Program-made: the position numbers and the translations under genes
Source of the DNA: Terriglobus roseus
Lineage (GTDB): Bacteria > Acidobacteriota > Terriglobia > Terriglobales > Acidobacteriaceae
Direction of reading: 5' to 3'
NCBI RefSeq assembly: GCF_900102185.1
Contig: NZ_LT629690.1
Coordinates: 558,001 to 622,000, forward strand
Length of the DNA stretch: 64,000 nt
The notes under the pieces: model-generated
What the model saw: the letters and a program-made list of their open reading frames with translations, nothing else
What the model was told of the DNA's origin: nothing
The model's database searches: none
In this document: positions 1-64,000 of the stretch, in pieces
Position numbering within the stretch: the stretch's first letter is position 1
Layout of the letters: every line of letters begins with the position of its first letter

Positions 1-1660
1 ACTCGTATAACGGAGGTCGCGATTGCGAAGTCAACAGCCTGCGATAGTCAAAGCCAAAGTGCAGCGTGTGCCGACCGACCGAAGCCGTCAGTGTATCCAC
101 TACGTTGATCTGTCGCTGCCGCGTAGCGCCCGGAGCGACATAGGTCAGAGCATGCAGGTCGTAAAAAATATTGAAGATGAATGAGTCCTGGGTTGGGTTC
201 GCATAGCCAGGTAGGCCGCCGAGACTCAAGGGAGTTGCTCCACCAAAATTGGTTAGCGTTGCTGCGCTGTCTGCATCATTGCCCGTCAGGTTGAAACGTA
301 ATTCATTCACGAAGCGCGGCGTGATTACATTTGTTGCACCCAGCGTGATGAGTCTTGTCTTTCCTTTCGAAGCATTCAGCACGGCGAAATTGCCGGAGTT
401 GCGCGTGCTAATGCTCGAAGTCGTATACGCTGCCCGTCCAAAAATGCGGAAGCGATCGCTGAAGCTGTGATCCAGACGCAACGAGCTGGAATCGAGGTTG
501 CTTGGGCTTGAGTACGCAGCTGTGTACGTCGCCAATCCATTGCCTCGGTCTGTTCCAGCATCTGGCACAGGATATGCATTCAATACGGAGCGCAGCGTGG
601 CATTCACTGTTGTGTCTCCGCGCAACGATGCGCTCGGTACACCATTCAGAGTTGCTGCTACAGGCGTACGCAACCGCAAGCCTTCATACGAGAAGAAGAA
701 GAATGACTTGGAGCGTCCGTCATAAAGATGCGGCAACCAGATGGGACCACCTACTGTGCCGCCGAAGTCGTTCTGCCTTTCCGCAAGACGTCCGACTTTG
801 TTGCGGTTGTTGAAGGTGTTGTTAGCATCCAGCACTTCATTGCGGAGGTAGTCATAGGCCGTTCCATGGATAAGGTCCGTTCCGGCGCGCGACACAATGT
901 CGAACTGGCCTCCCGGCGTACGCCCGTACTGTGCTGAGTACGAAGAGGTGGTTGCGCGAAATTCTTGAAGTGCATCAATTGACAGCAGGCTCTGTGTGGT
1001 GCCCAGCACTGTCTCGTTCGGCGTCTGTCCACCAAAGCCGGCTCCGTAGCCTATGGTGCCCGGCGACGCCCCCGTGTTCGCAGCCACGCCGTCTACCGTG
1101 AAGTAATTGCCTTCGGTGCGCTGACCGTTCACCGTCAGTTCGCCGCTTACGCCTGGCCCCGAGGAAGGTACGAGTGCAACGCCCGGCACAGCAGTTAGCA
1201 ACGATTGAAAGCTGCGTCCGTTCAGTGGGATATTGTTTACGAAATTGCTGTCGATTACCGTGCTTACGGTGGCGTCGGTGGTGTTCATCACCACATTGCC
1301 GCCGTTTACCGTAACGATCTGGCTGTCTCCCCCAGCCTGCAGAGTCACATCAAGCGAGACTTTGCCCGCCACGTCCAGCTTTACGCTGTCGATCTGCTGA
1401 GGAGCAAAACCGGAGGCACTCACCTTTACCGTGTATCGGCCCGGTTCGAGCGAGGGAACCACATACAAACCGGCTCCGTTTGTCTCACCCTGCCAGCGCA
1501 GGTGGGTGTCCACATTTTCAACGCTCACAGTTGCATTTGGAATGACTGCATGAGCGGCATCACGAACCAAACCGGAAAGCTGCGCACTTTGTGCAAAGGC
1601 AGCACTGGAAGACAGAACAACACAGGAAAGGGCAAGTGCCCTTTCAACAGAAAATCGCAT
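1..1660 (-). CDS. TonB-dependent receptor, Oar-like, partial (C-terminus beyond window)
   Basis: Outer-membrane receptor expected to import a bulky substrate using TonB energy; the substrate is not readable. The frame is open from a start at 1660 to the left edge, so the barrel C-terminus is missing. Reading the minus strand gives a signal peptide (MRFSVERALALSCVV, ending near AFAQS), then a carboxypeptidase-regulatory-like fold (residues about 27-110, with GLYVVPSLEPGRYTV), then a plug domain (NNIPLNGRSFQSLL, VNGQRTEGNYFTVDGV) and barrel strands. An AAGAGG ribosome-binding site lies seven bases before the ATG. This is the large acidobacterial receptor family, and a complete second member lies at 8055-11423. 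Family assignment is firm; specificity is unknown. Confidence 0.9.
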   Translation of the reverse strand, partial: MRFSVERALALSCVVLSSSAAFAQSAQLSGLVRDAAHAVIPNATVSVENVDTHLRWQGETNGAGLYVVPSLEPGRYTVKVSASGFAPQQIDSVKLDVAGKVSLDVTLQAGGDSQIVTVNGGNVVMNTTDATVSTVIDSNFVNNIPLNGRSFQSLLTAVPGVALVPSSGPGVSGELTVNGQRTEGNYFTVDGVAANTGASPGTIGYGAGFGGQTPNETVLGTTQSLLSIDALQEFRATTSSYSAQYGRTPGGQFDIVSRAGTDLIHGTAYDYLRNEVLDANNTFNNRNKVGRLAERQNDFGGTVGGPIWLPHLYDGRSKSFFFFSYEGLRLRTPVAATLNGVPSASLRGDTTVNATLRSVLNAYPVPDAGTDRGNGLATYTAAYSSPSNLDSSSLRLDHSFSDRFRIFGRAAYTTSSISTRNSGNFAVLNASKGKTRLITLGATNVITPRFVNELRFNLTGNDADSAATLTNFGGATPLSLGGLPGYANPTQDSFIFNIFYDLHALTYVAPGATRQRQINVVDTLTASVGRHTLHFGFDYRRLLTSQSRPPLYE

Positions 1661-2121
1661 CGCGTAGCCTCTTCTTGGGCAGCCCAAAGACGCGCGATTC
1701 ATTTCTAATGAAGAAACGGTATCTCGCCTTTTCGGGTGCCGTATATGGGCCTTCGCGGTGCTTCGCCAAAAGACTGCCGCGGAGGCCTCATGTTTCTTTA
1801 GTAGAGAATATACGACAATTGTGGTCCGAGTTGAGTCCTGACCAATAATGGCATTCAGATTTCAAGCCGGTTAAAATTTGGTAATCGGTTAATATTTTTT
1901 GCCGTCTAACCGGACATCTGTCGCAGTAAGCGCCTTGCGTGCGATGCGATCGATGATTCAGGGTATTCCGATTCCAAATCCCGGCCCGTCCTAGCCTGCA
2001 TGGTTATGAAGTGCAGGTGATGAACGGGGCGAATTTTTTTGCGTGTTGATATCGCATGCGATATCAGGTGCTTTGCAATCGATTGTTCAGATTGCTTAGA
2101 CAAGTATTGAGGCTTTAAGAA
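1661..2121. other. Intergenic stretch, nothing recognised
   Basis: This stretch lies upstream of the minus-strand receptor and must hold its promoter. I see no RNA gene, repeat or convincing reading frame. A 65-codon minus-strand frame at 1906-2103 has no ribosome-binding site and a composition unlike a protein. Confidence 0.5.
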
Positions 2122-2319
2122 ATGCAGTACGCCGCTGGCGATTATTTGTTTTTTGCACTTTTTCTTCTTCTCGTCTGGTTTGCAGTTTCCTTCACGTCAG
2201 AGCGTGGGCTTGTTTATCGCTGGAGGAAGGTCTTTCATGACCTAAAACGCGACTACAGAGGTTCCAAGAGCAAGTTGGTATGGCTGTCTCTTTCCGTCGC
2301 ACTGCGAGGAACTCACTAA
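2122..2319 (+). CDS. Possible small membrane protein
   Basis: A 65-codon frame encodes one clear hydrophobic helix (residues about 8-26, DYLFFALFLLLVWFAVSF) followed by a basic tail rich in Arg and Lys, a pattern typical of small single-pass proteins with the tail inside the cell. A GAGG motif lies nine bases before the ATG. It stands alone between a minus-strand receptor and a minus-strand cluster of exported proteins. No family is recognised. It could be chance, since it is short and isolated. Confidence 0.35.
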   Translation: MQYAAGDYLFFALFLLLVWFAVSFTSERGLVYRWRKVFHDLKRDYRGSKSKLVWLSLSVALRGTH

Positions 2320-2346
2320 ACGGGGAAACATCACCGTCAGTGTTGG

Positions 2347-2862
2347 TTATTTGGGATTAGATATAGGGTCGGCTTGATGATTGAGAGAGGCCAACGCCTG
2401 GTGCAATGCAGCTTGCGGCCATTGGTTTAAGCGTTCCCGGATTGTCGGGGGTATTGGGACCGAGCTATTGTGTTCTGCCCATGCCCTAACCACCCCGCCT
2501 CTGTTCAGTATGAGCACTTCGATGACGTCGTCGTTGAGATCGAGAAGTAACACGCCCTCTTCTTCTCCTCCTAAATGTGCTCGGTTACCTCCCGAACTCA
2601 TGACCCCGTTGCTCGTTTTTAGCGGGTCTGCTGGGTCCATGTTCATCTGGAGTGTTTGGAACTGTTCGCTTCCCAAGAGTGCAATTAGCCTGTTGCGCAA
2701 TGGCTGTGTCTTCCAGATGTCCCATGGCCCTAACCCGGCCTTTGTACTGAGATAATCCAATGTCTTCGCCTTTGAAGGCTTATGCCGGAGCTGTGCGTTA
2801 CTCTCGATTGAGAGCAATGGGAGCAGAAGTAGCGGCAGCACTATTGTCCTGCGTGCGATCAA
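2347..2862 (-). CDS. Exported protein of unknown function
   Basis: A 171-residue protein with a signal peptide (MIARRTIVLPLLLLPLLS, cleavage likely after SNA) and no recognised domain. The mature part contains an acidic stretch (GGEEEGVLLLDLNDDVIEVL) and a proline-rich C-terminal half. The start is TTG, supported by GGAG seven bases upstream. The TTG overlaps the TGA stop of the gene before it, so the two are translationally coupled and probably act together at the cell envelope. Function not known. Confidence 0.7.
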   Translation of the reverse strand: MIARRTIVLPLLLLPLLSIESNAQLRHKPSKAKTLDYLSTKAGLGPWDIWKTQPLRNRLIALLGSEQFQTLQMNMDPADPLKTSNGVMSSGGNRAHLGGEEEGVLLLDLNDDVIEVLILNRGGVVRAWAEHNSSVPIPPTIRERLNQWPQAALHQALASLNHQADPISNPK

Positions 2863-3839
2863 AAGGCGACTCCTTTCTTCTCCGCATCTTTCATCTTGTT
2901 GTCGTCCACTTTCTTCTGCGCAGCCAGATACTGACCATGAGTCGTTTCGACTGCGCTCCGATAGAGGGCGCCGTTCGTGGCGACCACGAGCAGATCATCC
3001 AGCAGATACGTGGTTTGACCCGGTATGAGAGAGCCCTGGAAATACACGCCTACCGTCGCATAGGAACTGCAACGCAGAGCGCCGATGGAAAGTTTCCGCT
3101 CGTCATAGCCTTTCGTTACGGTGTCGGATGAGCTTTGCCATTGTTCTGCAAGAAACGGGCTCGTGCAGGTCTCAACGATGCGTTGCAGATCGGGTCCTGT
3201 TACCGGGTGCCCCTGTGTATCCATGACCCAAAAGAAACTGGCCCCAGAAGGGAAGGCGTGAGGAACGTAGTTTTCTTTGCCATACTTCGTACGCATGCCT
3301 TCGATCGCACTTGTATACGTTGGTTGTTGTCCTTTTGGATAGTGCACCCTGTGTCCTACGGCCATTACAAAGCTGTCGTTCGGCTGCGTGGTAAAGGCGA
3401 CCTCGTATTGTTCGAAGATCTGACCGGAGACTACTGGTGTCTTTGCATGAATTCCTGAGGTAAGTGTCTGGCCGGGTATTAGCTGATGAACATAGGTTTC
3501 GGGAGTTATCTGCAGCGCGCCGTTGTGGGCTCTGACGATGGACGGGACGTCTTTGGCACTCATGCCCAGCTTGATTTCGGTGACCTCAATGAAACCGGCA
3601 GAAGCAGCAAGGGAAGCGGTAAGTTGTGGTGTGCCTGTCTCTGCTGTCTCATGAAAGCCTTGGTTCGCAGCGTCGGTAGTGTGTTGCTGCGCGGTGGCTG
3701 GCTGACCACTGCTCTTGGTTGCTTGCGATGTTTGCTTCGCAGCTTGCTTGAGCTTCTCCCATGCGCTTTGAGCCGGTGTAATTGAAGGGATAAGCAGAAG
3801 GGTAGTAAACACTAGAACGTTCTGGGATAGTTGCCGCAT
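2859..3839 (-). CDS. Exported protein of unknown function
   Basis: A 326-residue protein. The chosen ATG has a good ribosome-binding site (AGAGGAAA) and opens directly into a signal peptide (MRQLSQNVLVFTTLLLIPS, ending TPAQS); the longer frame to 3896 adds residues that do not fit. The mature N-terminus is rich in Gln, Ala, Thr and Ser (about residues 24-70, likely disordered). A folded region beginning EVTEIKLGMSAKDVPSIV follows. No family is recognised. It is coupled to the downstream exported protein by overlapping stop and start. The small membrane protein at 3893-4198 lies 53 bases upstream on the same strand, suggesting one transcription unit. Confidence 0.75.
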   Translation of the reverse strand: MRQLSQNVLVFTTLLLIPSITPAQSAWEKLKQAAKQTSQATKSSGQPATAQQHTTDAANQGFHETAETGTPQLTASLAASAGFIEVTEIKLGMSAKDVPSIVRAHNGALQITPETYVHQLIPGQTLTSGIHAKTPVVSGQIFEQYEVAFTTQPNDSFVMAVGHRVHYPKGQQPTYTSAIEGMRTKYGKENYVPHAFPSGASFFWVMDTQGHPVTGPDLQRIVETCTSPFLAEQWQSSSDTVTKGYDERKLSIGALRCSSYATVGVYFQGSLIPGQTTYLLDDLLVVATNGALYRSAVETTHGQYLAAQKKVDDNKMKDAEKKGVAF

Positions 3840-3892
3840 CAATTTCCTCTCTATGTTTGTGAAGGTTTGGAATACGAAACTGGTATTTAAGC

Positions 3893-4198
3893 TCATTCAG
3901 GAAGTGAGTCAAGCGAACGGAGATATTCGGTGAACGCTTCGTCACTGACCTGTAGGTTGTGTTTGTAGGCTTTGCGGACGCTGTAACCAACAAACAGCAT
4001 TGGGATACCCACAATCGCACCAACGAGTGAAGCTGTGAGGATGGTTCCCGCTATGAGCGGAACAATGCCGAGAAGCTTCAGCCGCTTTGTTTCTTGCAAC
4101 AATTCTTCTTTCTTGGCGAATAAAACGTCGCGGTCGCTCGAGCCGGTGGCTCGCAGAGTGCCAATGACTTGTTGGTGGCTGAGTTTGGTAAGGATCAT
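3893..4198 (-). CDS. Small membrane protein of unknown function
   Basis: A 101-residue protein with a charged N-terminal coil (about residues 10-40, RDVLFAKKEELLQETKRLK) and then a hydrophobic hairpin (about 41-75, GIVPLIAGTILTASLVGAIVG) that could form two membrane helices. The ATG at 4198 is preferred over the upstream alternative at 4237 because GGAGAAAAG lies at the correct distance before it. It sits second in a minus-strand row of envelope proteins (4632 to 2347). No family recognised. Confidence 0.65.
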   Translation of the reverse strand: MILTKLSHQQVIGTLRATGSSDRDVLFAKKEELLQETKRLKLLGIVPLIAGTILTASLVGAIVGIPMLFVGYSVRKAYKHNLQVSDEAFTEYLRSLDSLPE

Positions 4199-4266
4199 CT
4201 TCTTTTCTCCTGGGTAAATGACATAAAGACCGAACACGATTGCAGATATGGCGCGATGCAGCCTGA

Positions 4267-4632
4267 CTAAGGGGAGGAGCTTTCGACTCGAACGAGGTTT
4301 TCCCCCATTCCGTATAAAGAGCCGTCTGGCATTCGTCGCAGGGCCACGTTTGTGAAGGGCATCTGCAGGACGATCGTGTCGTTGTCCTCAGTTCTGTACG
4401 CAAAAGCTTGAGTTGATCCGCCCTCTGTGATGTAGGCCATGTTCGACCGGAATTCGATGACACGGTTGGAGAGCGTTCCACGGTAGCTCTCGTTGAGCTT
4501 GGCGTGGCAGGCCAACAGCAGTGAAGATGCAAGAGCGGTGATAAAGCCACGCAAGAAGCGCTGCACCGAAGGACGGGCAGCAGAAGATAACCAAATGCGT
4601 TGCCTGCTCGAAAGGGAAGCGGATAAGATCAC
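4267..4632 (-). CDS. Putative lipoprotein of unknown function
   Basis: A 121-residue product starting at GTG with GGAGG five bases upstream. A hydrophobic stretch ends in a lipobox (SLLLAC, Cys about 42), so the mature protein would be anchored by lipid to an envelope membrane. The n-region before the hydrophobic core is unusually long (about 30 residues), so a later start is possible. The rest is a short beta-rich domain without recognised family. Its start lies about 40 bases from the divergent ECF sigma gene, so the two share a control region. Confidence 0.65.
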   Translation of the reverse strand: MILSASLSSRQRIWLSSAARPSVQRFLRGFITALASSLLLACHAKLNESYRGTLSNRVIEFRSNMAYITEGGSTQAFAYRTEDNDTIVLQMPFTNVALRRMPDGSLYGMGENLVRVESSSP

Positions 4633-4674
4633 GGCATCCTCCTGTTTCAGACGTACTGCTGCCTCACCGATCCA

Positions 4675-5334
4675 ATGCGCAAAGGGGCTTTCAAAACCGT
4701 CATGAGCCTTGATAATTTTTCAAATGATTTCTCGGCCGAATTCGAGGGCACTCTGATCCCGAGCCTTTCCTCGGCTACAGCTCGTGAGCTGGACGAGGTG
4801 TTCAGCCTTGCGTACGAGGAACTGCGCAGGTTAGCGCGGACGCTACACAGAAACGAAGCGCACGTGAGCCTTACGCCGACGGCTATCGTGAATGAAGCTT
4901 GGATCAAGCTGTCGCGAACACCTTCGGTTGCCTCTGTCTCGCCTCTACATTTCAAGCGCATTGCAGCTCGCGCGATGCGACAGGTGTTGGTGGATGCTGC
5001 GCGGCGAAGGAACGCACATCTCAGAGGAAGTGAAATTCAGAAGGTCACTTTCGATGAAGCGTTGTATTCGAAACAACTGGGCGCGCTCGACACCGATCGC
5101 GAAGTTTTGGCTCTTGATGCTGCGTTGGAAGAGCTGTCTCGCTTAGAGCCTCGACAGGCTGCTTTGGTTGAAGCCAGATTTTTTGGAGGCTTGGAGATTG
5201 CTGAGATCACCTCCCTGCTCGGCATTTCAGAGGCAACAGCGTTACGTGATTGGCGGGCAGCGAAGGCGTGGCTGGCGGTGGAAGTGCGCCGGGCTTTAGC
5301 GGGAGATGCAGTTCTATCTGAAAGGCAACGGTAG
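4675..5334 (+). CDS. ECF-family RNA polymerase sigma factor (TIGR02999-like)
   Basis: Directs RNA polymerase to a set of promoters. Region 2 is seen in FSLAYEELRRLARTLHRNEAHVSL, followed by TPTAIVNEAWIKLSR and HFKRIAARAMRQVLVDAARRR, the signature of the ECF group common in Acidobacteria and Planctomycetes. Region 4 is the C-terminal helix-turn-helix (IAEITSLLGISEATALRDWRAAKAWL). A second ATG at 4702 is possible, preceded by AAAGGGG. The gene is followed after eight bases by a kinase-TPR gene, the standard partner of this sigma group, so signalling by phosphorylation rather than an anti-sigma factor is likely. Targets unknown. Confidence 0.9.
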   Translation: MRKGAFKTVMSLDNFSNDFSAEFEGTLIPSLSSATARELDEVFSLAYEELRRLARTLHRNEAHVSLTPTAIVNEAWIKLSRTPSVASVSPLHFKRIAARAMRQVLVDAARRRNAHLRGSEIQKVTFDEALYSKQLGALDTDREVLALDAALEELSRLEPRQAALVEARFFGGLEIAEITSLLGISEATALRDWRAAKAWLAVEVRRALAGDAVLSERQR

Positions 5335-5342
5335 AACTTTTG

Positions 5343-7949
5343 ATGGAACAATCAGCCTGGATTCGCGCGCAAGAAATTTTTCATTTAGTTGCTGACCTTC
5401 CTCTGGACCGACAGTCTGTGACGCTCAAGCAGCATTGTGGAGACGACGATGTCCTATTGACGCAAGTTCAAGCGATGCTGGTGGAGGATCGCAACCAAGA
5501 GGAATCGCTGGAGCATGATCTTGTCGCCTTTGCTCAGTCATTTGTTGAGGGTGAACGTGAGCGGTCCCCTTTTCAGCAAATGGAACAGATTGGTCCGTAT
5601 CGCTTGGTTCGATTGTTGGGTGAAGGCGGTATGGGATTTGTCTATCTCGCTGAGCGCGTGGATATCGGTGGTCTGGTCGCAATTAAATTTTTGCGTGATG
5701 CGTGGGTCTCGCCTGAAAGGCGTCGACGGTTTGCGCGCGAGCAGAAAACTCTTGCTCAATTGAAACACCCTGCCATCGCACAGATTTACGACGCGAATGC
5801 TCTGCAGGACGGTACGCCGTGGTTTGTGATGGAGTATGTTGACGGCATTCCTTTGACGAAGTATTGGGAGGATCGCAAGGGCACTGTTCAGGAGTGTTTG
5901 GAGCTATTTCGTACGGTGTGTGAGGTGGTGCTCTATGCACATCGGCGAGCGATCATCCATCGCGACATCAAGCCCTCGAACGTACTGGTAACTAGTGGTG
6001 GTACTGTCAAACTCCTGGATTTTGGAATAGCTAAGCAGCTTGCTGAAGATCCGCTCTCAGCTGAAGTCACCCTGACTGTGCTGCATCCTATGACGCCACA
6101 ATATGCAGCACCGGAACAGCAAACCGGCGCGGAGGTTGGCGTGTTTACAGATGTCTACGCGCTCGGTCTTTTGCTCTACGAGATGCTGGCTGGAGAACTG
6201 CCCTTTGATAAAGATGACTTCGCCCGAGAGAGCCCGCGACGACTTCCTATTGAGCAAACGACTAAGAGGTTATCCGGACTGCTCAATCGTGGCGAGTGGG
6301 CAGATCTTAATGTTCTCTGTCTTACAGCAATCCGGTTTGAGCCGGAGTTTCGCTACGCTTCTGCGGAGGCAATGATCCGTGATGTGGATGCCTTCCTGCA
6401 GAAACGCCCGTTGGCTGCGCGCGCGGTAAACTCAATATATCGGATACGCAAATTTGCCGCACGCAGACGAGTGGAGATTGTTTATGCGGCGATAGCAATA
6501 TTGGTTTTCATTGCTCTCAGCAGCTATTTTGCAATTCATCTGCGTCAGGCGCGGGATGCTGCAATCGCAGAAGCAGCACGCACAGAGCGTATCCAACAGT
6601 TCACGTCGAATCTGTTTCGTGGTAACGAGTCCAGTGTTGGTCCAGCAGAAGACTTGCGCGTGAAGCCTCTTCTTGACCGTGGTCGTGAAGAGGCGAGCAG
6701 CCTAAACAGTGATCCCGATATGCAGGCAGATATGAAGGAAACCCTGGGAGAGATCTACAGAAAGCTTGGTGATCAGGGACATGCCGAGGAGTTACTTACA
6801 GCATCCTTGGCCTGGCGCGAATCACGGGCGAAAGATCTACCAAGGAAGTATGTCCAGAATCTTATAGAGCTTGCTGGGTTGCGGACGGACGAAGCAAAGC
6901 TTGACGATGCAGAGCGCCTCGCAAGGAAGGCAGTCGATGTGAGCCGCAGCATTCCGGTGCGTCCAGAGGATAAGGCAAGGCCAATCGCTGCAAATGCGCT
7001 GATGGTTTTGGGAACTGTTCTTGAAGCAAAGGGGAGTTACCCAGAAGCTGCGAAAGCGCTGACCGATGCTTTGCGATTGCGACAACAGAGCACAGCTGCT
7101 GATGCCGATACCGCGCTTAATATGCGGGAATTGGCGAATGTTCATTTCTATCAAGGGCACTACACAGAAGCGGACGCGTTGAATCAACAGGTGCTTGAGA
7201 TGCACCGCGCATTTTATGGAATGAAGCATCCGGAAGTCGCAGAAGACCTGAATAACCTGGGCGCAGTGCAACTTGAACTAGGCAATCTGAAGCAAGCCGA
7301 AGCGAATTACCAACAGTGTGTTGCGATCGCGGAGGCATGGTACGGATTGGAGAATCCGAAGGTCGCGGAAGATCTCACCTCGCTGGCAAGAGTCTTGATA
7401 CGAGAGAAGCGCTATCAAGATGCAAAGCTACCATTGAATCGTGCGCTCATGATTCAAGAGCGCACTCATGGACATGATCATCCTGCGGTTGCGTCGGCGT
7501 TGAATGAGCTCGCTACGATGGAGCTTCAGGAAGAAACCTACGTTGCGGCGGAACGCCATTTTAGTGAGGCGCTTGGCATATGGCGGGTCATCTACGGAGA
7601 AAGCCATCAGTTCATTGGCGTGGGATTGTCCAACTTAGGCAGCGTTTACATGTCTGAGAAGGACTATCCAAAAGCTGAAGCCATGTACCGGCAAGCGCTG
7701 CAGGTTTTCATTAAGACAGTTCACGAAGGTCATCTCAACACTGGCATTGCCCATCTGAAGCTTGGCCGTGCAATGCTTCGCCAGAAACGTTATGCAGACG
7801 CTGAAGCAGAAAGCTTGCAAGGTTATGCGACCTTGAACGCTCTCGTTTTGCCATCCAACGGATTTCTGAAAGCTGCGAAGACTGATTTGGTTGAGATCTA
7901 CATGGGGTTGAATCGTAGGGAAGATGCGAATCGCTTTCGTAGCAATTAG
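5343..7949 (+). CDS. Serine/threonine protein kinase with TPR repeats
   Basis: An 868-residue transmembrane kinase. The kinase domain spans about residues 85-360, with a glycine loop (GEGGMG, 93-98), catalytic Lys115 (VAIKFL), HRD at 206-208 (HRDIKPSN) and DFG at 226-228, so it should be active. One membrane helix follows (about 380-402, IVYAAIAILVFIALSSYF). The rest is helical and includes a run of TPR repeats (about 560-850) with recurring HPxVAxxLNNLG and A-x-PLYxRAL type segments. It probably senses or docks partners through the TPRs and acts with the adjoining ECF sigma factor. The ATG at 5343 is preferred over a TTG one codon earlier. Confidence 0.93.
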   Translation: MEQSAWIRAQEIFHLVADLPLDRQSVTLKQHCGDDDVLLTQVQAMLVEDRNQEESLEHDLVAFAQSFVEGERERSPFQQMEQIGPYRLVRLLGEGGMGFVYLAERVDIGGLVAIKFLRDAWVSPERRRRFAREQKTLAQLKHPAIAQIYDANALQDGTPWFVMEYVDGIPLTKYWEDRKGTVQECLELFRTVCEVVLYAHRRAIIHRDIKPSNVLVTSGGTVKLLDFGIAKQLAEDPLSAEVTLTVLHPMTPQYAAPEQQTGAEVGVFTDVYALGLLLYEMLAGELPFDKDDFARESPRRLPIEQTTKRLSGLLNRGEWADLNVLCLTAIRFEPEFRYASAEAMIRDVDAFLQKRPLAARAVNSIYRIRKFAARRRVEIVYAAIAILVFIALSSYFAIHLRQARDAAIAEAARTERIQQFTSNLFRGNESSVGPAEDLRVKPLLDRGREEASSLNSDPDMQADMKETLGEIYRKLGDQGHAEELLTASLAWRESRAKDLPRKYVQNLIELAGLRTDEAKLDDAERLARKAVDVSRSIPVRPEDKARPIAANALMVLGTVLEAKGSYPEAAKALTDALRLRQQSTAADADTALNMRELANVHFYQGHYTEADALNQQVLEMHRAFYGMKHPEVAEDLNNLGAVQLELGNLKQAEANYQQCVAIAEAWYGLENPKVAEDLTSLARVLIREKRYQDAKLPLNRALMIQERTHGHDHPAVASALNELATMELQEETYVAAERHFSEALGIWRVIYGESHQFIGVGLSNLGSVYMSEKDYPKAEAMYRQALQVFIKTVHEGHLNTGIAHLKLGRAMLRQKRYADAEAESLQGYATLNALVLPSNGFLKAAKTDLVEIYMGLNRREDANRFRSN

Positions 7950-8007
7950 ACGACGGACTTGTAACGGAGAATACTGCGGGGTCTTTCGATAGGGCCTAGA
8001 CAATAAA

Positions 8008-8031
8008 ACGGCCATCCCTAAGGATGGCCGT
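8008..8031 (-). terminator. Intrinsic terminator of the TonB receptor gene
   Basis: Perfect ten-base arms (ACGGCCATCC / GGATGGCCGT) with a four-base loop. Read on the minus strand the hairpin is followed by TTTTATTG, as expected just after the receptor stop at 8055. Confidence 0.8.
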
Positions 8032-8054
8032 CGAGGTAGTTGAGAACTATTTGC

Positions 8055-11000
8055 TTAGAACCGTATCTTGCCTGCGAGTTCGACGGTACGGTTACCCGAT
8101 GCGCCGCCGCTTGACGCGTTGATCTGTCCAAAGTCAGAGTTCGCTACGCTGCTGCTGGGGTTTCCATACTGCGGCGTATTTGTGAGGCTGAAGGCTTCTG
8201 CACGGAATTCCAGAATGACCCGCTCCGTCATAGCGAATGAACGGAACAGCGATGCATCCAGGTTGAAGAAGCCAGGTCCGACAAATGCGTTCTGTCCAGT
8301 GTTGCCGAAGGCCGCAGTTAAAGGCTGGCTGAACACTGAGGTATCAAACCATGTGGTGCTTGTGCCGATGCCATGTGTCTTGCGGAACTTGCCGTTAATG
8401 TTTGCAACTTGCGTATTGCTTGGCGCATTCAGAGTGGTGCCACTGGCAGTTACAGAGAACGGTGTGCCTGTCTCAATCGACATGACACCCGTGACCTGCC
8501 AGCCGCCTGCAACGTGGCTAACAAAGCCTGAGTTCGCCCACTTCTTTCCTTTACCGAAGGGAAGCTGATAGATGAAGCTCTGAACGATGGTGTGGGTTCT
8601 GTCGTTTGCGAGACGCGAGTAGTTGCGGTGGAAGTCGATGTAGAAGTTCGTGCTGCCAACGCCAGTGCTGTTGGACGTTACGTAACCAAGACCTTTCTGG
8701 TAGGTGTAAGACGTCGTTGCAGAAAGGCCATTGTTAAATCTGTGGTCCAGCTTTACCTGCAGCGAGTTGTAGTTGGAAGTTGCCTGCGCGAAGGTGGTGG
8801 TGGATTGCGTTCTGCCGAAGGGAGCGTACTCCGGCTGGCCCGCTGCACCTGCTCCAGCTACGAAGCCTGCGTTCAGGTTGTAGTACTGCGGCTGACGGAT
8901 ACCTACGTTGCCAACGTACGCAATATCCAATACAAATCCTGCGGGCAATGCACGCTGAAGTGCAGCGTTGAAGGATTGTGTATACGGTGCATTCCACTTG
9001 GTGTTGATTGCGTAATACGCTGCCAGCGGCGCGTTGGTAATGATGCCATTGCTCGGCACATTCGCCAGCAATGGAGCCGGGAAGCCACCCGCCATGGAGG
9101 CCGGTGTGCCATCAGCGCGGAGTGCGGGCGTATAGCTGTTCAACGGGTTGTAAGCATTGTTCTGTTTCAGCGGGAAATTCGTCGCGTATGTGTTCAGGTT
9201 GTCTGGCCACGACTGATAGCTGATGCCGTAACCCGCACGGATAACGGTTTTCGCGTCGGTACGATATGCAATGCCGACACGCGGTGCGAAGTACCGATAA
9301 CGTGTCGCCAAGCCAATGTTCATAGGATTGGAGCCGATGCCTGCCACGATGAGGGAGTTGGTGTTGGGTTCGTAGTTGGAGTAATCGCCGGCCTTTCGCG
9401 GAGTCGGTGGATCATAGAACTCCCAACGGACGCCATAGTTCAGTGTCAACTTAGGCGATGCTTGCCATGTGTCCTGCACATAGGCAAAGACTTGATTCTC
9501 TCTCCATGACGCGTCCTTAACACCGACGTCACGCCCGGTTCCGCTGCCCGGGATATCCAACAGGAAGCTTGCCATGTAATTGGCAATGCCTGTCTTCGGT
9601 CCACCATTCAAAGCGGTCTGGCCATCGGTAAACGCGAACACACCACGCTGTCCGTAAACCTGTCCTTGGAACAAATCATCGCGAACACGGCGATATTCAA
9701 TGCCGAACTTCACGCCGTGGTTTCCAACGACTCTGCTCCAGTTATTTACGAGATCGATGTTGGTTTCGCCACGATCCCACGGATATGAAGCGCCGGTACC
9801 GACCAGATTGCTGGGCAGACCGCCGCCAAGGTTGATGCTGGTGAGACCGCTGGTGTTGGCATCCACATTGACGCCCGGAATGCCGATAGCTGAAGAGGCG
9901 GTGGTGCCGTAATCCACCTGCCGAGCCTTGTTGCGATAGTGATTCAAACCGAGTCGAACTTCAGCAAGCAACCGGGGCGAGAAGACACGTGTGTAGTTCA
10001 ACGCTGTGTTGTAAGCCGTCTGCGTGCCGCTTGCGTTGTTTGCGCCCTGTGCCGGTCCTCCCGCGATTCCGAAGATCGGTTCCTGGTTCTGATCTACATT
10101 CTGCCAGCTGTAGCGATAGGAGAGGTGATCTTCGTTGTGGATGTTGGCGTCTGCCTTCACGTCGAACGAATTGGATGTGCGGACGAAGTGTGTGTTTTTG
10201 CTGTAGTTGTTCGTCAGGCTGGTGCCGTTGATATTCGGCAGCGGAACCATGGCGAGGATGCGCGTGGCGATGGGACTAATGCGCGCCGGATCGATGACGT
10301 TCGGGCGCCCTTGGTAGTTGAATTGCGTACGCCCTGTGCCGGTGGCCTGATTGCCGGTGGTGGGATCGTAGACGTTGGTTCCACCGGCTGACAGATCACC
10401 CGCGCGGAAGGCAGCAGTCGGCACCGATACGGTGTTGAACTGACCTTGATGATCGGCGATGTGAAGATAGTCACCGAACAAGAAAATCTTGTTCTTGATG
10501 ATGGGACCACCGATGTTTCCGCCGGTGTAGTTGTAGACCGAAGGCGCCATGGCCGTCGTCTGAAAGCGGGTCTTCGCAGCCAATGCGCTGATGCGATTGA
10601 ACTCGTAGGCCTGACCGTGAATCGCGTTCGTACCCGACTTCAGGATCATGTCCATGACGGCACCGCCCACACGGCCGAACTCAGCCTGATAGTTCGCCGT
10701 GGAGACGTTCACGCTTTCGATTGCTTCGCTTGGCGGGATGAGCACCTGCAGCAGACCGGAGCGTTCATTGTCATCCACACCTTCAATTTCCAGGTTGTTC
10801 GCAAGGCGGGACTGTCCATTGACTTCCGTGGAAAGAGAGGCCTGCGCGTTGAAAAAGTTGGAGTGAACCAGGTGAGGCTTTGTGGCGCCGGGTGCCAAGG
10901 CAACCAGTCCCTGCACGTTACGGTTGGTGCCTAGCGGCAGATCCTCTGCCTGTTGTGAGGTGATGTCCACCGCGACGTCAGCGCGGTCCGTCTTCAAGAC

Positions 11001-11423
11001 TTCACTGGCTGCGCTTACTGTGATCGATTCGTCCGTTGAGCCCACCGACATGGAAAGATCCACACGTCTCGTGGTATTCACGACGACCGCTACGTTTTCA
11101 ACCTTTGCCGCCTTGAAACCGGACTGCACGGCAGACACCTGATAGGTGCCGGGCTGGAGCGCTTCGAAGTCATATACACCACTCTCGTTCGTCTTGGTGG
11201 TCTTCGTAGCACCGCTCTTAACTTCAGTAATGGTAACGGTTGCGCCCGGAACGGCTGCGTTGCTTTGATCGGTAATGGTTCCAAGCAACGATCCGTTCAC
11301 TGCCTGCGCGATCATCATGCCTGGGAGCATCACGGGAGCGGTCGCACCTGCCAGCAGCATCAGGCGCACTGCATTCTGCGCCAGACCTTTCCGCATGCAC
11401 GAAGGGAATTGGATGGGTCTCAC
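8055..11423 (-). CDS. TonB-dependent receptor with carboxypeptidase-regulatory-like domain (Oar-like)
   Basis: A complete 1122-residue outer-membrane receptor for TonB-driven uptake of an unknown, probably carbohydrate or peptide, substrate. Seen in order: an export sequence (MLLAGATAPVMLPGMMIAQAV), a regulatory-like fold (GSLLGTITDQSNAAVPGATVTITE through YDFEALQPGTYQVSAVQSGF), a plug (NRNVQGLVALAPG, LEIEGVDDNERSGLLQVLIPP) and a large barrel with a terminal aromatic residue (AGKIRF). The GTG at 11423 is chosen because GGAGG lies seven bases upstream; the longer ATG frame to 11462 has no such site. It lies alone between the kinase gene and a long empty stretch. Confidence 0.92.
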   Translation of the reverse strand: MRPIQFPSCMRKGLAQNAVRLMLLAGATAPVMLPGMMIAQAVNGSLLGTITDQSNAAVPGATVTITEVKSGATKTTKTNESGVYDFEALQPGTYQVSAVQSGFKAAKVENVAVVVNTTRRVDLSMSVGSTDESITVSAASEVLKTDRADVAVDITSQQAEDLPLGTNRNVQGLVALAPGATKPHLVHSNFFNAQASLSTEVNGQSRLANNLEIEGVDDNERSGLLQVLIPPSEAIESVNVSTANYQAEFGRVGGAVMDMILKSGTNAIHGQAYEFNRISALAAKTRFQTTAMAPSVYNYTGGNIGGPIIKNKIFLFGDYLHIADHQGQFNTVSVPTAAFRAGDLSAGGTNVYDPTTGNQATGTGRTQFNYQGRPNVIDPARISPIATRILAMVPLPNINGTSLTNNYSKNTHFVRTSNSFDVKADANIHNEDHLSYRYSWQNVDQNQEPIFGIAGGPAQGANNASGTQTAYNTALNYTRVFSPRLLAEVRLGLNHYRNKARQVDYGTTASSAIGIPGVNVDANTSGLTSINLGGGLPSNLVGTGASYPWDRGETNIDLVNNWSRVVGNHGVKFGIEYRRVRDDLFQGQVYGQRGVFAFTDGQTALNGGPKTGIANYMASFLLDIPGSGTGRDVGVKDASWRENQVFAYVQDTWQASPKLTLNYGVRWEFYDPPTPRKAGDYSNYEPNTNSLIVAGIGSNPMNIGLATRYRYFAPRVGIAYRTDAKTVIRAGYGISYQSWPDNLNTYATNFPLKQNNAYNPLNSYTPALRADGTPASMAGGFPAPLLANVPSNGIITNAPLAAYYAINTKWNAPYTQSFNAALQRALPAGFVLDIAYVGNVGIRQPQYYNLNAGFVAGAGAAGQPEYAPFGRTQSTTTFAQATSNYNSLQVKLDHRFNNGLSATTSYTYQKGLGYVTSNSTGVGSTNFYIDFHRNYSRLANDRTHTIVQSFIYQLPFGKGKKWANSGFVSHVAGGWQVTGVMSIETGTPFSVTASGTTLNAPSNTQVANINGKFRKTHGIGTSTTWFDTSVFSQPLTAAFGNTGQNAFVGPGFFNLDASLFRSFAMTERVILEFRAEAFSLTNTPQYGNPSSSVANSDFGQINASSGGASGNRTVELAGKIRF

Positions 11424-12761
11424 GATATGTCCTCCGAAATGGCTAACTTTTGTTCGTTGCATGTGGTCTCAGCTTCAACACGAGGTAGGACCACTTTTTA
11501 AAAGCGGCCAATTCTAGGCATTGGTCAGACCATTGAGCAAGCAAGCAATTTCGGAGGAAGATGCGTCGGTTTGAACGGCTCTCCTTTAGAGCCTTAGGTT
11601 TACGTCCGCTTTAGTGCATGTACTGAGTGGCTATCGCTGCATGAACAGGCTTGCAATGGCGCATTACAGGAGGTCAGAGTTCATTTGTCACACTTCCTCC
11701 GGGTAGCTCTAAGAGCTGCCCTGCTTTTGTTTGCGGTGCGAGATGGGGATCTGCTCCGAAGAATCCGAACCTCCGGACTTACGTGTGATCGCAAGGTCCC
11801 CAACGATTCCGACACCGAAAAGATATTGAATATCCCACAATATGTGGGACGGATAACTGACGCTATCGGCATTTACGGCACCAGCCTTCACTTCCAGTCC
11901 TCGCTGGATGTGTTTTAGAGCTTTGACTAGCCGTATCTGGCCTAATGGTTTGCTATGCGCTTCCGTGCGTGATGATGGATCGGGTGTCTCTCGACTTACC
12001 CATCAGTGAAACAGCGAATAAGAGTGGCATATTGATTTCTGCAGCTAAGTCGCGAATTCTTACGAGCACGCGGACTATTGCATGAGAACTTAGGTTCGCG
12101 AAAGTCTAAGCTGTTACAACCCATCTAAGAGGTAAAGCAGGGAGTATTCGCCTTCGCGGACGGATTAGCTTGCATTGTCATTCATTCGCTACTCCGGTAG
12201 AGCGACGCGAACGGGTTCAAGTATTGATTTGTTCTCGCTATTCCTCGCACGGCTCTCCACCTTAACTCGAAGAAAGGCCAATGACGTTAGCGAATGGTAT
12301 CCCAATGCCAACTCCGTTTACATTTGCTTTCTGAGGTGTAAACGACTGGTTTCAAATGGGATAAACCCAAAGGTATTTCCCGTCGATGCTCCGAGTGAGG
12401 ATGTATAAGGGAATCTTCAATTGCTTCACGGTGAACTCCTGATGGGTATTACAAGTGTCGGGAACGGGACGCGAATTATCCGACGGGAAAATGTCGACAA
12501 CCAAGAAAGTGCCGGACCTTGTCTCGCATATTGAAATCAGATGCTCAGGGGAGTTGCGGAAGGAAGCGATTCGAGCATTGATGTAAGCGTTTTAATGTCA
12601 GTATTTTGATGTTTCTGACGGGTTAACTACCACCGAATTGCCGCTGATACGTCGAGCTGTTCGAAATGGAGCCGGAATTCAATAAGCCGCTGCCATGTGG
12701 CTGACGATTGAGTCAGTACAGAGCAGCGGCTTACTTGCAGAGTCGCGTTGGAGGACGCGTT
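11424..12761. other. Long intergenic stretch without recognised genes
   Basis: About 1.3 kb. Short frames exist on both strands (for example 11681-11872 and 11709-11891 on minus, 12175-12408 on plus), but none has a ribosome-binding site with sensible composition or a recognised motif. The first 100 bases must contain the receptor promoter. The rest may be decayed sequence. No tRNA, repeat or strong hairpin was seen. Confidence 0.45.
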
Positions 12762-13667
12762 CTACTTCACGGTTCCGTTCATCGCCGCCGGGAAGAAGGC
12801 TCCGCCTTTACCTGCGGCGCCTCCTCCGTAGACGATGCTCAGAACCTGGGTTGTGGTGCGAGCATAGGTCATCCCGTTGCTATCGCAGTCCACAATGGTG
12901 GATGCACTTCCGTTGACGCCAACACCGATGTCGTCATTGTTTGTGCCGTCCAGCTTTGCGCGTGTTGCGGCGATGGATTGAGAGATGGTTTGAGCCGTAC
13001 TACCAGCCTGAAAGATGCGTGTGCGGATGCTGGCTGCGTGGTACGCCTCTACGTTATGAATGCCGACAGCTTTATCGAGATAGGTTTTATTGGTGATGAG
13101 ACCGGCGGCACCTTGGTAAGCGGTGACACCCACATCCTCAAAGATGAAGGCACCGATCAGGAAGTTTGTTTCGTTTGCGAATGGATCAAAGGTGGAACCA
13201 AGTCCAGCAGCAGAGGCCAAGGCATTAAAGCTGTTCATTAAATCAATGTTGGGCATCGCGACGGCATTTGCGCCCAAAGCAGACTGAAGAAACTTCACGT
13301 GGTTCTGTTCGTCGGAAGCTACTTCCGCTGCAAACTGCTGCAGAAGTGTTGTGGTGAATGCGACTTTCGGATTTGCTTTCACTGTGACTGTTCCACCCGC
13401 CGCGCCACCGCCGCTCTTGATGGAAAGTCCCGCTTGATCAATCGTTGTGCCAGTCACAGCCAATGTGTAGAACTGCGCCTCAAGAAACTCGAGGTTCAGC
13501 GCGAAGTTGAGAATGTCGTTGTCGGTTACGCCTGAGGACTGCGCGAATGCCTTGCTGCCCAGCGCCATGCCGGCAAGTGCCGCGCCACCAAGCATGAGGG
13601 CCGAACGACGCGAGCGCGCTTCCGGAGACGGCTGCTGGTTAAGCTTGTTTTCCAATATGTTTTCCAT
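12762..13667 (-). CDS. Tat-exported ferritin-like domain protein
   Basis: A 301-residue protein of the Ferritin_2 (PF13668) type. A twin-arginine signal is visible (SRRSALML at 19-26, then a hydrophobic stretch to AFAQS). The four-helix domain shows paired motifs LNFALNLEFLEAQFY, ASDEQNHVKFL and FIFEDVGVTAYQGA plus GIHNVEAYHAASIR, which carry the Glu and His residues that could bind metal. It would act outside the cytoplasm; an exact role in iron or oxidative-stress handling is an inference. It follows its paralogue after nine bases, and its ribosome-binding site GGAGGAG overlaps the end of that gene. Confidence 0.88.
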   Translation of the reverse strand: MENILENKLNQQPSPEARSRRSALMLGGAALAGMALGSKAFAQSSGVTDNDILNFALNLEFLEAQFYTLAVTGTTIDQAGLSIKSGGGAAGGTVTVKANPKVAFTTTLLQQFAAEVASDEQNHVKFLQSALGANAVAMPNIDLMNSFNALASAAGLGSTFDPFANETNFLIGAFIFEDVGVTAYQGAAGLITNKTYLDKAVGIHNVEAYHAASIRTRIFQAGSTAQTISQSIAATRAKLDGTNNDDIGVGVNGSASTIVDCDSNGMTYARTTTQVLSIVYGGGAAGKGGAFFPAAMNGTVK

Positions 13668-13676
13668 GTCTCCTCC

Positions 13677-14579
13677 TTAGGACTTTGAAGCGATGATGGT
13701 GCCGTTCATGCCATTGGGATAGAAGCCACCCTTGCTGACGACGCCCGCTGCGGCACTGAGGTAGACGATGTGCAGGACCTGATCGGTCGTGCGGTCGTAG
13801 GAGATGGAGTTGGAATCTGCTGCAACGATATGGCTTCCATCCAGCGTGGTTTCCGCACCGCCACCAGCGGTGGCACGCAGCATAGAAATTTTGTTCGCGG
13901 TGGTCAGATACGGATCACCAAGTTGCGCAATCAAAGTGCGAATCGTGCCTGCGTGATAAGCCTCAGTGGCAAGAATGCCTGCGGCTGCGGCTAGATTTGT
14001 TGTGCTGGTCAGAAGGCTTGCAGCGCCGTGATACGCAGTCACGCCCACGTCTTCAAACACAAACGCCCCAAGAAGAAAGCTGTTTTCATCTTGAAACGGA
14101 TTGAAGGTGGATCCAATGCCTGCGGCAGATGCAGCCGCATTGAAACTTGCCGTGAGATCGATTGCAGGTCTATTCACGGCCGCAGAGCCAAGGGCCTTAC
14201 GAAGAAAACGAACATGCGCCAGTTCATGGTTTGCAATTTCATTTGCATATTGCTGAATGGCCGGCGTCTTGAAAGCAACCATTGATCCGCCGGTCACAGC
14301 ACCCGCGCTGGATCCAGCATCGGTGCTCGAAAGCCCCGAGCCGGTTGCGGCACGTAGATAGAACTCTGCTTCCAGATACTCCAGGTTCAACGCAAAGTTC
14401 AAGATGTCTGTATCTGTAACTGCTGGAGTGGTTGGGGGAGTAGTTGGAGGAGTCGTTGTTGACGAGTTATTGTTGCCGCCGCAGCCAGCCGCAGCCAACG
14501 CGGTCACTGCCATACCTGCGCCCGCTAGAAACTTGCGCCGCGAAAGATCTTCCGTGATGAGCCGACTGAGCTTGTTCAC
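13677..14579 (-). CDS. Tat-exported ferritin-like lipoprotein
   Basis: A 300-residue paralogue of the adjoining Ferritin_2 protein. The N-terminus has a twin-arginine motif (SRRKFL, residues 13-18) followed by a lipobox ending in Cys33 (LAAAGC), then an Asn/Thr/Pro linker, so it is a Tat-exported lipid-anchored protein. The domain shows LNFALNLEYLEAEFYLR, ANHELAHVRFLRKAL, FVFEDVGVTAYHGA and ILATEAYHAGTIR. The GTG start has GGAGG six bases upstream. It is first in a two-gene minus-strand operon and faces the fasciclin gene. Substrate unknown. Confidence 0.88.
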   Translation of the reverse strand: MNKLSRLITEDLSRRKFLAGAGMAVTALAAAGCGGNNNSSTTTPPTTPPTTPAVTDTDILNFALNLEYLEAEFYLRAATGSGLSSTDAGSSAGAVTGGSMVAFKTPAIQQYANEIANHELAHVRFLRKALGSAAVNRPAIDLTASFNAAASAAGIGSTFNPFQDENSFLLGAFVFEDVGVTAYHGAASLLTSTTNLAAAAGILATEAYHAGTIRTLIAQLGDPYLTTANKISMLRATAGGGAETTLDGSHIVAADSNSISYDRTTDQVLHIVYLSAAAGVVSKGGFYPNGMNGTIIASKS

Positions 14580-14809
14580 GCTCCGCCTCCTTGGGGGAAT
14601 GTTCACTGCAAATCTGTTCTGTTCATGACTGCGCGTACAAAGCAAGTACGCCTTCATGAAGGAAAGTGGATTTAGCTCGGCTGCATTTTTTAGAAATAAC
14701 TTTTTCCTTCCAATTGCAGAGTGAAATTTCGGCTATACGAAATCCAATCGCATCGCTCTCGGCGTAATTGCAATTGAAGAGACAACTCTTCCGAGAGGAA
14801 ACAACAACG

Positions 14810-15361
14810 ATGAAGAATCGATTGCTGGTGATGTGTTCGATGATGCTTCTGCTGGTTGCCCCTTCACTGAGAGCGCAACAGGATCCCATGGTGGGTGGCG
14901 CTGCAATGTATCCCACAAAGAACATCGTGGAGAACGCGGCGAACTCAAAGGATCACACAACGCTTGTTGCAGCGGTCAAAGCTGCAGGCCTGGTGGAAAC
15001 ACTGGAAGGTCCCGGACCGTTCACCGTGTTCGCCCCTACCAACGAGGCATTCGCAAAGCTTCCTGCCGGAACAGTAGACATGCTGCTGAAGCCTGAGAAC
15101 AAAGCCATGCTCACCAAGGTGCTCACCTATCACGTCGTTTCGGGCAAGCTGGACAGCGCAGCCATCAAGACGATGCTGAAGGAAGGCCACGGTAAAGCAG
15201 AGCTGAACACCGTGAGCGGAGGCAAGCTGTGGGTTATCGAGCATGGCGGAAAGATCATGTTGAAGGATGAAAAAGGCGGCATGTCGACCGTCACCATCGC
15301 AGATGTTTATCAATCGAACGGTGTCATCCACGTGGTTGATACCGTCCTTATGCCGAACTAG
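14810..15361 (+). CDS. Exported fasciclin-domain protein
   Basis: A 183-residue secreted protein with a signal peptide (KNRLLVMCSMMLLLVAPSLRAQ) and one fasciclin (FAS1) domain, residues about 40-183. Diagnostic segments are FTVFAPTNEAFAKLP, LTYHVVSGKLD and the closing NGVIHVVDTVLMP. Such proteins mediate adhesion or protein contacts at the cell surface. The ATG at 14810 is chosen because the signal peptide starts there, with GAGAGGAAA upstream. It lies directly before a SigK-like sigma factor and RskA-like anti-sigma factor and opposite two exported ferritin-like genes, which suggests common control. Confidence 0.9.
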   Translation: MKNRLLVMCSMMLLLVAPSLRAQQDPMVGGAAMYPTKNIVENAANSKDHTTLVAAVKAAGLVETLEGPGPFTVFAPTNEAFAKLPAGTVDMLLKPENKAMLTKVLTYHVVSGKLDSAAIKTMLKEGHGKAELNTVSGGKLWVIEHGGKIMLKDEKGGMSTVTIADVYQSNGVIHVVDTVLMPN

Positions 15362-15380
15362 CTCCTCTCCCAGGGAAGGC

Positions 15381-15408
15381 GCGATGCGGCAAACAAAAGC
15401 TGCATCGC
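15381..15408 (+). terminator. Hairpin after the fasciclin gene
   Basis: GCGATGCGGC pairs with GCTGCATCGC (one G-U pair) around an eight-base A-rich loop, 20 bases after the stop. No T-run follows, so it may be a weak terminator or a 3' stabilising hairpin. Confidence 0.45.
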
Positions 15409-15576
15409 GTCGAACTCTCATCAACAAATCTGCGATTTCTCTTGGCTGCGCTTTTTCAGTGCAACGAAAGCTGACACTCGTGCAACGGAAGAAAGGATGG
15501 CTTGCTATAGTGACTGAGCGCCATACAAAGGTACCGACAGGGCTCTTAAGGACCTAGATTGCAAGGCATCCACCTT

Positions 15577-16119
15577 ATGACGGTTCATGACGGAGAGGAC
15601 GCCACGCTGATGCGGAGCATTGCGGCTCGCGATGAATCTGCGCTTGCGGTGCTGTATGACCGTCACTCGGTCCCCCTGTATTCGTTGATTCGACGCATCG
15701 TCCACGATGAAGCAGCCGCAGAAGAGATTTTGCAGGACGTGTTTCTGCATGTGTGGAAGGTTGCGCCACGCTTTGATCAGGCTCGCGGACAGTTGCGCGG
15801 ATGGCTCCTGGTGATGGCCCGCAACCGTGCGTTGTCTCATCTGCGGAAACGCCAGGACGTACAAGTAGACGATTTGGATGTTTACGCGATTCCTACAGCG
15901 GGCATGCAGGAGACGATCGCTGAACAGAATGAATTAACAGCGAAGATTCATGCCGCGCTTGAAGAAATGTCTCCAGAGCTATCTCAGCTATTTGACCTGG
16001 CGTATTTCGAAGGCATGACACATACCGAGATTGCACAACGAACCGGGCAGCCTTTAGGTACAGTCAAAACAAGATTGCGTTCTGGTCTAACTAGCCTACG
16101 CCGAGTGTTTCAACGATGA
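15577..16119 (+). CDS. ECF sigma factor, SigK-like
   Basis: A 180-residue sigma factor. Region 2 is seen in LAVLYDRHSVPLYSLIRRIV, EEILQDVFLHVWKVAPRFD and GWLLVMARNRALSHLRKR. Region 4 is LFDLAYFEGMTHTEIAQRTG followed by PLGTVKTRLRSGL. The layout matches the SigK/SigL group that is controlled by membrane anti-sigma factors of the RskA type. The ATG at 15577 is preferred to a TTG at 15559. Its TGA overlaps the ATG of the following anti-sigma gene by four bases, so the pair is translationally coupled. Confidence 0.9.
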   Translation: MTVHDGEDATLMRSIAARDESALAVLYDRHSVPLYSLIRRIVHDEAAAEEILQDVFLHVWKVAPRFDQARGQLRGWLLVMARNRALSHLRKRQDVQVDDLDVYAIPTAGMQETIAEQNELTAKIHAALEEMSPELSQLFDLAYFEGMTHTEIAQRTGQPLGTVKTRLRSGLTSLRRVFQR

Positions 16120-16901
16120 ACGAGCACCTACAATTCGACGAAGATCTCGAGCTGTACGCTCTCGGCGTTCTTGACGCAGACGAGCGAGACGCGTTTGAAA
16201 CGCATCTCGCCACGTGCTCGATCTGCAAGGAGCGGCTTGCACAGGCGCAGCAACGGGTAGGCTTTTGGGGAACCAACGTTGAGCAGATGCAGCCCTCGGC
16301 GCACGTAAAGCAATCGCTCATGGAACGTGTTCGCCTGGAATCGTCCCACCGAGTGGTGTCTCAGCACTCATCCGAGCGGCGGTCTTTTTGGTCATTCTTC
16401 TCGCAGCCCATGCTTGCATGGGGCTGTGCGGCAGTTGTTGCGGTCGTTGCGGTTATTCTGGCTAGCCAGACACAAACATTAAAGAATCGTTTGAACTCAT
16501 TGCAGGCGGAGATGCAGACCCAAGAGGACGCTGCAGCGAAAGACCGCAGAGTTGCCGAGCTTCTAACCTCGCCCCAAACACAGCGCGTGGCCCTGAAACA
16601 GCCGACCGATGCGGCGCGTCCTGAAGGCAGAGTGTATTACCAGCCGCAGCAGGGCTTGCTGTTCTACGCAGCCAATCTACCTGCAGCGCCAGCTGACCAC
16701 GTGTACCAGTTGTGGCTTGTCCCCGCGGAAGGCGCACCCATCTCTGCTGGCATCTTTCAGGCAAATGAAAAAGGAGAAGCATCCGTGCTTCTACCCACAC
16801 TTCCCGCAGGTGCTGTGGCAAAGGCGTTCGCTGTAACGGTGGAACCGGCAGGTGGCGTACCGCAGCCCACCGGGCCTAAAGTTTTAGTTGGCTTGGTTTA
16901 G
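16116..16901 (+). CDS. Transmembrane anti-sigma factor, RskA-like
   Basis: A 261-residue inner-membrane protein that should hold the adjoining sigma factor inactive until a signal arrives. The N-terminal zinc-binding anti-sigma motif is visible (H30, C34, C37 in THLATCSICKE). One membrane helix lies at about 98-117 (PMLAWGCAAVVAVVAVILAS). A periplasmic RskA domain follows, with VYYQPQQGLLFYAANLPA, HVYQLWLVP and AFAVTVEPAGGVPQPTGP. Start and upstream stop overlap as ATGA. Release is normally by regulated proteolysis; the signal is not readable here. Confidence 0.9.
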   Translation: MNEHLQFDEDLELYALGVLDADERDAFETHLATCSICKERLAQAQQRVGFWGTNVEQMQPSAHVKQSLMERVRLESSHRVVSQHSSERRSFWSFFSQPMLAWGCAAVVAVVAVILASQTQTLKNRLNSLQAEMQTQEDAAAKDRRVAELLTSPQTQRVALKQPTDAARPEGRVYYQPQQGLLFYAANLPAAPADHVYQLWLVPAEGAPISAGIFQANEKGEASVLLPTLPAGAVAKAFAVTVEPAGGVPQPTGPKVLVGLV

Positions 16902-16904
16902 GGC

Positions 16905-17290
16905 ATTGAGAGAGCGTAGTTCTTCTCCCGAGCGGGCTTCAGAGTGTCGGCATGCTTGAAATCGGCAGACGGGTTGCGAGTGACGTAACCATGCGCAATG
17001 GCATATCGGAAGACCCGCCCCGTCGTTTCTAAAGCACGCTTGGCGATATCGTGTGCACCACGCTCTTCAATAGCTTTGACCATCGCAACAATCGTCGGTG
17101 CCTCGATCTACGCAATTGCCTTGGTCCCGATAGCAGGGAAGACATCAGCCTGCAGCCGACGCAGTACGGTATCTGCCTGACGCTCGCTTTTCCGAGCTTC
17201 CAATGCTTGTGCCACTGCTCTGCGATCTTCTGGAAGGCGTGCTTCTCGGCGGCGATCTCGGCCATGCGGTGTTTGTGTTTCATGCGGTTT
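16905..17290 (-). pseudogene. Remnant of a P4-type tyrosine integrase
   Basis: Three minus-strand pieces together read like the middle of a P4-family phage integrase. AAEKHAFQKIAEQWHKHWKL (from about 17270) shifts frame into SERQADTVLRRLQADVFP. After an in-frame TAG at about 17108 comes VKAIEERGAHDIAKRALETT then GRVFRYAIAHGYVTRNPSADFK. At least one frameshift, one stop codon and the loss of the whole catalytic C-terminal domain make it dead. It ends at the stop codon of the anti-sigma gene. A former mobile element once lay here; no matching att site was seen. Confidence 0.75.
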
Positions 17291-17426
17291 CAGCGCTGGC
17301 TGCGCGGTTTGCCTAGTCACTCGGCTTCTGAAGATCCATTTCTTGGCGAACTGGATCAGGATGTGCAGACGCTGGGCTTGAGTAGCTGACTTCCCCGGTC
17401 GGTGGGTACCCCTCCCCCCTGTTTTT

Positions 17427-17524
17427 GCAAAATCGTCTTTCTATTGGAGTTACGGCGCGAGTGTCTGTAAAATCGTCTGCCCATTGGAGTTAGGGTCAAA
17501 ATCGTCTTTCTAAAGGGGTTAGGT
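17427..17524. repeat. Three short imperfect direct repeats
   Basis: Copies at about 17427-17454, 17467-17495 and 17496-17524 share the pattern AAAATCGTCT, seven or eight variable bases, then GGAGTTA or GGGGTTA. They follow a run of C (CCCCTCCCCCC at about 17409-17419). The first pair is 40 bases apart and the second about 29. They are not in a coding frame. Function unknown. Confidence 0.7.
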
Positions 17525-17643
17525 TTCACAATTCAGCCAGTCATTGGTTACGAATCCGCCCCTGTTTCTATTGTAGAGAGGCTGCCAGGAAAACATGCCA
17601 ACTGTATTTCTATTGGAATGAGTGGGTTAAGTGGTTTGGGGGC

Positions 17644-17698
17644 TTGACAAGATCGTCGGTTGAGAAAATTCATATTGAATACGTACCAGTTGGTATGT
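17644..17698 (+). promoter_or_regulatory. Promoter with TetR-type operator
   Basis: TTGACA at 17644-17649 resembles a -35 box. An almost perfect palindrome follows at 17681-17698 (ACGTACCA-GT-TGGTATGT, one mismatch between arms), the size and symmetry expected for a TetR dimer. It ends eleven bases before the start of the exported protein gene whose neighbour encodes a TetR regulator. The -10 box between them is not clear. Confidence 0.6.
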
Positions 17699-17709
17699 GA
17701 ATTGAATCT

Positions 17710-18741
17710 ATGAATTCTCATATTTCTCCCTCCTCGCCGGGTCTTGCTGCAATCCTTTCGCGCTTTCTTTTTGCGTTTCTTCTTACCGGTACCGGGGGAA
17801 TGTTGCCCGCGCAACGGGTGGAGAAGATCCCCGCTGTGGCTCCTGCTGCGGCTACGGTCCAGTGGCAGTCGCTGAGTGCGCAGCATGCCTATGGCTTTCC
17901 TGAGGTGAAGCCGAATAAGAAGGGCACGCTGACGCTGGATGAGGCGGGACTGACCTTTACCGGCAAGACGTTCAACACGACGCTGCCGCGTGAATCCATT
18001 ACGGCGGTGAATGCAGGGAACGATCGTGTGGAGTTGTGGGGAACGGGGGGACGCCTCCTGAGGATGGCCATTCCGCAGGGTGGTGGGTTGGCTGCGGCGG
18101 CTGTGATGCACCACCGGGTGGATATGTTGACGGTGGAGTTCCGTGACACGCATGGAGGGGCGCACTCCGCAGTGTTTTATCTGCCTGCGACTGAGGCAGA
18201 CAAGGCGTTGACGCACTTCACAGTGACACCTGTTACTGACACGACAACGGCAGTGCGAGGATGCGACCAGAACCCGGTCGATCCGCATAGCGTGCTGGTG
18301 AAGATGCCGGAGTGGAAGAGTTCGGAAGTGCCTGCTGCGTATCGCGCGCTGGTGTATGAGCACATCATTGACCGGATGAAGGCAGTGAAGGATGTCGGCT
18401 CTGTGTATCGCGAGGGTGAGCTGGTACATGGCATGGCCTGCCCGCATTACACCGTTGCGGTGGCGATTGAGGGATACAAGAAGGGCAACCAGGTGGTGCG
18501 TGCGGCAACCGGACCCCTTGGCATGTTTATGAGTCCCACCCAGATGCGTTTCGCTGTGAGTTATAGCGATGCGATGAGTGGTTCCGTGAAGACGGAAGAG
18601 GTCAAGGCGACGGTTCGTTCGGAGTCAGAGAGTACGACGGTTGCAGATATGGCGGCGAAGAAGCTGGCGAAGCAGTATGACCATCTGCTGAAGGAGCAGG
18701 CGAAGGTGGCGACAGCCTCAGCGAGTCCGCATGTCCAGTAG
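17710..18741 (+). CDS. Exported protein of unknown function
   Basis: A 343-residue protein with a signal-like N-terminus (ILSRFLFAFLLTGTGGMLP) and no family I recognise. The mature part contains an early beta-rich domain (about 60-150, LDEAGLTFTGKTFNTTLPRE) that resembles a PH-like or sandwich fold, and a C-terminal region ending in Lys/Ala-rich helix. A near-palindromic TetR-type site lies just before the start, and a TetR gene follows, so it is probably the regulator's target. No clear ribosome-binding site is seen before the ATG. Role unknown. Confidence 0.75.
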   Translation: MNSHISPSSPGLAAILSRFLFAFLLTGTGGMLPAQRVEKIPAVAPAAATVQWQSLSAQHAYGFPEVKPNKKGTLTLDEAGLTFTGKTFNTTLPRESITAVNAGNDRVELWGTGGRLLRMAIPQGGGLAAAAVMHHRVDMLTVEFRDTHGGAHSAVFYLPATEADKALTHFTVTPVTDTTTAVRGCDQNPVDPHSVLVKMPEWKSSEVPAAYRALVYEHIIDRMKAVKDVGSVYREGELVHGMACPHYTVAVAIEGYKKGNQVVRAATGPLGMFMSPTQMRFAVSYSDAMSGSVKTEEVKATVRSESESTTVADMAAKKLAKQYDHLLKEQAKVATASASPHVQ

Positions 18742-18823
18742 TGTGATGGAGCTTCCTGCGAGTGTGTGGGAGCTGGAACGGGACAGGTCGCTGACGTCAT
18801 CCACTAGGATGGAATGCGACCTG

Positions 18824-19447
18824 ATGATAGCCAAGAAGCCGAATCGCCACGAACAGAAGACCCGCGAAACGCGCGAGCAGTTGCTGCTGGCCGCTGAAAC
18901 GGTGTTTGTGCGCGATGGCTATGAGAAGGCCGACCTGCTGGAGATTGCCAAGCTGGCAGGTCGGACGAAGGGCGCGATCTATGCGCAGTTCAAGAGCAAG
19001 GAAGAGGTATTCCTTGCTCTGGTAGAGAAGCATGCACTGCAGCGTCGGGCATTGATGCGGGAGCGCCTGGCTGAGTCCTCCACGGTGGAGGGCAATCTGG
19101 CTGCGCTGCGTGCGTACTATGTTGGCCTGGCGGAAGATGATGTGTTCGGCATGCTGATGCTGGAGTTTCGGCTGTATACGATTCGTCATCCGGATGTGCG
19201 GGAACGGTTGGCTGAACTGTACAAGTCCCTTGTTCCGGCGAACGAGGAAGAGGTGTATACCGCGCTGCTGGGACCTGCTGTTAAAGGCAGCGATGGGATT
19301 TCGCGTGCGACCGCAATCCATACCGCGTTCATGATGCAGTATGCGCTACAGGTACAGATGAAATTTGAGCCTGAGGTGTTTCAGTCGACGTCGCCGAAGG
19401 TGATTGCGGGACGGATCTTCGATTCGCTGTTTGCGCTGCCTAAGTAA
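18824..19447 (+). CDS. TetR-family transcriptional regulator
   Basis: A 207-residue repressor. The N-terminal DNA-binding helix-turn-helix is clear (TREQLLLAAETVFVRDGYEK then ADLLEIAKLAGRTKGAIYAQ and FKSKEEVFLALVEKH). The C-terminal ligand-binding helices do not reveal the effector. The frame extends to an ATG at 18731, but the start at 18824 (or 18809) gives the usual short arm before the first helix. The palindrome at 17681-17698 upstream of the neighbouring exported gene is a likely operator. It may also influence the DUF3500-HupE operon that follows, although no second copy of the site was found there. Confidence 0.9.
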   Translation: MIAKKPNRHEQKTRETREQLLLAAETVFVRDGYEKADLLEIAKLAGRTKGAIYAQFKSKEEVFLALVEKHALQRRALMRERLAESSTVEGNLAALRAYYVGLAEDDVFGMLMLEFRLYTIRHPDVRERLAELYKSLVPANEEEVYTALLGPAVKGSDGISRATAIHTAFMMQYALQVQMKFEPEVFQSTSPKVIAGRIFDSLFALPK

Positions 19448-19539
19448 GGCATCCAATCAAGAGGCGATGTCTAAGTAAGGCTTATCAAAACTAGATGTCG
19501 ATACCTATAGTGAAACTCTTCCACTAAGAGGTCGTCATT

Positions 19540-20859
19540 ATGTTTACAGGTTTGTCGTTGATTCACGTGCGCACCCTGTGTAGCAGGAGAATGATGAGAC
19601 GACTGATTGTGCTGGGCTCCGCAGTTGCACTTACGTTTGCACCGCTGTACCTGGGAACCATTCGGGTGCAGGGGAAGACGATCGAGAAACCATCTGCTGA
19701 CGGCCAGACGGTTGCCGTGGTGAAGGCTACATCTGACTTTCTGGTTTCGCTAAGCGCGGATCAGCGGCAGAAGGTGCAGTTTGCTTTCACTCCGCAGCCG
19801 CTGGGCAGCAAGGCTCCGTTTCACAGAACTGCCGATGGTGGCGTGGCACCGGGTGCACCCGCAGGTGGACAACAAGGAACTGCAGGTGGGCCTGGTCGCG
19901 GTCCGGGCGGCGGCCCAGGGGGACCCGGGCGTGGGCCGGGTGGGCCCGGTGGTGGACCAGGTGGCGGAGTTGGTATGGGACCTCCGGGTGGATTCATCGG
20001 CGAACAATATGGGCAGGCCGTTTGGTCGAACTATCCGGTGAGTGATGTGTTGCGACCGGGGCTTCGACTTGGAACGTTGACGGCACCTCAGCGCGCCGCT
20101 GCTATGCATCTGTTGCAGACGGTGCTTAGTCCCATGGGTTATCAGAAAGTGCTGGATGTCATGGGCTCCGATCAAGCTTTGACGGATGCTGGTACAAACT
20201 TTGCTTCGGGAGAGGCGGTTTACACCATCGGCATCTTTGGCGAGCCAAGCGTGACTAAGCCATGGATGCTGGAGTTTGGTGGGCACCATCTGGGATTGAA
20301 TATTGTGATCGCGGGTGCAGGCGGAACCATGACACCAACGCTGACCGGCGCGCAGCCATCGGTGTACAAGCGCGGCGATAAGGTTGTGCGTGTGCTGGCG
20401 CAGGAGAACGACACGGCGTTTGTGTTGCTGGATACCTTGACTGCGACACAGAAGAAGCAGGCCATTCTGAACTATGAGGTGAATGACCTGGTGCTTGGGC
20501 CGGGGATGGCGGGCAAGCAGATTCAGCCTGAGGGGTTGAAGGCTTCCGAGTTGAATGCGCAGCAGCGCGTGTTGCTGCTGCATGTGATTGCGCAGTGGGC
20601 TGGCATTGTGAATGACGCGTATGCGAAGGTTCGCATGGCGGAGATTGAAGCGGACTTAAACGAAACATACTTTGCATGGAGCGGGCCCACCACGCACGAG
20701 GTGGGTAAGAATGGCAGCTCGTATTACCGCATACAAGGCCCGCGGTTGGTGATTGAGTTTTCGCCGCAAGGCGTGGGTGGTGATCCCACGATGCACGTTC
20801 ACACGATTTATCGCGATCCCACCAACGACTATGGTGTGAAGCTTACGGGGGCGAAATGA
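19540..20859 (+). CDS. DUF3500 family exported protein
   Basis: A 439-residue DUF3500 protein with an N-terminal signal or anchor (RRLIVLGSAVALTFAPLYLG). A low-complexity Gly/Pro linker at about residues 105-150 splits the domain, which has the segments PWMLEFGGHHLGLNIVIAG, LTATQKKQAILNYEVNDLVLGPG and VHTIYRDPTNDYG. The conserved His and Trp residues suggest a bound metal or cofactor, but this is inference. AGAGGT before 19540 supports this start; a second ATG at 19591 is possible. Its stop overlaps the start of a paralogue by four bases. Confidence 0.85.
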   Translation: MFTGLSLIHVRTLCSRRMMRRLIVLGSAVALTFAPLYLGTIRVQGKTIEKPSADGQTVAVVKATSDFLVSLSADQRQKVQFAFTPQPLGSKAPFHRTADGGVAPGAPAGGQQGTAGGPGRGPGGGPGGPGRGPGGPGGGPGGGVGMGPPGGFIGEQYGQAVWSNYPVSDVLRPGLRLGTLTAPQRAAAMHLLQTVLSPMGYQKVLDVMGSDQALTDAGTNFASGEAVYTIGIFGEPSVTKPWMLEFGGHHLGLNIVIAGAGGTMTPTLTGAQPSVYKRGDKVVRVLAQENDTAFVLLDTLTATQKKQAILNYEVNDLVLGPGMAGKQIQPEGLKASELNAQQRVLLLHVIAQWAGIVNDAYAKVRMAEIEADLNETYFAWSGPTTHEVGKNGSSYYRIQGPRLVIEFSPQGVGGDPTMHVHTIYRDPTNDYGVKLTGAK

Positions 20860-21986
20860 AGCGACTCTTTGTTCTTGCGACTGCAGCAGCGCTATCGCTT
20901 AGTTCATTTGTTTATGCGCAGGCGAATCGTTCCACCGAAGCCGTGGTGCAAGCTGCTGATAGTTTTCTCGCCACGCTGACTGCGGATCAAAAGCAGAAGG
21001 TGGTGTATGCGTTTGACGATGCAGCGCAGCGGGCGCGGTGGTCGAACTTTCCAACGGGTGTGGTTGCGCGCGGTGGCATAAATCTGAAGTCGATGAGTGC
21101 TGCGCAACAGCAGGCTGCGATGAAGCTGATGAGCACCGTGCTAAGTCCCATGGGCATGGAGAAGGTGAACGAGATCCGCCAGGCGGATGATGATTTCAAG
21201 GCCAATGGATCGAAGCGTGGGCCGGGTGGTGGCGGGCGTCCGCAGGGGCCTCCTCCGGGTGGGCAGGGGGGGCCTCCGCCACAGTTTGGTGGTGGCCGTG
21301 GTCCCGGTGGGCCGGGTGGTCGTCCTCCGAGTGGCGATCTGTTTGGTAGTGATCTCTATTTCATCTCGTTCCTGGGGAAGCCTTCTCTTACGCAGCCGTG
21401 GATGTTGCAGTTCGGTGGTCATCACCTGGCGTTGAACATCACGATTGCCGGCAGCAGAGGTGTGTTGACGCCAACGCTGACGGGCGCGCAACCGGCGATG
21501 TTTACGCTGAACGGAAAGACGATTCGTCCTGTGGGGCGTGAAAGCGATAAGGCGCTGGCGTTGTTGCAGGCGTTGGATGATTCGCAGCGCAAGCAGGCGG
21601 TGTTGAGTTATCAGGTGGCGGATCTTGTGCTGGGGCCGGGGCAGGATGGGAAGAAGATTGCGCCGGAGGGGCTGAAGGCGTCGAGCATGAATGCGCAGCA
21701 GCAGGCGATGTTGCTGGATGTGGTTGCGGAGTGGTCCGGCATTCTGACAGAGCCGTATGCCGCCGCGCGCATGGCGCAGATGAAGGCGGACCTGAAGGAC
21801 ACGTACTTTGCGTGGAGTGGAGCTACGGATGGGAAGGCTGGGACGAACATTACGGCGTACTACCGCATCCAGGGGCCGCACCTTGTGATTGAGTATGCTC
21901 CGCAGAGTGACGAGCCCGGCAATCATGTCCACACTATGTATCGCGATCCAACCAATGACTATGGAAGTGCGCTGCTGAAGCCATGA
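20856..21986 (+). CDS. DUF3500 family exported protein, second copy
   Basis: A 376-residue paralogue of the preceding gene, with a clean signal peptide (KRLFVLATAAALSLSSFVYAQ). It repeats the same landmarks: LTADQKQKVVYAFDD, PWMLQFGGHHLALNITIAGS, LDDSQRKQAVLSYQVADLVL, YFAWSGAT and VHTMYRDPTNDYGSAL, with its own Gly/Pro-rich linker (about 115-150). ATGA overlaps join it to the gene before and the HupE-like gene after, so all three are one translationally coupled operon. Function of the family is not established. Confidence 0.88.
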   Translation: MKRLFVLATAAALSLSSFVYAQANRSTEAVVQAADSFLATLTADQKQKVVYAFDDAAQRARWSNFPTGVVARGGINLKSMSAAQQQAAMKLMSTVLSPMGMEKVNEIRQADDDFKANGSKRGPGGGGRPQGPPPGGQGGPPPQFGGGRGPGGPGGRPPSGDLFGSDLYFISFLGKPSLTQPWMLQFGGHHLALNITIAGSRGVLTPTLTGAQPAMFTLNGKTIRPVGRESDKALALLQALDDSQRKQAVLSYQVADLVLGPGQDGKKIAPEGLKASSMNAQQQAMLLDVVAEWSGILTEPYAAARMAQMKADLKDTYFAWSGATDGKAGTNITAYYRIQGPHLVIEYAPQSDEPGNHVHTMYRDPTNDYGSALLKP

Positions 21987-23308
21987 AGTGGAAGCTGGCG
22001 GCAGTAATCGTTATGTGCATGCTGCTGTGTGGGAATACAGCGTGGGCACATCGGATCGATGAGTATCTGCAGGCGACGATCCTGTCGGTGGAAGCGAACC
22101 GTGTGCATGCATCGATGCGGTTGATTCCTGGTGTGCTAGTTGCGCCTGCTGTGATTGCCGCTATCGACAGCGATCACGATGGCGCGTTCTCTGAGGCTGA
22201 GAAGCGCGCTTATGCAGAGCGTGTTGTGCGGGACCTTTCCATCACGGTGAATGGCAAGGCCGCGCATCCGGAACTGGATGCTTGGACGTTGCCGGAAGCG
22301 ACGCAACTGCGTGATGGTCTGGGTGAAATCCATATCGAATATCACGTCGATGTTCCGTCGAGCACAGGTGCGAATCGCAGCCTGGTGATTGCTAATCATC
22401 ACTTGAATGATGCTTCGGTTTACCTGGTGAATGTGGAAGTGCCGCAGGATCGTGCGCTTCGCGTTGTGGATCAGAAACGAAATGCGAAGCAGTCAGTTTA
22501 TGAGCTTGATTATGAGCAGGTGGGTGGTGGGGATACGCCTGCGGGGGCTCGGCGTGGGATGCGCGCATGGTGGGATGGCGTGCAGGTGGCGAGTCTGTTC
22601 CGGCTTGGGATGCGGCACATTGCGGAGGGTACGGATCACCTGCTGTTTCTGCTGGTGTTGCTATTGCCTTCGCCGCTGCTGGCTGTGGATGGACGATGGG
22701 CGGCGACGGGTGGAGTTCGGCATAGTCTGCTTCACATCGTTGGCATTGTTACCGCGTTTACTGTGGGACATTCGCTTACGTTGACGCTGGCGGCGATGAA
22801 CGTTGTCCATGTGGCGAGTCGTCCGGTGGAGGTATTGATCGCAGTGTCCATCCTGCTGTCTGCGATCCATGCTCTGCGGCCCATCTTTCCCGGACGTGAG
22901 GCATGGATTGCCGCCTTCTTCGGGCTGATTCATGGTCTGGCGTTCGCGTCGACGCTGGATCGGTTGGGTCTCTCACGCTGGGATCGCGTTGCAGGGATAC
23001 TGTCATTCAACCTGGGCATTGAAACAATGCAAATGCTTGTTGTGGCTCTCGTTTTACCTTCATTGCTGCTTCTCAGTCGAACGCGCGCTTACTTCGTCTT
23101 TCGGATAGTGGGCGCAGGGTTTGCCTGCGCAGCATCCTGCATGTGGATTGCGGAACGCCTGTGGCGAGTGCAAACGCCCGTTGATTCGGTTGTAAATGTC
23201 ATCGCAAGGCACGGCCAATTCTGCGCAGTTGCTCTGTTTGCCGTGAGCCTGATCTGCTTTGCACTCGCGAATCGTGACTCATCAGGAACGATTCGTCAGT
23301 CCGGATAA
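21983..23308 (+). CDS. HupE/UreJ-like membrane protein
   Basis: A 441-residue inner-membrane protein. A signal peptide (MKWKLAAVIVMCMLLCGNTA) precedes a periplasmic domain (about 25-190) containing an EF-hand-like loop (DSDHDGAFSEAEKR). The C-terminal half is the HupE/UreJ_2 module with several helices and the motif HIAEGTDHLLFLLVLLLPSP, then HIVGIVTAFTVGHSLTLTLA and GLIHGLAFASTL. Family members are linked to nickel, cobalt or other metal handling; which metal is not clear here. It closes the DUF3500 operon, so the three proteins probably act on one substrate at the envelope. Confidence 0.88.
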   Translation: MKWKLAAVIVMCMLLCGNTAWAHRIDEYLQATILSVEANRVHASMRLIPGVLVAPAVIAAIDSDHDGAFSEAEKRAYAERVVRDLSITVNGKAAHPELDAWTLPEATQLRDGLGEIHIEYHVDVPSSTGANRSLVIANHHLNDASVYLVNVEVPQDRALRVVDQKRNAKQSVYELDYEQVGGGDTPAGARRGMRAWWDGVQVASLFRLGMRHIAEGTDHLLFLLVLLLPSPLLAVDGRWAATGGVRHSLLHIVGIVTAFTVGHSLTLTLAAMNVVHVASRPVEVLIAVSILLSAIHALRPIFPGREAWIAAFFGLIHGLAFASTLDRLGLSRWDRVAGILSFNLGIETMQMLVVALVLPSLLLLSRTRAYFVFRIVGAGFACAASCMWIAERLWRVQTPVDSVVNVIARHGQFCAVALFAVSLICFALANRDSSGTIRQSG

Positions 23309-23346
23309 GTCGGCTTATCGGAATCGATCTGACACTAGTCTGCTCC

Positions 23347-23594
23347 ATGAGCGACATCGATGGATTCATTGATGCAATTGATTTCATGCGCTTAAAAGAA
23401 GGAAGGCATCTGTTGCTTTGGCATCTGGGATTGCGGTCGAAGTGGACGAGGACCAGGACCAGATGTCGTTTCTCGGCCCCGCTGCAGTAGCGCTTGTAAT
23501 GGCGCTAAAGGCCGAGGGTATACCCGCAGATTCGCATAGGACGCCTAAGGGTATTTGGAGCAACAGAATCCACATAATCATTGGCACGAGATAG
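23347..23594 (+). pseudogene. Possible frameshifted small gene
   Basis: An ATG at 23347 opens MSDIDGFIDAIDFMRLKE, after which a +1 shift near 23400 would continue into SVALASGIAVEVDEDQDQMS, then FLGPAAVALVMALKAEGIP and end IHIIIGTR. Both halves look protein-like while the unshifted frames do not. No family is recognised. It lies just outside the left end of the integrated element and could have been damaged independently. A sequencing or assembly error is also possible. Confidence 0.3.
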
Positions 23595-23791
23595 GGAGGC
23601 AGCGTTCTGTTGCGGTGATTCATTCCTCGCATCGTTCTGGACGTGGAATGCTTACCACCGGCAGGAGTCAAGAGGAGATAAAGACGGCCGCCGTCGGCAA
23701 GACGGGTGTTCTTCGACGGAAGCATTTTGTTGGGTATTGTGCTGTGTCCGGCGACTGTATTGGATTTGCATGGAACAACCGTGAACGGGTT

Positions 23792-23813
23792 GATGGCGGA
23801 GAGGGAGGGATTC
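23792..23813. repeat. attL, left attachment-site repeat
   Basis: 22 bases identical to 45380-45401. They reproduce the 3' end of tRNA-Ser (CCA end, acceptor arm and part of the T arm), the usual crossover core of tRNA-targeting integrases. Confidence 0.92.
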
Positions 23814-23871
23814 TCACGCTAGAGGCACTAAAAGCTTGATTTACATGAGAATATGATTTCGCTTTACCGCG

Positions 23872-23889
23872 TTGTACGGCGATTGTACG
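23872..23889. promoter_or_regulatory. Paired TTGTACG sites before the integrase
   Basis: TTGTACG occurs at 23872-23878 and 23883-23889, followed by a GAAGAGGAGAA ribosome-binding region. The same heptamer pair plus a near-identical GAAGAGGAGAA follows at 45233-45280 near attR. The arrangement near both ends suggests integrase arm-type sites. Confidence 0.45.
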
Positions 23890-23914
23890 ATTATTGAAGA
23901 GGAGAAAATCGTAC

Positions 23915-25093
23915 ATGGCCAATAGGACAGTGAAGCTTTACAGGAATTGCAAGACCCCGGAGGGATGGAAACGATATCCCGCCGTGATGTCTGCCAATGG
24001 CAAAGTGAAGCCCGATACAGTCCTAGTTAAGGGTGTCGAAGTGGTCTACCCTACTGGACGGTATGAGTTGCGATCCTATGCAGGGACTCGAACCGTCTGG
24101 ACTCCAGTAGATGGCAATGCAACTGTGGCACTGGCAGAACAGAAGACGGCGCAAAAGAAAGCCGCTGCAAAAGCTGTGGCAAAGAATGCCGGTGTCGCAG
24201 TCGTCGAAGATTCATCCCGCAAGGTGCTTAAAACGTGGGCCGATAAATGGGTGAATGCTGCACTGGATCGTGGATCGCTGGAAGCTGCTGAACTGTACCG
24301 TAGAACCGCCGATGCATTCCTGCTTGTGTGCAGCAAAACCTATGCCGACGACCTGACCCATGATGATGTATTGGCATTCCAACGTTCCATGCGTTCACAG
24401 GGCTATGCGGACAGAACGATTGCGAATCGTCACAGTCACATTCGAACATTCTTCATCTACATGGACTTGGACAAGCGTATTGCTGGCGCAAATCCACGAT
24501 ATGAGAACAAATTGCCGGAAGTTTATGAACCCGGTGAACTGAAGAAGTTCTTCAAATCTCTGACCGTTCCCAAGGATGAGTTGCTGTTCGACATTCTGCT
24601 GACAACTGGCCTGAGAGAACAAGAAGCATCACACCTTGAATGGACGGATATCCATTGGTCTAGAGGAACCCTGAAAGTCCAATCCAAGCCCAAATGGGGA
24701 TATCGAATCAAGGATGCAGAAGAACGAGAGATGCCACTTTCCGATGATCTTCTGAAGAGACTGAAGTCAATGAAAGATGGAAACAACCTGATATTTGGTT
24801 TAAAGGGTGACGTTCCTGATGGTCATTTATTGCGGAAATTGAAGAAGCTCGTTCGGGATGCGCGTCTCAACTGTGGCAAGTGCGACTCATGCGAGAAGCA
24901 CAATGAATGTGAGAACTGGTTCCTGCACAAGTTCCGTGCGACCTACATCACAACACTGTTGAGGAATGGTCTGGACTTGCGCACTGTGATGACACTATCG
25001 GGCCATTCTGACCTCGAAAGCGTTATGCGCTACCTCCGTCCTGCTGAAGGTGTGGCCGTCAAGAATGCCGTGAACTCGATTAAATGGCGATAG
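23915..25093 (+). CDS. int: Tyrosine recombinase (phage integrase) with cysteine cluster
   Basis: A 392-residue integrase that should insert and excise the element at tRNA-Ser. The N-terminal part (about 1-100) is basic and includes an Ala/Lys-rich coil. A core-binding domain follows (LKTWADKWVNAALDRG, RTIANRHSHIRTFF). The catalytic domain shows Arg in TTGLREQEASHLEW, HKFRATYITTLLRNGLDLR and GHSDLESVMRYLRP with the nucleophilic Tyr. A CGKCDSCEKHNEC cluster just before the HxxR box looks like a zinc-binding insertion. The ATG at 23915 is chosen, with GGAG ten bases upstream. It lies next to attL. Confidence 0.93.
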   Translation: MANRTVKLYRNCKTPEGWKRYPAVMSANGKVKPDTVLVKGVEVVYPTGRYELRSYAGTRTVWTPVDGNATVALAEQKTAQKKAAAKAVAKNAGVAVVEDSSRKVLKTWADKWVNAALDRGSLEAAELYRRTADAFLLVCSKTYADDLTHDDVLAFQRSMRSQGYADRTIANRHSHIRTFFIYMDLDKRIAGANPRYENKLPEVYEPGELKKFFKSLTVPKDELLFDILLTTGLREQEASHLEWTDIHWSRGTLKVQSKPKWGYRIKDAEEREMPLSDDLLKRLKSMKDGNNLIFGLKGDVPDGHLLRKLKKLVRDARLNCGKCDSCEKHNECENWFLHKFRATYITTLLRNGLDLRTVMTLSGHSDLESVMRYLRPAEGVAVKNAVNSIKWR

Positions 25094-25103
25094 AATTCGA
25101 ATT

Positions 25104-25340
25104 ATGAACACCAATGAGATTCTTTCAGCCATTGACGGAGAGATTGCCAAGCTTCAAGAGGTTCGTTCCCTTCTTACCGGCTATTCCGATCCCACAGGAA
25201 CTCCCAAGCGTGGGAGAGGCAGACCAAAGAAGACTGTATCGGCCCATCCCGTTAAGCGTGTATTGAGTGAAGATGCGAAGGCACGCATCGCGGCTGCACA
25301 GAAGAAGCGGTGGGCAGCACAGAAGAAGGCCACGAAGTAA
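25104..25340 (+). CDS. Small basic protein with AT-hook-like motif
   Basis: A 78-residue protein. The N-terminal third is a helix (NEILSAIDGEIAKLQEVRSL), followed by KRGRGRPKK, which matches an AT-hook minor-groove binding core, and a Lys/Ala-rich tail (ARIAAAQKKRWAAQKKA). It probably binds DNA. It lies ten bases after the integrase and may assist recombination or act as a nucleoid-like protein; both are inference. Confidence 0.65.
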   Translation: MNTNEILSAIDGEIAKLQEVRSLLTGYSDPTGTPKRGRGRPKKTVSAHPVKRVLSEDAKARIAAAQKKRWAAQKKATK

Positions 25341-25382
25341 ACATGTTTCCTCAGGAGCTAGAAACTTCGCAACAAGTCCACA

Positions 25383-25739
25383 TCAGAATGTCGATGGTAT
25401 GCCTTTCGCGCCAAAGAACACATTAGCGCACCCATTGAGGGTCAGGATTGCAGCAGTCGTTTGACCGGGATTTATTCCCAAGGCGTTATGGTCATAGGGC
25501 TTTCCGTCATCAATTCCTGCCGAGGCACCATAGTGGATATCAACCTTGACGCCATGGCGGTTAGTCATCTCGAATCGCCAATCGCACGTGCCGTCACTGA
25601 ATCGAGTCTCAAGCCTGTATCTGTATTGGACGAATACGTCTCCTGCGCTGTTTCGCCAATCTGTCCATGGCCCGGGATCAGCAACGAGTGGAGTTGTAAA
25701 GCCAGCAATCAGAACAAGAGCTACAGCCAGTCTCCCCAT
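25383..25739 (-). CDS. Exported protein of unknown function
   Basis: A 118-residue protein with a signal peptide (GRLAVALVLIAGFTTPLVA, cleavage before DPGPW). The mature part holds two Cys residues (GTCDWRFEM and LNGCANVFF) that could form a disulfide. No family recognised. Convergent with the AT-hook gene, inside the integrated element, so it is cargo. Confidence 0.65.
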   Translation of the reverse strand: MGRLAVALVLIAGFTTPLVADPGPWTDWRNSAGDVFVQYRYRLETRFSDGTCDWRFEMTNRHGVKVDIHYGASAGIDDGKPYDHNALGINPGQTTAAILTLNGCANVFFGAKGIPSTF

Positions 25740-25742
25740 CAC

Positions 25743-26296
25743 ACCCTCACAAAGAACTAATAAATTAGGGGAGGACTGAAATTATCAACTCAACCTATCT
25801 TCACGTCCAGAGAAATTATCTGATTGCGCCGAGAGCCTGCGTTTCGCAACTTTCGTATGAAATGCATCTGGCAATCTTTGAGAAACGTGAAATCCCTCCT
25901 CGCTGAAACCGCCTCAGCATACTGATCCTCATAATGCGTTGACAGTTCACGCGATTCAGAACTCTACTGACGCCTCACGTGAGTGGTCACTTCGCCACAA
26001 TGCGAGACGCTGTAAGAACTAACAGCATTATTGCGACGCATGTCCTCATAGGATGTCGGCTAAGTTCCTCTGCGGAGAGATGCGTGCGCGGAAATTGTCG
26101 AAAGCCAACCGAAAAGACAACTTCTTCCTTTACATCCGGATCGATCCTCCCGCAAAGAGGGCTCGGAAATGTAAAGAGGACTTCGGCTTCGTCAGGACTG
26201 CATTCTGAACGCACGTCCTAGCCTCTTCCACACAAATAGGAGCCACGCTACTTCGAACATAGACACAGCCCCCCGGAAGGGTCTCAGGAGTATGCA
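25743..26296. other. Intergenic stretch before the lipoprotein gene
   Basis: About 550 bases. Overlapping frames at 25979-26221 (plus) and 25987-26214 (minus) have no supporting motif or ribosome-binding site, so neither is called. The promoter of the lipoprotein gene should lie in its right half; a clear ribosome-binding site (CAGGAG) is at 26286-26291. Confidence 0.45.
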
Positions 26297-27736
26297 ATGA
26301 CGAAGAGAATTTTCTCAGCAGCAGCCGCCCTTATGCTTTTGCTTACAGGATGTGATCAGAAGAAGCAGCAAACAGTGGTGGACACATCACGCCAGAGCCC
26401 GCAGAACAGCGTCAACGACTCTCTGCTCCATGCCCGCGCTGTACAGGCTGTTATTTGGGGCATGCCTGCTGTGAACTATGACCTGATGCTTCAGGAGATG
26501 CTGAGTAAGACCTCCTCAAAGCAAAACGAGATCGTCTACTGGTCCCGTCCGGTGGACTGGAAGAATCAGACCCTAACGCCCAATCCCGACGCGCTGTATT
26601 TCATGGTGTTCTTCAACACCAAAGATGTCGGCCCCATCGTGATTGAGGTTCCACCCGCCGACAACGGCGTCTTCGCAGCAAACATCGACACGGTCTGGCA
26701 GATGCCGCTCGAGGATGCGGGCCTGATCGGCGCGGATAAAGGCAAAGGCGGAAAATACCTGATCCTCCCGCCGGGCTTTAAAGGCAAAACACCCACTGGA
26801 TACTTCGCCGTTCAATCAGACACTTCGGGCGGCTACGCTCTCCTCCGCTCGAACTTGGCCAGTCACAGCGATGCCGACATCGCGAAGGCTCTAGCCTACG
26901 GGAAGCGCCTCAAAGTCTATCCGCTTTCGCAGGCCGCCCAACCGCCTGAGACCAAGTACACCGATGCTAACGGTGTTTCCTACGACTCCACTATCCCTTA
27001 TGACCTTCGCTTCTTCCAGTCTCTCGATCGCATCATCCAAGCGGAGCCCTGGCTAACACGCGATAAGGCCATGATCGATCAACTCAAATCGATCGGCATC
27101 GAAAAGGGCAAGCCCTTCAACCCCGATACAAAGAACACCGAGATCTTCAAGAGTGCTGCCATTGATGCCCGCGACTATATCGATGGCCTCTACCAGGCGG
27201 GGTTCCCGCCTTTCTTCCCCGGCTCCCGTTGGGCCGTGCCGGCGATGCCTGAACTTGTTAAGGAAGGCTCCTCAGGGTATGCCGATCCTGACACCTATCC
27301 TGTCGATGCCCGCGCCTTGACCTATTCAATAGGCTATGTCGGGATCAAACGCCTCGGCACAGCTCAGTTCTATCTCATCGAGAGTAAGGACAAGAATGGA
27401 AACGCCTTTGATGGCAACGCTACCTACCGCCTTCGCGTTCCCGCCAATGCTCCCACCTCGCAGTACTGGTCTGCAACCGTTTATGACCGCGTAACGCACG
27501 CTCTCGTCAAGAATCTCGATCGCGCCAGCCGCGCATCGAATGACGCCTCACTGCAAAAGAATTCTGACGGCGCAGTCGATATCTACTTCGGCCCTAAGGC
27601 TCCCGCTGGTAAAGACTCCAACTGGGTTCCGACTGACCCCAATCGACAATTTGAGGTTCTCTACCGCATCTACGGACCCACGAAGGCGCTTTTCGACAAA
27701 ACTTGGACGCTGCCGGACATTGAAAGGCTCCAGTAG
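26297..27736 (+). CDS. DUF1254/DUF1214 domain lipoprotein
   Basis: A 479-residue lipoprotein (lipobox LLLTGC, Cys19). DUF1254 comes first: VQAVIWGMPAVNYDLMLQEM, LTPNPDALYFMVFFNTKDVG, and GFKGKTPTGYFAVQSDTSGG. DUF1214 follows: YVGIKRLGTAQFYLIESKD, YRLRVPANAPTSQYWSATVY and FGPKAPAGKDSNWVPT. The family is widespread in proteobacteria and acidobacteria; its biochemical role is not established. It is a full-length gene well inside the integrated element and has no link to phage growth, so it is probably carried for the host's benefit. Confidence 0.85.
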   Translation: MTKRIFSAAAALMLLLTGCDQKKQQTVVDTSRQSPQNSVNDSLLHARAVQAVIWGMPAVNYDLMLQEMLSKTSSKQNEIVYWSRPVDWKNQTLTPNPDALYFMVFFNTKDVGPIVIEVPPADNGVFAANIDTVWQMPLEDAGLIGADKGKGGKYLILPPGFKGKTPTGYFAVQSDTSGGYALLRSNLASHSDADIAKALAYGKRLKVYPLSQAAQPPETKYTDANGVSYDSTIPYDLRFFQSLDRIIQAEPWLTRDKAMIDQLKSIGIEKGKPFNPDTKNTEIFKSAAIDARDYIDGLYQAGFPPFFPGSRWAVPAMPELVKEGSSGYADPDTYPVDARALTYSIGYVGIKRLGTAQFYLIESKDKNGNAFDGNATYRLRVPANAPTSQYWSATVYDRVTHALVKNLDRASRASNDASLQKNSDGAVDIYFGPKAPAGKDSNWVPTDPNRQFEVLYRIYGPTKALFDKTWTLPDIERLQ

Positions 27737-27802
27737 AGCTACGCATGCAAGGCGAACTATTCTTATGTTCGATACTGCACAGATCGCGATATCACGCGGT
27801 GC

Positions 27803-27808
27803 TAGGCT
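27803..27808 (+). promoter_or_regulatory. TAGGCT box, leaderless-type promoter
   Basis: TAGGCT is followed by exactly six bases and then the ATG at 27815. It lies within GCGGTGCTANGCTG, which recurs before the next two small genes at the same distance. The spacing suggests transcription begins at the start codon. Confidence 0.5.
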
Positions 27809-27814
27809 GTTGCG

Positions 27815-28075
27815 ATGGAAGTCGTCTCAGCGATTTTCGACGTCATGAATGATCCTCGCGGAGGTCTGATACTTCGTATCAATCAGCAGACTGTCTGGCC
27901 GTTCGGCATGAGGCCGACTCGTCCAATGGTGATTACCAAAGGTAACGACGCAGAGCTAGCGAAGGCGTTTGCTAAGGCGGCCATCATTCTCCCCCGGTAC
28001 AGGACTCGGCCAACATGGGGAGCACGATATAAGGTGACAGTTGAACAGCTCCGAACGCTCGGTTTCGACATCTGA
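27815..28075 (+). CDS. Small protein of unknown function
   Basis: An 86-residue protein with no recognised family. The C-terminus reads VTVEQLRTLGF, which matches VTDLQLKTLGF at the end of the equally long (86-residue) product of 28620-28880, so the two are probably distant paralogues. The ATG has no ribosome-binding site but a TAGGCT box six bases upstream. It lies in a run of three small genes in the integrated element. Confidence 0.55.
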   Translation: MEVVSAIFDVMNDPRGGLILRINQQTVWPFGMRPTRPMVITKGNDAELAKAFAKAAIILPRYRTRPTWGARYKVTVEQLRTLGFDI

Positions 28076-28227
28076 TCGACGATCTCAACATGAACGCGGA
28101 GACTTCAATCGAGAAGTTTGCGGTAGACGTTCGAGGCTTTCTATACCGCATTGCACAAGACCAAAGAGCATGTTTCTTCCGTCAAAACCGATGCGCAGAT
28201 TATGCTTACGTCGGTTTGTAGCGGTGC

Positions 28228-28233
28228 TACGCT
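28228..28233 (+). promoter_or_regulatory. TACGCT box, leaderless-type promoter
   Basis: TACGCT with six bases before the ATG at 28240, in the shared context GCGGTGCTANGCTG. No clear -35 element is visible. Confidence 0.5.
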
Positions 28234-28239
28234 GGCTTG

Positions 28240-28521
28240 ATGGCGCAGAGATACACCGTACTGATCCAACGAGAAGACAGTGATCGATACCACGCGACAG
28301 CGTCCACGACTGACGCCCGCGTTGTTCGATTTCGCTGGCGTGGGAATTTGAAGGCGCTACACACGCTCGTTGACGATCTGTACTACGTTCCCGGCGTGCC
28401 TTCCCTCACTCAGTACCAACGCGTGATGGCATCCCTGAGCAAACACAGCCAGTACAGTAGCCCGGCCACATTCGATGAAGATGCACTGAGGCAGGCCGAA
28501 TTCTTAGAGATTGAGCATTAG
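28240..28521 (+). CDS. Small protein of unknown function
   Basis: A 93-residue protein (MAQRYTVLIQREDSDRYHAT at the start, an acidic tail DEDALRQAEFLEIEH at the end). No family recognised. The ATG, one codon after a TTG, is chosen because a TACGCT box lies six bases before it, as in its two neighbours. Second of three similarly organised small genes. Confidence 0.55.
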   Translation: MAQRYTVLIQREDSDRYHATASTTDARVVRFRWRGNLKALHTLVDDLYYVPGVPSLTQYQRVMASLSKHSQYSSPATFDEDALRQAEFLEIEH

Positions 28522-28607
28522 CGCTGCACGAGAGCATGGAGAAGATCGCATCCGTAGAAGCCTCGGCGGAGATTGGCGCTGACCTTGAGCCGTCGGGATG
28601 TCAGTGG

Positions 28608-28613
28608 TACGCT
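28608..28613 (+). promoter_or_regulatory. TACGCT box, leaderless-type promoter
   Basis: TACGCT followed by six bases and the ATG at 28620, matching the boxes at 27803 and 28228. It favours this start over the ATG at 28536. Confidence 0.45.
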
Positions 28614-28619
28614 GCCTCA

Positions 28620-28880
28620 ATGATTCTCATGGTTAGGTTTGAATTGCGGCACGCCGACGGAAAAACGATCCTCATCTGCCGTGACAGCACCGAGGATGTC
28701 GTTAGTCCTCGCTTCACGATTGAAACCGAGTTCGAAGACGAGGCCGACCTCCGTGAGAGGCTTCACGCCGCTTGGCTTCCAGCAGACATTGCCATTGATC
28801 CGATCAAACTGAGCGAAATTCCGGTAACCGATCTTCAGTTGAAGACACTTGGGTTCGTGTTGCCTTGGCCGGAACAATAA
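28620..28880 (+). CDS. Small acidic protein of unknown function
   Basis: An 86-residue acidic protein (ETEFEDEADLRERLHAAW) whose end (VTDLQLKTLGF) resembles that of the 27815-28075 product. The frame is open to an ATG at 28536, but the TACGCT box six bases before 28620 supports the shorter form. A bidirectional terminator follows. Function unknown. Confidence 0.5.
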   Translation: MILMVRFELRHADGKTILICRDSTEDVVSPRFTIETEFEDEADLRERLHAAWLPADIAIDPIKLSEIPVTDLQLKTLGFVLPWPEQ

Positions 28881-28968
28881 CGCGTCCTCAAGAAGCCACT
28901 CTGCGTTGCATCTGTGGAAGCCAATGCCGACATTGTTGCTTACCTTGGTCTGTAAGGATGTGATACAC

Positions 28969-28995
28969 AAAAGCCCCCGATTATTGGGGGCTTTT
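28969..28995. terminator. Bidirectional intrinsic terminator
   Basis: AAAAGCCCCC pairs with GGGGGCTTTT around a seven-base loop, with T-runs on both strands. It separates the convergent small-gene run and the HNH gene. Confidence 0.88.
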
Positions 28996-29007
28996 TATTG
29001 CCTGTCA

Positions 29008-29532
29008 TTAAGCCGTTGGAATGGCCAGCATCCACTTAATCATTTCCAGAATGATGGCATGCTGCTTCGCCTGATTGTATTTCTTACGAATCTGATGCAT
29101 GTGAGACTCACTCTTCCCACACATTTTGCAAATCTGATAGTTGCTGAATCCCCTATCCATTAGGCGATGGAATACGGCAAGCTGTCTTCTAGTAAGGTTT
29201 GGCCCTCTAAACTTGCGATTCGGATTGCATCTTTTCTTCGCTTTTTTGTCTGCCATATTCAGGGCTTGGTTCGCAAGTAGAAGACAATCGCGGCTTACGC
29301 AAAGACGGTTATCGCATTTGTGCATGATGACGGAAGGCTTCTCTTCATATGTATCGGGAATTGGCCCATTGTGCATTTCATAGGCGAATCGATGCGCATA
29401 GACTGTCTTACCTGTTACTGGATCGCGGTATAGTCCATATCCATTACGTGATACATTGCCGTTCCAAATATGTGTACATGCATTGGTTGCTGTTGTTTTT
29501 GACTGAAAGTTTTCAATTGATTTAGTGGCCAT
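29008..29532 (-). CDS. HNH endonuclease (homing type)
   Basis: A 174-residue protein. The N-terminal half shows WNGNVSRNGYGLYRDP, VYAHRFAYEMHNGPIPDTY and VIMHKCDNRLCVSRDCLLL, the layout of phage HNH_3 nucleases with His and paired Cys for metal and catalysis. The C-terminal half (LTRRQLAVFHRLMDRGFSNY and QICKMCGKSESHMHQIRK) is a helix-turn-helix that would bind target DNA. GGAG eight bases before the ATG supports the start. Such genes are typically selfish passengers in phage genomes. Confidence 0.8.
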   Translation of the reverse strand: MATKSIENFQSKTTATNACTHIWNGNVSRNGYGLYRDPVTGKTVYAHRFAYEMHNGPIPDTYEEKPSVIMHKCDNRLCVSRDCLLLANQALNMADKKAKKRCNPNRKFRGPNLTRRQLAVFHRLMDRGFSNYQICKMCGKSESHMHQIRKKYNQAKQHAIILEMIKWMLAIPTA

Positions 29533-29623
29533 TTTCCTTTCTCCACATGTATTTAGGGAGAACTCGAAAAATGACCAGATAAGGCTTCAAAAGTGCCTGT
29601 TTTGGAATTGCCTAAATACCTGC

Positions 29624-30076
29624 ATGGATACAGGTCACTGGCAGCACCCTTGGAAATCGTTCGATATTGACGATTGGACAGGGTTCGTCTACGTGATTAC
29701 ATGCACTGCCAACAATCGGAAATATATTGGCAAGAAGTTCTTTCACTCGACCACTCGCAAACAAGTAGCGGGGAAGACGCGACGAAAGAAAGTTGTGAAG
29801 GAATCGGACTGGAAGAAGTACACCGGAAGTTCCAAAGCACTGAATGATGACATCCAGCTATACGGCAAGAATGCTTTCAGATTTGAGATTGTCTCTTTGC
29901 ACGAAACTAGATCGTCTCTTTCGTGGGAAGAAGCAAGACAGATTGTTCTGCATGATGCCTTGAGAGCTAAGAATGCCAATGGGGAAAAGCTCTTCTATAA
30001 CGGCATTCTTGGGCCAGTGAAGTTCTCAATCACCGACGAGACGGAACTAGAGAGACAGTATCGGCATCATGTTTAA
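29624..30076 (+). CDS. Phage endonuclease of the GIY-YIG type, putative
   Basis: A 150-residue protein. Residues about 16-36 (GFVYVITCTANNRKYIGKK) fit the GIY-YIG start, with the second motif YIG, and the following basic stretch and ESDWKKYTGSSKALNDD, GKNAFRFEIVSL match the phage Seg-like group. The ATG at 29624 starts just before the domain; a longer frame to 29525 adds unrelated residues. It lies divergent from the HNH gene. Either DNA cleavage for homing or a repair function is possible. Confidence 0.7.
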   Translation: MDTGHWQHPWKSFDIDDWTGFVYVITCTANNRKYIGKKFFHSTTRKQVAGKTRRKKVVKESDWKKYTGSSKALNDDIQLYGKNAFRFEIVSLHETRSSLSWEEARQIVLHDALRAKNANGEKLFYNGILGPVKFSITDETELERQYRHHV

Positions 30077-30118
30077 ACGTTCCCGACAACGTTTCGGAAT
30101 GATTGCTAAATACGTTCA

Positions 30119-30328
30119 ATGATTACCCACATCCGCGTATTCCTGGCCCTTCTCGCACTCACACTAGCCATTGCCACCAATTCACTTGCACTATGTGGCG
30201 CATTCCTCTTCATAGCCACCGATATCTATCTGTCACTCGTTCAGAAGATTTCCCCGGATGAACCACAAGAACCCATTGTCACAAATGCCTATGGATTCCG
30301 ACCCAGCAACGAAGACGTTGAGCAGTAA
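30119..30328 (+). CDS. Small membrane protein
   Basis: A 69-residue protein with one or two hydrophobic helices (residues about 6-40, VFLALLALTLAIATNSLALC and GAFLFIATDIYLSLV) and a hydrophilic tail. No family recognised. Could be a lysis accessory or superinfection protein; this is a guess from size and location only. Confidence 0.55.
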   Translation: MITHIRVFLALLALTLAIATNSLALCGAFLFIATDIYLSLVQKISPDEPQEPIVTNAYGFRPSNEDVEQ

Positions 30329-30365
30329 ATAAATACGATTGTCCAGCAACATCAGGAGTCCAATT

Positions 30366-30608
30366 TTGACCAAGAAAGAAGCAATCAACACCGATGAAAT
30401 AGAGATTGAGAAGATCCAATTCAAATCCCTTTGGAAAACTGCACCATCATTGAAACCAAGTGTTGGCATGATGGACGCTTGTGCACGTGGAGATAAACAC
30501 GCAAAGGCAATACGTGATGCTTGGAGGTTCAAAGCACCAGTTGTCACACTATCCCACGAAGAATATGCGGAATTGATTGAACGATGCACGGTGACGTTCA
30601 ATGGCTAA
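30366..30608 (+). CDS. Small phage protein of unknown function
   Basis: An 80-residue protein, starting with TTG supported by GGAG seven bases upstream (a further TTG at 30339 is less likely). It is acidic at the start and helical after (PSVGMMDACARGDKHAKAIR, LSHEEYAELIERC). Its stop overlaps the next gene, a sigma-like factor, by eight bases, so they are cotranscribed. No family recognised. Confidence 0.55.
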   Translation: MTKKEAINTDEIEIEKIQFKSLWKTAPSLKPSVGMMDACARGDKHAKAIRDAWRFKAPVVTLSHEEYAELIERCTVTFNG

Positions 30609-31044
30609 TCTGGGTCAGCTTCATCAACAGTATTCAGCTTCGATGAATGACCTTCTAAAAGAAGTTCGTCATATTGCGACGAAGTCCCATCCCCAATATG
30701 GCGAAGACATAGCCCAACAGGTCATGTTGTTTGTCTGGGAGAATCTTCCGCAGTTCAACCCCGATGGCAAACCAAAAGCGTTTGAGAGATGGTGTTCAAC
30801 CGTCATTCGTCGCAAACGGTTCGAAGCACTGGAAGCGAGGCTTCAACACACATCATCGGAGGGAATGATGGAAACAGCCATTGAAGACGATTCCGTCCAC
30901 ATTGATATTTCGGGATTGCCGGAAGACATTCGAGAGGTGGCCCAATCCTTTTTGGATGGATATTCCATTCGAGAGACTGCGGCCAGACTGAACCTCAAAG
31001 AAGGAACATTGAGAAAAAGGCTTCACGCTTTTCGAAATCGGTAA
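30601..31044 (+). CDS. Small sigma-70-like factor (phage-encoded)
   Basis: A 147-residue protein with region-2-like helices (ASMNDLLKEVRHIATKSHPQ, QVMLFVWENLPQFN, FERWCSTVIRRKRFEALEAR) and a region-4-like helix-turn-helix (VAQSFLDGYSIRETAARLNL then KEGTLRKRLHAF). This is the minimal ECF layout. It lies just before the holin, packaging and portal genes, so it may turn on late genes of the element, or redirect host polymerase. Distinct from the host ECF factors in being shorter and lacking a partner anti-sigma gene. Confidence 0.7.
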   Translation: MANLGQLHQQYSASMNDLLKEVRHIATKSHPQYGEDIAQQVMLFVWENLPQFNPDGKPKAFERWCSTVIRRKRFEALEARLQHTSSEGMMETAIEDDSVHIDISGLPEDIREVAQSFLDGYSIRETAARLNLKEGTLRKRLHAFRNR

Positions 31045-31164
31045 CGAAATCGTCTTCCCAAACCATTTACATAAAGAGGGGAAATTTTCCCCAAGAGATT
31101 GTGGTTAGGCTTTCCCCTGTGTGGAACTGAACTATTGCTGCATTAAAAAAGCCCAAGTCTCTCC

Positions 31165-31205
31165 TGCACGTATCCTCAAGGGCCAGCATCAGTCTGGCCC
31201 TGTAC
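31165..31205 (+). promoter_or_regulatory. Extended hairpin before the holin gene
   Basis: GGGCCAG and CTGGCCC (seven bases, seven-base loop) sit inside CACGTA and TACGTG (six bases), forming a stem with an internal loop. It lies about 20 bases before the holin start and lacks a T-run, so it may be a leader structure rather than a terminator. Confidence 0.4.
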
Positions 31206-31223
31206 GTGTCTCAAAGGAACCAA

Positions 31224-31526
31224 ATGAACATCATCGTCAAATATCTCGCAACCATTGGTCTCGCCCTCATCGGCAAGCTTGTGCCATCCCTGAAATCTTT
31301 TCTCGTCAACTTTATTAAGAGTGATGTCGGCACATTGGCCAAAGATGCTGTTGCATATGCGGAAACTCTCACTGGCGCAACAGGTGTGGAGAAACGTGAT
31401 GCTGCCGTTGCCAAGCTGAAGGAAGACCTAGCCTCTGCGGGACACGATGTCTCAGAGTTCTCTGCCAGTCTGTTGAACATGCTGATCGAATCAGCATTGC
31501 AGGCGGTTGTTCTCAAACTGTCGTGA
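31224..31526 (+). CDS. Putative phage holin, LLH-type
   Basis: A 100-residue protein with a hydrophobic N-terminus (MNIIVKYLATIGLALIGKLV), then AKDAVAYAETLTGATGVEKR and DAAVAKLKEDLASAGHDVSE, ending in LLNMLIESALQAVVLKLS. This pattern fits the LL-H family of holins, which make pores in the inner membrane for lysis. The ATG at 31224 has AAAGGA upstream. No lysin gene is seen near it, so its lysis role in this element is uncertain. Confidence 0.6.
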   Translation: MNIIVKYLATIGLALIGKLVPSLKSFLVNFIKSDVGTLAKDAVAYAETLTGATGVEKRDAAVAKLKEDLASAGHDVSEFSASLLNMLIESALQAVVLKLS

Positions 31527-31535
31527 CAAGCACCG

Positions 31536-31880
31536 TCATTGCCTGATAGCCCTCAATGTGTCTTCCACTTCATGAAACCATCCGTGGACGAGATCAGCGA
31601 CGTATTCGGGATCACTCGCTAGTAGAGGAACAATCTCCGGGCCAATTTCAGCAGCGTATGGACGGATGAGATCAGCATCATCAGGAAGAGGCTTAAGCCG
31701 GATGACTGCGCCGTCTTTGTCCGTAGATTTTGCATTTGGATGGAATCCCTGAAGCTCTCCGTCCTGCCACTGGAACTTGACCACACCAAGAGTGCGTGCG
31801 AATCCGAGAATATATTCGGTACGATCCGAGACTACGTAGGGGAATTTGACGCCATACACGTTCATCAGAATTGTCTCCAT
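31536..31880 (-). CDS. Protein of unknown function
   Basis: A 114-residue acidic cytoplasmic-type protein (starts METILMNVYGVKFPYVVSDR, ends WFHEVEDTLRAIRQ) with no recognised family. Convergent with the holin gene and in the opposite direction to the packaging genes, so it is probably cargo rather than a structural gene. Confidence 0.6.
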   Translation of the reverse strand: METILMNVYGVKFPYVVSDRTEYILGFARTLGVVKFQWQDGELQGFHPNAKSTDKDGAVIRLKPLPDDADLIRPYAAEIGPEIVPLLASDPEYVADLVHGWFHEVEDTLRAIRQ

Positions 31881-32022
31881 TGGACTGCTTGCTCAATAAC
31901 AATCTAGCGAAGTGGCAGATCAACCCTGAAGCAAAATTGCAAAATATTTCCGTTCGTACACCCCTGCATGTAAATAGCCCTCCCAAGCGACAAGCCAAAC
32001 TAACGTGCAGACATGTTTCGCC

Positions 32023-32382
32023 ATGCCATCCATTCCTAACAAGCCGTGTAGTCACGTCGGATGCAGCAACCTGAACTGCACATTGCATATCAGGCATTCA
32101 GACAAGAGCTACAACAGATATAGAGGAACGAGTCATTCACGTGGATATGACAACGAATGGAAGAAGCTTCGTCTATCAGTCCTTAGACAAGAGCCACTAT
32201 GCAAGATGTGTCTCGATGAACAACGAGTAACACCTGCTACGGAAGTTCACCACATCATCCCCATCCGCACTGATCCCACAAAGAGATTGGATCGTTCAAA
32301 CCTGATGTCCCTTTGCAAGCCATGCCATAGCAGGATCACTGCTACCAGTCTCGATAAGGCACTTTCGAGCCTTCAACGTTGA
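32023..32382 (+). CDS. HNH endonuclease of the packaging module
   Basis: A 119-residue HNH nuclease. Seen: RGYDNEWKKLRLSVLRQEPL, two CxxC pairs (CKMC and CKPC), and VHHIIPIRTDPTKRLDRSN with the catalytic His. Such proteins lie next to terminase genes in cos-type HK97-like phages and work with the terminase to cut packaging DNA. Here an unrelated DUF2971 gene has been inserted on the other strand between it and terS; the two overlap by 41 bases at their ends. The ATG at 32023 is preferred to that at 32005. Confidence 0.82.
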   Translation: MPSIPNKPCSHVGCSNLNCTLHIRHSDKSYNRYRGTSHSRGYDNEWKKLRLSVLRQEPLCKMCLDEQRVTPATEVHHIIPIRTDPTKRLDRSNLMSLCKPCHSRITATSLDKALSSLQR

Positions 32383-33268
32383 CACTCATCCCCAAGCCTG
32401 AGAAATAGGAACGAAGCGCACCTGTCGACAGAGACATATTAGGTGTCGGCCCCACGATCACCCGATGGATAAAATCTCTTGATCGAAGTTCAGATATTGA
32501 TTCATATAAGGGAATCGATTCGATGGCTTTCTTTGGCAGGTTCAGCTTGATATACGGAACTAGAGTTGTACGTGAGGCGCGATAGCGCACAAGGTTTTCG
32601 CTGTTATCGAGCAATCCGTCGACTACTATGCGGTATTCCGCCTCGGGTTTGAACGCAGGATGCTTTTGGGCAGAAGCGCGAAAGCCGAGTATCGACTGGA
32701 AGATCACATCTAAACCGAGTTTGTTCTTAATCTGGTTGTCGAAGTCCGCTGCTGCGCTCAAGAACTCTCTGAGTTCTTCATCCAGCCGACGGTCGTCAGA
32801 CACCCCGTAAACAACCTGCTTGAACCGAACGTCGTGGAACGGTCGATTCAATTCGCGAACAACCTCGTTGTCTGAGAAGCAGGCCCGAACAAGACAATTT
32901 GTTCTAAAGCCTATGCAGACACCGTTGCCGTTCGGACAGTAGGAACGCCATTGCGGGAGAAAATCCGGTTCGGCTGAAAACGAGGCGACAAATGGACGGC
33001 GTCGGATAATGCCCGAACCCATGCCAGTCCGTCCCTTGAGATAGCTTTCGAAAAATGCCGACTGTGAATCTCCGTTCTTCACGAATTCGCGAAGTCTTCT
33101 ATCGACCTGCTCAAGATAGAAAGAGTATTCCGTCACATCGTTCAAGTAGTCGATGCATGTTGCCCAAATAGAACGGCTCTCGACAATCTTCAACAATGTC
33201 TCCATCGATGTGTAGTGGTACACCACCTCTGGCAGAGACGTCGCTTCTTCGTCCATGTTGCCTGTCAC
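32342..33268 (-). CDS. DUF2971 domain protein (cargo)
   Basis: A 308-residue DUF2971 protein. Conserved points: HYTS (residue 18 on) in VVYHYTSMETLLKIVESRS, YLNDVTEYSF, ASFSAEPDFLPQWRSY, GNGVCIGF and AEYRIV near residue 211. The family is common on mobile elements; its activity is not established to my knowledge. The layout of an early His-Tyr, a middle Ser and a late Glu in an E-Y-R box recalls ADP-ribosyltransferases, which is only an inference. It interrupts the packaging module in reverse orientation, typical of a later-acquired cargo gene. Confidence 0.8.
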   Translation of the reverse strand: MTGNMDEEATSLPEVVYHYTSMETLLKIVESRSIWATCIDYLNDVTEYSFYLEQVDRRLREFVKNGDSQSAFFESYLKGRTGMGSGIIRRRPFVASFSAEPDFLPQWRSYCPNGNGVCIGFRTNCLVRACFSDNEVVRELNRPFHDVRFKQVVYGVSDDRRLDEELREFLSAAADFDNQIKNKLGLDVIFQSILGFRASAQKHPAFKPEAEYRIVVDGLLDNSENLVRYRASRTTLVPYIKLNLPKKAIESIPLYESISELRSRDFIHRVIVGPTPNMSLSTGALRSYFSGLGMSVNVEGSKVPYRDW

Positions 33269-33384
33269 TCCTCAAGGGGTAGGGTATCCCAATCTCTAGC
33301 AACTACGAGAGCGAAAGACCGACGCTTGGTCAAATTTACGCATGGTCGAAATCAGAAGTTGGGGTTATTTGCAAAAGGAATTGA

Positions 33385-33888
33385 ATGGTAGGACGTAAAC
33401 CAAAGCCAGCGGCGATGCATGAACTAGAAGGAACCCGGAATCGCCACAAGAATAAAGGCAGAGAGCCACAGTTCTCCGGTGTTCCAACCTGTCCAGACCA
33501 TCTCGACGATATTGCCAAAGAAGAGTGGGAACGTGTTGCACCAGAATTGTTAGCTGCGGGACTACTCACAGAGGCCGATGGTTCAGCTCTTGCGGCATAT
33601 TGCGCGGCATACTCTCGCTGGATTAATGCAGAACTCCAGCTTCAACAGAATGGCATGGTGTTCCATTCCCCGAAGTCTGGATACCCCGTGCAAAGCCCAT
33701 ACATTGGCATTGCCAACACTTCCTTGACCCTCATGCGCCAATTCCTAACCGAATTCGGCATGACTCCTGCCAGCAGATCGCGGATAACCGTGATGGAAAG
33801 TGACACACAGGATAAAGACCCCTTTACGGCATTCATGAATGAAATCGGAGCAATAGAACCCGATGACGAACAAAAGAACCTACAGTGA
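33385..33888 (+). CDS. Terminase small subunit, P27 family
   Basis: A 167-residue DNA-recognition subunit of the packaging motor. Diagnostic: GRKPKPAAMHELEGTRNRHK at the start, CPDHLDDIAKEEWERVAPEL, AYCAAYSRWINAELQLQQNG, and SPYIGIANTSLTLMRQFLTE. Full length for the family. It overlaps the large subunit by 26 bases, as expected for a coupled pair. Confidence 0.9.
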   Translation: MVGRKPKPAAMHELEGTRNRHKNKGREPQFSGVPTCPDHLDDIAKEEWERVAPELLAAGLLTEADGSALAAYCAAYSRWINAELQLQQNGMVFHSPKSGYPVQSPYIGIANTSLTLMRQFLTEFGMTPASRSRITVMESDTQDKDPFTAFMNEIGAIEPDDEQKNLQ

Positions 33889-35533
33889 AAAGGCTCATGA
33901 CTATGCACGCGATGTAGTATCCGGCACGATCATTGCCTCAAAGTGGATCAAGATTGCTTGCCAGCGTCATTTAGACGATTTGGACAAGACCGATTCACGT
34001 TGGTTCTTCAATGCAAACAAATGCAATCAAGTTTGCACTTTCATCGAGAGTCTGACTCTCTCCGATGGCTCTCCATTCGCGCTCCAGCCGTTTCAAGTAT
34101 GGCTAGTGGCTTCCCTGATGGGATGGATGGATAGAGATGGAACTCGCAAACACATTGAAGCACTCATCCTGATTCCAAAAGGCAACGGCAAGTCACCATT
34201 GGCCGCTGCACTCGGTTTGTGGTTCGCATTCTTCGATGGAAGACGTAAGGCAGAAGTCTATTGTGGTGCATTGTCCATTGCGCAAGCGATGGAAGTATTC
34301 TCACCCGCACGCGACTTCATTGAATCTCAGAAGGCGTTCACAAAAGCAGGAATTGCTGCGCAAAAGAAGTCCATCTTCTCTGCATCCGGCTCAAAATTTA
34401 TGCCGGTCATTGGGCGTGGTCGTCACGGTGCAAGGCCATATCTGGCGATCCTTGATGAATTGCATCAAGCCAATGACTTCGACCTTTATGGCACCTTCAA
34501 GACAGGGTGCAACAAGACTCCAAATAGCCTGATGCTGACGATTTCAACAGCTGGTGTTGCATCGACTCAATCGCCTTGCTACCAGATTCAGGAGCGCGCA
34601 CAGAAAGCTCTAGATGGATCGTTACCGGATGAACGATTTTTCGCAGCGATCTATTGTGCCGATGACACTGTCGAATGGTCGTCCAATGAAGCCCTGATAA
34701 TGGCGAATCCCAATCTCGGCATCTCCAATGACGCTGAGAAATTGAAGTTGGCCATCCAATCGGCTTTACGTAATCCCGGCGAACAGAACAACACCAAGGC
34801 CATGCACCTGAACATCTGGTCTACAGCCACATCCGCATGGATGAATATGGTTGATTTCGCCAAATCCTCCGATCCATCCCTGAAGATTGAAGACTTCTCT
34901 CAAGATGAATGCATTCTTGCGCTCGATAGCGCATCGAAACTCGATCTTGCATCTATTGCGATCCTGTTCACACGATTGATTGACGGAAAGAAGCACTATT
35001 ACGCATTCAGCCGGAACTACAACCCCGAAGGACAGGTTTCAAAAGCTGAAAATGTCCACTATCAGAAGTGGGTGAAACAAGGTCATCTCATCGCCACTGA
35101 TGGCAATGCTATTGATTTTCTTCGTTTGGAAAATGACCTGATTCATTTGGTCAAGACGAACAACGTTCAATCACTGTGTTTCGATCCTGCACACGGCGGA
35201 TATGGAACAGTGCAGAAGGTCGTTTCAGAAACGAATGTGACCTCTGTTGAAGTCATGCAGCGTCCGATCCACATTTCCCCTGCAATGAAAGAACTTGAAG
35301 CTGCTGTTGCAGATGGTCGATTCCACTACGATGGCGATCCCATCCTCGCATGGTGCTTCTCAAACATCGTCACACGCGAATCCTCCAACAGCCTTTACAA
35401 AATGCCGGAAAGAGAACGTGCCGAAAACAAGATTGACGCGGCTATGGCTCTGTTCTTCGCACTCTCACGCGGAATGGTCATTGAAGTCAAGCCATCGGCG
35501 TCCAAGTGGGCTTTTGAGCCATTCGTGCTGTAG
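33863..35533 (+). CDS. Terminase large subunit (HK97-like)
   Basis: A 556-residue ATPase and nuclease that pumps and cuts phage DNA. Walker A is IPKGNGKS (about 104-111), Walker B is LAILDE (194-199), and the nuclease domain begins at ILALDSASKLDLASIAIL with paired Asp residues. The sequence is complete and appears functional, although the head genes it would serve are largely deleted. Start overlaps the small subunit gene. Portal follows after 19 bases. Confidence 0.92.
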   Translation: MTNKRTYSEKAHDYARDVVSGTIIASKWIKIACQRHLDDLDKTDSRWFFNANKCNQVCTFIESLTLSDGSPFALQPFQVWLVASLMGWMDRDGTRKHIEALILIPKGNGKSPLAAALGLWFAFFDGRRKAEVYCGALSIAQAMEVFSPARDFIESQKAFTKAGIAAQKKSIFSASGSKFMPVIGRGRHGARPYLAILDELHQANDFDLYGTFKTGCNKTPNSLMLTISTAGVASTQSPCYQIQERAQKALDGSLPDERFFAAIYCADDTVEWSSNEALIMANPNLGISNDAEKLKLAIQSALRNPGEQNNTKAMHLNIWSTATSAWMNMVDFAKSSDPSLKIEDFSQDECILALDSASKLDLASIAILFTRLIDGKKHYYAFSRNYNPEGQVSKAENVHYQKWVKQGHLIATDGNAIDFLRLENDLIHLVKTNNVQSLCFDPAHGGYGTVQKVVSETNVTSVEVMQRPIHISPAMKELEAAVADGRFHYDGDPILAWCFSNIVTRESSNSLYKMPERERAENKIDAAMALFFALSRGMVIEVKPSASKWAFEPFVL

Positions 35534-35552
35534 CTCCCCAAAGGATTAAGAA

Positions 35553-36875
35553 ATGAATTTTAGAAAAATGCTGGAAGCTTTTGGGGATAGTGAATCGAAT
35601 ATCACTTCACTGGAACTTCGAACAAGTTTGGAATCACCCTCTGTACCACTTTCAAGTGCTGCTGCTTTCAATTTTGTGTTCTCAGGCGATCCAACAGAAG
35701 CTGGAGAATTCATTGGTGAAAGCAATGCACTTCAGATTCCCACCGTATATGCATGTGTTCGTCTGATCGCCGAAAATATCGCCACATTCCCAGTCAAGGT
35801 TTATTCAAATGCCGGTATCGGCAAGAAAGAAGCATTGGATCATTCCCTTTCATACCTTCTTTCCTATGCACCAAACCACGAAATGACATCCAGTACATTT
35901 TTCGAGGCACTCGCGGGAAGTCTTGCTTTAACCGGCAATTGTTATGCCGAGATTGAGAGGGATAAGAAGGGCAATGCCATTGCATTATGGCCGCTTCATC
36001 CTCTTAAAACAGCTCCACAACGCGACGAAAAGGGTGTCCTGTCCTATAAAACGACCGATGGAACGGAACGTGTCATTACTGCGAAAGATATGATCCACGT
36101 TCCCCTAGTGTCTTTCGATGGATTACGCGGCCTTAGTCCCGTGGGCCAAGCTCGCCAAGCCCTTGGCCTTGCAATGGCAACTATTAAGAGTGGCGCGAGA
36201 TTTTTCGGTAATGGAAGCCGTCCCGGTGGAATTCTAACGCCCAAAACAGCTTCCAATGTGTCACCTGAGCAAGGCCAGCAAATGAAAGCGGCTTTTGAAG
36301 GCATGACTGCTGGATTGAACGCCGGACGTATTGCAGTGATTCCAAGTGACTGGTCATATACACAAATTGGTCTAAGTCTTGAAGATTCCCAATACCTCGA
36401 ATCCCGTGCATTCAGCCGCAACGAAATCGCTGGATTGTTCAGGATTGATCCCCATTACCTTGGTGATACCACCCGACAGAGCAATGCAAATTCCGAACAT
36501 TCTGCTTTGTCATTGGTGCAGGATACCCTCCAGCCCTATATCACCAAAATCCAGCAAGAACTCAATCGCAAGCTTCTACCACCCACAGGCCGTGTGAGAA
36601 GCACGTTCCATATTGCCTTCGATTATTCCGAACGACTGAAGACAGATTTCAAGTCCACATTGGAAGCAATCGCTGTTGCGAGACAGTGGGGAATCTTCAC
36701 TGCTAACGAGGGACGCGAGAAGCTAGGACTCGATCCAGTTGGTGACGAAGGAAACATTCTGATGAACCCCACAAACATGATGAATTCGGCATTGTTCCCT
36801 GATTGGTATCCGAACAAGGCACAAGAGACGAAGTCCACCCGGACAAGGAAAAAGAAGAATGAACCAGAACTTTGA
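35553..36875 (+). CDS. Portal protein, HK97 family
   Basis: A 440-residue portal subunit that forms the ring through which DNA enters the head. Recognised from FVFSGDPTEAGEFIGESNAL, PTVYACVRLIAENIATFPVK, FEALAGSLALTGNCYAEIER, and EIAGLFRIDPHYLGDTTRQS, with the C-terminal RSTFHIAFDYSERLKTDF. Complete. Its end overlaps the start of the head protease remnant by 17 bases. Confidence 0.92.
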   Translation: MNFRKMLEAFGDSESNITSLELRTSLESPSVPLSSAAAFNFVFSGDPTEAGEFIGESNALQIPTVYACVRLIAENIATFPVKVYSNAGIGKKEALDHSLSYLLSYAPNHEMTSSTFFEALAGSLALTGNCYAEIERDKKGNAIALWPLHPLKTAPQRDEKGVLSYKTTDGTERVITAKDMIHVPLVSFDGLRGLSPVGQARQALGLAMATIKSGARFFGNGSRPGGILTPKTASNVSPEQGQQMKAAFEGMTAGLNAGRIAVIPSDWSYTQIGLSLEDSQYLESRAFSRNEIAGLFRIDPHYLGDTTRQSNANSEHSALSLVQDTLQPYITKIQQELNRKLLPPTGRVRSTFHIAFDYSERLKTDFKSTLEAIAVARQWGIFTANEGREKLGLDPVGDEGNILMNPTNMMNSALFPDWYPNKAQETKSTRTRKKKNEPEL

Positions 36876-37305
36876 GAAACGAACATCCCGCGATAGTTCT
36901 TTGGGATTGTCCGAAGAGAATGGAAACACACTGACTGGTTATATTGCCTTGTTCAACACGTCATCCGTGGATATGGGCTTCACTGAAATCCTGGCCCCCG
37001 GCTGTTTCACATCATCGCTTGAGAATCCCGATGAAGACGTGGTTTGCCTAGTGAATCACGATGACGATGCACCCATCGGCAGAGTATCCGCAGGAACACT
37101 GAAGCTCGCGCAGGATGAACAGGGTTTGGCATTCAGCGTCGATCTACCCGATAATCACTGTCGCCAGAGAGATGGTGGAAAGCATTCTCAATCGCGCGAT
37201 CTATACCCAATCATGGCGAATGACAATGGATTCATTCCCATATCCAACATGTTTCGCAACGATCACACCAAGCGAAAGAAATCCATACTCTTACATTCTC
37301 GATAG
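36859..37305 (+). pseudogene. HK97-type prohead protease, truncated
   Basis: The first about 94 residues (LTGYIALFNTSSVDMGFTEI, APGCFTSSLENPDEDVVCLV, NHDDDAPIGRVSAGTLKLAQ, LAFSVDLPD) match the N-terminal part of HK97 head-maturation proteases. The sequence then changes abruptly to an unrelated tail (NHCRQRDGGKHSQ) and stops at 148 residues. The catalytic Ser region and C-terminal half are missing. From about 37140 the other frame carries a head-tail connector instead, so a deletion joined the two genes out of frame. It should be inactive. Confidence 0.8.
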
Positions 37306-37744
37306 ATTTTCCATTTCAGTTCCTCTTGGTGGTGTGAAGGAAATCACAAGTGTCAATTACACGGATTCATCGGGATCTCATACCATCGATCCTTCCACGT
37401 ATCGTGTGGATACAAATTCTCAACCTTCCTTTGTCTCAGGATCGAAGTATGGATTTGAGTTTACGGATGGTTCGGGAACGCCTCCAGCGATCACCGCAAT
37501 CAACGTCATTGGCCCAACCACATTGGAGATGATTCTTTCGGCGGCTCCAGCAGTTGGAACACGCTATCTGAATTACGCCTATACGGGTGCTAGTGGTGCG
37601 CTTGCAGGCCCAACAACTGGCCCACGTGGAAACCTTCGTGACAGCGATACCTACAAGTCCCTTACAGGTGGCGGCATCACGATCAATGGAACTGCAAACT
37701 GTCTGCCGAACTGGTGTTTGCACCAGCACTTCCAAATCAGCTAA
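37140..37744 (+). pseudogene. Fused remnant: head-tail connector end joined to virion protein end
   Basis: The frame opening at 37115 (ATG within the protease remnant) reads, from about 37140, AREMVESILNRAIYTQSWRM then ISVPLGGVKEITSVNYTDSS and TIDPSTYRVDTNSQP, the C-terminal part of a gp6-like head-tail connector. From about 37425 it changes to GTPPAITAINVIGPTTLEMI, GTRYLNYAYTG and GPRGNLRDSD, with a close (NWCLHQHFQIS) like the end of a phage tail or esterase-type virion protein. Two deletions are implied. Translation is possible but a function is unlikely. Confidence 0.65.
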
Positions 37745-37771
37745 CGACAGAAAATATTGGAGATTTGATTT

Positions 37772-38581
37772 ATGACAACAGGCATTGGTATCAAGCTGGC
37801 AAATGCCAGCTTTCCATTAAACTTTCCCACAGTCCAATGGACTCCAACACAGCTTGGAAGCTCTGTCCTAGCGTGGTTCGATCCAGCAATTGGAATCACT
37901 CAGACAAGTGACCGCGTCACACAGTTGAATGACCGAAGCATAAATGGTCTGAATCTCACCCAGACAGGTTCAGGTGCACAACCTCTCTTGATTGAGTCAG
38001 CAGTCAACGGAAGGCCCGGTATTCAGTGCGACTCAATTTCCGATCCTAGCCGTGGAATTTGGGGGCCGACAACTGATGGGAAGACGAATTTCTCGACTAC
38101 CACTCCATTTAGCTTCGGCATTGTGCTAAAGAAAGTTTCGAACACGACAAACAATGGAAAGTCATGTTTCGGCAATTTCGACGGCGCAGGTTCCGGTTGG
38201 TGCATTGAGACATCGCAGAACGGTGGCGGCAAGCTGAATTTCATGCTTATCAACTCCGCGTGGACACATGCGTTAGTCGTAACCTCAACAACAACCCCAT
38301 TGGTCGTTGGAGGAACGTATGTAATTGTCGTTACCTATGATGGTTCAGCCACACCGGGTGGTATTACAGTCACCATCAATGGCGTCTCGCAGACTCTTTC
38401 TACATGGGTAACCAAGCTGGAGACCGAAGTCTATTCGATTTTGGGGAATGGAAAGCCCGGACGATTGGGAGAGGCTGAAAGCGCGATTGATTCTTTGAAA
38501 CAATGGCGCTGGAGAATGGCAGGCATCACAACGGCCATCTCCTCCTTCGTTTCAATTCTGGCGTGGCTCTTCAAACATTGA
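37772..38581 (+). CDS. Chimeric virion protein: LamG-like domain with membrane-helix tail
   Basis: A 269-residue product. Residues about 20-205 look like a concanavalin/LamG-type phage surface protein (SSVLAWFDPAIGITQTSDRV, QLNDRSINGLNLTQTGSGAQ, GTYVIVVTYDGSATPGGITV). The last about 55 residues (KLETEVYSILGNGKPGRLGE, WRMAGITTAISSFVSILAWL) instead resemble a small XhlA-like phage protein: a GNGKPG turn, then a terminal membrane helix. The join at about 38410 suggests a third deletion fusion. A second copy of the tail segment lies at 39303-39410. Confidence 0.6.
   Translation: MTTGIGIKLANASFPLNFPTVQWTPTQLGSSVLAWFDPAIGITQTSDRVTQLNDRSINGLNLTQTGSGAQPLLIESAVNGRPGIQCDSISDPSRGIWGPTTDGKTNFSTTTPFSFGIVLKKVSNTTNNGKSCFGNFDGAGSGWCIETSQNGGGKLNFMLINSAWTHALVVTSTTTPLVVGGTYVIVVTYDGSATPGGITVTINGVSQTLSTWVTKLETEVYSILGNGKPGRLGEAESAIDSLKQWRWRMAGITTAISSFVSILAWLFKH
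38459..38566 (+). repeat. Direct repeat copy 1 (membrane-helix segment)
   Basis: About 108 bases coding GRLGEAESAIDSLKQW and a membrane helix. It matches 39303-39410 with clear DNA similarity; the stretch AACGGCCATCTCCTCC is identical. The two copies flank the exported cargo gene at 38612-39223. Confidence 0.75.
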
Positions 38582-38611
38582 TCCCGATGCAGGCTTTCTA
38601 CACAGTCCAAG

Positions 38612-39223
38612 CTAGTCGAGTGCGCTCTTAGCAGGGTTCGATTTCTTCTCGTCAATGTACTTCTTGTCAGTAATCGTGAAGCGAATGAACTGACTCGGAG
38701 TGGCTTTGGGGTCTACATCCTCGTACAGCAGAACAGTGTATTTGGAAGCAATCCAAACAGTGTTCCGTAGTTCCCACCTGGCTCCAAAGAGGTTCTGTTT
38801 GACCTCAACATGAGTCTCAGTAGGCTGGCCGAACTTCTTCACCGTGTCTTCGAGGGCAGACTCCCATGGAGTGTTGGTGATCTTCAAGTTCAGAACAACA
38901 AGTTCATTCTTCGAGAACCCAGCAACACCTTCGAAGTCCCTACACATATCCATGTTGTAGCGCGGGTTACTACACACGATGACTCCGTTCCCACCTGAGG
39001 ATGCCACAGTCTGGAAGTTCCGACAGTCAATACTGACTTTCTCTTTGGTTCCGGCCTTGGCAGCGCATCCCTGAAATCTCGCTCTGCTTTCTGCCCCAAG
39101 CTTCTGCACGAACTCCGCGACTGACTCTCCAATCGTATGTCCCTTGACGGGCGGTGCGGTTGATTGGGCAGGGGTTCCGGCTGCTGACGAGAGCAGCAAC
39201 CCCAAGACAGTAAGAGCAAGCAT
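38612..39223 (-). CDS. Exported protein of unknown function (cargo)
   Basis: A 203-residue protein with a signal peptide (MLALTVLGLLLSSAAGTPAQ). The start at 39223 has GGAG six to seven bases upstream; the longer frame to 39415 runs into the flanking repeat and is not used. The mature part has five Cys residues and a C-terminal half (LNLKITNTPWESALEDTVKK, FGQPTETHVEVKQN, FIRFTITDKKYIDE) with no recognised family. It lies between two copies of a phage membrane-helix sequence and reads against the phage genes, so it is inserted cargo. Confidence 0.65.
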   Translation of the reverse strand: MLALTVLGLLLSSAAGTPAQSTAPPVKGHTIGESVAEFVQKLGAESRARFQGCAAKAGTKEKVSIDCRNFQTVASSGGNGVIVCSNPRYNMDMCRDFEGVAGFSKNELVVLNLKITNTPWESALEDTVKKFGQPTETHVEVKQNLFGARWELRNTVWIASKYTVLLYEDVDPKATPSQFIRFTITDKKYIDEKKSNPAKSALD

Positions 39224-39302
39224 TTCAAATCTCCAAGAAAGCAACCGCAACAGATTATCAGAAACAGAATATGGCATAGTACGGCCACCGGATGCAGGTC
39301 GA

Positions 39303-39410
39303 GGACGCTTAGGTGGGGCGGAAGCGGCCATCGATACTTTTGAACAGTGGCTATGGAGAATCGCTGGAATAACAACGGCCATCTCCTCCGTTGTTTCAAT
39401 TCTTTCTTGA
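39303..39410 (+). repeat. Direct repeat copy 2 (membrane-helix segment)
   Basis: Encodes GRLGGAEAAIDTFEQWLWRI and ITTAISSVVSIL in frame, ending in TGA, but lacks a proper gene start; the sequence before it is not the GNGKPG segment found in copy 1. Remnant of a second XhlA-like gene or a duplication made when the cargo gene entered. Confidence 0.7.
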
Positions 39411-39548
39411 CTCATGAAGCACTCAGCTATGCGAACAATTTGGTGCTTAATCGCCTATGACAGAAAGAGCAGCCTGAGAAAGTATCTATTGCAACGTCGT
39501 CTCGCTGAGTTTTAGTGTTAACGGAAGCTTGGTGAGGATGGCACAGCA

Positions 39549-40448
39549 ATGATTCTCTTTAAATATCGTCCTTGGAATGAGTTCACCAAGCAGATTTTGT
39601 GCGCTCGCTCTCTCTACTTTCCAACGAAGAATAGTCTCAACGACCCGGCGGAGCTTGTTCATCCAGTAAGATTCACCGAGGCGAATTGGGAAGATGTTCA
39701 TCTTCAGTTGTTCGGTTCAATCAACGACAATACTTGGCACATCTTTCAGACGTTGGACATTCGTTTCAAGCAAATCTCTTTGATAGTTGAAGGTGACGCT
39801 CTGGAATGGGCGACTTTTGAGTTGCCGGAGGTGTGGCCTCCTGAAGAGTGGAGTCGCTACCGTCACATCCACAGTCCTCATTGGCGATGCGTGGAAGCCA
39901 CGTGTGATCGCTTGGCGGATGTGGAGCAGATGATTCGCTTCTACTTCTTAAATCTTGCCGAGGACGTTCGAAATATGTACGGCAAAGCGGAGACGTTCAA
40001 CCTGCAATTGAACGACAGGCTAGAGAAATTAGGAGTCCTCTCTCTATCATTGAATGCCAAGTCTTCCGTGATGTGGGCCCACTACGCTGCCAATCATCAG
40101 GGCGTGGTACTTATGTTTGACACTGATCGAGACCCTCTATTAAGAAAAGCGAAGAAGGTCGATTATGTAGAAGAGCGCCCCATCAACTCGGTTACGGCAA
40201 TCGTAGACAACCTTTACAAAAAGGCCAAAGATTGGAGCTACGAACAGGAGTACAGGGTTCTCATCGGGCACGGCGGCGCGAACTATGGCTTCAAGGCGGA
40301 GGCACTGGCAGGCGTGATCTTAGGTAGCCATATGAGCGAAGCTTCGAGAGAGGAGGTTATAGAGTGCGCACAAGTTGGTGCGCCTGTAGCGGTTTACGAG
40401 GCGTTTCCAAATGAGAACACGTATGCAATTGAGCATCGGCTCCTTTGA
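39549..40448 (+). CDS. DUF2971 domain protein, second copy (cargo)
   Basis: A 299-residue DUF2971 protein, only distantly similar to the one at 32342-33268. Landmarks: LFKYRPWNEFTKQIL, LYFPTKNSLNDPAELVHP, LSLSLNAKSSVMWAHYAANH, QGVVLMFDTD, and WSYEQEYRVLIGHGG with the conserved E-Y-R box. The activity is unknown. Two family members in one small element is notable and suggests a role in competition or defence; this is inference. A very strong hairpin follows. Confidence 0.8.
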   Translation: MILFKYRPWNEFTKQILCARSLYFPTKNSLNDPAELVHPVRFTEANWEDVHLQLFGSINDNTWHIFQTLDIRFKQISLIVEGDALEWATFELPEVWPPEEWSRYRHIHSPHWRCVEATCDRLADVEQMIRFYFLNLAEDVRNMYGKAETFNLQLNDRLEKLGVLSLSLNAKSSVMWAHYAANHQGVVLMFDTDRDPLLRKAKKVDYVEERPINSVTAIVDNLYKKAKDWSYEQEYRVLIGHGGANYGFKAEALAGVILGSHMSEASREEVIECAQVGAPVAVYEAFPNENTYAIEHRLL

Positions 40449-40530
40449 GATGGCGTTAGCGTCCAATCACTGTGGGCGGGATAGGCCGATGTGCTGGATT
40501 GCTTTAATTCTCTGCAAAACAATATCTCGC

Positions 40531-40570
40531 AATGATGAAGCCCACCCGTAAAAGGGTGGGCTTCATCATT
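40531..40570. terminator. Strong hairpin terminator
   Basis: Perfect 17-base arms (AATGATGAAGCCCACCC and its complement) around a six-base loop, between the convergent DUF2971 and Rep-operon genes. Short T-run only, but the stem length makes it an efficient bidirectional stop. Confidence 0.85.
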
Positions 40571-40616
40571 TGGAACGATCAAAGGCAATCGTGAATCGAT
40601 GATCCTTGAAATGTTC

Positions 40617-40994
40617 TCATTGTTCCAGCATCCATTGAGTCGCTTCTTCATGTGTAAGCAACTCAAGATCGCGAATAAGGGCACTCACATCAATTTGAAA
40701 ATGCCCTTGAATCGGAAGAATCAAATGTGATCCTTGTTTCTCAATCCGAGAAACGCAGTGTGTATGTCTGAATCGGACTAGATCACCATCTTTCACGTCA
40801 TGCGTGGTCAGAACATCGTGATGATCGGGAACTTCAGAGAACAATTGGATATCTTTGGGATAGATAAGCATTGTGTGACCGATTTCCTTTTCATCATTAC
40901 AACGAACACATCGTGCAACGGTATTTTCGTTGTAGCTGTCCACAACGCGATAAAAATAATCCGGGCATACTGTCGATTGGAGTAGTGGTGTCAT
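40617..40994 (-). CDS. Protein of unknown function in the Rep operon
   Basis: A 125-residue protein with a single CVRC pair (possible metal knuckle) and a His-rich middle (DHHDVLTTHDVKDGDLVRFR). The ATG at 40994 lies one base after the TGA of the HUH Rep-like gene, so the two are translated together. No family recognised. It may assist the replication protein; this is inferred from coupling only. Confidence 0.6.
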   Translation of the reverse strand: MTPLLQSTVCPDYFYRVVDSYNENTVARCVRCNDEKEIGHTMLIYPKDIQLFSEVPDHHDVLTTHDVKDGDLVRFRHTHCVSRIEKQGSHLILPIQGHFQIDVSALIRDLELLTHEEATQWMLEQ

Positions 40995-40995
40995 C

Positions 40996-41595
40996 TCATT
41001 GAGCCTTATGAACAACAACCATTGGAACGACAGGTGCACCCAATGGGCTACCGGAAATCTTGTTCCAAGGTGAACCCGATCCCGCATCAACTGGAACGGA
41101 TTTGGGAACGAATGGCTTAACACTTGTATTCCGCATACGTGAATAGGCGCGTCTTGCACGTGCATTCAGGCCATTTACATCCACGTCGCTTGAAAAGAGA
41201 TGGATGTTGTCAGATAGTTCAATCTCTCCGTCTTTCATGACATATTCGATCCCTTTTGTTCCGCACGTCCTGTCATATGGAGAACAATCGGCATAGGTTT
41301 TGAACATTTGCTTGGGAACGTGAAGAACCGCGTGCCATGCGTCCGATAGAACATGATGACTGATTGGCTTATGGGAAACGAAGATTGCATGGATATGGCG
41401 ATTTCCTTCACAGTCTGTTTCAAATCCGCGCAATGTGCCAATGGGATAATGCAATCTCTTTTCGGCTTCATTAAGGAATTGCTTCCAGATGCCTAGTCTC
41501 TTTTCATCGGAAACTTGCTTGGGGAATGTGAAGTGACCAATTGCGGCAACTGGCAAGGTATTCAATAGGTGTTCGGAAATAGCTGTCTGATTCAT
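40996..41595 (-). CDS. HUH endonuclease, Rep-like replication initiator
   Basis: A 199-residue protein with the three motifs of rolling-circle Rep proteins in the proper order: GHFTFP (20-25), HIH at 67-69 in GNRHIHAIFVS (the metal-binding His-hydrophobic-His), and YVMK at 118-121 in KGIEYVMKDGE (catalytic Tyr with the spaced Lys). Such enzymes nick one strand at an origin and stay covalently bound to the 5' end. The C-terminal third is Pro/Ser-rich. A TATAAA box lies seven bases before the ATG. It would allow the element to replicate after excision. Not a known HK97-phage component. Confidence 0.7.
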   Translation of the reverse strand: MNQTAISEHLLNTLPVAAIGHFTFPKQVSDEKRLGIWKQFLNEAEKRLHYPIGTLRGFETDCEGNRHIHAIFVSHKPISHHVLSDAWHAVLHVPKQMFKTYADCSPYDRTCGTKGIEYVMKDGEIELSDNIHLFSSDVDVNGLNARARRAYSRMRNTSVKPFVPKSVPVDAGSGSPWNKISGSPLGAPVVPMVVVHKAQ

Positions 41596-42439
41596 GAAAT
41601 TATTTATAGGAATCGCGTCAAAAAACGCGGTTAACTACTTCAGAATATCGACACGCGAATAAGAATAAAATAACTAAATCATCCGAACGTTTATCGGGAA
41701 CGTGTACATGATAGGGAATTGCTGGATCATATGCCGTCCATAAATGACTTCATTTCAATCAATTTGCGGGAATCGTTAAGGAAAGATTTCGCAGTCATTC
41801 TTTTACGTCGGAACTCATTGCATTTCGTTCCTCGTCACTTCCGATCACTCATTTCCGCTATCGCTTCATTCGCAATCGTTCAGTGTCTCTTCTCCATTGG
41901 CTCACTTCAGGTTCGCCAATGTATCGAGTAATGAATCATATTGGAAACAATGTGGGTATATCTTGAGAACCTTATCTTGAGGTTGTGAAGATCATTCACA
42001 CGATTAAGAGCTCGTTGGGATGATGTTCCACTGTGTTTCATCATGTGCATGATTAAGGGGAATCATTGGGATGATGTTTCCATTATGCCGATCAGTTGGT
42101 TCGATTATTTCTATCGTTTCTTTATGGTTCACCTACGATTAGGCACACTATCGTCAGGAACCACAATTGAAGTCATTGATCGCCTTGGGTATTCATTCCA
42201 GTTCTCACATATTCCAGTGGTACTTCGAAACTCAGTTCATAGACTGATGATGTATCAACTAGTGTAAGTAATGCCTCGCACTATGAGAACAACTTTAAAA
42301 TCGGGAAAATGATCCAGAGTTGTCTCTGGAGTTATTTAGTCGAGATGAATGCATTTGCGTGGATGAGAACACTTTTCTTATTTTATTGTTGGCGGTAGCG
42401 ACCTATCTTAGTAATTAGGAGATAGAAAACAACAGCACC
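41596..42439. other. AT-rich stretch beside the Rep gene, possible origin
   Basis: About 840 bases with no convincing gene; the frames 41719-41931 and 42043-42267 lack ribosome-binding sites and known motifs. It is strongly AT-rich by eye and holds imperfect direct repeats at 42002-42083. It lies between the divergent Rep and HTH genes, the expected place for a replication origin and control region. Confidence 0.4.
42002..42083. repeat. Imperfect direct repeats, iteron-like
   Basis: GATTAAG at 42002 and 42051 and TTGGGATGATGTT at 42015 and 42066 give two copies of a roughly 30-base unit about 50 bases apart. Could be binding sites for the nearby Rep-like or HTH protein. Confidence 0.5.
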
Positions 42440-42673
42440 ATGATTGGAGGAAAGAAAAGTCTTAAAATTGATCCACAACTGGGGGTGATCGCATCCATAG
42501 CCATCCATCCCCATATGCTCTCTGCGGAAGAACTTGCATCTGCACTGTCCATGAGTCCAAAGACGATCTACTCCCAAGCAAAGAACGGCACACTTCCGGC
42601 CATTCGCATTGGCCAGTGTGTGCGATTCGATCCAAAGCATGTTGCGGAATGGCTGTCTAAACGTGTGGCCTGA
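42440..42673 (+). CDS. HTH DNA-binding protein, excisionase/AlpA-like
   Basis: A 77-residue protein consisting of one winged helix-turn-helix of the excisionase family (MLSAEELASALSMSPKTIYS, GTLPAIRIGQCVRFDPKHVA, EWLSKR). Such proteins act as excisionase with tyrosine integrases or as small regulators. It is divergent from the Rep-like operon across an AT-rich region. It may direct excision or control Rep expression; the choice is not readable. Confidence 0.82.
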   Translation: MIGGKKSLKIDPQLGVIASIAIHPHMLSAEELASALSMSPKTIYSQAKNGTLPAIRIGQCVRFDPKHVAEWLSKRVA

Positions 42674-42845
42674 ACATGGGTAGAGAGACGCGGACGGCCT
42701 ACATCAAGGGCCGTTTTCCGTCTCAACAACTGCTTAGATTGACTTCAACTGATTGATAGAGTGTGTGGCTTTATATTGTTTTGACTTGTCAAAGGGATCA
42801 CGAACAGCCGATCCGCATCAGGCTGCGCATCCAAGCAGCGATCAT

Positions 42846-43121
42846 CTACCGATTCTGACGGGCAGCGATAAACTTGCCGACGATGCTGAGCACAGTCGCT
42901 CCCAGGACGGCACCTGCAGACTTCTGGTACCCCTGCACGACTAGGTAGACGAAGGCCAGAAGACATCCTAAAAAGCATGTAGCGCCAGAAATCAGTGCTG
43001 TCATGGCATAAATGTGTTCACGCCGGTTGGTGGTGTCCACCATACCCAATATCTTTTCGGCTATCGGCAGTGGAAGTTGATTCAGATCTGAGGGTTTGGG
43101 CAGGAGAGCTTTAGGTGGCAC
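42846..43121 (-). CDS. Small membrane protein of unknown function
   Basis: A 91-residue product (GTG start) with two hydrophobic helices (about 41-62, MTALISGATCFLGCLLAFVY, and 69-85, AGAVLGATVLSIVGKF) separated by a short polar turn, and a Pro-rich N-terminus. It lies 28 bases after another minus-strand gene of unknown function, likely in one operon. No family recognised. Membrane effectors coupled to a cytoplasmic partner are common in phage-defence cargo, but no direct evidence for that is present. Confidence 0.6.
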   Translation of the reverse strand: MPPKALLPKPSDLNQLPLPIAEKILGMVDTTNRREHIYAMTALISGATCFLGCLLAFVYLVVQGYQKSAGAVLGATVLSIVGKFIAARQNR

Positions 43122-43149
43122 AGGGCGTATCCGTCCTCTAATTGAAGCA

Positions 43150-43515
43150 TCAGAAAGTCTTCATAGTGGTGTTCTTTGCTACTGGCGACGGAGATTCTAT
43201 TGGTGACTCTTCCAACGCCCGCCTCAGCTTACGTTCTCCAATTTCATGCACTTCTGCCCATCTGAACGCGTTCCTAGAATCCTCACAAGGAACTAGATCA
43301 TCAGCGAACACTTGCGTCGGGGCTCCTGACCGAACAGGAGCATCAAGACTAGGCCCAAAACCATCAAAGAAATTACTTATCAGGGAAAGCACCCATGTCC
43401 GATGGCGACGTTTGTTGCTTTCGTCCATTTCGGCATACAGCTCTGCGAGGCGCGCGTCCTCTTCGGCACTTGTATAAGCGACGACGGACTGACGAAGGTT
43501 CTCGATACCATTCAT
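43150..43515 (-). CDS. Protein of unknown function
   Basis: A 121-residue, mostly helical cytoplasmic-type protein (MNGIENLRQSVVAYTSAEED, ARLAELYAEMDESNKRR). The ATG at 43515 is supported by GGGGAG seven bases upstream; the longer frame to 43608 is Arg/Pro-rich and unlikely. Pairs with the downstream small membrane protein. No family recognised. Confidence 0.6.
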   Translation of the reverse strand: MNGIENLRQSVVAYTSAEEDARLAELYAEMDESNKRRHRTWVLSLISNFFDGFGPSLDAPVRSGAPTQVFADDLVPCEDSRNAFRWAEVHEIGERKLRRALEESPIESPSPVAKNTTMKTF

Positions 43516-43713
43516 TGTCTCGCTCCCCTTCTCTGTTCGATGACAGGATGACCGAACAGGGGTGCTTGGGCGTGGCCTTTCGAACCACCTATCCGGTGGA
43601 CGACGCATGTCGAGATCATATAGGCAGATGGCTCATTCGCATCAACTCTCGTTGAGTCGCATTAACTTATGCAACCCACAATAGTCTCGGAAACATGGCG
43701 ACACAGCCCATGA

Positions 43714-44481
43714 TTAAGGTGTGGAAACCGAAGTCAACAGGCTGAATTCCGCCAACGGAAGTGGTTTAGGGGCATATTTACGCCTGTAGTGGAGATAACG
43801 ATTGAATATCGTCCACGTCCTCAGCAGAACTTCACCAGTCTCATCTCTACTCAGGAATTCGTGGTTCCCATGCCGTGACTTTTTCGAAGCTGCGCTGATG
43901 TATTGCAAATACTGCTCCTCGACGTTGAGGGCAACATGCATATTCTTCCAACCAAGGGTGTCCTTGGCTCCCGGAGTGATTAGGTGCCTAATGGCATCGA
44001 GAACTCTGGCGCAATTCACGGCTGTTGTTCTAGCTGTTGAAATCGCAGCATTCAGATCGGAAATAGCCATAAAGAGATTTACGTCGCATGCAATGTCTTC
44101 GAACATGGCTCCGATCTCATTGATCTCGTAAGCATCGAGAACATTGAAAAGAAAATCAGTTTGATTGACCAGTGCCTGTTCATTTCCGTTTGGCTCAATA
44201 AATGTGTCGATGTGGACGGTAAGGCCCCATCCCATCTTCAGTCCAATTAGGAATACGACTGTGCGAACTAGTTCGAATGCTCGCGTATACATATGCGAAG
44301 AGAAAGTGTGGTCAGCTAATTCTGTTTCGCATTGGACGCTGACCACACTTTCGAGAATAGCCACGGTAAAGGTTATGTGCCGACCAGTCAGCACATCCAA
44401 TTCCGTTATGGGTGCGAGATTCTCGACGTTTATGCAAGTTCCACGTGGCTCAACATATCCCATGAAATAGACTGTCGGCAT
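43714..44481 (-). CDS. Protein of unknown function (cargo)
   Basis: A 255-residue protein without recognised domain. The first half is beta-rich (MPTVYFMGYVEPRGTCINVE, ITFTVAILESVVSVQCETEL), the second helical, with the segment NVEEQYLQYISAASKKSRHG. Complete frame, no membrane segment. It lies in the minus-strand cargo block near attR between two other unknown genes. Confidence 0.6.
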   Translation of the reverse strand: MPTVYFMGYVEPRGTCINVENLAPITELDVLTGRHITFTVAILESVVSVQCETELADHTFSSHMYTRAFELVRTVVFLIGLKMGWGLTVHIDTFIEPNGNEQALVNQTDFLFNVLDAYEINEIGAMFEDIACDVNLFMAISDLNAAISTARTTAVNCARVLDAIRHLITPGAKDTLGWKNMHVALNVEEQYLQYISAASKKSRHGNHEFLSRDETGEVLLRTWTIFNRYLHYRRKYAPKPLPLAEFSLLTSVSTP

Positions 44482-44600
44482 TGGGAAAATCTACGCGATG
44501 GCGCACAATCTGTCACCTGAAAGGCGATTCGAAAGCGGCCCGTGCAGAGTCTCACGAAATTCCCATCAGGAACGGTTCGAAATTGAGATATAGAAGTCTT

Positions 44601-45104
44601 TCAGCTTTCGTTCACTTGCTGCGAAGATCGAAGACCTTCTACATAGTAGGCAAGCTCTCTGATCGCCTCTCTACAGCGAGATATCTCGGTTAGAAGATCG
44701 AGTAATTCCTGTTTGGTAACGGGAACCCTCTCCATCTCCAGTACCTTCCTAGGTCTCAGCCTTCGTCTGACCACGATACCGTCTTCGACGGTCCAAACCG
44801 AATGAGCGATGGCATTTCTTCGTGCGGCAACATCCATGAGGGATGCGTGAAATTCCTTCTTATACCAATCATGCGGTGAACCTGCGACCGGCTCGCCCAT
44901 CGCATTGATGAGGAGATCAAGCAGACCTTTTCGAACATTGAAATTCAGTCGTGCATATGGGATGTGGGCGTTTAGCTGAGAGGCATCTTGGCCTGTCAAT
45001 CCAATGATTGCGGTCATCAGAGAGTTATCAAGCGTATTGAACTTGAGAATGATTGCTCCGATGATTGTCAGGTAGTCTTCCGGCATGTCTGAGATGACTG
45101 GCAT
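44601..45104 (-). CDS. HEPN-like protein of unknown function
   Basis: A 167-residue helical protein with RRNAIAHS around residues 95-102. The spacing R96 to H101 (R-x4-H) fits the HEPN ribonuclease active site, and the surrounding pattern (IILKFNTLDNSLMTAIIGL, VRKGLLDLLINAMG, then the R-N-x-x-x-H helix) fits HEPN helical bundles. HEPN proteins often cut RNA in toxin-antitoxin and abortive-infection systems. No clear antitoxin gene lies next to it. It is the last gene before attR. Confidence 0.5.
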   Translation of the reverse strand: MPVISDMPEDYLTIIGAIILKFNTLDNSLMTAIIGLTGQDASQLNAHIPYARLNFNVRKGLLDLLINAMGEPVAGSPHDWYKKEFHASLMDVAARRNAIAHSVWTVEDGIVVRRRLRPRKVLEMERVPVTKQELLDLLTEISRCREAIRELAYYVEGLRSSQQVNES

Positions 45105-45232
45105 GCGGCGAATTTAACCGGAATCTGCACACTCTGTCACATGAAGCAGAAGCACCTTGGCACCATCAAAGGGAAGCGGCTAACTGTTTTTGTGAGGGAA
45201 CTCAAACTCCTCCGAAATAGAGGGAAATCTCG

Positions 45233-45280
45233 TTGTACGGTTTTTCGACCGTTGTACGAAATTGGAAGAGGAGAAGAGGG
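45233..45280. promoter_or_regulatory. TTGTACG pair near attR, arm-type sites
   Basis: TTGTACG at 45233-45239 and 45252-45258 with the inverted bases CGGT/ACCG between them, then ATTGGAAGAGGAGAA. The same arrangement precedes the integrase at the other end. Probable integrase arm-type sites, or a copied piece of the integrase upstream region. Confidence 0.45.
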
Positions 45281-45379
45281 AAAATCGGGGTTGTGGAGAG
45301 ACTGTATAGACTGACGAGAATCGCGCAAAGTCGCTGATTCTAGGTCAAATACATTTGTTTTCAAGGATTTAGCTGAAGC

Positions 45380-45401
45380 GATGGCGGAGAGGGAGGGATT
45401 C
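45380..45401. repeat. attR, right attachment-site repeat
   Basis: 22 bases identical to 23792-23813, lying at the 3' end of the intact tRNA-Ser gene, which the element leaves functional. Confidence 0.92.
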
Positions 45402-45471
45402 GAACCCCCGTTCGGCTTTCACCGAAAGCTGTTTTCAAGACAGCCTGTTTCAACCACTCACACACCTCTCC
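45382..45471 (-). tRNA. tRNA-Ser (anticodon TGA)
   Basis: On the minus strand the 90 bases fold as a class II tRNA: acceptor GGAGAGG pairs with CCTCTCC, discriminator G and encoded CCA, anticodon stem GCTGT/ACAGC around CTTGAAA (anticodon TGA, read UCA), a long variable arm (CTTTCGGTGAAAGC) and T loop GGTTCGAATCC. Serves as attB of the integrated element. Confidence 0.95.
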
Positions 45472-45568
45472 GCGGATGGGGTTGTTCCTGCTTCAATCGT
45501 AGCAGGAACGTCGGGTTGCATCGTGTTTTGTGGCTCATGCGTCCAATGTTCGGGAGTAGCATGAAAGT

Positions 45569-46837
45569 ATGCCGGTAGCTGTCCGCCAGAAGTCGTTCGA
45601 GAGCACTCTTCGTTCCGCGAAGACTTCGCTGGTGTTCCGCGAGACCATGCACCTTGCCCTGGACAGCTTCCGCGCCAGCAAAGTGCGTTTCCTGCTGACC
45701 ATGCTGGGCATGATTATCGGGTCGGCCTCGATTGTTCTGGTTGTGACCGTTGGCATGACGGGGCGTCAGTATGCGCTGGATACGTTGTCGAGCATTGGCC
45801 CCAACATGGTGGAAATGCAGTACAACGGTGGCGCCACGGTGGGTGCGGATGGCGCCTCGACCCCGGACTACATGACCAAGGAAGATGAGGCGGCGGTGCT
45901 GGCTCAGGTGCCTGGCATTGCGCAAAGTTCGCCCATGCTGGAAGTGCATGCGCCGATCTCGATTGGCGAGGGCAAAACGCGCGATGTGATGTTGTTGGGC
46001 GTCTCACCTCGTTATAAGGACGTACGCAATTTGGGCGTGCTGAGCGGACGGTTTTTTGACGATCAGGACACCATTGCGCACGAAAAGGTGGGGATGATCG
46101 TGGAGCCGCTGGCGAAGACCCTCTTCGGCTCGGACGATGCGGCTGTAGGCAGGGTCCTGAACCTGAGCGGCATTCCCATCACGATTGTTGGTGTTTTTAA
46201 GCAGCGCGTGGACACCTTCGGCCAGTCTGAAATCAGCGACGACACTGTATTGCTGCCATATCCCGTGGCTCGCTACATGACCGGAACAGACACGGTGAAG
46301 GAAATCTTCTTCACCATGAAGGACCCCGCGGATGTGCCTCGTGGAGCGGCCAGAATTCTGGACCTGATTCAGTCGCGGCATCGCAAGGGCAGCAAATATA
46401 CCGCGTTTACGATGGTGGCCATTCTGGACACCATGAAGAAGGTCGCGGATTCGCTGACTTACGTGTTGACGGCAGCGGCGTTCATTACGCTGGTGGTTTC
46501 AGGCGTGGGCATTATGAACAGCATGCTGGCAAACGTGACGGCCCGTTATCGCGAGATTGGTATTCGCAAGGCTCTGGGTGCGACGCGGCACGAGATCCGG
46601 CTGCAGTTCCTGACTGAGGCGGTTTTCCTGTCGTTGAGCGGTGGTGTGGTGGGTACGCTGTTGGGATTGGCGCTTCCGGTGACTGTGAACCTGCTGACGC
46701 CGGTACACATTCCTATGTCAGGGCTTTCTGCCGTGGTCGCGCTTTTGACCAGCGTATTGGTTGGCGTGATTTTCGGAACGCTTCCGGCAAATCGGGCGGC
46801 GGCGCTGGATCCGGTGGAAATGCTCAAGTACGAGTAG
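45569..46837 (+). CDS. ABC transporter permease, MacB/FtsX-like
   Basis: A 422-residue permease. An N-terminal membrane helix (VRFLLTMLGMIIGSASIVLV) is followed by a MacB-like periplasmic core (about 75-285) and three C-terminal helices of the FtsX domain (LTYVLTAAAFITLVVSGVGI, YREIGIRKALGATRHEIRLQ coupling helix, GTLLGLALPVTVNLL). It exports or extracts a substrate with an ATPase partner, but no ATPase gene adjoins it here. TAGCAT lies six bases before the ATG, like the leaderless-type boxes in the element. Confidence 0.88.
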   Translation: MPVAVRQKSFESTLRSAKTSLVFRETMHLALDSFRASKVRFLLTMLGMIIGSASIVLVVTVGMTGRQYALDTLSSIGPNMVEMQYNGGATVGADGASTPDYMTKEDEAAVLAQVPGIAQSSPMLEVHAPISIGEGKTRDVMLLGVSPRYKDVRNLGVLSGRFFDDQDTIAHEKVGMIVEPLAKTLFGSDDAAVGRVLNLSGIPITIVGVFKQRVDTFGQSEISDDTVLLPYPVARYMTGTDTVKEIFFTMKDPADVPRGAARILDLIQSRHRKGSKYTAFTMVAILDTMKKVADSLTYVLTAAAFITLVVSGVGIMNSMLANVTARYREIGIRKALGATRHEIRLQFLTEAVFLSLSGGVVGTLLGLALPVTVNLLTPVHIPMSGLSAVVALLTSVLVGVIFGTLPANRAAALDPVEMLKYE

Positions 46838-46865
46838 AGGTTGGATCCCTCAAAAAACTCGAAAA

Positions 46866-47108
46866 CTACATAGGCAGTGCGATTATTTCCAGCTCGCGCT
46901 GCATGTTTTCCAGGGAAAGATGCGTGGAGTCCAGGTGGCAGGCGACGTGGCGTGCGCCTTCAGTGGATACGCCATAGCCGCGTGCGGCGAGAAAACTGGC
47001 GATCAGTTCTGCTGCCTGCCAATTGTCCAGGCCGGAACTGAGTAGTTCATTGCGCAGTTCGGCGACGTCGTCCTGCGAGAACTTGCCATCGTTGGGGGAT
47101 ATCTCCAT
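46866..47108 (-). CDS. Small conserved-looking protein of unknown function
   Basis: An 80-residue acidic helical protein (DDVAELRNELLSSGLDNWQA, AELIASFLAARGYGVSTEGA). GGAG seven bases before the ATG supports it. Located convergent with the permease and upstream-divergent from folD. No family recognised. Confidence 0.6.
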   Translation of the reverse strand: MEISPNDGKFSQDDVAELRNELLSSGLDNWQAAELIASFLAARGYGVSTEGARHVACHLDSTHLSLENMQRELEIIALPM

Positions 47109-47268
47109 CCAGATGCTCCTTCGCGCCGGTTCTCCCGGTAAATTGAAAGTTTAGACGTGATCCGTGCTGTGGGGTTGCGCCTACTACAAATTCTTTGAGT
47201 TCTGATGTCATTTTGCCGAATTTGTGCGAACGCATCACAATGCATGTTCACGATATCCTCAAAGAGAC

Positions 47269-48180
47269 ATGAGCACACGCATTCTGGACGGAACCGCCAT
47301 TGCCGCGGAGATCAAAGCTGAGTTGAAGTCGCAGGTGGAAGCGTTGGGATACACGCCGGGATTGACGGTGATCCTGATTGGCGAAGATCCTGCCTCTGCC
47401 ATTTATGTTCGCAATAAGGTAAAAGCCTGCGAAGAACTGGGTATTCGCAGTGTGGAAATACGTCCGGAAACGACCATCACCACGGAAGAATTGCTGGCGA
47501 TGATCGACGAACTGAACGAGGATGACAGCGTTGACGGCATCCTGGTGCAGTTGCCGCTGCCGAAGCACGTGGATACTAAGAAGGTGCTGGACGCGGTCGC
47601 TCCTGAAAAGGATGTGGACGGCTTTCACCCCGTCAATGTTGGCCGCCTGAGCACGGGACAGGATTCCCTGACGCCCTGCACGCCGACGGGTGTAATTGAG
47701 ATTTTGAAGCGTAGCGGCATTGCTACGGAAGGCGCGGAGGCCGTTGTCATTGGCCGTAGCGACATTGTGGGCAAGCCGGTGGCGATGATGCTGACGGCGG
47801 CGAATGCTACCGTGACCATCTGCCACGGGCGCACCAAGAACCTGGCGGAACATACGCGTCGCGCGGACATCCTGGTAGTAGCGATTGGCAAGGCCGGATT
47901 TGTGACCGCCGACATGGTGAAGCCGGGCGCGGTGTTGATCGATGTGGGTATCAACCGCGTGAGCGATGCGGCTGAAGTAAACCGCTTCTTTGGCGACGAT
48001 GCGAAGCGTATGGAGACTTATGCGAAGCGCGGCTCGGTGGTGATGGGCGATATTGCACCGCAGGCGTTTGCTGTTTCGTCGGCTTATACGCCGGTTCCTG
48101 GCGGTGTGGGCGCGCTGACGATTGCCATGCTGATGCACAACACGGTGAAGGCTGCGAAGCTGCGGCGGGCTGCCAAGTAA
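47269..48180 (+). CDS. folD: Bifunctional methylenetetrahydrofolate dehydrogenase/cyclohydrolase
   Basis: A 303-residue cytoplasmic enzyme that oxidises 5,10-methylene-THF with NADP and hydrolyses the methenyl form to 10-formyl-THF, feeding purine synthesis and initiator Met-tRNA. Visible signatures: GLTVILIGEDPASAIYVRNK with the catalytic Lys, DGILVQLPLPKHVD, EKDVDGFHPVNVGRL, PCTPTGVIEIL, and VVIGRSDIVGKPVAMML. The ATG at 47269 fits the family length, with the frame reading back to a GTG at 47224. coaE follows after five bases. Confidence 0.96.
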   Translation: MSTRILDGTAIAAEIKAELKSQVEALGYTPGLTVILIGEDPASAIYVRNKVKACEELGIRSVEIRPETTITTEELLAMIDELNEDDSVDGILVQLPLPKHVDTKKVLDAVAPEKDVDGFHPVNVGRLSTGQDSLTPCTPTGVIEILKRSGIATEGAEAVVIGRSDIVGKPVAMMLTAANATVTICHGRTKNLAEHTRRADILVVAIGKAGFVTADMVKPGAVLIDVGINRVSDAAEVNRFFGDDAKRMETYAKRGSVVMGDIAPQAFAVSSAYTPVPGGVGALTIAMLMHNTVKAAKLRRAAK

Positions 48181-48185
48181 ACGCA

Positions 48186-48854
48186 ATGCTGCGCGTCGCA
48201 CTTACGGGTGGTGTGGGCAGCGGTAAGAGTACCGCTGCGGCCATGCTCCAAGAGTGCGGCGTGTATCTTTTTCAGTCGGATGAGGCTGGCCGTGCGTTGA
48301 TGCAGCAAGGCGGTGCCGCATTTGCGGCGATTGTCCAGCAGTTCGGTGCAGGCGTGGTGAAGGCGGATGGATCGCTGGACCGTCCGGCGTTGGCGCGGAT
48401 TGCCTTTGACGAAGGCCGCGTCGAGGAGCTGAACGCGATCGTGCATCCGCTGGTGATTGCAGAGCAGACACGATGGGCGGCTGAGATTGCGGCTAAAGAT
48501 CCAGTGGCAGTGGCGGTGGTGGAGTCGGCCCTGGTGTTTGAAACGAAACATGCCGCTAGTGCAGATGATCCTGCTCCATGGCGCACGCGCTTCGATCGCA
48601 TTGTGGTGGTGACTGCGCCAGAAGAACTGCGGCGGTGGCGCTACATCCAACGTGTTTCCGGGTTGGATGAAGCAGCGGCTTCGGCGGATTTCGACCGTCG
48701 CAATGCCGCGCAGTGGAGCGATGAACGCAAGGCCGCGATGGCAGATTTTGTGATTGCGAACGACGATTCGCTTCAGGAGCTTCGTGACGAAGTACAAACC
48801 CTGTGGGAAGAGTTGAAGACGGAATCGGCAGAGCGGGCCAGACAAGCGATGTAG
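48186..48854 (+). CDS. coaE: Dephospho-CoA kinase
   Basis: A 222-residue enzyme for the last step of coenzyme A synthesis. The P-loop GGVGSGKSTAA (8-18) and the CoaE motif YLFQSDEAGRALMQ are visible, with VHPLVIAEQTRWAAE and FDRIVVVTAPEELRRWRYIQ, QRVSGLDEAAASADFDRRNA. It lies directly after folD and before the protease gene and is probably cotranscribed. Confidence 0.94.
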   Translation: MLRVALTGGVGSGKSTAAAMLQECGVYLFQSDEAGRALMQQGGAAFAAIVQQFGAGVVKADGSLDRPALARIAFDEGRVEELNAIVHPLVIAEQTRWAAEIAAKDPVAVAVVESALVFETKHAASADDPAPWRTRFDRIVVVTAPEELRRWRYIQRVSGLDEAAASADFDRRNAAQWSDERKAAMADFVIANDDSLQELRDEVQTLWEELKTESAERARQAM

Positions 48855-48908
48855 CGTCGCGGATACACTAAAAGTGCCTGTCTTTGGTGCGCCGTGGAGG
48901 GCGCCTGG

Positions 48909-50108
48909 ATGAAGTTGCGTAGAGTTTTACTGGTTGTTTTGTTGTTGGTGAGTTTCTATCTTCTGACGCAGCACCTGTGGCCCACTGGCACGGTCGCTGC
49001 GTTGATGCAGCGTTATGTGCCGTCGATGAACGGTAGCCGGATCGAGCATCTGACCGGGCCAATCGGCGCGTTTGATCTGAATGTGGCCAATGCGCAGCCC
49101 GCGTATGACTCGGAAGAACAGAACAACATTGCCGTGTACAAGCGCGTGACGCCGAGCGTTGTGAACATCACCAGCACCACCATTGCAATTGACTTCTTCT
49201 ACGGTGCGGTGCCTCAGCAGGGGCAGGGGTCAGGCTTCATCCTGGACAAGCAGGGTCACATCCTGACGAACAACCATGTGATTGGCGAGAACTATCAGCG
49301 AGTGGAAGTACAGCTTGCGGACAAGCACAAGTACAAGGCGCAAGTGGTGACCGTGGACAAGGCGCATGACCTTGCGCTGCTACAGATCAACGCACCGAAC
49401 CTGCAACCGGTGGAGCTTGCGGATTCGCGCAATTTGCAGGTGGGGCAGAAGGTGTTCGCCATTGGCAATCCGTTTGGTTTGTCCGGCACCATGACTCGCG
49501 GCATCATCTCTGCCATTCGTAGCGTGCGCGGACCGAACGGCAATGCGATTGATAACGCCATCCAGACGGATGCGGCCATCAACCCCGGCAACAGCGGTGG
49601 TCCGTTGATGAATTCACACGGGCAGGTTATCGGTATCAATACGATGATTGCCAGCAACAATGGCGCGGATCAGAGCGCCGGTATTGGCTTTGCCATTCCA
49701 ATCAACACCGCGCGTGCGGTTTTGGATGACTTCTCAAAGTATGGGCATGTACGCCGTCCGTCGCTGGCAATTACTCCGCTGGAGATTGGTCCGGATCTTG
49801 CCGACCAGATTGGTTTGCCTGCGGATTACGGTGTGTTGATTCAGCGTGTGCTGCCGGGTGGTGCTGCGGAACGAGCGGGACTGAAGGGCGGAACACAACG
49901 TGCCGCGCTGGGTAATACGCCGGTGATGCTGGGTGGGGATTTCATCGTGGCCATCGATGGAGAAGAGATCACCAACGTACAGGACATTTCCAGCGTGATG
50001 AATTCGCATAAGACTGGCGATGTGGTCACGGTGACAGCCTTCCGCGGACGTCGCAGGATGGATGTGAAGGTGACGCTGGGCGAAGCAGGGAATGATCGCC
50101 AGATCTAA
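48909..50108 (+). CDS. Trypsin-like serine protease, DegP/HtrA family with PDZ domain
   Basis: A 399-residue membrane-anchored periplasmic protease for damaged proteins. One N-terminal helix (RRVLLVVLLLVSFYLLTQHL) anchors it. The catalytic triad is H123 (TNNHVIG), D154 (AHDLALLQI) and S229 (NPGNSGGPL). A single C-terminal PDZ domain (about 285-390) has GVLIQRVLPGGAAERAGLKG and FIVAIDGEEITNVQDISSVM. One PDZ rather than two makes it more DegS-like. The ATG at 48909 has GGAGG eight bases upstream, better than the GTG at 48894. Confidence 0.93.
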   Translation: MKLRRVLLVVLLLVSFYLLTQHLWPTGTVAALMQRYVPSMNGSRIEHLTGPIGAFDLNVANAQPAYDSEEQNNIAVYKRVTPSVVNITSTTIAIDFFYGAVPQQGQGSGFILDKQGHILTNNHVIGENYQRVEVQLADKHKYKAQVVTVDKAHDLALLQINAPNLQPVELADSRNLQVGQKVFAIGNPFGLSGTMTRGIISAIRSVRGPNGNAIDNAIQTDAAINPGNSGGPLMNSHGQVIGINTMIASNNGADQSAGIGFAIPINTARAVLDDFSKYGHVRRPSLAITPLEIGPDLADQIGLPADYGVLIQRVLPGGAAERAGLKGGTQRAALGNTPVMLGGDFIVAIDGEEITNVQDISSVMNSHKTGDVVTVTAFRGRRRMDVKVTLGEAGNDRQI

Positions 50109-50128
50109 GTGATCATCATCTACAAGAG

Positions 50129-50167
50129 AACCGTAAAGAGCACGCCTTAGGCGTGCTCTTTACGGTT
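50129..50167. terminator. Bidirectional terminator overlapping a stop codon
   Basis: Perfect 18-base arms (AACCGTAAAGAGCACGCC and its complement) with a three-base loop. It lies between the convergent protease and histidine-kinase genes, and the kinase stop codon is inside the right arm. Confidence 0.85.
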
Positions 50168-51731
50168 TGAGGGTGTCTATACGATTGGCTTCTGAGGATG
50201 TGGCTTGTGCCTCGCGGCTGACGGCGTCATACGGTAGCGCGATGGTGAAGACTGTGCCCTTGCCTTCGCGGCTGCGGACGCTCAGCTTGCCGCGGTGACG
50301 GTCCACAATCTCCTGGCTGATCCAGAGCCCCAGACCGGTGCCCACAATGCCTTTGGTGGTGTAGAAGGGGCGGAAGATTTTCTCCTGCACTTCTTTAGGA
50401 ATGCCGCTGCCATTGTCTGCAACGGTCAAAACCAGCATGGCGGCTCCCGTTCGCGGATCGTGGGCCTTGCGGCTGCGCAATAGGAGGTTGCCTCCACCGT
50501 GCGGCATGGCATCCAGTGCGTTGCCCACCAGGTTGCTGATGACCTGACGTATCTCACCTTCGAAACAACGTACCGGCGGGGCATCTCGATGACGTTCCTT
50601 CACCGTAGCGGATGCGTTGACCAGCTTGCCGTGAAAGACGGAGCGAACACTTTCCATGAGCGCTTCGCCCGAAACTTCCTGCGGACTGCTGGCCTGCTTA
50701 TGAAAACGCAGGGTCTGGCTGGTGATGTGCGCGACTCTTTGTAGCTCGGTCTCCGCCTGCAGGATGAATTCCTGCGCATCTTCGATGCGGGTGCTGTGGC
50801 GTGCGAGATACAACAGGTTCGTGACCGATTCCAGTGGATTGTTGATCTCGTGTGCAATGGATGCGGCGAGGCGTCCAACGGCGGCCAGCTTCTCGCTCTC
50901 CATGAGAGCCTGTTCGGCTTTTTTCTGCTGCGTGATTTCCAGTGAAGCCGCGGTAATGCCCTGGATGGTGCCGTCTGGACCCGTGACAGGGAAATAGCTC
51001 ACGGTCCAGTAACGGTAATTATCTGGGTCGGTGACGACACTGCCTTCCAATGGAAAGTTGATGACAGGAACACCGGTTGCGACCTGGTCGAAGAGTTCGC
51101 GCAAACCTTCAATGGGCGCCATCTCTGTCAGCGTGCGACCCACGATCTCTTCCGGTTTCAGACCGAAGAACGCTGCCTGCCTGTCATTCAGGCGGACGTA
51201 GTGATAGTCATCGAGATCGAAGAGTGCGAGGCCGATGGGGGCGGTGCGATAGAGCGATTCAATCTCTGCAAGTTGCTGTTCCACCTCGCGCGTCTTGACT
51301 TCCAGAGCCTCGCGGTTGGCACGGCCACGTGTGATGTCACGGAAAAAGAGAATGATGCCGTCATCCGACGGCATGGCGTGGATATCGAACCAAAGATTGA
51401 GCGGCTCGCCGTAAAACGCCTCGAAGCGTGTGGCGATGCCTTCGTCCATGGTGCGGTGATAGTTGATCCAATAGGGCGAGCTGGGAACAGCTGCTTCCGG
51501 AAAAGCCTCCCACAGGTTTATGCCCAGGATCTGCCCGCGCGGCGCCAAAATCTGCTCGGCACGGAGGTTCAGAAAAGTAACGACGAAGTCATGGTTGAGA
51601 AAGAGGATCGCATCGGAAGTGGCGTCGAAGAATTGCGACATCATCCGGCGTATCGAATCCTGATCACTCGGTAACACGTTAGCCGGAAGCTTCAAAGCAA
51701 ATGGATCCGTCGAGGCAAAATTGAACAGCAA
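50160..51731 (-). CDS. PAS-domain sensor histidine kinase
   Basis: A 523-residue cytoplasmic-type sensor without clear membrane helices. Two PAS domains (about 30-145, with DAILFLNHDFVVTFLNLRAE; and 155-270, RTAPIGLALFDLDDYHYVRL) precede a histidine-containing dimerisation helix (SIAHEINNPLESVTNLLYLA, His the phosphoacceptor) and an ATPase domain (NLVGNALDAMPHGG, DNGSGIPKEVQEKIF, GTGLGLWISQEIVDRH). The start is uncertain (TTG at 51731; no ribosome-binding site). No response-regulator gene adjoins, so it is an orphan kinase with an unknown signal. Confidence 0.9.
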   Translation of the reverse strand: MLFNFASTDPFALKLPANVLPSDQDSIRRMMSQFFDATSDAILFLNHDFVVTFLNLRAEQILAPRGQILGINLWEAFPEAAVPSSPYWINYHRTMDEGIATRFEAFYGEPLNLWFDIHAMPSDDGIILFFRDITRGRANREALEVKTREVEQQLAEIESLYRTAPIGLALFDLDDYHYVRLNDRQAAFFGLKPEEIVGRTLTEMAPIEGLRELFDQVATGVPVINFPLEGSVVTDPDNYRYWTVSYFPVTGPDGTIQGITAASLEITQQKKAEQALMESEKLAAVGRLAASIAHEINNPLESVTNLLYLARHSTRIEDAQEFILQAETELQRVAHITSQTLRFHKQASSPQEVSGEALMESVRSVFHGKLVNASATVKERHRDAPPVRCFEGEIRQVISNLVGNALDAMPHGGGNLLLRSRKAHDPRTGAAMLVLTVADNGSGIPKEVQEKIFRPFYTTKGIVGTGLGLWISQEIVDRHRGKLSVRSREGKGTVFTIALPYDAVSREAQATSSEANRIDTLKP

Positions 51732-51755
51732 AGATTGTGATGCAGCGAACCGGCC

Positions 51756-52373
51756 TTACGACAACCGGTAACGTCTATCTTCCGTGCGATATCGGCCGCT
51801 AAGCACACGGGCAATCGCTTCTGGATAAGCCTGATGTTCCTGTTCGAGGATGCGTGCCGAGAGTGATGTCTCATCATCCGCGTCCTCAACCGGTACAACG
51901 CGTTGCAGGATGATCACACCATGGTCAACGGCTTCGTCCACAAAGTGCACGGTGCATCCTGCCACCTTGGCACCGTAGTCCAACGCCTGCTTCTGCGCGT
52001 CCAATCCGGGGAAGGACGGCAGCAGCGACGGGTGGATATTCAAGATGCGGTCCGGGAACGCGCGGATGAAGTCTGGCGATAGCACTCGCATATAGCCGGC
52101 GAGGATGACCAGATCAATCTCGTGAGCATTCAGGGCAGCGATCATCCTGGCATCGTGCTCAGCGCGCGGCACGCCTTTGGAGACGTACGCCTCGGTGGCG
52201 AGGCCCCGTTCCTGGGCGGCTGCAAGGCCGGGTGCATCTGCAATGTTTGAGAGCACCACAGCAATCTCGCAGCCTGTCAGAGAGCCTTTAGCGATGGCGT
52301 CGGCGATGGCAATGAAGTTTGATCCGCGACCGCTGAGCAGAACTCCAAGCCGCGCCTTGCGAGCCTCGCTCAT
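51756..52373 (-). CDS. purN: Phosphoribosylglycinamide formyltransferase
   Basis: A 205-residue purine enzyme that transfers a formyl group from 10-formyl-THF to GAR. Seen: GVLLSGRGSNFIAIADAIAK, AGYMRVLSPDFI, and the catalytic segment ILNIHPSLLPSFPGLDAQKQ, with GCTVHFVDEAVDHGVIILQ. The ATG at 52373 overlaps the purM stop by four bases (ATGA), so the two purine genes are coupled. The longer frame beyond is purM in another frame. Confidence 0.96.
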   Translation of the reverse strand: MSEARKARLGVLLSGRGSNFIAIADAIAKGSLTGCEIAVVLSNIADAPGLAAAQERGLATEAYVSKGVPRAEHDARMIAALNAHEIDLVILAGYMRVLSPDFIRAFPDRILNIHPSLLPSFPGLDAQKQALDYGAKVAGCTVHFVDEAVDHGVIILQRVVPVEDADDETSLSARILEQEHQAYPEAIARVLSGRYRTEDRRYRLS

Positions 52374-53452
52374 ACGTAGTTCACGCGGCGTTCGCCACGT
52401 GCAATGCGGCCGATTACGTGGAAGCGTTCGTTGGCGCGGTTCAGGATGGCCTTGGCCTTCTTCGCAGCTTCTGCAGGAACAACGACGATCATGCCGATGC
52501 CCATGTTGAAGGTGCGCATCATCTCGTCCTGATCCACCTGTCCGAGCGTTTGCAGGTGCTGGAAGAGTGGTGGAACTTCCCACGAACTAAGCTCCACCTG
52601 CGCCGCAAGGCCCTTGGGCAGAATGCGCGGCAGGTTTTCCGTGATGCCGCCGCCGGTGATGTGTGCCATGCCGGTCACAACGCCCGCGGAGGTGAGCTTT
52701 TTCAGGATGCTGAGGTAGCTGCGGTGCTGGCGCATCAGGGCCGCGCCGGTCTTGTCCTTCAGCTCATTGATGTACTGGTCTGCGCCGTACTTTGCTACTT
52801 CAAATAGCAGCTTGCGGGCGAGGGAATAGCCGTTGGTGTGCAGGCCGTTGGAGGGCAAGCCGAAGAGCACATCGCCTGCTTGGATCTTGTCGCCAGTGAT
52901 GATGTGGTCGCGATTGACTACGCCCACGATAAAGCCAGCGAGATCGTATTCGCCTTCCGAGTAGAAGCCGGGCATCTGCGCAGTTTCGCCACCGATTAGC
53001 GCACAACCGTTGGCACGGCAGGCTTCGCTGAGGCCTTCCACAACCTTCTCCAGAACGCCGCCTTCGAGCTTGCCGGTAGCGAGATAGTCCAGGAAGAAGA
53101 GAGGCGTGGCGCCCTGCACAGCGATGTCGTTGACGCAGTGGTTTACCAGGTCGCAGCCCACGGTGTGGTGGATGCCGAGTTCAAAGGCGACCTTCAGCTT
53201 GGTGCCCACGCCGTCGGCGCTGGAGACCAGAACAGGGTCAGGATACTTGGCCAGATCAAGGCCAAATAGGCCGCCGAAGCCGCCGATTTCACTGAGGACG
53301 CCCTTGTTGAACGTCTTGCGCGCGAGCATCTTGATGCGCTGCTTAGTGCGGTCGCCTTCAGAGATGTCTACACCGGCGTCAGCATAGGTGACGGGCTTTG
53401 TCTTTACGGCGGTTTTGGTTGCGGCCTTGGTTGCTTTGGTGCCTGCGTTCAC
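52370..53452 (-). CDS. purM: Phosphoribosylformylglycinamidine cyclo-ligase
   Basis: A 360-residue AIR synthetase that closes the imidazole ring in purine synthesis. Signatures: TYADAGVDISEGDRTKQRIK, LVSSADGVGTKLKVAFELG, CVNDIAVQGATPLFFLDYLA, ALIGGETAQMPGFYSEGEYD, and HITGGGITENLPRILP. A basic, Ala/Lys-rich extension of about 20 residues precedes the domain. The GTG at 53452 is chosen because AAGGG lies seven bases upstream and it gives near-normal length; the open frame back to 54496 is a shadow of hemL. Coupled to purN. Confidence 0.95.
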   Translation of the reverse strand: MNAGTKATKAATKTAVKTKPVTYADAGVDISEGDRTKQRIKMLARKTFNKGVLSEIGGFGGLFGLDLAKYPDPVLVSSADGVGTKLKVAFELGIHHTVGCDLVNHCVNDIAVQGATPLFFLDYLATGKLEGGVLEKVVEGLSEACRANGCALIGGETAQMPGFYSEGEYDLAGFIVGVVNRDHIITGDKIQAGDVLFGLPSNGLHTNGYSLARKLLFEVAKYGADQYINELKDKTGAALMRQHRSYLSILKKLTSAGVVTGMAHITGGGITENLPRILPKGLAAQVELSSWEVPPLFQHLQTLGQVDQDEMMRTFNMGIGMIVVVPAEAAKKAKAILNRANERFHVIGRIARGERRVNYV

Positions 53453-53589
53453 GTTCGATCCCTTGCGTCTTTGTCGCGGAGTAGTTGGCTGCGGTGTAAG
53501 GCGGTCGGCGGCGCTTTGCTGCGTGAGCTTTGAGGATATCAGGCGTGGGGTGTGGTACAGGGGCTCTGAGGCCGTTCTGAGAGGAACTT

Positions 53590-53595
53590 TATACT
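53590..53595 (+). promoter_or_regulatory. TATACT box, likely leaderless hemL promoter
   Basis: TATACT ends seven bases before the hemL ATG at 53603. No separate ribosome-binding site is needed if transcription begins at the start codon, as suggested for several other genes in the window. Confidence 0.45.
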
Positions 53596-53602
53596 TTTCC
53601 TG

Positions 53603-54898
53603 ATGTCTCTTTCTCTGAATCGCTCCCGTGAACTCCAGCAGCGCGCTGAGGCGCTCATCCCCGGAGGCGTTGACTCGCCCGTGCGGGCCTTTCGCTCCGT
53701 CGGCGGCGATCCGCCGTTTGTGGAACGCGCGGAGGGCGCGTATCTGTTCGATGCGGACGGCAATCGCTACATCGACTACTTCGGCTCGTGGGGGCCGATG
53801 ATCCTGGGCCATGCTGAACCCAAGGTGACGGCTGCGGTGCAGGCGGCTGCGACGAAGGGCACGAGCTTTGGTGCGTCCACCGCGGCCGAGGCGGAACTTG
53901 CTGCGATGGTGATGCAGTGTGTGCCGTCCATTGAAAAACTGCGCTTTGTTTCCAGTGGCACAGAAGCGGTGATGAGTGCCATTCGCGTGGCTCGCGCATT
54001 TACGCATCGCAATCGCATTCTGAAGTTTGAGGGCTGCTATCACGGCCACTCCGACGCTCTGCTGGTGAAGGCCGGCAGCGGTGTGGCGACGTTGGGTATC
54101 CCTGGTTCTGCCGGCATCCCCATGGAGACAACGCAGTTCACCACGGCCATTCGCTACAACGATCTGGCTGAGGTGGAGGCGGTGTTCGCGAAGCATCCCG
54201 GCGAGATTGCCTGCGTGATCCTGGAGCCGGTGGTGGGTAACGCAGGAACGATTCTGCCGCAGCCGGATTTCCTGGAAGGTCTGCGTGAGATCTGCACACG
54301 TGAAGGCACGCTGCTGATTTTTGACGAGGTGATGACAGGTTTCCGTGTGTCGCTGGGCGGCGTGCAGTCGCTCTACGGCATCACCCCGGATCTGACGACC
54401 CTGGGCAAGATTATCGGTGGTGGATTGCCAGTGGGTGCGTTCGGTGGTCGTGCGGAGATTATGAATCTGTTGGCGCCGTTGGGTCCTGTTTATCAAGCGG
54501 GAACGCTTAGCGGCAATCCGCTGGCCATGGCTGCGGGCATTGCGACATTGCGGCAGTTAATCGACGGTGGCGATGCGCTGTATGACCAGCTAGCAGAGAT
54601 CACCAGCCTTGTTGCGCATGGTGTAGCGCGGGAGGCAAAGAAGGCAGGCGTGGATCTTTGGGTTGCGGGAACGGGCTCAATGTTTACGTGGTTCTTCCAG
54701 CAAGGCCCGGTGCGTAACTTTGAGGATGCTTCCAAGAGCGACACAGGTCGTTTCGGGAAGTTTCATCGCGGCATGCTGGAACGTGGTGTGTGGCTACCGC
54801 CTTCGCAGTTTGAGGCTGCATTTGTGTCGTTGCAGCATGGCGAAGTAGAGGTGGAAGCCACCATTGCTGCTGCGCGTGACGTGTTTGCTTCGCTCTAA
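53603..54898 (+). CDS. hemL: Glutamate-1-semialdehyde 2,1-aminomutase
   Basis: A 431-residue PLP enzyme making 5-aminolevulinate for heme and related tetrapyrroles. Visible: [75 protein letters not shown], and [19 protein letters not shown] with the PLP-binding Lys. Full length. Converges with the GNAT gene; the two stop codons overlap. Confidence 0.96.
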
Positions 54899-55587
54899 GG
54901 TTGCTGCGACAGTTTGAGGAAGTCAACCTCGCCCGTTGTGACGAAGCAGAGTGCTTTGTAGATGGCAATGGCGCGTGCGTTGGTGCTGACGCTGTGCAGG
55001 TAAGGGAGATCTCCTGATCCGTCGGCTAGCAAACGCTGGATGAGGTGTTGTGCGTAGCCCTTGCCGGTGTGGCCTGGGCGCGTGCACACGCCGCTGATCT
55101 CTCGCAGGCCAGGCATGCGCGTGCGATGGCCTGCCATGGCGACTAGCTGTCCGTTCTCACGAATGCCGATGTAACGGCCCAAGCGGTAGGTCTCTGCGCG
55201 GAAGTATCCGGGGAACGCAGCCTGGGTCAGTTCGACCATCTCATGCGATTCTGCCGCGCCAAGTTCACATTCGTTTAGTAGCGGAGCAGGCGTGGTGAAG
55301 TGTTTGCGTGGCTGCCATGCCATCTGCACGCAGACTGCGTGGATTGCATCCGGCATTTCTGCGGCCATGCGCGGGATGACACCGATGAAATTGGTGTCCG
55401 TATCGCGGCGCAGTTGTACTGGATCGATTTTTGTTTCGGGTGTTGCGACTGTCGTGAAAGGAAGTATCTCCGGGCGATAACGCAATGCTCCGCCAACGTG
55501 CTCTCCGAAGGCGCTTTGGGCTGTGGTGAGCGCGCTGTAGAACGGGTTCGAGAGATATGCCTGTTGTGCTTCGCTGAGAAGAGGCAT
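54895..55587 (-). CDS. GNAT-family N-acetyltransferase
   Basis: A 230-residue protein. The C-terminal half (about 120-230) is a GNAT domain with the acetyl-CoA motif [20 protein letters not shown], preceded by [20 protein letters not shown] and followed by [20 protein letters not shown]. The N-terminal half is helical and without assigned role. The substrate is not readable. It overlaps hemL by four bases at the stop codons. Confidence 0.88.
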
Positions 55588-55623
55588 GGGATTATTGTGC
55601 GCCTTTCATCGGTGCATAACGAA

Positions 55624-55645
55624 GGGCCACGATCGCTCGTGGCCC
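55624..55645 (-). terminator. Hairpin after the superoxide dismutase gene
   Basis: GGGCCACGA pairs with TCGTGGCCC around a four-base loop, 24 bases after the sod stop on the minus strand. The following T-run is weak. Confidence 0.55.
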
Positions 55646-55668
55646 AGGGTTATGGTTAATCAAGTGAA

Positions 55669-56283
55669 CTAGTACTTCTTCGCCTTTTCGAAACGCTTGT
55701 TGACCTCTTCCCAGTTCACGGTGTTCCACCATGCAGCCAGGTAGTCGGGGCGACGGTTCTGGTAGTTCAGGTAGTACGCGTGCTCCCAAACGTCGTTGCC
55801 CAGGATGGGATAGCTGCCGGTGGAGATGGGGCTGTCCTGGTTCGGCGTGGTCACAATGGTGAGCTTGCCGCCCTTGAAGATGAGCCATCCCCAGCCGCTG
55901 CCGAACTGCTTCGCGGTGGTTTCGTTGAAGGTCTTCTTGAAGGTCTCAAAGTCGCCGAAGTCGGCCTTGATCTGGTCAGCGATTGCGCCCGTCGGAGCGC
56001 CACCGCCATTGGGCTTCATGATCTCCCAGAACATGGTGTGGTTGGAGTGACCGCCACCGTTGTTGCGCACTACGCCGCGCACATCTTCCGGAATGGCATT
56101 CAGATCCTTCAGCAGGTCGTCCACAGACTTGGTTCCAAGTTCGGGGTGCTTCTCCACCGCGCCGTTCAGATTGTTCACGTAGGTGGCGTGGTGCTTATCG
56201 TGGTGAAGCTTCATGGTCGCTTCATCAATGTGCGGCTCCAGGCCGTTGTACGCGTAAGGAAGTGGCGGAAGTTCGAAAGGCAC
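55669..56283 (-). CDS. Superoxide dismutase (Fe/Mn family)
   Basis: A 204-residue enzyme that dismutates superoxide. Metal ligands and signatures: [52 protein letters not shown], and [19 protein letters not shown]. The GTG at 56283 has AGGAGAA upstream and gives the normal family start ([19 protein letters not shown]). An ATG at 56340 would add 19 residues. Iron or manganese use cannot be told by eye. Confidence 0.95.
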
Positions 56284-56521
56284 GGTGTTCTTCTCCTTGG
56301 GGTGCTGCTCTGTCTTGGGGGAACTTGTTGGTGCGTCCATTATGAAACAGCCAGGTTTCATTGTGACAACGCACATTTTGCCGTAGCACGAAGGTTGGAT
56401 GCCAGTGTGCTCACAGTGGATGCGCCGTTGTGTTGTGGATTGCAGAAAGCGGCGCAACTATCGATATTTCCGGTGCCAGAGCGTGTACATGCCCCGCCGG
56501 GTAGGGTGTAATGGAAGCAGC

Positions 56522-58951
56522 ATGAATGCATTGACCGCTGCTTACCGGTGGCTGAACGATCAGGGCCCAGCTTTTGGCGCACCCGGGCTGGAGGCACGCT
56601 GGACTTCCAGTAAGAAAGACGCCGTGTGTACCGCGTATGCCGCGTCTAGTCGCGTTTGGTACACCATCTCTCACGGCATTCTGAACGAGATTTATTACCC
56701 CACCATTGATCGCCCGCAGACGCGCGATATGGAACTGATCTTCACGGACGGCGAGACGTTCGTGCATGAAGAAAAACGCGATTTCGAGTTTGATTTTCAC
56801 TACATTGACCCGGATGCACTGGCAGTGCGCGTTGTGGCCAGCGATCTGGGCGGACGTTACACGGTAACGAAGGAATTCGTCTGCGATCCGCATCATCCCG
56901 TGGTGTTGATGCACGTGAAGGTGGAAGGCGAAGAGAGTGTTCTCTCGCGCCTGAAGTGCTATGCACTGCTCGCCCCTCATTTGAATGGCGGCGGTGCAGG
57001 GAACAGCGCGCGATCCATTGAAGTTGCAGGACGGCGTTCGATCCTGGCGTGGAAAGACAGCACATCCTTGGCCATGGGCGTGGATTGCGGATTTACGCGG
57101 ACTTCCTGCGGATATGTGGGATCGAGCGACGGCTATCAGGACTTGTCCGGCAACATGCGGATGGACTGGGAGTTTGGACAGGCGCTGGATGGCAACATTG
57201 CTGTAACAGGCGAAATTGACGTTGCGCGTAACCGAGAATTCACACTGGCGATTGCATTTGGTGATGGCTACCACGCGGCACTGGCGGGCATGATGCAGTC
57301 GCTGTCCGTGCCGTATGAATTGCATGTGAAGCGGTTTGTGGAGCAGTGGCATCGCGCAGCTTCACCGGAGCGGTTGGCAGCGGCATCGCATGATAGCGGC
57401 CGCCTGATGCGGATTAGCCACAACACCATTCTGGCGCACGAGGATAAGACGTATTCAGGTGCGTTCATTGCATCGGCCTCCATACCGTGGGGCAATGCGA
57501 AGGGCGATGACGATCTGGGCGGATACCACCTTGTGTGGACGCGCGACATGATCCAATCCGCAACCGCCTTGCTGGCGTGCGGACGCATTGATACAGCGCG
57601 TCGCGCGCTGGTGTATCTGGCGTGTACGCAGCGTCCGGATGGATCGTTTGCACAGAATTTCTGGATTGACGGAACGCCCTACTGGACCGGCATTCAGCTG
57701 GATGAAGTGGCGTTTCCCATCATGCTGGCTTGGCGTTTGTGGAAACTGGATGGACTAGGAAACTTTGATGTGTTCCCGTTCATCGAGCACGCTGCAGCGT
57801 TCCTTGTGCGTTATGCGCCAATTACTCAGCAGGAGCGTTGGGAAGAGGCTTCAGGTTATTCGCCTTCGACGCTTGCAACCGTGATTTCAGCGCTGGTGTG
57901 CGCGGCAGATGTGGCGCGTGCCCATCATTCGCCGGAATTGGCGAACTTCCTGGAAAGCTACGCCGACTGGCTTGAAGACCATCTGGATGAATGGACCGTT
58001 ACGAATGACGGCGTGCTTCATCCTGACATCAAGCGGCATTACGTACGCATTCAGCCGCCGAAGCCGGGTGAGAGTTTCTACAATCCTGACTTTGGGGAAG
58101 GCCGCTACAACATTGCCAATCGTGCGCCGGGTGAGCGTTACAACTTCGCGGCGAACGAGATCGTGGATGCGGGCTTCCTGGAGTTGGTGCGCTATGGTGT
58201 GCGGCGAGCGGATGACCCGTTGATCGTCGATTCGTTGAAGGTCATCGACAAAGTGTTGAAGATCGACACGCCCTATGGCGCGTGCTGGCGACGGTACAAC
58301 CACGATGGCTACGGGCAGCAGAAGGATGGCGAGCCGTTTATCCATTACGGACAGGGGCGCGCATGGCCCATTCTGACTGGTGAACGAGCACACTACGAGC
58401 TGGCCGGTGGCGGCGATTATGCGCAGTATGTAAAGGCGATTGAGCGTTTCAGCTCGTTCGGCGGTATGTTGCCGGAGCAGGTGTGGGACTACGCGGATAT
58501 GCCGGAGCAGGGACTGTACTTCGGCCGCAGCGCGGGTTCGGCACAACCGCTGGTGTGGGCCCATGCAGAGTACATCAAGCTATTGCGTTCGGTTGTAGAC
58601 GGTCGCGTGTTTGACCGTATCTCCGTGGTTGAGGAACGCTACGGTGTGCGGCGCGAGGAGCGTACGTTCCGGAGCGAAGTGGAATTTTTCCAGATCACAC
58701 GGCCAATTACGGAATTGCCTGCAGGGAAGCGTCTGCAGGTGCTGGACCCGTCGCGTTTCCGCGTGGTCTGGACGGTGGACGGGTGGGCAAACACCCACAA
58801 TACCGACGCAAGACTGGTAGGGTATCCAGGATTTGCGGCGGAACTGCCTCTTCCTCTGGAAGCAACCGGAACGCTGCAAATGACGCTGTTCTGGCCGCTG
58901 GAAAATCGGTGGCTGGGGCATAACTTCTCAGTGAATCTGTCAGGTGCGTGA
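56522..58951 (+). CDS. Glycoside hydrolase family 15, glucoamylase-type
   Basis: An 809-residue enzyme that releases glucose from alpha-glucans. The N-terminal super-sandwich domain (about 1-270) has RVWYTISHGILNEIYYPTID. The (alpha/alpha)6 barrel shows GGYHLVWTRDMIQSATALLA, RPDGSFAQNFWIDGTPYWTG, IQLDEVAFPIMLAWRLWKL, and MLPEQVWDYAD with the candidate catalytic Glu. No signal peptide is visible, so it acts in the cytoplasm, perhaps on glycogen or maltodextrins. GGAAG before the ATG at 56522 supports the start. It precedes pentose-phosphate genes. Confidence 0.93.
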   Translation: MNALTAAYRWLNDQGPAFGAPGLEARWTSSKKDAVCTAYAASSRVWYTISHGILNEIYYPTIDRPQTRDMELIFTDGETFVHEEKRDFEFDFHYIDPDALAVRVVASDLGGRYTVTKEFVCDPHHPVVLMHVKVEGEESVLSRLKCYALLAPHLNGGGAGNSARSIEVAGRRSILAWKDSTSLAMGVDCGFTRTSCGYVGSSDGYQDLSGNMRMDWEFGQALDGNIAVTGEIDVARNREFTLAIAFGDGYHAALAGMMQSLSVPYELHVKRFVEQWHRAASPERLAAASHDSGRLMRISHNTILAHEDKTYSGAFIASASIPWGNAKGDDDLGGYHLVWTRDMIQSATALLACGRIDTARRALVYLACTQRPDGSFAQNFWIDGTPYWTGIQLDEVAFPIMLAWRLWKLDGLGNFDVFPFIEHAAAFLVRYAPITQQERWEEASGYSPSTLATVISALVCAADVARAHHSPELANFLESYADWLEDHLDEWTVTNDGVLHPDIKRHYVRIQPPKPGESFYNPDFGEGRYNIANRAPGERYNFAANEIVDAGFLELVRYGVRRADDPLIVDSLKVIDKVLKIDTPYGACWRRYNHDGYGQQKDGEPFIHYGQGRAWPILTGERAHYELAGGGDYAQYVKAIERFSSFGGMLPEQVWDYADMPEQGLYFGRSAGSAQPLVWAHAEYIKLLRSVVDGRVFDRISVVEERYGVRREERTFRSEVEFFQITRPITELPAGKRLQVLDPSRFRVVWTVDGWANTHNTDARLVGYPGFAAELPLPLEATGTLQMTLFWPLENRWLGHNFSVNLSGA

Positions 58952-59111
58952 GACGGTTTTCGCACGCCGCCTGTACACTGATGGCTAAGCCCTGTTGACG
59001 TAAATGCACGGTTATGCGGGGCAGAAGCGTTTTGATAACTGAAGATGCGGCATGCTGCCGCAAACGTTGATCCGGCGCCCATGAGAGGCGACCACCAACC
59101 CAGAGGAACGA

Positions 59112-61097
59112 ATGACCGATCTCGAGAAGCTGTCAATTGACACACTCCGCCTGCTCGCCGTAGATGCGATTGAAAAGGCGGCCAATGGGCACCCCGGAGC
59201 GCCGATTGCGCTGTCGCCGCTGACATACCTGCTGTTCACGCGCAACATGAAGCACAATCCGACGGACCCTTTGTGGATTGATCGCGATCGCTTTGTGCTG
59301 TCGAATGGCCACGCTTCCATGCTGCAGTACGGTGCTCTTCATCTGTCCGGCTACGACCTGTCGCTCGATGACTTGAAGCAGTTCCGTCAGTGGCATTCGA
59401 AGGCTCCTGGACACCCGGAATATGGCTTCACGCCCGGCGTTGAAGTGACCACTGGACCGCTCGGTCAGGGACTTGCTATGGCCGTTGGTCTGGCGATTGC
59501 TGAAAAGCACCAGGCTGCCGTTTACAACCAGCCGGACATGACGATTGTCGATCACCACACCTACTGCATCGTGGGTGATGGCTGCTTGATGGAAGGCATC
59601 TCGCACGAAGCGTGCTCGCTGGCTGGAACGCTGAAGCTGGGCAAGCTGATCGTGTTCTATGACGACAACCTGATCTCGCTGGATGGTCCCACCGAACTGA
59701 GCTACACGGAGAATGTGGACGAGCGCTTCGATGCGTACCACTGGCACGTGCAGGTTGTTGACGATGGCAATGATCTCGCGAAGATTCAGCAGGCGATCAA
59801 CATCGCAAAGCTTGAGACCGAGAAGCCCTCGCTCATCCGTATCCGCACCATCATTGGCTACGGTTCGCCGAAGGCTGGCACCAAGCATGTGCACGGTGAG
59901 GCTTTGGGTAAGGAAGCTACGCGCAAGACGAAGGAATTCTTCGGATTCGATCCGGATGTCGACTTCGCTGAGCCGCAGGCTGCTCTCGACGACTGGCGCT
60001 CCGCTGTTCCCAAGGGACAGAAGGAACAGGCTGGCTGGAACGAACTGTTTGCCAAGTACAAGGCTGCTCACCCCGAGCTGGCTACGCAGTTTACGCGCAC
60101 CATCAAGCCGGAACTGCCTGCTGACTACAACAAGAACATCAAGCCTTTCCCCGCAGAGAAGGCCATTGCGACGCGTTCCGCCGGACAGGTTGTTCTGCAG
60201 GCGCTGGGCGATGCTTTGCCGGAAATGATTGGTGGCGCGGCCGACCTTACGTCGTCGACGAAAACCATCTTCAACAACTCGCCTTCGTTCCACGATGACC
60301 CGAAGGGCCGCAACATCTTCTTCGGTGTGCGCGAGTTCGGCATGTGCGCAGCAGTGAACGGCATGGCGGCGCACGGTGGCCTGATTCCGTTCGGCTCCAC
60401 GTTCTTCGTATTCAGCGACTATGCGCGTAACGCAATGCGTCTGGCTGCGCTGATGAGCGTTCACTCGCTGTTCGTCTTCACGCACGACTCGATCGCGCTG
60501 GGTGCTGATGGTCCGACGCACCAGCCGGTGGAGCACCTGATGAGCCTCCGCGCAATTCCGCAGCTTACGGACTTCCGTCCTGCGGATGCGAACGAGACCG
60601 CGGTCTGCTACCAGTTGATGGTGGAGCGCAAGTCGGCCTCGTTCATGGCGCTGTCGCGTCAGGACCTGCCGGTGCTCGACGTGGCGAAGTACCCGACTCT
60701 CTGGGACGGCGTTCGCAAGGGCGCTTATGTTCTCGTTGACGTTGAGAACCCGGACGTCATCATTGTTGCCACCGGTTCGGAAGTTTCGCTGGTGCTGAAG
60801 ACCCTGCCGGAACTGGAGAAGGCTGGCATCAAGGCTCGCGTGATCTCCATGCCCAGCTTCCACCTCTTCGAAGAGCAGACGGAAGAGTACAAGAACAGCA
60901 TCTTCCCGCACGGTGTGGCGAAGGTGTCTGTGGAAGCCGGCGCAACGCAGGGCTGGTGGAAGTATGTGGGCCGCGACGGTTCCGTTGTCGGACTGGACCA
61001 CTTCGGTGGTTCGGCGCCTGGACCGGAAGTGCTGGCGCACTTCGGATTCACGCCGGAAAACATCGTCAAGGCTGCGCAGGCGGCCATCGCGAAGTAA
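59112..61097 (+). CDS. tkt: Transketolase
   Basis: A 661-residue thiamine-diphosphate enzyme that moves two-carbon units in the pentose phosphate pathway. Visible: AIEKAANGHPGAPIALSPLT, TTGPLGQGLAMAVGLAIAEK, the ThDP motif GDGCLMEGISHEACSLAG closing with FYDDN, FGVREFGMCAAVNGMAAHGG, and DSIALGADGPTHQPVEHLMS. AGAGGA lies before the ATG. Gnd and zwf follow on the same strand. Confidence 0.97.
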   Translation: MTDLEKLSIDTLRLLAVDAIEKAANGHPGAPIALSPLTYLLFTRNMKHNPTDPLWIDRDRFVLSNGHASMLQYGALHLSGYDLSLDDLKQFRQWHSKAPGHPEYGFTPGVEVTTGPLGQGLAMAVGLAIAEKHQAAVYNQPDMTIVDHHTYCIVGDGCLMEGISHEACSLAGTLKLGKLIVFYDDNLISLDGPTELSYTENVDERFDAYHWHVQVVDDGNDLAKIQQAINIAKLETEKPSLIRIRTIIGYGSPKAGTKHVHGEALGKEATRKTKEFFGFDPDVDFAEPQAALDDWRSAVPKGQKEQAGWNELFAKYKAAHPELATQFTRTIKPELPADYNKNIKPFPAEKAIATRSAGQVVLQALGDALPEMIGGAADLTSSTKTIFNNSPSFHDDPKGRNIFFGVREFGMCAAVNGMAAHGGLIPFGSTFFVFSDYARNAMRLAALMSVHSLFVFTHDSIALGADGPTHQPVEHLMSLRAIPQLTDFRPADANETAVCYQLMVERKSASFMALSRQDLPVLDVAKYPTLWDGVRKGAYVLVDVENPDVIIVATGSEVSLVLKTLPELEKAGIKARVISMPSFHLFEEQTEEYKNSIFPHGVAKVSVEAGATQGWWKYVGRDGSVVGLDHFGGSAPGPEVLAHFGFTPENIVKAAQAAIAK

Positions 61098-61119
61098 CTC
61101 TTCGCGGAGAACTACAGGA

Positions 61120-61147
61120 AGGGCCGGAGCAATCCGGCTCTTTCCCC
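61120..61147 (+). terminator. Hairpin after tkt
   Basis: AGGGCCGGA pairs with TCCGGCTCT (one G-U) around a four-base loop, with TTTCCCC after it. A moderate terminator that may still allow read-through to gnd. Confidence 0.5.
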
Positions 61148-61193
61148 TATTTCGAGAGATTCAGCTTCAACCGATTTTGAGAGGAAGTACAAC

Positions 61194-62099
61194 ATGGAAA
61201 TTGGTCTGATTGGCCTTGGCAAAATGGGCGGCAACATGGCGGAGCGTCTCCGCCAGGGTGGCCACAAGGTTGTGGGTTTTGACTTCAATAAGGAAGCTAC
61301 GGCAAAGCTGACTGCCGCTGGTTCCGTCGGTGTGGATTCGGTCGAAGACCTGGTAAAGAACCTGCAGGCACCCCGCGCGGTGTGGATCATGGTTCCGGAC
61401 GGCAAGCCCGTGGACGACACCATTGCCAAGCTGAAGCCCCTGATGCAGAAGGGCGACATCTTCATTGATGGCGGTAACTCGAACTACAAGGAATCGATCC
61501 GTCGTCACGGCGAACTGAAGGCAGAAGGCTTTGAGTTTGTTGACGTAGGTACTTCGGGCGGCGTTTGGGGCCTGAAGGAAGGCTACTCGATGATGATTGG
61601 TGGTGACGAAGACGTAGTTGAGAAGCTTCGCCCCATCTTCGAGACGCTGGCACCCGCTCCTGATAAGGGCTGGGGCCGCACCGGACCGAGCGGCGCAGGC
61701 CACTTCGTGAAGATGGTGCACAACGGCATTGAGTACGGCATGATGCAGGCATTCGCAGAGGGCTTTGCCATCTTCGAAGCGAAGAAGGAACTGCAGCTGG
61801 ACAACGCTCAGATCGCAGAGATCTGGCAGTACGGTTCGGTGGTTCGTTCATGGCTGCTGGACCTGACCGCAGAAGCTCTGAAGGCGAACCCCGAACTGAA
61901 GGGCATTGCTCCGTTTGTTCCGGATTCCGGCGAAGGCCGCTGGACCGTCTTCGAGGCGATCGACCTGAACGTTTCTGCTCCGGTCATCACAGAGTCGCTG
62001 ATCCGTCGCATCCGTTCGCGTGAAACGGACAACCTGACGGACAAGATGTTGTCTGTAATGCGTAATGCCTTCGGCGGTCACGCCATGAAGAAGGAGTAG
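61194..62099 (+). CDS. gnd: 6-phosphogluconate dehydrogenase (decarboxylating), short form
   Basis: A 301-residue enzyme giving ribulose 5-phosphate, CO2 and reduced cofactor. The Rossmann start MEIGLIGLGKMGGNMAERLR, VWIMVPDGKPVDDTIAKLKP, IFIDGGNSNYKESIRR, GTSGGVWGLKEGYSMMIGG, and VKMVHNGIEYGMMQAFAEG are clear. At 301 residues it belongs to the short homotetrameric class, which often prefers NAD. AGGA lies nine bases before the ATG. Confidence 0.95.
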   Translation: MEIGLIGLGKMGGNMAERLRQGGHKVVGFDFNKEATAKLTAAGSVGVDSVEDLVKNLQAPRAVWIMVPDGKPVDDTIAKLKPLMQKGDIFIDGGNSNYKESIRRHGELKAEGFEFVDVGTSGGVWGLKEGYSMMIGGDEDVVEKLRPIFETLAPAPDKGWGRTGPSGAGHFVKMVHNGIEYGMMQAFAEGFAIFEAKKELQLDNAQIAEIWQYGSVVRSWLLDLTAEALKANPELKGIAPFVPDSGEGRWTVFEAIDLNVSAPVITESLIRRIRSRETDNLTDKMLSVMRNAFGGHAMKKE

Positions 62100-62221
62100 T
62101 TCGTCTACTGGAGCAGTATTTGAGCGCATTCCCATGAATCCGGCGAGGCCGCCATGCGCTCTAAACAACAAACAAGACTGCGGCGGCCTTTCGCAGCAAG
62201 AATTGAAGAAGGATTGAACCC

Positions 62222-63754
62222 ATGGCAACAACCGGTATCAATGTTTCCCCAGAGCAGGTGGAAGCGAACAAGTGCAAGGAAAGCATTCCGGAGCCTTGCA
62301 TCGTTGTGATTTTTGGCGCTTCGGGCGACCTGACGAAGCGTAAGCTGCTGCCTGCGCTCTATCACCTAGAGCAGGCAAATCTTCTGCCTGAAAATTTTGC
62401 GGTTGTCGGCGTGGCTCGTCGCGACCTCTCTGCTACCTTTGCGCCGGACATGAAGGACGGCATCCTGAAGGGCGGCGGCGTTGACGAGAAGGAAGAGAAA
62501 CTCGGCAAGTTCATTGACCGCGTGAAGTACTTCGCCACCGAGTTCGACAACGACGAAGGTTTCGAGAAGCTGAAGGCTTATCTCGCCGACCTGGACAAGC
62601 AGTTTGGCACCAAGGGCAACCGCCTGTTCTACCTTGCTGTTGCCCCTGAGTTCTTCGCAGACATCACGCACCGTCTGGGCAACCACGGCATGACCGGCGA
62701 AGACGGCGACCACTGGGTTCGCGTCATCATCGAGAAGCCCTTCGGTACGGACCTTGAGAGCGCGAAGAAGCTCAACTCTGAGATCAACCAGGTACTCAAG
62801 GAAGATCAGATCTTCCGCATCGACCACTACCTGGGTAAGGAGACGGTTCAGAACATCCTCGTCTTCCGCTTCGGCAATGGAATCTTTGAGCCCATCTGGA
62901 ACCGTAACTACATCGACCACATCCAGATCACCGCTGCGGAATCCATCGGCATTGAAGGCCGCGGACCGTTCTACGAGGCAGCCGGTGCTCTGCGTGACGT
63001 TCTTCAGAACCACGTGATGGAAGTGCTTAGCTTCGTTGCCATGGAACCGCCAGACGTCTTTGAGTCGGCTCCTGTGCGCATCGAGAAGCTGAAGGTTTGG
63101 AAGGCGATCAGCCCCATCCCAGTCGAGAACACAGCACGTGGCCAGTATGGTCCGGGCAATGTCGATGGCGAGGACGTAAAGGGCTATCGCCAGGAAGATC
63201 GCGTCAGCCCCGAATCGCAGACGGAGACGTTTGCTGCGATGAAGCTGGAGATCGACAACTGGCGTTGGGCTGGTGTGCCGTTCTACATTCGCGCAGGCAA
63301 GCGCCTGAAGACGCGTGTGACGGAAGTGGTCATCACCTTCAAGCGTCCTCCGCTGCACATCTTCCAGGGTTCTGGCGCTGGTGCAGAGCAGCTTGAGCCG
63401 AACGTTCTCACGCTGCGCATTCAGCCGGATGACGGCATCAAGCTGAAGTTCGGTGCGAAGATTCCTGGACCGACGACGAACATTGCACAGGTGAACATGA
63501 ACTTCTCCTATGCTGAGGCATTCGGTAAGTCGTCCGCCAATGGCTATGAGCGTCTGCTGTTGGACGCCATGCTGGGCGATGGAACGCTGTTCGCAGAGCG
63601 TGAAGGCGTAGAGACCACATGGGCTCTGATGACGCCGATCCTCGAAGCGTGGAAGGCTCAGAAGAAGGACTTCCCGAACTACGATGCTGGTTCGTGGGGC
63701 CCGAAGGAAGCAGATGAACTGCTGGAGCGCGATGGACGCGCATGGCAGGCCTAA
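62222..63754 (+). CDS. zwf: Glucose-6-phosphate 1-dehydrogenase
   Basis: A 510-residue enzyme for the first oxidative step of the pentose phosphate pathway. The nucleotide site VIFGASGDLTKRKLLPALYH, the active-site segment RIDHYLGKETVQNILVFRFG, and IEKPFGTDLESAKKLN are visible. Length is normal. Gnd lies just upstream and a probable lactonase gene downstream, so tkt-gnd-zwf-pgl forms one functional group. Confidence 0.97.
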   Translation: MATTGINVSPEQVEANKCKESIPEPCIVVIFGASGDLTKRKLLPALYHLEQANLLPENFAVVGVARRDLSATFAPDMKDGILKGGGVDEKEEKLGKFIDRVKYFATEFDNDEGFEKLKAYLADLDKQFGTKGNRLFYLAVAPEFFADITHRLGNHGMTGEDGDHWVRVIIEKPFGTDLESAKKLNSEINQVLKEDQIFRIDHYLGKETVQNILVFRFGNGIFEPIWNRNYIDHIQITAAESIGIEGRGPFYEAAGALRDVLQNHVMEVLSFVAMEPPDVFESAPVRIEKLKVWKAISPIPVENTARGQYGPGNVDGEDVKGYRQEDRVSPESQTETFAAMKLEIDNWRWAGVPFYIRAGKRLKTRVTEVVITFKRPPLHIFQGSGAGAEQLEPNVLTLRIQPDDGIKLKFGAKIPGPTTNIAQVNMNFSYAEAFGKSSANGYERLLLDAMLGDGTLFAEREGVETTWALMTPILEAWKAQKKDFPNYDAGSWGPKEADELLERDGRAWQA

Positions 63755-63769
63755 CTAACGGAACAGGAG

Positions 63770-63807
63770 CGGGCGCTGATGAAATCTCATCAGCGCCCGT
63801 TTTCTTT
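63770..63807 (+). terminator. Intrinsic terminator after zwf
   Basis: Perfect 13-base arms (CGGGCGCTGATGA and TCATCAGCGCCCG) with a four-base loop, followed by TTTTCTTT. Confidence 0.88.
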
Positions 63808-63912
63808 GTGCGGAGCTTGAAGCTGTGGTGTCGTCATTCTGTTTTGCTCAGGATGAAGTCCTAGACTATCTCGCAGCGTGGCGACGCATCCGAAGAATAG
63901 AAGGAACAAGAA

Positions 63913-64000
63913 ATGCCAAGAAAAACGATTGCCGATTATCTTGTCTACGACACGCCGCAACGGCTGGCACACGCAGCAGCAGAAGTCTTTGCGAAGTATG
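63913..64000 (+). CDS. pgl: Probable 6-phosphogluconolactonase, start only
   Basis: The last 88 bases open a frame from ATG with AAGGA six to eight bases upstream. The 29 visible residues (including IADYLVYDTPQRLAHAAAEV and FAKY) fit the N-terminus of the DevB/Pgl type. The position just after zwf agrees. The call rests on few residues and on context, as most of the gene lies beyond the window. Confidence 0.55.
   Translation, partial: MPRKTIADYLVYDTPQRLAHAAAEVFAKY

Follow-up and report, generated by a model that had tools for sequence, protein, structure and literature searches.

An Integrated Element at a tRNA-Ser Gene of Terriglobus roseus

The stretch analysed here (64,000 nucleotides, hereafter the window) belongs to a host chromosome assembled as one contig of 4.85 Mb, with a completeness of 99.98%. 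It harbours an integrated element of 21.6 kb spanning positions 23792-45401. The element is bordered by two identical 22-nt direct repeats, attL (23792..23813) and attR (45380..45401), the latter lying within the 3' end of a tRNA-Ser(tga) gene on the reverse strand (45382-45471). Adjoining attL, an open frame of 399 aa on the forward strand codes for a tyrosine integrase (23894..25093; PF00589, E 6.6e-21), and a small helix-turn-helix protein, whose role might be that of an excisionase, is encoded on the same strand at 42440..42673 (PF12728, E 9.4e-12). The element-free site was found in two genomes of the same genus, G166 and G031, whose sequences show 90% and 87% identity, respectively, with the right flank. 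In both of them homology continues through the att site and enters about 60 bases with 85-86% identity to the left flank of the window; farther left they rejoin homology with the window only near 17 kb, G166 also matching at 23650-23727. The element may still be able to excise, as neither the integrase nor the att repeats show signs of damage.

The forward strand of the element carries genes for a phage sigma-factor-like protein (30601..31044; phrog_1740, E 8.5e-14; 46% identity to its counterpart in the sibling prophage of genome G219, see below), a holin (31206..31526; PF09682, E 1.1e-6; phrog_608) and, upstream of the terminase, an HNH endonuclease (32005..32382; PF01844, phrog_144). They are followed by the small subunit of the terminase (33385..33888; PF05119, E 7.1e-29; phrog_83), an open frame for the large subunit (33863..35533; PF20441, PF03354 and phrog_9, the last with E 1.3e-136) and the portal gene (35553..36875; entire PF04860 profile, 1-321, E 5.5e-99), which is single-copy in the chromosome. 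An earlier note on this DNA had described the packaging genes as intact, and indeed both terminase subunits and the portal cover nearly full Pfam profiles. In an alignment of six sequences the large terminase keeps the invariant residues G109-K110-S111, D198-E199 and D355, which we take to be the Walker A, Walker B and nuclease positions. The nearest large terminase among those aligned is 57% identical, and the searches revealed no closely related element. On the far side of the region described below, a virion-associated protein is encoded at 37772..38581 on the forward strand (phrog_10356, E 2.2e-6). Its position after a tail gene recurs in relatives: homologues with 32% (L053, genome G047) and 22% identity (L054, genome G117) lie directly 3' of the tail match in both.

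Several further genes and repeats lie within the element. An opposite-strand gene at 32342-33268, between the HNH gene and the terminase small subunit, has homologues in three of the ten relatives searched (L052, L058 and L061) and may represent recurrent cargo near terminase genes. At 29008-30076, genes for an HNH_3 protein and a SegE-type GIY-YIG endonuclease adjoin in opposite orientation, and a DUF1254/DUF1214 cargo gene is located at 26297-27736. A direct repeat of 119 nt with 76% identity (38459-38577 and 39303-39421) represents the 3'-terminal portion of the gene for the virion-associated protein; its copies flank the body of an opposite-strand frame at 38612-39415, which overlaps the right copy. 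This arrangement resembles a partial duplication with inserted cargo between the copies.

The Protease Gene Is Cut Short at a First Junction

At 36859..37152 the forward strand encodes the N-terminal part, about 98 residues, of a prohead protease. The earlier note had placed the end of the protease match at about 37140, which was approximately borne out: residues 19-100 align with the first half only of the Peptidase_S78 profile (PF04586, positions 9-91 of 165, E 2.8e-21), and homology to the related locus L061 ends at 37152, while the frame itself stays open beyond this point as far as 37305, where it stops. As counter-evidence, with the window itself left out, the protease match extends to residues 132-143 in 4 of 31 rows; one of these long rows, L060, was inspected residue by residue and consists of a weak gapped extension. 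According to the tblastx end points against L061, the one relative used for this purpose, connector homology resumes at 37154, which places junction 1 at 37152..37154 with a shift of frame. The other frame past this point is 64% identical to a gp6-like connector.

In all fetched relatives that allowed the two sides of junction 1 to be located (L056-L061), these sides are separated by 1728, 1897, 1948, 2122, 1903 and 1968 bp, respectively, and each of the six shows capsid homology in this interval; in the window the two sides adjoin directly. The comparison with related prophages proposed in the earlier note has thus located what is missing at this junction, a stretch of 1.7-2.1 kb with the capsid gene at the same place. 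A chromosome-wide search with Phage_capsid (PF05065), the one capsid family used and a model that does not detect all types of capsid, gave no match.

A Frame of Two Origins Crosses a Second Junction

The open frame at 37115-37744, which overlaps the protease frame and codes for 209 aa, has two origins. Its residues 10-108, approximately (37154..37438, forward strand), match a connector of genome G219 with 64% identity (E 1e-40), and the match to the head-tail adaptor family phrog_442 reaches only E 2.7e-4. This piece corresponds to residues 38-136, approximately, of a 219-aa frame in G219. The earlier reading of a gp6-like connector therefore stands, except that the middle of the protein is present and not its C-terminal part. 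Residues 98-208, approximately, of the same frame (37412..37744, forward strand) represent the C-terminal 105 residues or so of a tail protein of about 830 aa, including its own stop, and match homologues in G047 (56%, E 3.5e-25) and G117 (50%, E 1.1e-21) as well as the tail fibre family phrog_4201 (profile positions 583-673 of 676, E 2.4e-16). A change at about 37425 to the end of a tail or surface protein, as had been proposed, agrees well with these limits.

Junction 2, which joins connector and tail protein in frame, was delimited to 37412..37438 by the overlap of the two homologies, with the connector match (L052) extending to 37438 and the tail match (L053 and L054) starting at 37412. 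No relative locus holds both sides. Relatives of both parents show similar short stretches with a proline codon in this zone, which would be consistent with a deletion between short matching sequences; no direct repeat of at least 14 bases was present at the joins among those listed for 22800-46000. In G117 the tail end lies about 13.7 kb past the capsid gene, and by analogy with this locus perhaps some 12 kb were lost at junction 2; most tail genes have probably disappeared from the element. The claim that the rest of the protease, the capsid gene and most connector and tail genes are missing was thus confirmed for the protease, for a capsid of family PF05065 and for the connector, while the loss of the tail genes is presumed.

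Neither Junction Was Found in the Other Genomes Searched

The fused connector-tail frame was searched in 300 genomes of the host family and was found in one, the window's own; none of the others shows the joined architecture as a single conserved protein, the case named in the earlier note as speaking against deletions. Weak matches across junction 2 in G197 (29%, E 1.1e-4) and G255 (26%, six stops, E 2.1e-4) were rejected as fusions, because a separate search with the connector and tail pieces paired both at E 1e-3 only in the window's locus among the fetched loci. In short-reach scans, 29 stretches of the genome_contigs collection fitted the pattern of fused-frame relatives with none confirmed, the fused frame gave one confirmed locus in viral_contigs, on the tail side alone, and the exact 25-base pattern of junction 1 occurred in neither collection. 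Seven stretches of viral_contigs fitted the portal relatives, again with none confirmed, and a phage collection yielded one weak match to the fused frame, on the tail side (E 5e-3).

In a survey of 200 family genomes, 23 portals scored at least 250 bits, and for 21 of them a capsid gene was present within about 4 kb. The two capsid-less cases are the window's portal and one on a contig of 3586 bp that ends 2.6 kb past the portal.

A sibling prophage was detected in G219, a genome of the same genus (L052, G219:C1:392000-411900). Both elements share the sigma-like protein, the HNH endonuclease, the antisense gene, the terminase small subunit and the connector. In the sibling, however, the stop of the terminase small subunit gene directly adjoins the sequence for the C-terminal 246 residues, approximately, of a capsid protein, with the join near L052:12565-12575, and the large terminase, the portal, the protease and the N-terminal part of the capsid protein are absent from the element. 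Neither a large terminase nor a protease matched anywhere in the G219 genome, and its sole PF04860 portal match lies about 2 Mb from the sibling; judging by its score, this portal would belong to the syntenic cluster with weaker portals described in the last section. Two related prophages have thus lost different parts of one operon, as expected of random erosion.

A Prophage Probably Disarmed by Deletions

We consider it highly probable that the element is a defective (cryptic) HK97-type tailed prophage whose structural module has been cut by at least two deletions. It is integrated between att repeats and carries an integrase, essential virion genes are absent (no PF05065 capsid) or partial (protease, connector), and relatives hold the missing genes at the same place in the case of junction 1. 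Successive deletions, as suggested earlier, are well supported, since both joins lie inside genes, one of them shifts the frame, and six relatives hold 1.7-2.1 kb where the window has nothing. An intact HK97-type tailed prophage would have integrated into the tRNA-Ser gene. One deletion, of roughly 1.7-2.1 kb, would then have removed everything from the middle of the protease to the first part of the connector gene, including the major capsid gene. Another would have taken the remaining connector and the bulk of the large tail protein, presumably together with the neck and tail genes between them; the order of the two events is our inference. The three joined gene scraps would be functionless. 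With capsid and tail genes missing, the element is not expected to form particles on its own. Most likely it is inactive as a virus, and the terminase and portal genes may persist because the deletions are recent.

The order of the terminase small and large subunits, portal and protease is that of HK97-type siphophage head modules, and the families match (PHROG 83, 9, 12, 80 and 442 were compared), but here the protease is halved, the capsid gene is missing and the connector is reduced to a middle piece. A survey of cryptic prophages (PMC7744054) describes deletions that remove lytic structural genes while the border integrase is kept, as in this element, and counts terminase and portal among the genes preferentially lost; here, in contrast, terminase and portal survive, and protease, capsid, connector and tail are hit. 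Among 24 acidobacterial genomes, 19 were reported to carry putative prophages, 35 in total, of which six were classed as decayed (PMC5900883).

Some features speak against simple decay. Both terminase subunits, the portal and the integrase look intact, with the invariant residues of the large terminase kept, which need not be so in a long-dead prophage, the fused frame is still open over its 209 aa, and the long protease rows reach beyond junction 1. Recent deletion explains the intact genes as well as selection would. Alternatively, the element might be a packaging satellite with its own terminase and portal that relies on a helper phage for capsids and tails, the scraps being leftovers of its origin. 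Integrase, att sites, terminase subunits and portal would all be at hand, a capsid gene was not detected, and the element encodes a small helix-turn-helix protein. Capsid-forming PICIs and other satellites are likewise small islands at tRNA genes that combine an integrase with terminase genes. Capsid-forming PICIs have, however, a capsid gene of their own, and the element shows no PF05065 match in its chromosome, no conserved architecture in the genomes searched, and truncated frames. To our knowledge, satellites either retain capsid genes or have no portal. The earlier note had held that the same junctions in many genomes would support a stable satellite, but the fusion is absent from the other 299 family genomes and neither join appeared in the short-reach scans of genome_contigs and viral_contigs. 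Related elements hold capsid genes or, like the sibling, show other gaps, which favours independent erosion, and the chromosome offers no helper with a PF05065 capsid. We therefore regard the satellite reading as unsupported and very unlikely, even if one restricted to this strain would be compatible with the sequence. More improbable still is a packaging-only island in which terminase and portal, without capsid or tail genes, would serve to place the element's own DNA in helper shells, the portal seeding helper procapsids.

If the host retained the element for its cargo, or for a joined protein with, for instance, a new surface or defence role, this might account for the cargo genes and for the open fused frame. 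It is nevertheless a very unlikely explanation, as junction 1 shifts the frame and halves the protease, and of the 300 family genomes searched none but this one has the fusion. Least credible of all is an artefact of assembly or sequencing, by which genes really present were lost at the joins: the chromosome is a single, almost complete contig, no PF05065 match exists elsewhere in it to suggest that a capsid gene of that family was merely misplaced, and the listed repeats of 14 bases or more include none at the joins. The defective prophage thus looks like a product of ordinary prophage decay and not a new kind of parasite: one more decaying prophage, with unusually sharp deletion joins. Together with its sibling, which has a different gap in the same head operon, it provides a small natural example of prophage disarming within one genus.

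A Family-Wide Phage-Like Cluster outside the Window

The portal survey gave a match in 126 of the 200 family genomes. About a hundred genomes have a second, weaker portal of about 150-200 bits, mostly one per genome. In six fetched genomes (L066, G017:C1:1402000-1421900, and L067-L071) this portal sits in a syntenic cluster that comprises a terminase-like gene, the portal, small genes, a gene for a 321-aa protein, a connector and further genes. In L066, the terminase-like protein has 501 aa (phrog_2, E 8.8e-27), the connector belongs to phrog_442, HipA-like and DUF3037 genes are additionally present, and the cluster ends near purE, homologues of which occur in L069, L070 and L071 (four of the six stretches in total).

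The 321-aa protein is absent from the genome of the window. It gave no family match and a predicted fold with a mean pLDDT of 31, and a profile search against solved structures returned a single match, which was not significant (E 1.6). Being encoded between the portal and the connector, it is a candidate capsid protein, and the cluster is possibly a gene transfer agent or another domesticated particle; a literature search revealed no gene transfer agent described in Acidobacteria or Terriglobus among the matches listed. The cluster deserves a separate study. In the other five stretches the 321-aa protein is 75-92% identical to that of L066. Among the 200 family genomes it occurs in 115, from 52 of 79 genera, with full-length copies 71-100% identical, and is single-copy per genome except in G155, which has an additional fragment. 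A sample of the phylum contained the protein in 19 of 199 genomes, and all 19 belong to the host family.
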